DNA of 38,190 nt. Source: Alphaproteobacteria bacterium. Its GTDB lineage: Bacteria; Pseudomonadota; Alphaproteobacteria; Acetobacterales; Acetobacteraceae. The notes under the pieces were generated by a model. It did no database searches and had not been told where the DNA came from. It was given only the letters and a program-made list of their open reading frames with translations. The position numbers and the translations under genes are program-made. Shown here piece by piece: positions 1-38,190 of this stretch. The first letter of the stretch is position 1; every line of letters starts with the position of its first letter. The DNA lies in NCBI GenBank assembly GCA_026400845.1, contig JAPLOH010000053.1, positions 1-38,190 on the forward strand, read 5' to 3'.

Positions 1-109
1 TCCATACCGTGTCATCATCGCCGCCGGGCAGGCGGCGGAACTTTTTGGGGTCATAGGTGCCATCCCCGCCGAGGAGGGAGATGAACAGGAGTGTGCCGCG
101 CTGGGTCAT
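1..109 (-). CDS. Partial hypothetical protein, runs off left edge
   Basis: An ATG at 109 opens a minus-strand frame that stays open to the window edge. It gives about 36 residues beginning MTQRGTLLFISLLGGDG, followed by a charged stretch (DPKKFRRLPGGDDD). It starts 42 bases after the stop of the outer-membrane barrel gene and on the same strand, so it could be the next gene of that unit. I see no clear Shine-Dalgarno sequence before the ATG. The family is not recognisable from so little sequence, and the frame could be chance. Confidence 0.35.
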   Translation of the reverse strand, partial: MTQRGTLLFISLLGGDGTYDPKKFRRLPGGDDDTVW

Positions 110-151
110 GCGTGTTTTGTCCGGCGACGGACGGCTGCCGTCAAGATCGCC

Positions 152-1264
152 TCAGTAATAGCGCCCGCTAAAGATCCGGCAGTCCCCGCAATTGCCGAAG
201 GCACGGCGCAGTTCAAGGCCGACCGCATGGACCCGGACGCTGCCCACCCGCTCCAGCATGTAGCCGCCGGCGACGCTCCAATCGGCATCGATCCGGCGGG
301 CGAGGGAGATCTGGGCGAAACGGTCATGCGCGGTGGGCTGGCCGGAGAGGCGGGCGGTGCGGGTGCCGGCGGCGAGGCTCGGGGTCCACTCCGCCGTCTC
401 CCAGGCGAGCCCCACAGTGAGAATATCGGTGATGCCGCGGTGCCCATCGGCGTTCCAGCGACGGACGAACTCGGCGAGGGGCCGCAACGTCCCGGTATCT
501 CCGGGTAGCTGGAAACCGCCATAGGCCGCCAACACGGCGAGTTGCTCGGCGGCATCATCGCCCTGGCCACGCGCCAAATTGGCCAACCCCGCATGCACGC
601 TCACGGACCCGCCGGCGAGCGGAATCGCCGCCGCGTCATACGCAAGGGTGAGTGAGCGTGGCGCGACGGTATTGCTCGGCCCACCGTCCCGCAGGCGCAG
701 CGGCGTGCGGGCAGTGAGATGCGTCTGCGCCAGGGGTGAGCGATCGGCCACGGTGTCGGCGATGCTCAGCGCCTGGGTGCCCCAGCGCTCGGTGGGGACG
801 GCGTAGCTGACCTCCACGCCCAGTTGCTCAAGGATCTGCGCGTCGCCCGCGAAGGTATCGCCGAAATAGCCCGGCGCCAGCAGCCAGCCGCGGGCGAAAT
901 TTGGCGAGAACTTGCCGGCCCGCACGGTAAACCCGCCCTCGCGCCATTGCGAGAACAGCTCATCGGCCAGCAGTCCCTCTTTGGCGAACACGCCGTTGGC
1001 CGGCGCGGTGGTGTTGGTGATCGGCAGCAGCCGGACCGCGCCGATCACTGCGAAGTTGGGGCTGAGAATGGCGGCGGCATCGACGCGCGCCCGCGCCACC
1101 AGCCCGTTGGTCGTCGGGTCGAAATGCTCGAAGGAGAGCCGGGCGCCGCCCTGATAGGCGAAAGACGGCGTCTCGCCGCCCCGCGCCGGTGCCGCGAGCG
1201 GCAGGGCGAGGACGGCGAGCACCGACAGCGAGGCGAAACCCCGGGCCTTGGCCAGGAAGGTCAT
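152..1264 (-). CDS. Uncharacterised outer-membrane beta-barrel (porin-like) protein
   Basis: A 370-residue protein. The ATG at 1264 is chosen because it puts a normal signal peptide at the N-terminus (basic start, then a hydrophobic run to about residue 27, LALPLAAPARG). The mature chain shows alternating polar/apolar strands with many aromatic girdle residues, such as WREGGFTVRAGKF and the next segment PNFARGWLLAPGYFGDTF. It ends in RYY, the aromatic end typical of barrels inserted by BamA. Its only two cysteines form a CGDC pair about ten residues from the C-terminus, which is unusual for a barrel. It lies 19 bases downstream of the small peptide gene and is probably co-transcribed with it. 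The location is expected to be the outer membrane; the substrate is unknown. A phosphate or other anion porin is possible given the Pho-box-like array upstream, but that is inference. Confidence 0.75.
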   Translation of the reverse strand: MTFLAKARGFASLSVLAVLALPLAAPARGGETPSFAYQGGARLSFEHFDPTTNGLVARARVDAAAILSPNFAVIGAVRLLPITNTTAPANGVFAKEGLLADELFSQWREGGFTVRAGKFSPNFARGWLLAPGYFGDTFAGDAQILEQLGVEVSYAVPTERWGTQALSIADTVADRSPLAQTHLTARTPLRLRDGGPSNTVAPRSLTLAYDAAAIPLAGGSVSVHAGLANLARGQGDDAAEQLAVLAAYGGFQLPGDTGTLRPLAEFVRRWNADGHRGITDILTVGLAWETAEWTPSLAAGTRTARLSGQPTAHDRFAQISLARRIDADWSVAGGYMLERVGSVRVHAVGLELRRAFGNCGDCRIFSGRYY

Positions 1265-1283
1265 GGCCCGGGATTTCCGTGGA

Positions 1284-1487
1284 TCAGGCGCCGGGGGTGT
1301 GGTTGCTGTTGGACCCGCCATTGCCGCCGCTGTTGGCGCCGCCGCTATGCGACGGGGGCGGGTTCGGGCAGTTGTAGTAGCAGCCGGCGCTGCCGCCGCG
1401 CCCGGCCGCCATCGCGTCGGCCACAGCGAAGCCCATCATCAGCGCCGCGCCAGCCAGCAGGATCGTCGTCTTCGTGATTGCACGCAT
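1284..1487 (-). CDS. Small secreted Gly/Asn/Ser/Pro-rich peptide with a CxxxC pair
   Basis: A 67-residue protein. It has a clear signal peptide: MRAITKTT, a hydrophobic core, and a likely cut after AMA near residue 27. The mature part is about 40 residues and contains one cysteine pair, CYYNC (C36, C40), then a proline run and a Gly/Ser/Asn-rich tail. The start is supported by AAGGGAG about eight bases before the ATG. It is the first gene of an apparent two-gene unit with the outer-membrane barrel 19 bases downstream. The 11-bp direct repeat array at 1573-1616 lies 86 bases upstream. I do not recognise the family. The linked barrel also carries a single close cysteine pair, so the two may interact or share a metal or disulfide function; this is inference. 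Confidence 0.6.
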   Translation of the reverse strand: MRAITKTTILLAGAALMMGFAVADAMAAGRGGSAGCYYNCPNPPPSHSGGANSGGNGGSNSNHTPGA

Positions 1488-1572
1488 GTGTCATACTCCC
1501 TTGAGTTGCTCCGGCGATCGGCCGGCACATCCGCAACCTAGCGAGGGGCACCGAACGGGAAGCTGACGGCGC

Positions 1573-1616
1573 CTGTCAGCGTTCCGTCAGCGGGCTGTCA
1601 GGGATTTGTCAGCAAG
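1573..1616 (+). promoter_or_regulatory. Four 11-bp direct repeats, Pho-box/OmpR-family-like binding array
   Basis: Four contiguous 11-mers begin at 1573, 1584, 1595 and 1606. They read CTGTCAGCGTT, then CCGTCAGCGGG, then CTGTCAGGGAT, then TTGTCAGCAAG. GTCAG recurs at exactly 11-base intervals, one helical turn. An inverted copy (GCTGAC, 1562-1567) precedes them and forms a hairpin with 1575-1580. PhoB and its relatives bind direct repeats of (C)TGTCA with 11-bp period. The last two units overlap the 3' end of the isomerase gene. On the minus strand, a weak -10 (TAGGTT, 1540-1535) follows toward the peptide/barrel unit. The repeats read in the opposite direction to that unit, which is unusual for a Pho box. 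Confidence 0.55.
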
Positions 1617-2365
1617 CCGATGGCCCGGCGCAGCGCCGCATCGGTGTCCGCGGCGGGGCGGAATTCGAGGCCGATCGGGCCAGTATAGCCGAGCCCGGCG
1701 AGGGTTGCGCGCACATGAGCCCAGTCGATCGTGCCGCTGCCGGGCTCATGGCGGCCATTGGTGTCGGCGGCATGCACGTAGCCGACCCGGTCGCCGCGCC
1801 CGGCCAGCACCACGGCGGGGTCCTCGCCCATCATGGCGGAATGGTAGATGTCGTAGAGCAGGCGCACGGCAGGGGAGGCGACGGCATCGATGATGTCGAG
1901 CCCGTCCGCCGTGCGGTCGAGGAAGTAGCCGATGTGATCGCGCACGGTGTTGAGCGGCTCGAGCAGCAGGGTGATCCCGGCGGCCTCCGCGATGGGGGCG
2001 GCGGCGCGCAGGGCGGTGATCACCGCGTCGCGCTGCGCCGCGGCCGGTACGCCGGGCATTGTATCGCCCGAGAGCACGATGAGGCGTGTAGTGCCGAGCC
2101 GGGCCGCAATGGGGATTGTCTCGCGCAGGCCCTGGAGAAATTCGGCGTGCGTCGCCGGATCGACCAGCCGGCCGCCGGGCTCGACGCTGAACACCGCGAC
2201 CGGCAAGCCGCTCTCCCGGGAGGCGCGCGCGATAGCCTCGATGTCCTTGCCGCGCCAGCGCCAGAATTCGACCGCGCCAAGCCTTGCGTCGTGGCAGGCA
2301 TGGATGCGTGCGGGAAACGCCGCATGTTCGGCAAACAGCATCTCGATGCAGCCGGAGAGTGTCAT
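1598..2365 (-). CDS. Hydroxypyruvate isomerase-like TIM-barrel protein
   Basis: A 255-residue protein of the AP-endonuclease-2/xylose-isomerase-like TIM-barrel family, closest in motif pattern to hydroxypyruvate isomerase (Hyi/OtnI). The N-terminal strand reads MTLSGCIEMLF. Later come LLLEPLNT with GYFLDR, YDIYH, HAADTNGRHEPGSGTIDW and GLEFRP. The Glu of EPLN, Asp of YDIYH, His of VHAAD and Glu of LEFRP are the expected metal ligands. It would interconvert hydroxypyruvate and tartronate semialdehyde or a related short hydroxy-keto acid. I chose the ATG at 2365 because it matches the family N-terminus and has AAGGA six bases upstream. The same frame is open upstream to an ATG at 2503, adding a 46-residue basic extension described separately. 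Its 3' end overlaps the repeat array. Confidence 0.7.
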   Translation of the reverse strand: MTLSGCIEMLFAEHAAFPARIHACHDARLGAVEFWRWRGKDIEAIARASRESGLPVAVFSVEPGGRLVDPATHAEFLQGLRETIPIAARLGTTRLIVLSGDTMPGVPAAAQRDAVITALRAAAPIAEAAGITLLLEPLNTVRDHIGYFLDRTADGLDIIDAVASPAVRLLYDIYHSAMMGEDPAVVLAGRGDRVGYVHAADTNGRHEPGSGTIDWAHVRATLAGLGYTGPIGLEFRPAADTDAALRRAIGLLTNP

Positions 2366-2503
2366 CACTTGTCCTTCCGCGCGGTGGCGCGACTGCTGTT
2401 TTCGCCGATGGAGATTGGCCCGCAAAGCCTCGGCCTCGCGGGCGCGGCGGGCGGCGAGTGCAACTTCGGCGGCATTGGTCTGGTGCGGTGGACGGTCGGC
2501 CAT
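2366..2503 (-). other. In-frame basic N-terminal extension of the isomerase, or a fused small protein
   Basis: From an ATG at 2503 the isomerase frame continues without a stop and encodes 46 residues. The stretch is rich in Arg, Ala, Glu and Lys, with a core AAEVALAARRAREAEALR followed by ANLHRRKQQSRHRAEG, likely an amphipathic helix. This looks like the short basic proteins often encoded as separate genes in Rhodospirillales (from memory of such ORFs, not a search). Here it joins directly to the isomerase Met. The ATG at 2503 has only a poorly spaced GGAG, while the internal ATG has a good ribosome site, so both products may be made. Confidence 0.4.
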
Positions 2504-2533
2504 GCTCCATTCATTCCGGCGCGGTCGGTGACG

Positions 2534-2734
2534 TCAAGCCATCCGCTCTGGGTTTGCAATTTGCCCGATGCGCACAATAGCCGTGCGGCCACCCGGCGAC
2601 GGCGCCATGATCGGCTCGCCATGCGGCATCAACCAGCGCCCCAGGCGATACCGGATCACCTCGGCGCGCAGCACCAGATCCTGCACGATGAACGCTTCAT
2701 CGCCCGTGAAATGAGAGCCGGCCAGGGCCACCAC
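2534..2734 (-). pseudogene. Decayed transposase N-terminal fragment
   Basis: A minus-strand frame of 66 codons from a GTG carries HFTGDEAFIVQDLVL, then AEVIRYRLGRWLMP and PIMAPSPGG. This resembles, from memory, the N-terminal part of a large transposase family common in Acetobacteraceae and Rhizobiales. In those proteins a similar FTG-x-FIVQD segment is followed by a conserved HFGPELRRFVL block. Here the match breaks off after the Pro-Gly-Gly segment, and an in-frame stop (TAG, 2737-2735) lies just upstream. It therefore looks like a leftover of an insertion sequence, not a working gene. No terminal repeats were found around it. Confidence 0.45.
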
Positions 2735-2851
2735 CTATACCGCACGGTCCATCGATGATGGCCCGCGGTGCCGACGCCCCGCGCCGCCGCCGCTTCTTCG
2801 GCGAGCGGGCCGGGTTCGCCACCATCGTCTGGCCCATACGTGTTCAGCCTA

Positions 2852-4051
2852 TCACCGCGCCGGTTGTATCTCGGGCACGCGGTCGGCGGGTGGGGTGTTG
2901 CGGCTGCGGCCGCAGCGGATGATGCCGTCGATGATCATCATGCCGATGCCCGGCAGATCGCCCATGCGGACGGATTCGAGCAAATCCCCGCCGGCGGAGT
3001 GCTGGGCGCGGTCCATCAGCATGAAATCCGCCGCACGGCCGGGCTCGATCAGCCCGCTGTCGAGGCTGCGCATACGGGCAGTGTTGCCGGTAGCGAGGCA
3101 GAACGCCTCCTCTGCCGGCAGATCGCCGATCGAGGACATCAGGGCGATCATTCTGAGTATGCCGAGAGGCTGCACGCCGGAGCCCGCCGGGCTGTCGGTT
3201 CCAAGGATCACGCGGCCGAGCTGGTCCAGTTCCCGGGCGAAGCGCAGAGCGGTGAGGCCGGCGAGTTCGTTGCCGTTATGGACAATCTCTATGCCGCGCC
3301 CGCAACCCTCGCAGAGGCAGCGGATCTGACGTAGCGGGAGCGCGGTATGGCCACCGTTGATGTGCCCGATAATGTCAGCATCGGCCTCCAGCACAGTATC
3401 GGCGTCGATATAGCCGGAACCGGGGACCGAGGGACCGCCGGTGTGGATGGTGGACTGGATACCGTATTTACGCGCCCAGGCGACCATCTCCTTGGCCTCG
3501 TAGCCGGCCTTGACGGTGCCTAGCCCAACCTCGCCAAGCAAGCTTACACCGGCGGCGGCGAGCTCCGCGAAATCGCTCTCCACCATCCCCTTCTCGATAA
3601 CCGGGGCGCCGCCGAGAACCTTCACGCCTCCGGGGCGGAAGTTGTGATAGGCACGCTGTGCGGTGATGGCGAGCGCCTTGACGCCGATGATGTCGCGCGG
3701 TCGGCCGGGCAGATGCACCTCCCCGGCCGAGATCATGGTGGTCACCCCCCCATTGAGGCAGGAGTCGATCCAGCCGATCTGACCCTGCCGCGGCGTCCAA
3801 TCCCCGAACACAGGATGGACATGACTGTCGATCAGCCCTGGGGAGAGCGCGCAGCCATGGGCATCGATGCGGACCGTCGCGTCTGCGGTGTCGACATCCC
3901 CGCCGCGCCCGACTGCAACGATGCGGCCCCCCTCCGCGACGATGGTGTCGGCATCGAGGATCGGCCGCGCCAGATCACCGGACAGCATCAGCCCGATATT
4001 GGAAATCACCATCCGACCGGTCTGCCGTTCCGGTCCACCTGCCAGGCCCAT
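2852..4051 (-). CDS. Enamidase-type amidohydrolase
   Basis: A 399-residue metal-dependent amidohydrolase of the enamidase group. The characterised member opens the ring in anaerobic nicotinate degradation. Seen here: an N-terminal beta-sandwich part (IGLMLSGDLARPILDADTIV), the HxH metal motif in LSPGLIDSHVHPVFGD, a probable bridging residue region in LLGEVGLGTV, the metal-ligand histidine in STIHTGGPS, a second histidine region GHINGGHTA, and the catalytic Asp in GTDSPAGSG. The C-terminal sandwich reads IEPGRAADFMLMD. The ATG at 4051 is chosen for its GGAGG seven bases upstream; an internal ATG at 4012 matches the bare family start. No other nicotinate genes are nearby, so the true substrate may be another cyclic amide. 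It is flanked by an insertion-sequence remnant on one side and a palindrome on the other. Confidence 0.7.
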   Translation of the reverse strand: MGLAGGPERQTGRMVISNIGLMLSGDLARPILDADTIVAEGGRIVAVGRGGDVDTADATVRIDAHGCALSPGLIDSHVHPVFGDWTPRQGQIGWIDSCLNGGVTTMISAGEVHLPGRPRDIIGVKALAITAQRAYHNFRPGGVKVLGGAPVIEKGMVESDFAELAAAGVSLLGEVGLGTVKAGYEAKEMVAWARKYGIQSTIHTGGPSVPGSGYIDADTVLEADADIIGHINGGHTALPLRQIRCLCEGCGRGIEIVHNGNELAGLTALRFARELDQLGRVILGTDSPAGSGVQPLGILRMIALMSSIGDLPAEEAFCLATGNTARMRSLDSGLIEPGRAADFMLMDRAQHSAGGDLLESVRMGDLPGIGMMIIDGIIRCGRSRNTPPADRVPEIQPAR

Positions 4052-4092
4052 AGGTCGCCTCCGCACGAAATCACACTCCAAGATGGTGTGTG

Positions 4093-4114
4093 GTTCCTTT
4101 TTCAAAAAAAGGAC
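4093..4114. terminator. A/T-tract palindrome, likely terminator and partial copy of the 11.7-kb repeat
   Basis: The arms TCCTTTTT (4095-4102) and AAAAAGGA (4106-4113) form a stem with a three-base loop. It lies about 97 bases after the stop of the minus-strand transglycosylase and before the enamidase start. Read on the minus strand, it ends in a run of T followed by A, like an intrinsic terminator. The sequence GGTTCCTTTTT is close to GGTTCTTTTTTT in the element at 11707-11828, so the two probably belong to one dispersed repeat family. Confidence 0.5.
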
Positions 4115-4209
4115 AGATCCCTTCGGCACTCCCCGGGTCGGCCTGTGTGACTTCAGGTCATCGGGAATTCATCCCGCTTGTCACATCCCCTGACCGACCG
4201 GTCTCGCGA

Positions 4210-5022
4210 TCAACGCGTGGCGACAACCAGCGGCCGCACCGGCGGGAAGGATGAGGCGAAGGGATCGCGCGCCGGCGGGGCGGCGGTCCAGACCCGCATA
4301 CCCATCGACTGGGCGGCGATCTGCCAGACGACGGCCTTGTCTCCGCCAATCGCCTTGCCACCCGGCATCGACGGAGGCAGGCCGGCCTGCACGCGCGGTA
4401 GCTGCGCCGCGTCCCCGGTGGGCTGGGTCACCGCCGAAACTGCCATGCCGCGCGGCGCGTCTCGCCAGGCAGCGAAGACGCGCGCCCGGTAGGCGCTGCC
4501 TTTGCCCATGCTGGCAGAATGATAGGCGCCGATCGCCTCGTCCCAGGAGCCGCTGCGCTGATGCAGGTCGGTCAGGAAGCGCGCCGCGTACTGGGCATTT
4601 TGCCGGGGATCGAACGCCTGGTCGAGCGACGCGAAGGCGCCGGGGTGGTAGGCGAGATTGATCTGAAAGCAGCCGACGTCGATCGAGCGGACGCCCTGGC
4701 CCTGGAGCCGGGCGACCGCGAACATCGCCTCGTGCTTGCCGGTGAAGTGCTGGCCGCGGCCGGCGGCGTTGATGGTCCAGGGCCAGGCGCCGCTGCCGCC
4801 CTGCGGCATGGCACGGCCGCTCTCGACGCGGCCGATGGCGACGAGCATGCCGGCTGGGAGACTCCATTCCTGCTCGGCCTCCGCCGCCGCCGCCTGGCAA
4901 GCCGCCAAGTCGGGTTGGGCTTGGGCCGCCGCTGGTGTTGCGATCCAGGCCGCCGCCAGGGACAGCGCGGCCGGCACAGCATAGCGGCTGAAAGTGGAAC
5001 GGCCTTCCCTCGGCTGCGACAT
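4210..5022 (-). CDS. Lytic transglycosylase (SLT-type), periplasmic
   Basis: A 270-residue protein with a signal peptide (cleaved after about residue 34, ATPAAAQA) and a goose-type lysozyme/SLT domain at roughly residues 50-195. Visible motifs are IGRVESGRAMP with the catalytic Glu at about residue 67, DVGCFQINLAYH (the GxxQIN-like signature) and AIGAYHSASMG near the end of the domain. It should cleave the MurNAc-GlcNAc bond of peptidoglycan, leaving 1,6-anhydroMurNAc. The ATG at 5022 has GGGGAG six bases upstream, while an upstream ATG would spoil the signal peptide. It follows the OmpR-type regulator by 95 bases on the same strand. Such enzymes often open the wall for flagella, pili or secretion systems; none of those genes is in view. 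Confidence 0.8.
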   Translation of the reverse strand: MSQPREGRSTFSRYAVPAALSLAAAWIATPAAAQAQPDLAACQAAAAEAEQEWSLPAGMLVAIGRVESGRAMPQGGSGAWPWTINAAGRGQHFTGKHEAMFAVARLQGQGVRSIDVGCFQINLAYHPGAFASLDQAFDPRQNAQYAARFLTDLHQRSGSWDEAIGAYHSASMGKGSAYRARVFAAWRDAPRGMAVSAVTQPTGDAAQLPRVQAGLPPSMPGGKAIGGDKAVVWQIAAQSMGMRVWTAAPPARDPFASSFPPVRPLVVATR

Positions 5023-5117
5023 CGTGTCTCCCCGCACGCGGCGCACACAAGGGCGCGCGAACGGTAAAGATATGCCGGTGGATACGTCAGGGTTGCGTTA
5101 AGCGGAACGGCGAACCC

Positions 5118-5918
5118 TCAGGCTCCGGGCCGGACCGCCATCAATTCGCGGTCGCCGGCGATGGCGTAGCCCTGGCCGCGCACCGAGACGATCACGCTGA
5201 GCGCGATGTCGTCGGCAAAGAGTTTGCGGCGCAGCCCGAGAATAAGCTGATCGACCCCGCGATCCTCAACATGGAAGGTGCGACGCAGCGCATGGCCGCA
5301 GATCTTCTCGCGCGACACCGGCTCGGGCATCGCCTCGACAAGCTGTTCAAGGGCGGCGAATTCCGCCGAGGTGAGGTGGATCGCCGCCTGCTGCGCGTTC
5401 ACCGCAATGCGGCGGCGCAGATCGACCCGGGTGCTGCCAAGCATGATCTCGGTGGCTTGCGCCGGCGGCGGCGAGGGTTCGGCGACGGCAGGCTGCGTCA
5501 TCGCGGCCCGCGCGGCACGACGATGCACGGCGCGGATGCGGGCGAGCAGTTCGCGCAGCGGCACCGGCTTGGTAACGTAGTCGTCGGCACCCTGCTCGAT
5601 GCCGACAATGCGCTCGATTTCGTCCGACCGGCCGGAGACGACGATCACGCCGCAATCATGCTGGGCGGCGAATCGCTTGACGAGTTGGCTGCCATCGACA
5701 TCCGGCAAGGTGAGATCGACCAGCACGATGTCCGGCCGCATGCTTTCCTTGAGTTGGATCGCCTCGGCACCGTTGCGCGCCCAACCGACCTTGATTCCGG
5801 CGCGCTCGATGTAGCGGCGGATGGTTGAGGCGACATCATGATCGTCCTCGACGAGCAGCACCGTCGGCTCCGCAAGGAGGTCCGAGTCGGGGGTCGCGGG
5901 GAGGCTGGTTGCACTCAT
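5118..5918 (-). CDS. OmpR/PhoB-family response regulator
   Basis: A 266-residue regulator. The receiver domain (about residues 18-135) has the acidic pair in VEDDHD (D25, D26), phosphoacceptor D68 in LVDLTLPD, the switch Ser in VVSGR (S95) and K117 in YVTKPVP, so it looks fully functional. A linker rich in Pro/Ala follows. The winged-helix effector (about residues 160-255) includes LTSAEFAALEQLVE, DRGVDQLILGLRRKL and SVRGQGYAI. It follows the hybrid kinase by 105 bases on the same strand and may be its partner or target. The ATG at 5918 has no good ribosome site, and the frame has no better start. The target genes are unknown. Confidence 0.85.
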   Translation of the reverse strand: MSATSLPATPDSDLLAEPTVLLVEDDHDVASTIRRYIERAGIKVGWARNGAEAIQLKESMRPDIVLVDLTLPDVDGSQLVKRFAAQHDCGVIVVSGRSDEIERIVGIEQGADDYVTKPVPLRELLARIRAVHRRAARAAMTQPAVAEPSPPPAQATEIMLGSTRVDLRRRIAVNAQQAAIHLTSAEFAALEQLVEAMPEPVSREKICGHALRRTFHVEDRGVDQLILGLRRKLFADDIALSVIVSVRGQGYAIAGDRELMAVRPGA

Positions 5919-6023
5919 GATTGAGATGATATCATGGTTGAGCCCCGCCGTGCAAATATCTGTTATTAACTATTTTCACGCAAACAGCACTTGCGGACAT
6001 ATTGACCAGAACGTCCGGGGGAT

Positions 6024-8864
6024 TCAACGCACGTCTACGTTATCAAGCCGCGCGCGAACCATCGCCGCCAGGCTGGCGCGGCGGAACGGCTTCAGCAGCA
6101 GATTGACCTGCGGGTCGAGGCGCGATTTGTGGAGATCGATGTTCTCGACATAGCCCGACATGTAGACGACGGGCAGGCCGGGCATCCGGTGGAGCACCTG
6201 CTCGGCGACGATCAGCCCATCCATGCCGTTGGGCAGCAGCACGTCGGTCAGCAGCAGGTCGGGCCGGAGTCCGCCGTCGATCAGCGCCAACGCCTCGCCG
6301 CCATCCGGCGCGCTGACCACCTCATAGCCGAGGCTCGTCAACACGTTCTCGGTATAGCCGCGCACCATCTCTGAATCCTCGACGACCAGGATCCGCTCGC
6401 CATTGGCCTGTTGCATCGCCGGTTCCGCGGCCGGACGGGCGGGTACCGGTGCGGCGGGCAACGCCTCGAGCCGCGAGGTCTCCCCGAGCCCGGGCAGGTA
6501 AAGGCGCACCGTGGTGCCACGGCCCTCGTCGCTGACAATGCGGACATGGCCGCCGGACTGGGTGACATAGCCATAGACCATCGCCAGCCCGAGCCCGGTG
6601 CCACGCCCGGCCGGCTTGGTGGTGAAGAACGGCTCGAACACCTTGCCCAGCAGCTCCCGCGGGATGCCGGTGCCGTTGTCGGTAACCGAGACGACCACAT
6701 AGTTGCCGGGCCGCAGTTCGCCCCACTGGTCGACGTCGGTCTTGCGGATGACGATGTTGTTGGCATCGATCTTCAGCCGGCCGCCGCGGCCGGCCGGGAT
6801 CGCATCGCGGGCGTTGATCGCCAGGTTGACGATGGCGTTCTCGAGCTGGGTCGGGTCGACCCGGGCGCGCCACAGAGACGGCGCGCACTGGATTTCGAGC
6901 GTCACGCTGGTGCCGAGCGTACGGCGCAACAGGCCGTCGAGCCCAACGACAAGGCGGGAGACGTCAACCTCGCTGGGCGACAAGGGCTGGCGGCGGGCGA
7001 AGGCGAGCAATTGGTGCGTAAGCTCGGCCGCACTTTGCGCCGCACGACGGATCTGGTCGTGCATCTCGCGCGATTCGCCGGTTTCCGGCAGTTCGAAGTC
7101 GAGCATCTCGATATTGCCGAGGATGACGGTGAGGAGATTGTTGAAGTCATGCGCGATGCCGCCGGTGAGCCGCCCGATCGCTTCCATCTTGGCGGCCTGG
7201 CGCAGCTTGTCGTCGGTGGCGACCTGGCGGCTGATGTCCTGCAGGTAGACCACGATGCCGCCGGCGCGCGGATGCACGTGCACCATCAACCAGGTCTCGT
7301 TGCGCAGCCACTTCATCTCGAATTCGGTGAAATGCCGGCCGGCCAGCGCGCGGCGGCATTCGGTATCGAAGATCGTGCCGTCGAGCTCGGGGAACACATC
7401 CCAGATCGAACGTCCCTTGATGTCCTCGGCATACTCGCCGAACAGGCGATCGGCGTTGCGATTGCTGCTGATGAAACGCCACGCACCGTCCAGCGTGAAG
7501 GTCGCATCCGGCATTTCGAGCAGCACCGCCTCCATCCCGGTACGGTAGGTCTCGGCAGCGGCCTTGAGTTCGTCGATTGCCGACTCGGTCTGCGCGACAC
7601 GCCCGGCAGAGCCGACCTGGATCGCCCCGATGCGCGAGAGCACGGTGAGAAAGGTGAGATCAGCCACCGTGAAGCGGGAGCCGTCATGCTTGGTCAGCAC
7701 GTGCCAACCGACGAGAACGCGCTCTGCGCCCGGCAGGGTGAGCTCCGGTGGGCGTGCGTGTTGCGCCGCTGGGTCGGTGCCGGCGGGCACCTGGGTGCAG
7801 GCGAGCAGGTCACAGGCGAGTTCGACCACGCGGGTCTGCGTCGCCAGTGCATCGACGCCGCTGCGCATGTCCAGCGTCAGGCCGGCGAGGCGATCGAGTC
7901 GGTCACGTTCGCGCCGCTCGCAGGTCTTCACGGCGATGACGGCAAGCGCCATGAAAATCAGCACGATCATCGTCGAGCTGGCGATCAGCAGCGTGCGCGC
8001 CTGCCACACCGCGAGCGCATCCTCCGATGGGATCACCACGGCGACGACGGCGCCGAACGGCGCATCGATGCGTCTTGCCTCGGTGATGCTGCCGGTTGCG
8101 GCGTCGATCGTCATGCCGCGCAGAACAGCGTCCCAGTCCGGTAAGCGATACGCGGGGCCGGGGTTGGTGACGACCGGCCGGCTGCTGCTGATCAGCGCGA
8201 GGGGCCGAGTGTTTTCGTCGAGCAGTGCCATCACCGCGTGCTCGCCGATGCTGAGGTCGGCGAATTGCCCGGCGAGAAGGTCGGCCGCGATCACCGCAAG
8301 CACCGAGCCGCTGAAGCCGTCGCGGCGCAGGCCGCGGGCGATGCAGATGCCCCGCAGCGCGCCGGCGCCGGTCTGCTCGATGCTGAAGGCGCGCAGCGTT
8401 ACCTGTTCGGCGTCGGGCCGGTCGTCGCGCAGGCAGGCCGGCACGATGGTGCCGGAACGCGTCGCGGTGGTGGTGGAGCCCGCAACCACGCTACCGCCGG
8501 CATCGAGCAGATAAAGCGCGATCAGCCGGGGCTCGGCGCGCCGGCGCTGGGCGATCACCGTCTCCACCTGGTTGCGCCCGGCATCGGTGGCCACCGTGGC
8601 GGTCACCGCCTCCTCGACGGCGCGAACCGTGGCATCCATCCGCACGAACAAGTCGACCGTGCGTTGGCGGGCGATGTCGACGATGCCTTTGGCGGCGAGT
8701 GCCGCCTGCTGCTGGGCGCGCACCCGGTCGAGCACCACGGCGCCGGCCGAAATGGCGACGAGAGCGACAGTCACCACAACGGCAAGCAAGCAGACCGGGC
8801 AGGAAATCCCGGTCAATGCCTGCATGCGGCGACGCAGTGCGCTCGATGGATGCAACAGACTCAC
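6024..8864 (-). CDS. Hybrid sensor histidine kinase with C-terminal receiver (CckA-like layout)
   Basis: A 946-residue membrane kinase. A GTG start at 8864 is chosen because GAGG lies eight bases upstream. Domains in order: first membrane helix (about 24-45), an extracytoplasmic sensing region (about 46-290), second helix (about 291-312), a GAF-like stretch, a PAS domain (about 444-548), a HisKA dimerisation domain with H572 in GGIAHDFNN, an ATPase domain with N684 in NLAINARDA, DNGTGIP and GTGLGLAMVYG, and a receiver with phosphoacceptor D874 in LLLTDVLLP. The HDFNN kinase core plus a terminal receiver is the CckA-type order, but the large periplasmic sensor differs from CckA. It sits between the CtrA-like gene and an OmpR-type regulator, all on one strand. 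The signal it senses is unknown. Confidence 0.85.
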   Translation of the reverse strand: MSLLHPSSALRRRMQALTGISCPVCLLAVVVTVALVAISAGAVVLDRVRAQQQAALAAKGIVDIARQRTVDLFVRMDATVRAVEEAVTATVATDAGRNQVETVIAQRRRAEPRLIALYLLDAGGSVVAGSTTTATRSGTIVPACLRDDRPDAEQVTLRAFSIEQTGAGALRGICIARGLRRDGFSGSVLAVIAADLLAGQFADLSIGEHAVMALLDENTRPLALISSSRPVVTNPGPAYRLPDWDAVLRGMTIDAATGSITEARRIDAPFGAVVAVVIPSEDALAVWQARTLLIASSTMIVLIFMALAVIAVKTCERRERDRLDRLAGLTLDMRSGVDALATQTRVVELACDLLACTQVPAGTDPAAQHARPPELTLPGAERVLVGWHVLTKHDGSRFTVADLTFLTVLSRIGAIQVGSAGRVAQTESAIDELKAAAETYRTGMEAVLLEMPDATFTLDGAWRFISSNRNADRLFGEYAEDIKGRSIWDVFPELDGTIFDTECRRALAGRHFTEFEMKWLRNETWLMVHVHPRAGGIVVYLQDISRQVATDDKLRQAAKMEAIGRLTGGIAHDFNNLLTVILGNIEMLDFELPETGESREMHDQIRRAAQSAAELTHQLLAFARRQPLSPSEVDVSRLVVGLDGLLRRTLGTSVTLEIQCAPSLWRARVDPTQLENAIVNLAINARDAIPAGRGGRLKIDANNIVIRKTDVDQWGELRPGNYVVVSVTDNGTGIPRELLGKVFEPFFTTKPAGRGTGLGLAMVYGYVTQSGGHVRIVSDEGRGTTVRLYLPGLGETSRLEALPAAPVPARPAAEPAMQQANGERILVVEDSEMVRGYTENVLTSLGYEVVSAPDGGEALALIDGGLRPDLLLTDVLLPNGMDGLIVAEQVLHRMPGLPVVYMSGYVENIDLHKSRLDPQVNLLLKPFRRASLAAMVRARLDNVDVR

Positions 8865-9014
8865 GGGAGGTTCCTCTTCTGACTGCGTATTATTGCGCAA
8901 TCATCAGGGTGACACAATATGGCCATCCGCCCGGACATGGCGAACCCTGATCGACTCCGGGTCTTGGCGTCGCTCCGGGCTTTGCGGTGGCGCAGCACCC
9001 GGCCCGGCCCGCGC

Positions 9015-9758
9015 CTAGACGGCGACGCGGAACGGAACAGGCTGGTGGGCAACGCGGGGCATCGCCACCACTTCGGCCGGCACGTCGGCGAGGTCGCGCA
9101 TGATGTAGCCGTGGCCGCGAACGGTATCGATGAGGTTGCCGAAGCCCCAGTTGGACAGCTTCTTGCGCAGGTTGCAGATGAACACGTCGATCACCCTGGT
9201 CTCCGGGCCGTCGAGCCCGGTGTAGAGATGGTCAAGGAAGTTCTGCTTCGGGATCACGCGGCCCTTGCGCAGCGCCATCAGTTCGAGGATCGCGTATTCC
9301 TTGCGGGTCACCGCGAGCGGCTGGTCGTCGATGCGAACCTCGCGGCTGGCCATGTCGATCTCGAGCGGGCCGACGCGCAGGACGGAGCGGGCGAAGCCGT
9401 TGCGGCGGCGAACCACCGCCTCGACGCGGGCCGCGAACTCCTCGGAGTCATAGGGCTTGGAGAGCAGGTCGTCGGCGCCGGCGCGCAGCGCCTGGGCACG
9501 GGACCGGCCCGAGGTGTAGTCCACCAGCATCAGCACCGGGGTGTTGAAGCCTTGGGCGCGGAAGCGGCGCAGCGCATCCCCACCGTCACCGTCGGCGAGC
9601 GCGCGGTCGAGCACCACGATGTCGTATTCATAGGTCTGGAGATACATCAGCGCATCACGGCCGGTGCGAACATGGTCGACGATGCCGCCGGCTTCACCCA
9701 GCAGGGCGATGGTGGCTTTGGCTTCGGCGCTGTGGCCTTGGGCAAGGAGGATACGCAT
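9015..9758 (-). CDS. CtrA-like regulator with degenerate receiver pocket
   Basis: A 247-residue OmpR-class regulator. Its DNA-binding half closely follows CtrA: VTRKEYAILELMALRKG, then HLYTGLDGPETRVIDVF with ICNLRKKL, and a GHGYIM end. The receiver starts MRILLAQGHS, where CtrA has acidic residues at positions 7-9 (Glu-Asp-Asp); here they are Gln-Gly-His. The phosphoacceptor position is kept (D51 in VVLDRALAD), as is the Lys in LLSKPY. The switch Ser/Thr is replaced, with Val in MLVDY. Loss of the Mg-binding acids suggests it does not take phosphate normally. A 25-residue tail after the winged helix is extra. Start 9758 gives the family N-terminus with GGGA eight bases upstream; an ATG at 9767 is possible. 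It is likely a paralogue and not the master CtrA. Confidence 0.75.
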   Translation of the reverse strand: MRILLAQGHSAEAKATIALLGEAGGIVDHVRTGRDALMYLQTYEYDIVVLDRALADGDGGDALRRFRAQGFNTPVLMLVDYTSGRSRAQALRAGADDLLSKPYDSEEFAARVEAVVRRRNGFARSVLRVGPLEIDMASREVRIDDQPLAVTRKEYAILELMALRKGRVIPKQNFLDHLYTGLDGPETRVIDVFICNLRKKLSNWGFGNLIDTVRGHGYIMRDLADVPAEVVAMPRVAHQPVPFRVAV

Positions 9759-10061
9759 TTCTGTCATCCCAACGAACTGGTTTCCGTGAGATGAATAAAC
9801 GCACAGCTTCACCACGATTGCCCGTCGAGAACTGTCAAATATTGTTCGAATCTCCGACACCCCCAAGGGATTCCCCTACACTGGCGAGAGTCTCGCCGAT
9901 TTGGATGCCCCAGCCTGACAATCCGCCGCTTCCACCAACCGCTCCTGTACCGTGCCAGGCAGACAAATACCCCGAATTGGTAAACACCATCTTAACAGCA
10001 AACCGCCTACCGACAGGCATCGAGGCCGCCATCCGGTCTCTCCCAGCAGTCGGAAGGCAAG
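9759..10061. other. Intergenic region between divergent CtrA-like and GT39 genes
   Basis: No protein is supported in this gap. It holds a consensus -35 hexamer read on the minus strand (TTGACA, 9838-9833) without a convincing -10 at normal spacing. It also has a perfect 7-bp-arm palindrome GGCGAGAGTCTCGCC (9883-9897) and a near-CtrA box at 9981-9996. The gap is more A/T-rich than the flanking genes and must carry promoters for both directions. Confidence 0.5.
9981..9996 (+). promoter_or_regulatory. Near-consensus CtrA box
   Basis: TAAA, seven bases, then TTAAC. The CtrA consensus is TTAA-N7-TTAAC, so there is one mismatch. It lies 66 bases before the glycosyltransferase start and about 220 bases upstream of the CtrA-like gene, whose recognition helix region resembles CtrA. 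It could serve autoregulation or control of the glycosyltransferase. A one-mismatch site can occur by chance, but the position is suggestive. Confidence 0.35.
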
Positions 10062-11690
10062 ATGCCCAGTCCAGCCGCTTCACCCATCGCACGCTATCGT
10101 ATCCCAGGCATCGGAGTCTGGGCACGTGGCACGCTGCCCGGCGCCAGGATGGCGCCTTCGCTGGCCGCTACGAGCCGGCTCGGCGACACCATCGGCGGCG
10201 GACTTGCCGCGACCGCCGTTCTGCTGCTCGCCGCCGTGCTGCGCCTGCATGACCTCGACGCCGACGCCTTCTGGAAAAACGAATTGTTCTCGATGGTGTG
10301 GATCCGCCATCCCGTCGATTTCCTGCTCGGCGAGGGCGCACGGATCGAGACCAATCCGCCACTGTATTTCCTGCTCCTGAAGGGCTGGACCGCGCTATTC
10401 GGAACCTCCGAATTCGCCGCGCGGATGCCCTCATTGCTCGCCGGCGTCGCAGCGGTCGGTCTCACGATGCGCCTCGGCCGTGAACTCGCCGGCCCCGCGA
10501 TCGGCCTCCTCGCCGGATTGCTGCTGGCGATCACCCCGGTGCAGATCATCTTCGCGCATGAGGCACGCGCCTATGCGCTGCTGCCGGTGTTCGCCCTGCT
10601 CGCCATGCTCGGCGCCAACCGGCTGCTGCGTGCGGCCGAGGCGGCGCCCGGGCTCCCCCCGATTTCTGCCCCGCTGCTGTTCGCCGTGGGATGCGCCGGG
10701 CTGATGCACAGCCACGCGACCGGCGTCTTTGCGGTGACCGCGCTCGGGCTCGCCACCTTGGTCGGTCTCGCCGGCGCGGCGGCCCCCCGGCCGGCGCTGC
10801 TGCGGCTGATCGGCGCCGGCGCTTTCGCCGTGCTGCTGGCAGCCCCGGTGCTGCTGGCGATGGCGGCGCAGTCCGGCTCCGCCAATATCGGCTGGATGCC
10901 GAAATTCGGGCTCGACACACCGGTGATCGTCAACCGCTATCTGCTGGTCGGCCCGATGGTCCGCACCGACCTCGGCGAGGAAGGCTCCCGCGTCGAACTG
11001 CTTAGCGAAATGGCGCTCGGCACCGTCACCGCGCTCACTCTTATACTCATGTCTCTTCGCGAAATCCGCGCCGGGCGACCGCGGGCCCTGCTGGTGGTCT
11101 TCCCGCTGCTGTTCGTCACCCTGCTCGCCCTGGTCAGCCTCGCCCGCCCGGTGCTGATCCCCCGCGTCGCGCTGTGGGTCTCGGTGCCGATCTGCCTCGC
11201 CGCGGCGATGGTGCTGACCGGGCGGCTGGCCTGGTGGCTGCGGGCCGCGGCGGGGATGCTGCTCGCCGCCTGCATCGCGGTCGGCCTGTGGAACAACGTC
11301 GCCGCCCCCGCGCAACACAAGCCGGATTGGCGCGCCCTGCTCGCCGCCCAGCCTCCGGGCATCGCCGGACCCGTGCTGGTCGCCGGCCCCCATGCCGGCC
11401 CCCTCGGCATCGCATTCTACGCAGACGGCCCGATCGTGCGGAAGCTCCACCACTGGACGCCCGACCCCACTTTGCCGGCGACCACCGCCGATCGGCTGGA
11501 ACGCACCACTTCGGGCGCCACGCCGGTCGATACCGCCGCCATCGGCGACCTCATCGCCGCCGGCCAGCGGGTGGTGCTGTATCTCGACGACGACGACGAG
11601 ATCCTGATCGGTCGCCACCTGGAGGCGCAGCCCTGGTTCGCCGCCGCACGGCGCGGCACCCTGCCGGGGTTGCTGCTGTTCGAGTGGTAG
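10062..11690 (+). CDS. GT39/ArnT-like membrane glycosyltransferase
   Basis: A 542-residue polytopic membrane protein of the dolichyl-phosphate-mannose/ArnT (GT-C) type. After a short cytoplasmic lead, the first helix runs from about residue 45. The first periplasmic loop has the acidic/polyprenyl-phosphate motif region (RLHDLDADAFWKNELFS) and NPPLYFLLLKGW, with EFAARMPSLL following. Many further Leu/Ala/Val-rich helices extend to about residue 410, then a soluble periplasmic tail. Such enzymes move a sugar from a polyprenyl-phosphate carrier to a lipid, protein or polysaccharide outside the membrane. The ATG at 10062 has GGAAGG five bases upstream; an in-frame ATG at 10149 lacks one. It is a single gene, bounded downstream by the nested palindrome element. 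The acceptor is unknown. Confidence 0.8.
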   Translation: MPSPAASPIARYRIPGIGVWARGTLPGARMAPSLAATSRLGDTIGGGLAATAVLLLAAVLRLHDLDADAFWKNELFSMVWIRHPVDFLLGEGARIETNPPLYFLLLKGWTALFGTSEFAARMPSLLAGVAAVGLTMRLGRELAGPAIGLLAGLLLAITPVQIIFAHEARAYALLPVFALLAMLGANRLLRAAEAAPGLPPISAPLLFAVGCAGLMHSHATGVFAVTALGLATLVGLAGAAAPRPALLRLIGAGAFAVLLAAPVLLAMAAQSGSANIGWMPKFGLDTPVIVNRYLLVGPMVRTDLGEEGSRVELLSEMALGTVTALTLILMSLREIRAGRPRALLVVFPLLFVTLLALVSLARPVLIPRVALWVSVPICLAAAMVLTGRLAWWLRAAAGMLLAACIAVGLWNNVAAPAQHKPDWRALLAAQPPGIAGPVLVAGPHAGPLGIAFYADGPIVRKLHHWTPDPTLPATTADRLERTTSGATPVDTAAIGDLIAAGQRVVLYLDDDDEILIGRHLEAQPWFAAARRGTLPGLLLFEW

Positions 11691-11706
11691 TGACCGCAGG
11701 GGAAGC

Positions 11707-11828
11707 AAGCGCTTCTTTTTTGAAAAAAGAAGCAAAAACTTTTACCCACTGGCTTCGCACTCTCCGTGGAGAGTAGGGAGCAAACGGATAAAAGTTTTTT
11801 GGTTCTTTTTTTCAAAAAAGAACCGCTT
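11707..11828. repeat. Nested-palindrome element acting as bidirectional terminator
   Basis: Three hairpins are arranged symmetrically. The left palindrome (11711-11733) has 11-bp perfect arms (GCTTCTTTTTT / AAAAAAGAAGC). The right palindrome (11801-11824) has arms GGTTCTTTTTT / AAAAAAGAACC. Between them, AAAAACTTTTA (11734-11744) pairs with TAAAAGTTTTT (11789-11799), and the centre carries ACTCTCC-GT-GGAGAGT (11759-11774). The whole element is therefore a roughly 38-bp imperfect inverted repeat around a central hairpin. It fills the gap between convergent genes ending at 11690 and 11839. The A/T tracts on both strands suit termination in both directions. A partial copy lies at 4093-4114. Confidence 0.7.
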
Positions 11829-11838
11829 CCTTCCCCAC

Positions 11839-12966
11839 CTAGCTGATCTTGGCCGCCAGCGCCGCCAGATGCCAGGCGCAGTCGCCCCACAAATGCTCGA
11901 AGGTCATCACCCGGCGGAAGTAGTGGCCGACGGCGTATTCCTCCGTCATGCCGATGCCGCCATGCATCTGCACCGCCGCCTGGGTCACCGCGCGGCCGGC
12001 CTGGCCGACGCCGACCTTGGCGAGCGAGATGTTGTGCGTGCGCTCCTCGCGGTCCTCCTCGTCCACCATCATGGCGGCGAGCATGCACATGCTGCGGCCC
12101 TGCTCCATGCTCATCAGCATGTCCGCCGCCTTGTGCTGCATCACCTGGTTCTGGCCGATTGCCTTGCCGAACTGCTGGCGGGTTTTCAGATAGTCCAGCG
12201 TCATCGCCGAGGTGGTTTCCATGCAGCCGATCACCTCGGCCGCCATCGCGGCGATGCCGGCCTCGATGACGCGCTCGATCACCGGCAACCCGCCGTCAAT
12301 GGCGCCCAGAGGCTCGCCGCGCACGTTGGTGAAGGCGAGTTCGGCGGCGCGCGAGCCGTCGCGCAAGGCGTAGCCGCGGCGCACCAGCCCGGCGGCAGTG
12401 CCGTCGACCAGGAACAGCGACAGCCCGCCGGCGTCATGCCGCTCGCCCGCGGTACGGGCGCTGACGATCAGCTTGTCGGCGCAATCGCCGTGCAGGACGA
12501 CGCTTTTGGCGCCGTTGAGCAGCCAGGCGTTACCCTCCTTCTTAGCGGTGGTCAGCACGTCGGTGATGTCATGGCGGGCCTGCTGCTCGCCATGGGCAAA
12601 GGCGAGCTTGATCTGCCCGGCGGCGACGGCCGGCAGGATCATGGATTTCTGTGCCTCGCTGCCCGCGAGTTTCACCGCGGTGGTGCCGAGCACGATGGAG
12701 GCGAGGAAGGGCTCGAGGGCGAGCACCTTGCCGAACTCCTCCATCACCAGCATCACATCGACCGGACCGCCGCCGAAACCGCCGTATTTCTCCTCGATCG
12801 GCAGCCCGAGCAAGCCAAGCTCGGCATACTGGTCCCACAGCTTGCGCGACCAGCCATTGGCCTCCTGCATGTAGCCGCGCCGGGCGGCGAAGCTGTAGTT
12901 GTCCGACAGCAGGCGCGAAATGCTGTCTTTCAGCAGGCGCTGATCTTCCGAGAGTTCAAAATCCAT
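11839..12966 (-). CDS. pimD: Acyl-CoA dehydrogenase, pimeloyl-CoA dehydrogenase small-subunit type
   Basis: A 375-residue FAD-dependent acyl-CoA dehydrogenase. It begins MDFELSEDQRLLKDSISRLL, the usual N-terminal helical domain. A middle beta domain (about 120-225) contains the substrate/FAD loop region, and the C-terminal helical domain has LKTRQQFGKAIGQNQVMQH and QMHGGIGMTEEYAVGHYFRR. The overall pattern matches the small subunit of pimeloyl-CoA dehydrogenase (PimD), which with PimC introduces the 2,3-double bond in dicarboxylyl-CoA chains. Its ATG overlaps the stop of the upstream pimC-type gene by one base (TAATG), so the two are translationally coupled. The symbol rests on motif pattern and pairing, not on a search. 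It ends next to the nested palindrome element. Confidence 0.75.
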   Translation of the reverse strand: MDFELSEDQRLLKDSISRLLSDNYSFAARRGYMQEANGWSRKLWDQYAELGLLGLPIEEKYGGFGGGPVDVMLVMEEFGKVLALEPFLASIVLGTTAVKLAGSEAQKSMILPAVAAGQIKLAFAHGEQQARHDITDVLTTAKKEGNAWLLNGAKSVVLHGDCADKLIVSARTAGERHDAGGLSLFLVDGTAAGLVRRGYALRDGSRAAELAFTNVRGEPLGAIDGGLPVIERVIEAGIAAMAAEVIGCMETTSAMTLDYLKTRQQFGKAIGQNQVMQHKAADMLMSMEQGRSMCMLAAMMVDEEDREERTHNISLAKVGVGQAGRAVTQAAVQMHGGIGMTEEYAVGHYFRRVMTFEHLWGDCAWHLAALAAKIS

Positions 12967-14168
12967 TACAGCCCCAACACCGCTTTGGTGAGAATATTCT
13001 TCTGGATCTCGTTGGTGCCGCCGTAGATCGAGGCGGCACGCATCATGAGATAGGGGCCCGCCATCGCCGGCGCCCAATCCGGCCCGTAGGGCGGCTCGTT
13101 GCTCATCGCCGCCAGCTCCTTGGCCCAGCCCGGCATGGCCAGCGGCCCGCCGATATCCATCACCAGCTCGCTGGTCTCCTGGAGCAGTTCGGTGCCCTTG
13201 ACCTTGAGAATCGAGGAGAACGGATCAGGCTTGCCGGCCTCCTTCTTCTTGGCCGAGACGACGCGGAGCTGGGTGAGTTCGAGCGCCTTGAGATCGACCT
13301 CGATCTGCGCGGCGCGGCGGCGGAAGGCAGGGTCCTCGATCAGCGGCTTGCCGTGCTGCTGCACCTCGCGGGCGAGCTCCTTGGCATAGGCCAGCCGCTC
13401 CTTGGATTTGCCGAGCCGGGCAATACCGGTGCGCTCATTACCGAGCAGGAACTTCGCCACGTCCCAGCCGCGGTTTTCCTCGTAGATGCGGTTGGCGACC
13501 GGCACGCGGACATTGTCGAAGAACACCTCGTTGAGGTGATGCGCCCCGTCGATCGAGATGATCGGCCGCACGGTGATCCCGGGCGTGCGCATGTCGACCA
13601 GGATGAAGGAGATGCCCTCCTGCTTCTTCTTGGCGTGCGGGTCGGTGCGCACCAGCACGAAGCACCAGTCGGCGTGCTGCGCCGTCGAGGTCCAGATTTT
13701 CTGGCCATTCACCACGTAGTCGTCGCCGTCGCGCACGGCGGCGGTTTTCAGCGAGGCGAGGTCGGAGCCGGCGCCGGGCTCGGAGAAGCCCTGGCACCAC
13801 CAGTCGTCGAGATTGGCCGCGCGCGGCAGGAAGTAGTCCTTTTGCGCCTGGGTGGCGAACTGCATCAGCACCGGGCCGATCATGGTGATGTTGAAGCCGG
13901 ACACCTCCGGCGCATTCCCCATCATGATCTCCTCCTGGAAGATCATCCGCTGGGTCGGCGACCAGCCCGGCCCGCCGTACTCGGTTGGCCACGAATAGGC
14001 GGCCCAGCCCTTCTTGTTGAGGATGCGCTGCCAGGAGACGATATCCTCTTTGCGGTGGCCGTAGCCATGCCGGCTGCGGTTGCGGATATCCTCGGGCAGA
14101 TTCTCGTCGATGAAGGTGCGGACCTCCAAGCGGAAGGCCTGATCCTCGGGCGAATAGCGCAGATCCAT
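12966..14168 (-). CDS. pimC: Acyl-CoA dehydrogenase, pimeloyl-CoA dehydrogenase large-subunit type
   Basis: A 400-residue acyl-CoA dehydrogenase starting MDLRYSPEDQAFRLEVRTF. Visible: WPTEYGGPGWSP in the N-terminal domain, QGFSEPGAGSDLASL and GQKIWTSTAQHADWCF (the FAD/substrate-binding loops of the middle domain), and IYGGTNEIQKNILTKAVLGL at the C-terminus, the conserved end of the family. It fits the PimC large subunit and is paired with the PimD-type gene immediately downstream through a one-base overlap. The ATG at 14168 has GGAGG five bases upstream. It is divergent from the hydratase/dehydrogenase gene with 137 bases between them, so the three probably form one regulated beta-oxidation module. 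Other acyl-CoA substrates remain possible. Confidence 0.8.
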   Translation of the reverse strand: MDLRYSPEDQAFRLEVRTFIDENLPEDIRNRSRHGYGHRKEDIVSWQRILNKKGWAAYSWPTEYGGPGWSPTQRMIFQEEIMMGNAPEVSGFNITMIGPVLMQFATQAQKDYFLPRAANLDDWWCQGFSEPGAGSDLASLKTAAVRDGDDYVVNGQKIWTSTAQHADWCFVLVRTDPHAKKKQEGISFILVDMRTPGITVRPIISIDGAHHLNEVFFDNVRVPVANRIYEENRGWDVAKFLLGNERTGIARLGKSKERLAYAKELAREVQQHGKPLIEDPAFRRRAAQIEVDLKALELTQLRVVSAKKKEAGKPDPFSSILKVKGTELLQETSELVMDIGGPLAMPGWAKELAAMSNEPPYGPDWAPAMAGPYLMMRAASIYGGTNEIQKNILTKAVLGL

Positions 14169-14305
14169 GATTTCCTCCGATGCCACGCGGGCTGGTTGCC
14201 GCGATTATGTTGCCGCTCGGCGGTGGCGCGCAAGCGGGCACTCTCGACGTCGTGCGCGCGACCGCTTAGCCTCAAATGCAGGGCAACAGACACACGGGAA
14301 GCGCC

Positions 14306-16420
14306 ATGAGCGACAATGCACTGGTTCGGCTGGAAAAAGACGGGGACGTCGCGGTCATCGTGGTGGACAACCCGCCCGTTAACGCGCTGAGCCCCGGCGT
14401 GCCGGAAGGCATCGTCGCCTGCCTCAAAGCCGCCAACGAGGACCCCTCGGTGAAATCGATCGTGCTGATCGGCGCCGGGCGCAGCTTCATCGCCGGCGCC
14501 GACATCCGCCAGTTCGGCAAGCCTCGCCCGCGCACCCCGATCGGCGAGCGTACCTACGACGTGATGGACGGCAGCGCCAAGCCGATCATCGCGGCCATCC
14601 ACGGCTATGCCCTCGGTGGCGGGCTCGAGAACGCCATGGGCTGCCACTACCGCATCGCCGTGCGCAGCGCCAAGGTCGGGCTCCCCGAAGTGTTGATCGG
14701 GATCCTGCCCGGCGGCAACGGCACCCAGCGCCTGCCCCGCCTGATCGGCGCCAAGCGCGCGCTCGACATGATCGTCACCGGCCGCCACGTGCCGGCTGAG
14801 GAAGCCCTCTCCTTCGGCATTCTCGACAAGGTGGTGGACGGTGATTTGCGCGCGGAGGCGGTCGCCTTCGCCCGGAGCAAGGCGGATATCCGCCCCCTTC
14901 CCCGCGTACGCGACCGCACCACCCAGCTCGCCGACTACCAGGCCGATCCCGGCATGTTCGATGCCATGCGCAAATCGATCGCCCGCAAGGCGCGCAACCA
15001 GAAGGCGCCGTACAACTGCATCGCCGCCGTCGAAGCCGCCTGCACCCTGCCCTTCGAGCAGGGCATCGTGCGGGAGCAGGAGCTGTTCCTCGAACTCGAA
15101 AACGCCGAGGAGGCCAAGTCGCTGCGCTACGCCTTTTTCGCCGAGCGTGAGGTGGCCCGCATCCCCGGCCTGCCCGACAGCACGCCGGTGCGCGAGATCG
15201 CCTCGGCCGCCGTCGTCGGTGCCGGCACCATGGGCGGCGGCATCGCCATGTCCTTCGCCGATTTCGGCATCCCCGTGCGCGTGCTCGAAGCCTCGCCCGA
15301 GGCGATGGCGCGTGGCATGGAGCGTATCCGCAACAACTACGCCACCTCGGTGAAGCGCGGCAGCCTCGCCCAGGCCGAGATGGACGCCCGCCTCGCCCGC
15401 ATCCACCCGGTCGACACCTACGAGGCGATCGCCGACGCGGACGTGGTGATCGAGGCGATCTTCGAAGAAATGAGACCGAAAAAAGAGGTCTTCGCCAAGC
15501 TCGACGCGGTGATGAAGCCGGGCGCGCTGATGCTCTCCAACACCTCGGCGCTCGACATCGACGAAATCGCCTCCGCCACCAGCCGCCCCGAGGACGTCGC
15601 GGGCGCGCATTTCTTCTCGCCGGCCAATGTGATGAAGCTGCTCGAAGTGGTGAACGGCTCCAAGACCGCGCCCTCCACCTTCGCCTCGGTGATGAAGATG
15701 GGCCGCGCCATCGGCAAAATCAGCGTCGGCTGCGGCAATTGCGACGGCTTCCTGGCCAATCGCAGCCGCGCGCCCTTCAGCACCGAAACCATCATCATGC
15801 TGGAAGAAGGCGCACTGCCGGAGCAGATCGACAAGGTGATGGTCGATTTCGGCTACCCGATGGGCCCTTTCGCGGTGGGCGACCTCGCCGGGCTCGATAT
15901 CGGCTGGGCCAGCCGCAAGCGCCGCGCGGCCGCCAATCCCAACTACCGCAAGCAGCCGATTTCGGACCGGCTGTGCGAACTCGGCCGCTTCGGCCAGAAA
16001 ACCAGCGCGGGCTGGTACCGCTACGAAAAAGGCGACCGCACCCCCCATCCCGACCCCATCGTCGCCGACATCATTCGCGAGGAAGCCGCCAAACTCGGCA
16101 ACCCGCCCCGCAGCTTCAGCGACGAGGAAATCCTCCGCCGCCTGCTCTTCGCCTCCGTCAACGAGGCCTGCAAAATCCTGGAGGAAGGTATCGCCTTCCG
16201 CTCATCGGACGTCGATATCATGTGGCTGTACGGCTTCGGCTTCCCGCGCTACCGCGGCGGCCTGATGCATTGGGCCGACGGCATCGGCGTGCGCGACGTC
16301 TACAACCAGATCGCCGCCTGGCATCAACAATACGGCGAACGCTGGGCCCCCTCCGCCCTGCTGCGCCGCCTCGCGGAATCGGGCACCAACTTCCGCGACG
16401 CCAAACCCGGCCGAGGATAG
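14306..16420 (+). CDS. pimF: Bifunctional enoyl-CoA hydratase / 3-hydroxyacyl-CoA dehydrogenase
   Basis: A 704-residue multifunctional beta-oxidation protein. The N-terminal crotonase domain (about 10-200) has the oxyanion loops GAGRSFIAGADIRQFG and HGYALGGGLENAMGCHYRIA, and the catalytic region GLPEVLIGILPGGNGTQRL. The NAD-binding dehydrogenase domain (about 300-480) has VVGAGTMGGGIAMSF, SNTSALDIDEIA and GAHFFSPANVMKLLEVV with the catalytic His. Two C-terminal helical domains follow, with GYPMGPFAVGDLAGLDIGW and YGFGFPRYRGGLMHWAD. It hydrates 2-enoyl-CoA and oxidises the 3-hydroxy product with NAD. The start at 14306 has GGAAG four bases upstream. The pimF name is based on divergence from pimCD-type genes; a generic FadJ/FadB-like role is equally compatible. 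No thiolase is present in this window. Confidence 0.8.
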   Translation: MSDNALVRLEKDGDVAVIVVDNPPVNALSPGVPEGIVACLKAANEDPSVKSIVLIGAGRSFIAGADIRQFGKPRPRTPIGERTYDVMDGSAKPIIAAIHGYALGGGLENAMGCHYRIAVRSAKVGLPEVLIGILPGGNGTQRLPRLIGAKRALDMIVTGRHVPAEEALSFGILDKVVDGDLRAEAVAFARSKADIRPLPRVRDRTTQLADYQADPGMFDAMRKSIARKARNQKAPYNCIAAVEAACTLPFEQGIVREQELFLELENAEEAKSLRYAFFAEREVARIPGLPDSTPVREIASAAVVGAGTMGGGIAMSFADFGIPVRVLEASPEAMARGMERIRNNYATSVKRGSLAQAEMDARLARIHPVDTYEAIADADVVIEAIFEEMRPKKEVFAKLDAVMKPGALMLSNTSALDIDEIASATSRPEDVAGAHFFSPANVMKLLEVVNGSKTAPSTFASVMKMGRAIGKISVGCGNCDGFLANRSRAPFSTETIIMLEEGALPEQIDKVMVDFGYPMGPFAVGDLAGLDIGWASRKRRAAANPNYRKQPISDRLCELGRFGQKTSAGWYRYEKGDRTPHPDPIVADIIREEAAKLGNPPRSFSDEEILRRLLFASVNEACKILEEGIAFRSSDVDIMWLYGFGFPRYRGGLMHWADGIGVRDVYNQIAAWHQQYGERWAPSALLRRLAESGTNFRDAKPGRG

Positions 16421-16757
16421 CCGGGCGCGCGCAGTTCGGGCCCTTTCGGGAATGTGCCGCGAGGAATGCCGCCGCCACGACCCGCGGCTGGAAAGGGGGC
16501 TCTTCCAGATGTCCATATGGTGGATTTCGGATATCTGTCGGCTGTGACGCGGTGACTGACTCGGTTTCGGCGGCTGGAGGCTTACAACAGCGGGCGGGCC
16601 GACGAACTCCTCGCATGCTTCCTGCCATGTGTCGCAGTTCGCCATTGCCGGGCTCCCTGCTTAGCGACCCGACATAGCTTGGCGACGCGGCCAAGCCAGT
16701 GTAGAATAACTGTTAGCGCCTGGTGCGCTGGCACAGCGGACGGAACTGGGAATGCGT
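16421..16757. other. Intergenic region before the DUF3576 lipoprotein
   Basis: No coding frame with protein-like composition is supported. It holds a small hairpin with CTGGAA / TTCCAG arms (near 16485-16508), a CCATATGG palindrome shortly after it, and a good promoter at 16679-16707 near its right end. The rest has no recognisable structure. No tRNA fold was seen. Confidence 0.45.
16679..16707 (+). promoter_or_regulatory. Sigma70-type promoter for the DUF3576 lipoprotein
   Basis: TTGGCG (16679-16684), 17 bases, then TAGAAT (16702-16707). Both hexamers are close to the sigma70 consensus, with optimal spacing. Transcription would start near 16714, giving a leader of about 44 bases before the lipoprotein start. 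It may also serve pdxA and pdxJ, which follow in the same direction. Confidence 0.6.
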
Positions 16758-17279
16758 ATGCGGTCGGGACTACTCGTCGCCCTTCTTGTGGCGGCCATTT
16801 CATTGACGGCCTGCAGCGGCGTCCGGCGCGAGGCCGTGAGCGACGACGCGTGGAAGGAAGTGAAGCTCCAGCAGCGCAGCGGCGATGGCGGCCTGTTCGG
16901 CGGCGACGGCATCCTGTTCGGCGGCAAGAAGAGCGGCGGCGATGATCAGGGCGGTGGGCTCGGCGTCAACGCGTTCCTGTGGCGCAGTTCGCTCGATACG
17001 CTGTCCTTCATGCCGCTCTCCCAGGCGGACCCGCTGGGCGGCGTGATCATCACCGACTGGTTCCAGCCGCCCAACGGCAATGGCGAGCGCTTCCGCGCCA
17101 CCGCCTATATCTTCGGACGCCAGCTCCGTTCCGAGGCGATCCGCGTCGCGGTGTATCGCCAGGTGATGCAGGGCGGCCAGTGGGTCGACTCCCCGGTGAA
17201 CCCCTCCACCGTCACCGAGATCGAGAACCGCATCCTCGCCAAGGCCCGCGAAATGCGCGCCGAGGTGATGGGGAGCTAA
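16758..17279 (+). CDS. DUF3576 family lipoprotein
   Basis: A 173-residue protein from the ATG at 16758. It has a lipoprotein signal peptide ending in the lipobox LTAC (Cys at about residue 19), so it should be lipid-anchored in the envelope. After a Gly/Asp-rich linker (about residues 45-70) comes the conserved DUF3576 domain: VNAFLWRSSLDTLSFMPLS, ADPLGGVIITDW, FRATAYIFGRQLRSEAIRV and a C-terminal helix EIENRILAKAREMR. The family is widespread in alphaproteobacteria and its function is unknown. The start was chosen because GGGA lies six bases before this ATG; an in-frame ATG at 16752 sits directly on the ribosome site. A sigma70-like promoter precedes it and pdxA follows 46 bases downstream. 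Confidence 0.85.
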   Translation: MRSGLLVALLVAAISLTACSGVRREAVSDDAWKEVKLQQRSGDGGLFGGDGILFGGKKSGGDDQGGGLGVNAFLWRSSLDTLSFMPLSQADPLGGVIITDWFQPPNGNGERFRATAYIFGRQLRSEAIRVAVYRQVMQGGQWVDSPVNPSTVTEIENRILAKAREMRAEVMGS

Positions 17280-17280
17280 C

Positions 17281-17294
17281 GGCGAGATCTCGCC
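17281..17294. repeat. 14-bp perfect palindrome after the DUF3576 gene
   Basis: GGCGAGATCTCGCC begins two bases after the lipoprotein stop. It lacks a T-tract, so it is a weak terminator at best and might reduce read-through to pdxA or bind a dimeric protein. A near-identical palindrome (GGCGAGAGTCTCGCC) lies at 9883-9897. Confidence 0.35.
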
Positions 17295-17325
17295 TTCGCC
17301 CGCGGACCCGGGCAAAGGAATGCGC

Positions 17326-18327
17326 ATGAACGCCCAACGCCCCCTCGCCCTCACCATGGGGGACCCCGCCGGCATTGGCGGTGAATTGTCGCTCAAGGCC
17401 TGGAAGGCCCGCCGTGGCGGCCGGCCCTTCGTCGCGCTCGACGACCCCGACCGCCTCGCCGACATCGCACGCTCGCTCGGGCTCGACGTGCCGGTCCGCG
17501 CCGTCAATGCCGCGGGGGCTGCCGGCGCAGTGTTCCGCGAAGCGCTGCCGGTGTTGCCGATCAAGCTCGGTGCCGCCGCGGTGCCCGGGGTCGCCGACCC
17601 CGCGAACGCCCATGCGGTGATCGCCTCGATCGAACAGGCGACGAAGCTGACCATGGCCGGTGAAACCGCGGCGGTGGTCACCAACCCGATCCACAAATCC
17701 ACCCTCTACGGCATCGGCTTCCCTTATCCCGGCCACACCGAATTCCTCGCCGCGCTGACCGGAGCGCCACTGCCGGTGATGATGCTGGCGAGCCCTGATC
17801 TTCGGGTGGTGCCGATCACCGTGCACGCCTCGCTGCGCCGCATGCTGGAGATGATCACCATCGAGCGCATCGTCGATGTCTGCCGGGTCACCGCGGCGGC
17901 GCTGCAACAGCATTGGGGCATCGTGAACCCGCGCCTTGCAGTCGCCGGACTCAACCCGCATGCGGGCGAGGACGGCACGATGGGTGAGGAAGAGATCGCG
18001 ATCATCCGCCCGGCCATCGACATCCTTCGCGCCGAAGGGATGGACGTCACCGGCCCCTGGGCCGCGGACAGCATGTTCACCCCCGAGGCCCGCGCCGGCT
18101 ATGATGTGGCGATGGGGATGTACCATGATCAGGCGCTCATCCCGTTGAAAACACTGGACATGCGCCGCGGCGTCAACACCACGCTTGGGCTGCCGATTAT
18201 CCGCACCTCGCCCGACCACGGCACCGCCTTCGCCATCGCCGGCCAGGGCATCGCCGATGCCTCCAGCCTGATCGCGGCGATCGACCTCGCCTCCGACCTC
18301 GCCCGCCGCCAGGAGACCGCAAGATGA
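17326..18327 (+). CDS. pdxA: 4-hydroxythreonine-4-phosphate dehydrogenase
   Basis: A 333-residue PdxA. It oxidises 4-phosphohydroxy-L-threonine with NAD in the DXP-dependent route to pyridoxal phosphate; the product then goes to PdxJ. Visible motifs: LTMGDPAGIGGELSLKAW at the N-terminus, VVTNPIHKSTLYGIG, FPYPGHTEFLAALTG, VAGLNPHAGEDGTMGEEE, GMYHDQALIPLKTL and RTSPDHGTAFAIAGQG, which include the metal-binding His residues and phosphate-binding loops. The start at 17326 has AAAGGA six bases upstream; an ATG at 17320 abuts the ribosome site. It overlaps pdxJ by four bases (ATGA), so the two consecutive enzymes of the pathway are translationally coupled. Confidence 0.93.
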   Translation: MNAQRPLALTMGDPAGIGGELSLKAWKARRGGRPFVALDDPDRLADIARSLGLDVPVRAVNAAGAAGAVFREALPVLPIKLGAAAVPGVADPANAHAVIASIEQATKLTMAGETAAVVTNPIHKSTLYGIGFPYPGHTEFLAALTGAPLPVMMLASPDLRVVPITVHASLRRMLEMITIERIVDVCRVTAAALQQHWGIVNPRLAVAGLNPHAGEDGTMGEEEIAIIRPAIDILRAEGMDVTGPWAADSMFTPEARAGYDVAMGMYHDQALIPLKTLDMRRGVNTTLGLPIIRTSPDHGTAFAIAGQGIADASSLIAAIDLASDLARRQETAR

Positions 18328-19043
18328 CCACCCAGCGCCTCGGCATCAACGTCGACCACGTCGCCACCCTGCGCAACGCCCGTGGCGAGCACTATCCCGA
18401 TCCGGTGGAAGCCGCGCTGCTGGCGATCACCGCCGGCGCCGACGGCATCACCATCCATTTGCGCGAGGATCGCCGCCACATCCGCGATGCCGACGTGTTC
18501 GCCATGAAGGCCGCCATCTCCAAGCCGCTCAATTTCGAAATGGCGGCGACCGAAGAGATGATGCGCATCGCCCTCGATACGCTGCCCCACGCCGCCTGCA
18601 TCGTGCCGGAAAAGCGCAGCGAGGTGACCACCGAAGGCGGGCTTGATGTCGCGGGCCATGCCGCGACGCTGGAACCGATGGTCCGCCGTCTCGCCGCCGC
18701 CGGCATCCGCGTCTCGATGTTCGTCGACCCCGAACCCGCGCAGCTTCGCGCCTCGGCGGCCATCGGCGCCGCCGTGGTGGAACTGCACACTGGCAGCTAC
18801 GCCCACGGCGCCGCGGGCGAACTCGACCGCCTCGTCGTCGCCGCGGCCCTCACCACCGAGCTCGGTCTCGAATGCCACGCCGGGCACGGTCTCACCTTCG
18901 CCAACGTCGCGCCCGTCGCTGCCATCGCCGAAGTGGTCGAGCTCAATATCGGCCACTTCCTGATCGGTCAGGCGGTGTTCGACGGTCTCCCCGCGGTGGT
19001 GCGGCGGATGAAGGCGCTGATGCGCGCGGCGCGGGGCGGCTAG
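18324..19043 (+). CDS. pdxJ: Pyridoxine 5'-phosphate synthase
   Basis: A 239-residue PdxJ, a TIM-barrel enzyme that condenses 3-amino-2-oxopropyl phosphate (derived from the PdxA product) with 1-deoxyxylulose 5-phosphate to give pyridoxine 5'-phosphate. Family motifs are all present: LGINVDHVATLRNARGE, DGITIHLREDRRHI, CIVPEKRSEVTTEGGLDV, VSMFVDPEPAQLRA, VELHTGSYAHG, CHAGHGLTFANV and ELNIGHFLIGQAVFDGL. It overlaps pdxA by four bases. Its TAG stop shares bases with the stop of the convergent NTF2-like gene, leaving no room for a separate terminator. Confidence 0.95.
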   Translation: MTTQRLGINVDHVATLRNARGEHYPDPVEAALLAITAGADGITIHLREDRRHIRDADVFAMKAAISKPLNFEMAATEEMMRIALDTLPHAACIVPEKRSEVTTEGGLDVAGHAATLEPMVRRLAAAGIRVSMFVDPEPAQLRASAAIGAAVVELHTGSYAHGAAGELDRLVVAAALTTELGLECHAGHGLTFANVAPVAAIAEVVELNIGHFLIGQAVFDGLPAVVRRMKALMRAARGG

Positions 19044-19456
19044 GCGTTCACCTGGCGGATCCAGTCGCCGAGATTATAGTGGTTTGAGATGCGGGCGACC
19101 CGGCCTTCGCGCAGCGTGAAGAAGGCGCCGGCGGGAAGCCGGTAGGTCTGGCCGTTGGCCGGGGCGGTGCCGGTCGGCACGCCGGGGTCAGTGGCGATAT
19201 AGGTGCCGTGGACCAGGAACTCGGCCGCCGCGCGGCTGCCGTCGGGGTTGGCCATCACGGTGATGTCGGTGATGGTCTCGCGGTAGCAGCGGTCCATGTG
19301 GGCCATGAAGCGGCGGAAAGCGGATTTACCGACTTCGCGGCCGCCCTGGCTGATGTCATGGATGACATCATCGGTTAGCAGCGCAAGGAAGGCCTCGGTG
19401 TCCCCGGCGTTGAAGGCGGCGTAGTAGGCGCGGATGAGTGTGTCGGCGTCGGTCAT
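19040..19456 (-). CDS. NTF2-like/SnoaL-fold protein (ketosteroid isomerase-related)
   Basis: A 138-residue protein of the NTF2-like fold. It starts MTDADTLIRAYYAAFNAGD, then FLALLTDDVIHDISQGGREVG, AFRRFMAHMDRCYRETITDI, EFLVHGTYIATDPG, and the C-terminal strand GRVARISNHYNLGDWIRQV. The helix-then-curved-sheet order and the conserved Asp/His positions in the pocket fit the ketosteroid-isomerase-related group. These proteins are often small-molecule isomerases, hydratases or binding proteins, and no substrate can be assigned here. The ATG at 19456 has AGGA five bases upstream. It is convergent with pdxJ, with shared stop-codon bases, and divergent from zapE across a 28-bp inverted repeat. Confidence 0.75.
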   Translation of the reverse strand: MTDADTLIRAYYAAFNAGDTEAFLALLTDDVIHDISQGGREVGKSAFRRFMAHMDRCYRETITDITVMANPDGSRAAAEFLVHGTYIATDPGVPTGTAPANGQTYRLPAGAFFTLREGRVARISNHYNLGDWIRQVNA

Positions 19457-19484
19457 GGGAATCCTGTTCAGAAATCGGCGTGCC

Positions 19485-19522
19485 ACTATACCAAGGCGCG
19501 CAGAATCCTTGTATTGCGCGCC
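19485..19522 (-). promoter_or_regulatory. -10 box with adjacent inverted repeat between NTF2-like gene and zapE
   Basis: On the minus strand, TATAGT (19490-19485) is a good -10 for the NTF2-like gene. Directly upstream lies the inverted repeat GGCGCGCA (19495-19502) / TGCGCGCC (19515-19522), perfect 8-bp arms with a 12-base spacer. It covers the spacer and -35 area of that promoter and ends six bases before the zapE ATG. It could be an operator or, in the zapE transcript, a 5' leader hairpin. Confidence 0.4.
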
Positions 19523-19527
19523 GCACC

Positions 19528-20688
19528 ATGGACGCGCCGATTCACCCTGAAGAACTGACCAACGGCCCGTTGCCGGCCTATCGCGCCCGCGTCGCGGCGG
19601 GCGATCTGGCGGCCGACCCGTCGCAGCTGATGGCGGCCGAGCGGCTGCAAGATTTGTGGACGAAGCTGCGGGGTTACGATCCGGAACCGGCGACAGCGAA
19701 CAAGGGCCTGCTGGCCCGCTTCCTCCGTCGCAAGCCGGCCGAGGGGGCGGCCCAGGCGTACCCCAGCGGGCTCTACATGGTCGGCGCGGTCGGGCGCGGC
19801 AAGTCGATGCTGATGGATCTGTTTTTCGCTGCCGCCCAAGTGAGGCGGCGCCGGCGCATCCATTTCCATCGTTTCATGCAAGATGTGCACGCCCGCATCC
19901 ATGCCTGGAAGCGCGCCAACCCCGACGGCGACGACCCCATTCCCCCGCTCGCCGATACCATCGCGGCCGAGGCCGCGCTGCTGTGCTTCGATGAATTCCA
20001 GGTCAACGACATCGCCGACGCGATGATCCTCGGCCGGCTGTTCCAGGCGCTGTTCGACCGCGCGGTGGTGGTGGTGGCGACTTCGAACATCACGCCGGAC
20101 GACCTGTTCAAGGGCCAGCCGGGGCGCGACGCCTTCCTGCCGTTTATTGCGCTCATCAAGAAGCGGCTGGAGGTTCTGATGCTGGATGCCGGGCGGGATT
20201 TCCGCCGTGCCCGGCTGCGCGGCATGCCGACCTGGCATGTCCCCCCTGGCGGGCGGGCGGAACGAGCTCTGGACAATGCCTTTGCCGAACTGACCGGCCA
20301 CGCAGCGCACCGGACGGAGCGGTTGCTGGTGATGGGCCGCACGCTCGAGGTGCCGATCGCCGCCGAAGGGGTGGCGCGGTTCGATTTCTCCGCCTTGTGT
20401 GGCCAGGCACTGGGGGCGGGCGACTATCTCGCCTTGGCGACACATTTCCACTGCCTGGTGCTGGACGGCATTCCCCGCTTGTCGCCCGATAACTTCGACG
20501 AGGCGCGCCGCTTCATCGTGCTGATCGACACGCTGTATGATCATCGCGTGAAGCTGGTCGCCTCTGCCGAGGCGATGCCGGACCAGCTCTACCAGCGCGG
20601 CGAGAATGCCAAGATGTTCGAGCGCACCGCCTCGCGGCTGGAGGAGATGCAGAGCCAGGAGTATCTGGCACTCCAGCATCTCACTTGA
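19528..20688 (+). CDS. zapE: Cell-division protein ZapE, AFG1-like ATPase
   Basis: A 386-residue AFG1/ZapE family P-loop ATPase. Visible: Walker A in MVGAVGRGKSMLMDLFF, then RIHFHRFMQDVHARIH, Walker B in LLCFDEFQVNDIADAM, sensor-type VVVATSNITPDDLF and the C-terminal HCLVLDGIPRLSPDNFDEARRF region with KMFERTASRLEEMQSQEYL at the end. In Escherichia coli ZapE binds FtsZ and acts at the constricting ring; mitochondrial AFG1 relatives act in protein quality control. The ATG at 19528 matches the family length, but the ribosome site before it is weak and masked by an inverted repeat. It precedes mdh, an order often seen in alphaproteobacteria. Confidence 0.9.
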   Translation: MDAPIHPEELTNGPLPAYRARVAAGDLAADPSQLMAAERLQDLWTKLRGYDPEPATANKGLLARFLRRKPAEGAAQAYPSGLYMVGAVGRGKSMLMDLFFAAAQVRRRRRIHFHRFMQDVHARIHAWKRANPDGDDPIPPLADTIAAEAALLCFDEFQVNDIADAMILGRLFQALFDRAVVVVATSNITPDDLFKGQPGRDAFLPFIALIKKRLEVLMLDAGRDFRRARLRGMPTWHVPPGGRAERALDNAFAELTGHAAHRTERLLVMGRTLEVPIAAEGVARFDFSALCGQALGAGDYLALATHFHCLVLDGIPRLSPDNFDEARRFIVLIDTLYDHRVKLVASAEAMPDQLYQRGENAKMFERTASRLEEMQSQEYLALQHLT

Positions 20689-20836
20689 CGCAGCGGCAAG
20701 GCGGCCGGCCATAACGGTTTCTTCATGGGTGGGGGCGTAGATTGGCATGCGCCGGCATGTTGCGCGTGCTTGCTGCGTCTGGGGGTTTGGGCTAGTGACC
20801 GCGCACCTTTCGGGCGGATAGGCGCCTGGTGGACGC

Positions 20837-20852
20837 TGTTTCCCTGGAAACA
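20837..20852. promoter_or_regulatory. parS-like inverted repeat upstream of mdh
   Basis: TGTTTCC-CT-GGAAACA is a perfect inverted repeat with 7-bp arms. It keeps the outer six bases on each side of the parS consensus TGTTTCACGTGAAACA and differs at three central positions. It lies 53 bases before the mdh ATG, in the leader or promoter zone of the TCA block. It may be an operator for a regulator of that block or a degenerate ParB site. Confidence 0.35.
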
Positions 20853-20872
20853 CCCCTCCTGCGCCCCCCTGA

Positions 20873-21859
<987 letters not shown>

Positions 21860-21863
21860 CCGT

Positions 21864-23060
21864 ATGAACATCCACGAGTACCAGGCGAAGGAACTTCTCA
21901 GGGGTTACGGCGTCACGGTGCTCGAGGGTCATGTGGCCTGGACACCGGAGGAGGCCGCAGCCGCGGCCGCCAGGCTTCCGGGTCCGGTCTATGTGGTGAA
22001 GTCGCAAATCCACGCCGGCGGCCGCGGCGCTGGCCACTTTGCCGATGACCGGAACGGTAAGGGCGGCGTGCGGATCGCCAAATCGGTGGACGAAGTGCGC
22101 GCCGCGGCCGAGGCGATGATTGGCCATACGCTGGTGACCAAGCAGACCGGCCCGGCCGGCAAGCGTGTCAATCGCGTCTATATCGAGGCCGGGTGCGACA
22201 TCGCCCGCGAGCTATATCTCTCGCTGCTGGTCGATCGCGCCACCGCGCGGGTGACCATCATGGCCTCCACCGAGGGCGGCATGGAGATCGAGGAGGTGGC
22301 CCACCATCACCCCGAGAAGATCATCCGCGTCGCGATCGACCCGGCGGCCGGCATCTGGCCATTCGATGGCCGCAAGCTGGCCTATGCGCTCGGCCTCAGC
22401 GGCAAGCAGGTTGCGGCCTTCTCGAAATTCGTCACCGCGATGTATGAAGCCTTCCTCCAACTCGACTGCGCGATCGTCGAAATCAATCCGCTGGTGGTGA
22501 CCGGCGCCGGCGAGATCGTCGCGCTCGACGCGAAAATGTCGTTCGACGACAACGCACTTTACCGACACCCCGATATCGAGAAGCTGCGCGACGAGTCCGA
22601 GGAGGACCCGAAGGAGCTCGAGGCGGCCAAGCACAGCCTCAACTACGTGGCGCTCGACGGGCAGATCGGCTGCATGGTCAACGGCGCTGGGCTCGCGATG
22701 GCGACGATGGACATCATCAAGCTCTACGGTTCCTCGCCCGCCAACTTCCTCGACGTCGGCGGCGGCGCCACCAAGGAGCGGGTGACGGCGGCGTTCAAGA
22801 TCATCCTGTCCGACCCCAATGTGGAGGGCATTCTGGTCAACATCTTCGGTGGCATCATGCGCTGCGACGTGATCGCCGAGGGCGTGGTCGCCGCGGCGCG
22901 CGAGGTCTCGCTCAGCGTGCCGCTGGTGGTGCGGCTCGAGGGTACCAACGTGGCGCTGGGCAAAGAGATCATGGCCCGGTCCGGCCTGCCGATCATTTCC
23001 GCCGACAATCTCGCCGACGCCGCCGAAAAAGTGGTCAAAGCCGTGAAGGATGCCGCCTGA
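21864..23060 (+). CDS. sucC: Succinyl-CoA synthetase beta subunit
   Basis: A 398-residue ADP/GDP-forming succinate-CoA ligase beta subunit. Visible: [17 protein letters not shown] (ATP-grasp N-terminus), [16 protein letters not shown] (nucleotide-binding), [18 protein letters not shown], the Mg-binding [15 protein letters not shown] and the C-terminal CoA-ligase-like domain with [32 protein letters not shown] and [18 protein letters not shown]. With SucD it makes ATP or GTP from succinyl-CoA. It starts four bases after the mdh stop and overlaps sucD by one base (TGATG). A malate-CoA ligase reading is possible for this fold, but the context of 2-oxoglutarate dehydrogenase genes argues for the TCA enzyme. 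Confidence 0.95.
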
Positions 23061-23935
23061 TGGCCGTTCTCGTCGACGCGAACACGACCGTGATCTGCCA
23101 GGGCTTTACCGGTGCCCAGGGCACCTTCCATTCGGAACAAGCCATCGCCTATGGCACCAAGATGGTTGGCGGCGTGACGCCCGGCAAGGGCGGTTCCACC
23201 CATCTCGGCCTGCCGGTGTGGGATACGGTGGCACAGGCGGTTTCGGCCGCCCGGGTCAGCGCCTCGGCGATCTACGTGCCGCCGGCCTTCGCCGCGGATG
23301 CCATCCTGGAAGCCATCGAAAGCGAAATTGCCCTCATCGTCTGCATCACCGAGGGCATCCCGGTGCTCGACATGGTGCGCGTCAAGCGGGCGCTCTCGGG
23401 CAGTCGTTCGCGCCTGATCGGGCCGAACTGCCCCGGCGTGATCACCCCCGATGCCTGCAAGATCGGCATCATGCCCGGCCACATCCACCGCCGCGGCAAA
23501 ATCGGCATCGTCTCGCGCTCCGGCACTCTGACCTACGAGGCGGTGGCGCAGACCACCGCGGCGGGGCTTGGCCAGTCGAGCTGCGTCGGCATCGGCGGTG
23601 ATCCGGTGAAGGGCACCGATTTCATCGAAGTGCTTGAGATGTTCCTCGCCGACCCCGAGACCGAAGCCATCATCATGATCGGTGAAATCGGTGGGCAGAG
23701 CGAGATCGATGCCGCAGCGTTCATTGCTGGCAACAAGGTGAAGAAGCCCGTAGTCGGCTTCATCGCCGGCGCCACTGCCCCGCCGGGCCGCCGCATGGGC
23801 CATGCCGGGGCGGTGATCAGCGGCGGCAATGACACCGCGGCGGCGAAATTCGAAGCCATGCGCCAGGCCGGCGTTCACGTCGCCGAAAGCCCCGCGGCGC
23901 TCGGCAGCACCATGGTCGAGGCGTTGCGAGGCTGA
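23060..23935 (+). CDS. sucD: Succinyl-CoA synthetase alpha subunit
   Basis: A 291-residue alpha subunit. Visible: the CoA-binding N-terminal domain with [37 protein letters not shown] and [13 protein letters not shown], then [37 protein letters not shown], and the phosphohistidine loop [16 protein letters not shown] that carries the enzyme-bound phosphate. It pairs with SucC and overlaps its stop by one base. A 172-base gap follows before sucA. That gap shows no terminator and could hold a second promoter for sucA. Confidence 0.95.
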
Positions 23936-24107
23936 TTGCGGGGGTCGCACGGCGAAGCCGCCGCGCCGGACAAGAAAGCCGCCGCTAACGAATCGGCGGG
24001 CATAAATGTTCCTGTCACCGGCGCGTGTTCCGGCGTGTACCAGGGCGTACAGAATTGTTCGAGACGGCGCGCCGTCCTTACGGCGGCCAGCACATGAGGG
24101 ATCAGCC

Positions 24108-26996
24108 ATGGCCGGTGTTGATGTTCTTGCTTCGGCTTTCAGTGGGGCGAATGCGGCGTTCATTGCCGAGATGTATGCGCGATGGACCGTGGATCCCGCA
24201 TCCGTAGATCCCGGCTTCTCCGCCGTGTTCGACGCGATGGACGACGAGGCCCGCGCCGTGCTGATGGATGCCTCCGGCGCATCCTGGGCGCCGCGTGAGG
24301 CGGTGCCAACCCCAGCGCCCCCACCCGAACGCCCCGTCATCGAGCGCCGAGTGGCCCAGCCGATACCAGCGACGTCGGACACCGTGCGCGCCGCCACCAA
24401 GGACAGCCTGCGCGCCCTGATGATGATCCGCACGTTTCGCGTGCGTGGCCATCTTCAGGCGAAGCTGGACCCGCTCGGCCTTCAGGTCCCGACCCAGCAT
24501 CCCGAGCTTGACCCGATTACCTACGGTTTCGGCCCCGCCGACATGGACCGGCCGGTGTTCATCGACAACGTGCTCGGACTCGAAACCGCCACCCCGCGGC
24601 AGATGCTTCAGGTGTTGCGCGAGACCTATTGCGGCCCGATCGGCGTCGAGTTCATGCATATCCAGGACCCCGACCAGAAGGCCTGGATCCAGCGCCGCGT
24701 CGAAGGTGCGCCGTGGCGCACCGCCTTCGGGCGCGGCGCCAAGAAGACCATCCTGCAGCAGCTCACCGAGGCGGAAGGGCTCGAGTCCTTTTGCCAGCGC
24801 CGCTATGTCGGCACCAAGCGCTTCGGTCTCGAAGGCGCCGAGGTGGCGATACCCGCCGTGCAGGCGATCATCGAGACGGCGGCGAAATCCGGTGTGCGCG
24901 AGATCGCCATCGGGATGCCCCATCGCGGCCGCCTCAACACGCTGGTGAACATCGTCAAAAAGCCATACGCCGCGCTGTTCAGCGAATTCGGCGGTTCCTC
25001 CTTCAAGCCCGACGACGTGCAGGGCTCCGGCGATGTGAAATACCATCTCGGCACCTCGACCGACATCGAGATCGCCGGCCACATGGTGCATCTCTCGCTG
25101 CAACCCAACCCCTCCCACCTCGAAGCGGTGGATCCGGTGGTGGTCGGCAAGGTGCGCGCCCGCCAGGACATGGCCGGCGATACCCGCGCGCGTCGCTCGG
25201 TGATGGGCATCCTGATGCATGGCGACGCCGCCTTCGCCGGCCAGGGACTGGTCTACGAAACCCTCGCGATGAGCCAACTCATCGGCTACCGCACCGGCGG
25301 CACCGTGCATGTGGTGGTCAACAACCAGATCGGGTTCACCACCGTGCCGGCCCATGCCTATTCGGGCCTCTATTGCACCGATGTCGCCAAGTCGATCCAG
25401 GCGCCGATCCTGCACGTCAACGGCGACGACCCCGAAGCCGTGGTGTGGTGCGCGCAGATGGCCGCCGAATTCCGTCAGGAATTCGCCACCGACTTCGTGC
25501 TCGATATCGTTTGCTACCGGCGCCACGGCCACAATGAGACCGATGAGCCGGCCTTCACCCAGCCGATCATGTATCGCGCGATCAAGGACCTCAAGACCAC
25601 TCGCACCCTCTATGCCGAGCGGCTCGCCGCCGATGGCGTGGTGAGCGCCGATGACGCCAAGGGCATGTGGGACGGCTTCATCGCCACGCTCGACGCCGCC
25701 TACCAGGCCGCCCAGGCCTATAAGCCCAACAAGGCCGATTGGCTCGAAGGCCACTGGTCCGGCCTCGCCGTCCCCGGCAACCAGCCGGAAAGCCCGGAGG
25801 CCCAGGTTGAACTTCAGACCGCCGCGCCGCTCGATCAGCTCCGCCGCGTCGGCATGGCGATTTCGCGCGCGCCGGCCAACTTCGAGGTCAATTCGAAAAT
25901 CATCCGCCAGCTCGAAGCCAAGCGCGCCGCAATCGAGACCGGCGAGGGGATCGACTGGGCGACCGGCGAGGCGCTCGCCTTCGGCACGCTGCTGCTCGAC
26001 GGCCACCGTGTCCGCCTCTCCGGCGAGGACGTTCAGCGCGGCACCTTCAGCCAGCGCCATGCCGTGCTGGTCGACCAGGGCAACCAGAACGAATACGTGC
26101 CCCTCAACAACATCGACACGTCACAGGCAAAGATCGAGATCTACAATTCGCTGCTCTCCGAGGTCGGCGTCCTCGGCTTCGAATACGGCTACACCCTGGC
26201 CGACCCGCGCACGCTGGTGTTGTGGGAGGGCCAGTTCGGTGACTTCGCTAATGGCGCCCAGGTAATCATCGACCAGTTCCTCGCCTCGGGCGAAAGCAAA
26301 TGGCTGCGTATGTCCGGGCTGGTGATGCTGCTGCCGCACGGCCATGAGGGGCAGGGGCCGGAGCACTCCTCGGCGCGGCCCGAGCGCTATCTGCAACTTT
26401 GCGCCGAGCGCAACATGGTGGTGGCCAACCTCACCACCCCCGCCAACTACTTCCATGCGCTCCGCCGGCAGTTGAAGCGCAACTACCGCAAGCCGCTGGT
26501 ATTGATGACGCCGAAGTCCCTGCTGCGCCACAAGCTCGCGGTCTCGACGCTCGACGAGTTCACCCCCGGCCACGGCTTCCGCCCGGTCATCGGCGAGATC
26601 GATGCCCTGGCGCCCTCCGAGGAAATCCGCCGCGTCGTTCTGTGCACCGGCAAGGTTTACTATGACCTGCTCGCCGAGCGCCGGGCACGGGATATCCGCA
26701 ACATCGCCATCGTCCGGGTCGAACAGCTTTATCCCTTCCCGGTGATAGCGCTTCCGCGCGAGTTGGAAAAATACCCCGAGGCGCAGGTGGTGTGGTGTCA
26801 GGAGGAGCCGGAGAACATGGGCGCCTGGACCTTCGTTGATCGCCGTATCGAGAAGGTGCTCGGCGGGCTCGACATCCGCGCCAAGCGCCCGGCCTATGTC
26901 GGCCGCCCCGAAGCAGCCAGCCCCGCCACCGGCCTCGCCAAGACCCATGCCGCCGAGCAAGCGGCGTTGGTCGCCGCGGCGCTGGCGCTCGATTGA
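24108..26996 (+). CDS. sucA: 2-oxoglutarate dehydrogenase E1 component
   Basis: A 962-residue thiamine-diphosphate E1. It decarboxylates 2-oxoglutarate and passes the succinyl group to the lipoyl of SucB. Visible: an N-terminal E2-interaction segment ([15 protein letters not shown]), the core start [70 protein letters not shown] (ThDP and metal region), [55 protein letters not shown] and [19 protein letters not shown]. The ATG at 24108 has GAGGGA six bases upstream. Length is normal for the family. It is followed by sucB after 31 bases. Confidence 0.96.
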
Positions 26997-27027
26997 GATT
27001 ATTCACTCCAGAACCGGAGTTTTCAGC

Positions 27028-28290
<1,263 letters not shown>

Positions 28291-28293
28291 GCC

Positions 28294-29685
<1,392 letters not shown>

Positions 29686-29690
29686 CGCGC

Positions 29691-29723
29691 CGGCAGGGCG
29701 GGTGGGCGCCACCCGCCCTGCCG
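29691..29723. terminator. Perfect 15-bp-stem hairpin between convergent lpd and qor
   Basis: The arm CGGCAGGGCGGGTGG (29691-29705) and its exact complement (29709-29723) flank a three-base loop GCG. It fills the 48-base gap between lpd and the convergent quinone oxidoreductase gene, so it probably terminates transcription from both sides. There is no T-tract, as is common for strong GC-rich hairpins in such genomes; termination efficiency is inferred. Confidence 0.7.
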
Positions 29724-29733
29724 CAAGCCGGAT

Positions 29734-30705
29734 TTACGGAATGAGAACGGTGCTGCCGGTGGTCTGGCGCGCTTCGAGCGCGATATGGGCGGCTGCGGCC
29801 TCGGCGAGCGGGAAGGTCTGGTTGACACGGATCTTCACCGCGCCCTTCGCCACCACGTCGAACAAATCGGCGGAGACTCGTTCGAGGTCGGCGCGCTTGG
29901 TGGTGTAGCTGCCGAGTGTCGGGCGGGTGAGGAACAGGCTGCCCTTGGCGGAGAGAATGCCGATATCGACCGGCGGCACCGCGCCCGAGGCATTGCCATA
30001 GCTCACCATCATCCCGAGCGGGGCGAGACAGTCGAGGCTGGTCATGAAGGTGTCCTTGCCGACGCTGTCATAGACCACCGGCACCATGGCGCCGCCGGTG
30101 ACGCGCTTGACCTCGGCGGGCAGGCCGGCATGGCCGATAACCACGTGGTCGGCGCCATGGGCGCGGGCGAGGTCCGCCTTGGCCTCGGTGGAGACCACAC
30201 CGATCACGGTAGCGCCGAGATGCTTCGCCCATTGGCACAGGATCAGTCCGACGCCGCCGGCCGCGGCATGGACCACGATGGTTTCGCCGGCCGAGACCCG
30301 GTAGGTGCGGCGCAGGAGATACTGCGCGGTCATCCCCTGGAGCATCATGGCGGCGGCGGTGGTGAAGTCGATCGCCTCGGGCACGATCACCAGGCGATCG
30401 GCGGCGATGACGCGCTGGGTGGCGTAGGCGCCAAGCGGCCCGCCGGCATAGGCAACCCGATCGCCGGGCTTCACGGTGGTGACACCGTCGCCGACCGCAA
30501 GCACGGTGCCGGCGCCTTCCATGCCGATCGTCGTCGGCAGCGGGGATTTGTAGAGCCCGGTGCGGAAGTAGACGTCGATGTAGTTGAGGCCGACCGCACC
30601 ATGGCGGATCAGCGCCTCGCCCGGGCCGGGCTCGGGGGTCGGCACGTCCTCCCAGCGCATCACCTCGGGGCCGCCATTGGCGTGAATGCGGATCGCTTTG
30701 GTCAT
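29734..30705 (-). CDS. qor: NADPH:quinone oxidoreductase, zeta-crystallin-like
   Basis: A 323-residue MDR-superfamily quinone oxidoreductase without structural zinc. Visible: the GroES-like half with EALIRHGAVGLNYIDVYFR and IGMEGAGTVLAVGDGVTTV with KPGDRVAY, and the NADPH-binding half with VHAAAGGVGLILCQWAKHLG (the AxxGxxG motif) and VVYDSVGKDTFMTSLDCLAP. It reduces quinones, usually by one electron, with NADPH and acts in redox protection. The ATG at 30705 has no strong ribosome site. It lies 37 bases downstream of ogt on the same strand, so the two may share a transcript. It is convergent with lpd across the hairpin. Confidence 0.9.
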   Translation of the reverse strand: MTKAIRIHANGGPEVMRWEDVPTPEPGPGEALIRHGAVGLNYIDVYFRTGLYKSPLPTTIGMEGAGTVLAVGDGVTTVKPGDRVAYAGGPLGAYATQRVIAADRLVIVPEAIDFTTAAAMMLQGMTAQYLLRRTYRVSAGETIVVHAAAGGVGLILCQWAKHLGATVIGVVSTEAKADLARAHGADHVVIGHAGLPAEVKRVTGGAMVPVVYDSVGKDTFMTSLDCLAPLGMMVSYGNASGAVPPVDIGILSAKGSLFLTRPTLGSYTTKRADLERVSADLFDVVAKGAVKIRVNQTFPLAEAAAAHIALEARQTTGSTVLIP

Positions 30706-30742
30706 TTGAGGTCCATGGGTTTGGGGTGGACGCGATGGGACG

Positions 30743-31225
30743 TCACAGCAGCCGTGCTTGGGCGGGCGGTGTCAGTGCGGCGGCGGCGTGGGCTTCGAGA
30801 TCGAGCAGGAAGCGCTTGGTGGGCAGGCCGTCGCCGCCGGAATAGCCGCCGATGCCGTTGCCGGCGAGCACGCGGTGGCAGGGGATGAGGATGGGGATCG
30901 GGTTGCGCCCGTTGGCGCCACCGACGGAGCGCGGGCTGCCGCCGGCCTCCCGCGCGATGTCGCCGTAGCTGCGGGTGGCGCCGGGCGGGATGCGACACAG
31001 GGCGGCCCAGACGCGTTTCTGGTAGTCGCTGCCGAAAGGGGCGAGCGGGAGGTCGAAGTCGAGGCGGGTGCCGTCGAAGTATTCCTCAAGCTGTTCGCGC
31101 GCGCGCTGCAGCAGTGGCGTCTCGGTCTGGTCGCGCCCCCAGCCCCAGTCGACGGCGACGATGGCCCCATCCTCTTCGGAGAGGGTGAGGTCACCGACGG
31201 GAGAATGGAGCGAGAGCTGGGGCAC
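30743..31225 (-). CDS. ogt: Methylated-DNA-protein cysteine methyltransferase
   Basis: A 160-residue O6-alkylguanine-DNA alkyltransferase. The active-site motif PIPILIPCHRVLAGNG holds the acceptor Cys. Upstream are the helix-turn-helix region YQKRVWAALCRIPPGATRSYGDIA with the conserved Arg finger context, and GGANGRNPIP. A short N-terminal domain (about 1-75) precedes them. It removes methyl groups from O6-methylguanine in a single suicide transfer. The start is a GTG at 31225; no better start exists in frame, and the ribosome site is weak. It is 66 bases downstream of the DUF255 gene and 37 bases upstream of qor, all minus strand. Confidence 0.9.
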   Translation of the reverse strand: MPQLSLHSPVGDLTLSEEDGAIVAVDWGWGRDQTETPLLQRAREQLEEYFDGTRLDFDLPLAPFGSDYQKRVWAALCRIPPGATRSYGDIAREAGGSPRSVGGANGRNPIPILIPCHRVLAGNGIGGYSGGDGLPTKRFLLDLEAHAAAALTPPAQARLL

Positions 31226-31291
31226 GCGCCGGGGATGATCCTGAGGAGGGGCCGAATGTGGCGACGGGATGGCAGTCTCGGCCGTCCGATG

Positions 31292-33340
<2,049 letters not shown>

Positions 33341-33436
33341 GGTTGGTCCTTGCATCGGGCGGCTGCATCGCAGATAGGGATTTTCTCGCGGATGGACAGG
33401 TGACGATCGACACCGGCGGCGCGGAAAGGGGGCAAC

Positions 33437-33781
33437 ATGGTGGACGATCAGGCTGCGGGCGAGAGCCAGCCGTATTTCGAGGCGCATCTCTTCGTGTGCT
33501 GCAACCGCCGGCCCGACGGGCACAAACGTGGGTCTTGCGCCGCGCGCGGCTCGGAGAAGCTGCGCGACTACATGAAGGCGCGCGCGAAGGAAATGGGCCT
33601 CGCGCGCGTGCGGGTGAACCTCGCTGGGTGCCTCGATCGCTGTGAACTCGGGCCGTGCCTGGTGATCTATCCGGAAGGGATTTGGTACAAAATCGAGTCT
33701 AACTCCGATGTCGATCTGGTTCTGGAACGCCATGTGCGTGACGGACAGCGCGTCGTGGAGCTCATGCTGCCTGCCGAATGA
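33437..33781 (+). CDS. Thioredoxin-like [2Fe-2S] ferredoxin
   Basis: A 114-residue ferredoxin of the thioredoxin-like [2Fe-2S] fold. Cysteines sit at 21/22 and 34 ([24 protein letters not shown]) and at 65, 69 and 73 ([21 protein letters not shown]), the pattern C-x11/12-C and C-x3-C expected for this cluster. It is a small soluble electron carrier; similar proteins are also called (2Fe-2S) ferredoxin domain proteins related to the NuoE fold. The ATG has GGGGG four bases upstream. It lies 96 bases from the divergent DUF255 gene and 12 bases before mnmE on the same strand, so it may be co-transcribed with mnmE. The redox partner is unknown. Confidence 0.85.
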
Positions 33782-33793
33782 GGCTCTAAGACT

Positions 33794-35077
33794 TTGAATA
33801 CCGACACTATTTTTGCGCTGGCCAGCGGGGCCGGGCGGGCGGCGATCGCCGTCATGCGGCTTTCGGGCCCCGGAGCACAAGTGGTAACCGAAGCGCTGTG
33901 CGGCCCGCTGCCGCCGCCGCGTGTCGCCTCGCTGCGCCCGGTGCGCAACGCCGGGGGGGACCTGCTGGATCGCGCCCTGCTGCTGTGGTTCGCCGCACCG
34001 GCAAGCTATACCGGCGAGGACAGCGCGGAGCTGCATCTCCATGCCGGCCCGGCGGTGATCGATGGTGTGGCGGAAGCACTCGTTGCCGCCGGTGCGCGCC
34101 CAGCCGAGCCAGGCGAGTTCACCGAGCGGGCCTTCCTCAATGGGCGCATCGACCTGCTGGAAGCCGAGGCGATCGCCGACCTCATTGCCGCCGAGACGGC
34201 CGAACAGCGACGCCAGGCGCTGCTGCAGATGGGCGGCGCGCTCGGTGCGATCTATCGGGACTGGTCCGCTCGCTTGCTGTCGCAGCTCGCCCGCCAAGAG
34301 GCGATGATCGATTTCCCCGACGAGGACATCCCCGATAGTGTGGAGTTGGCGATCGTCGCGGAACTCGGGTCGCTGGCTTGCGAGATGGCGAGCCATCTCG
34401 AAGATGGCGGCCGGGGCGAACGTCTGCGCGACGGGCTGGTGTTCGCCATTGTTGGTCCGCCAAACGTCGGCAAGTCCACACTGATGAACGCGTTGGCGGG
34501 GCGGGAGGTGGCGATCGTCTCGCCGCAACCGGGGACGACGCGCGATGTGATCGAGGCACGCATAGTGCTCGCCGGCGTGCCGGTGACGTTGCTCGACACC
34601 GCAGGGCTGCGCGAAGGGGCCGACGCGATAGAGGCGGAGGGGATCCGCCGCGCGCGGGCACGGGCGCAGGAGGCGGATTTTGTCATCCGCGTCGATGAGG
34701 GTGTTGCTGCTGAGATGCCGGAGGGGGCATTCCTCCATGTGCTCGGCAAGGGCGATGTGCTATCCCATGATGGGGCCGCGGGGTTGGTGGTCAGCGCGTT
34801 GACTGGGGCTGGAATGCCGGCACTGCGCGCGGCCTTGGCGGTTGCGGCGAAGCGTTTGGCGAATGCGGCGGGGCCCCCGGCGTTAACGCGGGCACGGCAT
34901 CGCGCGGCGGTCGGCGCGGCGCTGGAGTGTATCCGCCGGGCGTTGCTGGCTGATGTGGCGGAATTACGGGGTGAGGATTTGCGTATGGCGGTGCAGGACC
35001 TGGGACGGCTGACCGGGGCGGTGCATGTCGAGGATGTACTCGATTCCGTGTTCCGACAGTTCTGTATCGGCAAGTAG
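33794..35077 (+). CDS. mnmE: tRNA modification GTPase MnmE
   Basis: A 427-residue MnmE (TrmE). With MnmG it makes the 5-carboxymethylaminomethyl group on wobble uridine 34. Visible: the folate-binding N-terminal domain ([61 protein letters not shown]), the G domain (Walker [35 protein letters not shown]) and the C-terminal FCIGK end with the essential Cys. The start is TTG at 33794, 12 bases after the ferredoxin stop, and no ATG fits the family N-terminus. The base-recognition NKxD motif reads GKGD (318-321), and the region before it is shorter than usual. It is followed by mnmG after 22 bases. Confidence 0.93.
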
Positions 35078-35099
35078 CAGCGGGATCGGGTAGCGGGAC

Positions 35100-36974
35100 A
35101 TGGATCAGCGGTTCGATGTGGTGGTGATCGGCGGCGGCCATGCAGGCTGCGAGGCTGCGGCCGCGGCGGCCCGGATGGGCGCGCGGACTGCGCTCGTCAC
35201 CCATCGCCGCGCCGCGATTGGCGAAATGTCCTGCAATCCCGCGATAGGCGGGATCGGCAAGGGCCATCTGGTGCGCGAGATCGACGCGCTCGATGGTCTG
35301 ATGGGGATCGCGGCGGACCGCGCCGGCATTCACTTCAAAATGCTCAACCGCAGCAAGGGCCCGGCGGTGCGTGGCCCGCGCGCCCAGGCGGACCGCAAGC
35401 TGTATCGGCGCGCGATTCAGGACCTGCTGGCGGCGCAGCCGGGGCTCGTGATCATCGAGGCCGCGGTTGAGGATCTGGTGCTTGATGGGCAGGGCGGGCT
35501 CGCTGCGGTGGTCTGCGGCGACGGTACGCGGCTCGCCTGCGGTGCCGCAGTGCTGACGGCGGGCACCTTCTTGCGTGGGATGATCCATATCGGCCACGAA
35601 CGCAGCGCGGCCGGCCGTGTCGGCGAGGCGCCCTCGCTCGGGCTCGCGCTGCGCCTCGAGGCGCTCGGCCTGCCGATGGGCCGCCTCAAGACCGGCACGC
35701 CACCGCGGCTCGATCGTCGCACCATTGACTGGTCCGGGCTCGATCAGGACTGGGGCGATGCGGTGCCGGAGCCGTTCAGTCTGCTTACGACCACAATCGA
35801 CAATCCACAGATCGCTTGCGGGGTGACGTCCACCACGCCGGAGACCCACGCGGTTATTCGCGCCAATCTGGAGCGTTCGGCGGTCTATGGCGGGCATATC
35901 GCCGGGCGGGGACCGCGCTATTGCCCGTCTATCGAGGACAAGGTGGTGCGCTTCGCCGAACGGGAGCGCCATCAGGTGTTTCTGGAGCCGGAAGGGCTGG
36001 ACGACGACACAATTTATCCAAATGGCATTTCCACCAGTCTGCCGGCCGATGTGCAGCAGGCGTTGCTTGAGACGATACCCGGTCTCGCTAAAGTGCGGAT
36101 GATCCGGCCGGGCTACGCGATCGAGTACGATTATGTCGATCCACGGGCCTTGACGGTGGGGCTCCAACTCAAGGCACTGCCGGGGCTGTTTCTCGCCGGG
36201 CAGGTAAACGGGACCACAGGCTACGAGGAGGCCGCGGCGCAGGGGCTGATGGCCGGCATCAACGCCGCCCGCCGCTGCGCCGGGTTGGAGTCTGTGTCGC
36301 CGGATCGGTCCCAGGCCTATATTGGCGTCCTGATCGATGACCTGACGACGCAAGGGGTCACCGAGCCATACCGGATGTTCACCTCGCGGGCCGAATACCG
36401 GCTGAGCCTTCGGGCGGACAATGCCGACATGCGGCTCACCGCCCTCGGAGCGGCCTGGGGTTGCGTCGGATCGCACCGCATTGAGCGTCATCTTCGCGAC
36501 AGCACGATGGTCGATGCAATGCGGGCGCGCTGCATCGCCGCGACATTTTCGCCCGAGCAACTTCACCGGCATAGCATCACGGTCCGCGCGGATGGGCGGA
36601 TGCGATCGATTTTCGATCTTCTCGCTTCGAGTGATGTCGATGCGGCGTCGGTCACCGCGCTGGCGCCTTGGCTCGCTGAGGTACCTGCGCGGCTCCGGAC
36701 GATTGTGGAGAGCGACGCGCTCTACTCCGGTTACCTGAAGCGTCAGGAGGTCGATATTGCGGCGTTCCGGCGGCAGGAGGGGCTCGCGCTGGACGCGACG
36801 ATGGATTTTGCGACGCTCGGAAGCCTTTCGGCTGAGTTGCGGGAGAAGTTGGCGCTTGTACGCCCGACATCGATTGGCGCGGCGGCGCGTATCCAGGGGA
36901 TGACGCCCGCGGCACTCTCCACGTTGATGGGCCATGCGCGGCGCGCGCCTCCGCGATCCGGTGGTTTCACGTGA
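35100..36974 (+). CDS. mnmG: tRNA uridine-5-carboxymethylaminomethyl modification enzyme MnmG
   Basis: A 624-residue FAD protein, MnmG (GidA). Visible: the dinucleotide-binding start [129 protein letters not shown], and the C-terminal helical domain [11 protein letters not shown] with [20 protein letters not shown] and [10 protein letters not shown]. It partners MnmE in U34 modification. Its TGA stop (36972-36974) lies inside a parS site, and its last codons overlap the rsmG start by four bases (GTGA). Confidence 0.95.
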
Positions 36975-36978
36975 AACG
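36963..36978. promoter_or_regulatory. parS site 1 (ParB-binding) at the mnmG stop/rsmG start
   Basis: GGTTTCACGTGAAACG contains the perfect 14-bp palindrome GTTTCACGTGAAAC (36964-36977), the core of the bacterial parS consensus. The GTG start of rsmG (36971-36973) and the TGA stop of mnmG (36972-36974) are both inside it. ParB binds here to nucleate the partition complex near the origin. Confidence 0.92.
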
Positions 36979-37579
36979 CGATCCGCTGGCAGCGCTCGGC
37001 GTTTCACGTGAAACGGAGGAACGGCTGCGACGATTCGTTGACCTGCTGCTCAAGTGGAACAGCACAATCAACCTGATCTCGCGCCGCGACGAGACCCAGA
37101 TATGGGACCGCCACGTAATCGACTCACTGGCCCTGCTGCCGGCTTTGCCGGCGCACGCCTCGCGCGCGATCGATCTCGGCTCCGGCGGAGGGTTCCCCGG
37201 CGTGGTGCTCGCAATTGCCACCGGATGGCGGTTCGACCTGGTCGAGGTGGACCAGCGCAAGGCTGCATTCCTCCGTGAAGCCATTCGTGCCGCCCAAGCA
37301 GATGCCACCGTCCATTGTGCCCGCATTGAGACGCTTCGCATCGAACCCGCGCCACTGCTAACCGCCCGCGCCCTGGCACCGCTCGATCGATTATTGGATC
37401 TCGCCACACCATTTCTCGCACCAGGCGGCATTTGTGTCTTTCCGAAGGGACGAACAGCGGAGGAGGAATTGACCGCGGCGGAACATCACTGGCACATGCA
37501 GGTCGAACGCATTCAAAGCCCCAACGATCCTTCGTCAACAATTCTGAGAATCAGAGAAATTGCCCGTGCAGGCTCCTAG
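36971..37579 (+). CDS. rsmG: 16S rRNA (guanine527-N7)-methyltransferase RsmG
   Basis: A 202-residue SAM-dependent methyltransferase that methylates G527 of 16S rRNA. Visible: [20 protein letters not shown] (helical N-terminus), [20 protein letters not shown], the SAM-binding loop [36 protein letters not shown] and [18 protein letters not shown]. The start is a GTG inside parS 1, overlapping the mnmG stop. Residues 11-15, VSRET, are encoded by parS 2, so the DNA-binding site fixes part of the protein sequence. It overlaps parA by 14 bases. The mnmE-mnmG-rsmG-parA order is the classic alphaproteobacterial partition locus. Confidence 0.93.
37000..37015. promoter_or_regulatory. parS site 2 inside rsmG
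   Basis: CGTTTCACGTGAAACG is again a perfect 16-bp palindrome around GTTTCACGTGAAAC (37001-37014). It lies 37 bases centre-to-centre from parS 1. In the rsmG frame it reads Val-Ser-Arg-Glu-Thr. Two close sites should load ParB strongly at this locus. Confidence 0.93.
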
Positions 37580-38190
37580 GCAACCCGATCACGGCACGCG
37601 ACGGCCACTCGTCATCGCGGTCGCCAACCAGAAGGGTGGCGTGGGCAAGACGACGACGACCATCAACCTCGCCACCGCCCTTGCCGCTGCGGGGCAGCAG
37701 GTCCTGCTGATCGACCTCGATCCCCAGGGCAACGCCTCAACCGGTCTTGGCATCAGCCGCAATGATCGTGCCCGCGGCACCTACGCCCTGCTGCTCGATC
37801 CCAACGCCCGGGATTTGCCGCGGCAAACCGCCATCTCCGGCCTCACCATCGTGCCAGCCGACCCAGACCTTGCCGGGGCCGAGATCGAACTCGTCGGTGA
37901 AGAGCGGCGGGAATACTGCCTCCGCGAGGCGCTTGGACGGGCGACGCCTCCCGCTGGGCCGGTCTCCATCGTGATTATCGACTGCCCACCCAGCCTCGGC
38001 TTGTTGACGCTGAACGGCCTGGTCGCGGCCGACGCCGTTCTTGTGCCGCTGCAATGCGAATTCTTCGCCCTTGAAGGATTGAGCCAACTCACGCGCACGA
38101 TCGAACTCGTCAAGCACGGCCTCAACCCGGCACTGCGTCTGCTTGGCATCGTCTTGACGATGTACGATCGCAGGAACAACCTCTCAGATC
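37566..38190 (+). CDS. parA: Chromosome-partitioning ATPase ParA, 3' end cut by window
   Basis: The first 208 residues of ParA (Soj). Visible: the deviant Walker A motif NQKGGVGKTTTTINLA with the signature Lys (K23) and K28, Walker A' in LLIDLDPQGNASTGLGI, Walker B in VIIDCPPSLGLLTLNGLVAA, and LVPLQCEFFALEGLSQL and GIVLTMYDRRNNLSD near the edge. It binds DNA non-specifically as an ATP dimer and moves ParB-parS complexes. A GTG at 37566 is the only start that fits, and it overlaps rsmG by 14 bases; the ribosome site is weak, so expression may rely on coupling. parB is expected just past the edge. Confidence 0.94.
   Translation, partial: MQAPRQPDHGTRRPLVIAVANQKGGVGKTTTTINLATALAAAGQQVLLIDLDPQGNASTGLGISRNDRARGTYALLLDPNARDLPRQTAISGLTIVPADPDLAGAEIELVGEERREYCLREALGRATPPAGPVSIVIIDCPPSLGLLTLNGLVAADAVLVPLQCEFFALEGLSQLTRTIELVKHGLNPALRLLGIVLTMYDRRNNLSD

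Follow-up and report, generated by a model that had tools for sequence, protein, structure and literature searches.

The closest described counterparts of the array reported here are the binding sites of CenR, a cell-envelope regulator of R. sphaeroides and other Alphaproteobacteria. According to the excerpted text of PMC9275681, CenR has the consensus TGA-N8-TGA; of 31 sites, 28 face the gene from a position upstream of the -35 element, and 29 of the 31 targets are classed with the cell envelope, with transport or with extracytoplasmic proteins. CenR of S. meliloti is SMc03820 (684 bp), and its site is given in inverted-repeat form in the excerpts of PMC9561847. A further counterpart comes from Brucella, where BvrR, the orthologue of ChvI, regulates outer-membrane proteins; upstream of omp25 it protects a box of TGTCA repeats, the footprinted box 2, which contains TGTCACCCCTGTCAGCG (PMC10538546, excerpts). 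Pho boxes offer a third comparison, and the genome studied here has one of its own: PstS is encoded at C187, and its gene is preceded by a gene-facing, three-unit box, CTGTCAC-AAAT-CCTTCAT-CGAT-CTGTCAT.

In the window, by which we mean the whole 38,190-nucleotide stretch of DNA analysed, GTCAG occurs on the + strand at 1575-1579, 1586-1590, 1597-1601 and 1608-1612, in steps of exactly 11 bp (Table 1). These positions, and the unit starts CTGTCAG, CCGTCAG, CTGTCAG and TTGTCAG, are those given by an earlier, sequence-only reading, which had likened the repeats to Pho boxes. Because TGTCA and TGACA differ only at the middle base, the same DNA is a CTGACA array when read on the - strand, where the units CTGACA, CTGACA, CTGACG and CTGACA are separated by AATCC, GCCCG and GAACG. 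As a CTGACA-type array, on the gene strand, it points toward the peptide/barrel unit; in the TGTCAG form, on the + strand, it faces away, a problem that the earlier reading had rightly raised. An overlap with the isomerase gene had also been correctly described: two of the four units are carried by the end of that gene, the first lying in its 3′ end and the second containing its stop codon (1598-1600).

Table 1. Features of the array locus, in window coordinates (G001 is the genome of the sister species).
Feature	Position	Strand	Remarks
Outer-membrane porin-like barrel gene, 370 aa	152..1264	-	Predicted structure, PDB matches
Secreted-type peptide gene, 67 aa	1284..1487	-	Downstream of the array; 87% identity over 61 aa in G001
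Candidate -10 element TAGGTT	1535..1540	-	Within CTAGGTTGCGG (1541-1531); phased with the array at 11 bp
Inverted repeat GCTGACGG (1591-1584) ... CCGTCAGC (1569-1562)	1562..1591	-	Spans the final two units; may form an RNA hairpin
Operator-like tandem array	1573..1612	-	CTGACA-N5-CTGACA-N5-CTGACG-N5-CTGACA, 11-bp period
Hydroxypyruvate-isomerase-like TIM barrel gene	1598..2365	-	Below the NCBIfam family cut-offs

The array is real and non-random, its regularity lying far beyond that of shuffled or simulated DNA. Three consecutive matches to GTCAGN6GTCAG occur there; 100 shuffles gave 0.05 on average. When the window was scanned for 5-mers occurring four or more times with constant spacing (period 7-30), the array was accompanied by one GCGCG array (33542, period 20); 60 order-2 Markov simulations of the window gave a mean of 0.05 such arrays (maximum 2), and a four-copy 5-mer array with a period of 10 or 11 was found in none of the 60. 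Over the whole genome (5,398,449 bases), GTCAGN6GTCAG is found in seven places, three of them at the array, and a reversed-pattern control in two. The longer pattern TGACN7TGACN7TGAC is found across the 5.4 Mb at the array only, in two overlapping matches, with none for its reversed control.

Downstream of the array, the barrel protein has no family in Pfam or NCBIfam, but its assignment as an outer-membrane barrel is well supported because its predicted structure (mean pLDDT 74, 7 sequences) has solved porins as its best PDB matches. The secreted-type peptide had no match in Pfam. For the isomerase gene we took the start at 2365; the longest ORF begins at 2503. In the sister species the barrel is followed by genes for a class-I glutamine amidotransferase and for a HutD-like protein; the contig of the window's genome stops at window position 1. 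Comparison of 152-2510 with locus L062 showed that the isomerase, the peptide and the barrel are kept together in two species and that the genes beyond the isomerase differ, with an amidohydrolase-family gene in the window (2852-4129) and, in G001, an ORF resembling a branched-chain amino-acid binding protein (named by eye).

Among 100 genomes, the window's own (G000) included, the barrel has matches at E 1e-3 or better in 11, yet a close orthologue, 85% identical, occurs in G001 only; the other matches reach 28-39% identity over parts. Isomerase-like genes are found in 29 of 40 genomes, and here too the close one is that of G001 (91%, the others 43% or less). At the DNA level the locus matches 13 of the 100 genomes, but beyond G000 and G001, which agree at 95% over 239 bases, these matches are stretches of 25-62 bases at 40-45 bits. 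Between these two genomes, 6 of the 110 positions of the intergenic region (1488-1597) differ. Four-fold sites diverge more, at 30 of 151 in the isomerase gene and 64 of 208 in the barrel gene, which marks the promoter region as constrained. Over the last 25 isomerase codons, one of 15 four-fold sites differs. The array itself is kept no better than the intergenic region around it: two of the six changes hit the unit at 1595-1601 (CTGACA to CTGAAC on the gene strand), the TGA of which is also the isomerase stop codon. This is the sole altered unit, and all spacings are preserved. The comparison of orthologous loci that the sequence-only reading had proposed can thus draw on one relative that has the locus, where the outcome is mixed: the 11-bp phase is upheld and one of the four units is not. 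Farther afield, peptide homologues beside the distant barrels amount to weak short matches (E 0.57 or worse), and the 300-bp upstream regions of seven distant barrel homologues, two of them with approximate start positions, contain no CenR-type word scoring above 10 and no Pho-type word matching 11 of 14 positions.

The array ends 32 bp upstream of the candidate -10 element TAGGTT, and the gaps from its units to this element are 32, 43, 54 and 65 bp. CTAGGTT occurs once in the window, and TAGGTT is identical in G001. No -35 element is recognisable, and a sigma-70 scan of 1200-1800 had no match. The same class of element is seen at pstS promoters of relatives, where Pho boxes are often followed by a TAGG or TAGA element, as in CTAGGTTCCG. 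We compared 30 listed pstS loci, 28 from the host family and 2 from the host class, out of matches in 40 of 60 genomes. The gap between the best Pho box and the TAG has a common remainder modulo 11 in 16 of 23 family pstS promoters, the genome's own included, and the phase between array and TAGGTT equals that of these 16, although TAGGTT was chosen by eye and a lucky phase match has a chance of about 1 in 11. A fixed phase of the Pho box to a TAGG/TAGA-type -10 may be a family-wide promoter rule. In the same 30 loci, Pho boxes often consist of three 11-bp units.

The best reading of the array, and one we consider rather probable, is that of a tandem operator for an activator of the OmpR/PhoB family that controls the peptide-porin unit. 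Its half-sites stand head to tail, one helical turn apart, which is the arrangement expected of tandem operators in this family. One or two dimers of an OmpR/PhoB-family response regulator would bind head to tail on a single face of the helix, immediately before the -35 region, and would activate a promoter that has TAGGTT (1540-1535) as its -10. This promoter would drive the secreted-peptide and porin genes and perhaps also the glutamine-amidotransferase and HutD-like genes that come next in the sister species. Binding of a protein at the array, the family to which it belongs and activation are all three inferred by us from the DNA. Of the original Pho-box proposal, the part that finds support is an OmpR/PhoB-type tandem operator before the peptide/barrel genes, with which the 11-bp phase, the uniqueness, the phased -10-like element and the conserved intergenic region all agree.

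As for the regulator, CenR is the most plausible named binder, though we put this forward tentatively. The gene strand of the array holds three overlapping instances of TGA-N8-TGA pointing toward the gene. With a matrix built from the 31 published sites (excerpts of PMC9275681), the array occupies ranks 1, 8 and 54 of the 76,352 window positions, TGACAAATCCCTGAC (1611, minus strand) coming first with 13.3 and TGACGGAACGCTGAC (1589) eighth with 10.9; both lie within the range of those published sites (0.6-16.4, median about 11.9). The corresponding scores in G001 are 12.9 and 10.9. The genome encodes such a regulator: the gene at C152 is well supported as cenR, since it is the best match of both reference regulators, with 59.8% identity to that of Cereibacter, by far the best match, and 55.7% to the product of the 684-bp regulator gene of S. 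meliloti Ak57 (among 14 OmpR-family genes sampled). The published cenR site, ACACGAGCGCGTGAG, recurs without any change 85 bp upstream of the Cereibacter gene. Like the sites described in R. sphaeroides and other Alphaproteobacteria (excerpts of PMC9275681 and PMC9561847), the array shows TGA-N8-TGA with an 11-bp step, faces the gene and precedes what is likely to be the promoter of an envelope gene. It differs from them in having four units instead of two and in its second half-site, which reads CTGAC where GTGA is commoner.

The family's own CenR sites make this a candidacy and not an assignment. Among the 14 OmpR-family genes sampled, gene-facing CenR-type sites scoring above 9 occur only upstream of C152 and of its paralogues C55 (weakly, 9.2) and C108. 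The C108 paralogue (44018-44420, L128) appears to be frameshifted and has two strong CenR-type sites upstream, 35 bp apart. We scanned 29 family cenR genes, the genome's own included (30 listed loci, one of which has no upstream DNA, from matches in 41 of 60 genomes), and 20 have a CenR-type site above 9.5, compared with 12 of 246 background windows. These sites are mostly of the form TCRC-N7-GTGA, unlike the TGAC...TGAC of the array. We then scored the array with a family matrix of 22 hand-picked sites, two of them from the broken paralogue C108, which is not independent of the published matrix since its sites were selected with it. On the gene strand the array reached 7.1 (rank 24), against 11.4-20.1 for the training sites, and its best word, TCAGGGATTTGTCAG, lies on the other strand (10.2, rank 5). 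The genome's own tolQ has no CenR-type site above 9.5 within 900 bp, and in the family a gene-facing site was found at tolQ in 3 of the 16 genomes scanned (28 of 30 listed loci, two below the family cut-off being omitted). The divergent family sites and the siteless tolQ are what keep CenR a candidate.

Among the other OmpR/PhoB-family regulators, PhoB is the one the sequence-only reading had put first: it would bind the array as two back-to-back Pho boxes, reversed, and place the peptide and the porin in the phosphate regulon, a reading that we regard as unlikely. The genome does encode PhoB (C35:3491-4159, 333 bits, above the family cut-off). On the + strand, 1573-1612, the array consists of (C)TGTCA direct repeats at 11 bp that match 11 of 14 Pho consensus positions, and the TCA core of family boxes is present in all four units. 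As at the genome's own pstS, these repeats of the TGTCA word come in multiple units phased with a -10, and the helical phase is that of most pstS promoters. Moreover, with a matrix from 28 hand-picked pstS boxes, which include overlapping boxes of one promoter and omit several weak matches, the array comes first and second among the 76,346 window positions.

These two scores, however, are 12.7 and 10.7, far below the 21.1-32.4 that the 28 family boxes reach on their own matrix. The array carries a G at position 7 in every unit, where the 28 family boxes have T or C. The spacers CGTT, CGGG and GGAT are richer in G/C than those of most family boxes, one of which does have CGGG. Orientation also argues against PhoB. 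A box-like match of 10/14 or better was found in 26 of the 30 pstS upstream regions, and the best match faces the gene in 24 of these (in the other two, gene-facing and opposite matches tie), while the array in its Pho reading is reversed. In G001, one of the two boxes drops from 10.7 to 3.3. A canonical Pho box is ruled out by orientation and by scores below the family range. The wrong orientation, the low scores and the drop in G001 together make PhoB unlikely as the activator of the peptide/barrel unit, although weak or opposite-direction binding of PhoB to the array could occur. Thus the claim that these are phosphate-limitation genes under a Pho box finds no support. Elsewhere in the genome, two divergent genes are separated by a Pho-like box, CTGCCATCGATCTGTCAC (C101, L088:2721-2738). 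By eye, their products resemble a thiolase and a polyhydroxybutyrate depolymerase; for the depolymerase-like protein, the first 200 aa had no match in Pfam.

Binding by ChvI we hold to be just as improbable as binding by PhoB. The regulator encoded at C291 looks by eye like ChvI; it is followed by what looks, again by eye, like a ChvG-type kinase. Its protein shares with the PhoB recognition helix the residues R-T-(V/I)-D-x-H-I-x-R, presumably at base-contact positions. ChvI has to be considered because BvrR of Brucella protects TGTCACCCCTGTCAGCG at omp25; like the array, box 2 consists of direct repeats of TGTCA, includes CTGTCAGCG and belongs to a gene for an outer-membrane protein (excerpts of PMC10538546). 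However, box 2 has a period of 9 bp, not 11, and overlaps the transcription start, whereas the array sits upstream of the likely promoter. The S. meliloti motif N-GCC-N8-GCC, as given in the excerpts of PMC9731502, is absent from the array and occurs once nearby (1526-1513), which rules it out as the identity of the array; a ChvI motif of Caulobacter, TTGC-N3-GCAA (from excerpts), has no match within 1481-1680 and is rejected as well. Nor is there a CTGAC array upstream of C291. Indeed, among all 14 OmpR-family regulator genes sampled no such array was found upstream, save for one near match 395 bp upstream of the regulator at 5118-5918. That regulator, which the sequence-only reading had offered as an alternative binder, is matched in 26 of 40 genomes and has close orthologues in G001 (86%), G003 (73%) and G004 (70%); since the last two, which belong to the same genus, have no barrel, its distribution does not single it out. 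A second OmpR-family regulator of the window (9015-9866, - strand), by eye similar to a CtrA paralogue (compare C325), has a large hybrid histidine kinase close by (6024-8900). Besides CenR, the binder could be ChvI, PhoB or a further one of the 14 OmpR-family members sampled.

Less probable still is the explanation that the feature belongs to RNA, a hairpin with stop codons in every frame where the isomerase gene ends, to which the repeats would be incidental. The 8-bp inverted repeat GCTGACGG/CCGTCAGC has a folding z of -2.4 (1555-1590; -1.8 for the 76 bases of 1545-1620), G001 is predicted to form the same stem of 8 bp (z -2.3), and the frames of the four TGA words are 2, 0, 1 and 2. Against this, the stretch 1487-1600 folds as by chance (z -0.39), Rfam gave no match at E 1 or better, and no terminator was called on the - strand between 1200 and 1800, where the sole terminator-like site of the scan lies at 1288 on the + strand, and none by the array; the phase with the -10 would also be left unexplained. 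In a separate observation, an intergenic stretch of C175 (L090:3620-3790, about 33.6 kb) is rich in TGACATT/AATGTCA words, including CTGACATTCGCCTGACA; it surrounds a terminator-like hairpin and lies upstream of an ORF of about 50 aa.

Equally improbable is a chance array or functionless relic in a conserved promoter region, for which speak the unit altered in G001 and the lack of a second three-unit copy in the genome, and therefore of a visible regulon, but which is opposed by the very small chance in shuffles and simulations, the spacing preserved in G001 and the phase with the -10-like element.

If the array is, as we favour, the operator of an OmpR/PhoB-family activator, a lineage-specific secreted peptide and porin would be tied to an envelope-type signalling pathway and not to phosphate supply, and the locus would offer a clean test case for where tandem sites of this family are placed relative to the promoter. 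A more specific version, which we think doubtful, is that the lineage's OmpR/PhoB-family regulator uses a four-unit CTGACA operator equivalent to a Pho-box array with each half-site reversed, on the helical face and with the promoter type that PhoB uses at pstS. Were it true, binding polarity would be reversible with promoter geometry kept, and the operator would be one dedicated to a recently acquired peptide-porin cassette. Two by-products are perhaps more useful: the fixed phase to the -10 that most Pho boxes keep at pstS in this family, and the CenR-type sites at many of its cenR genes.
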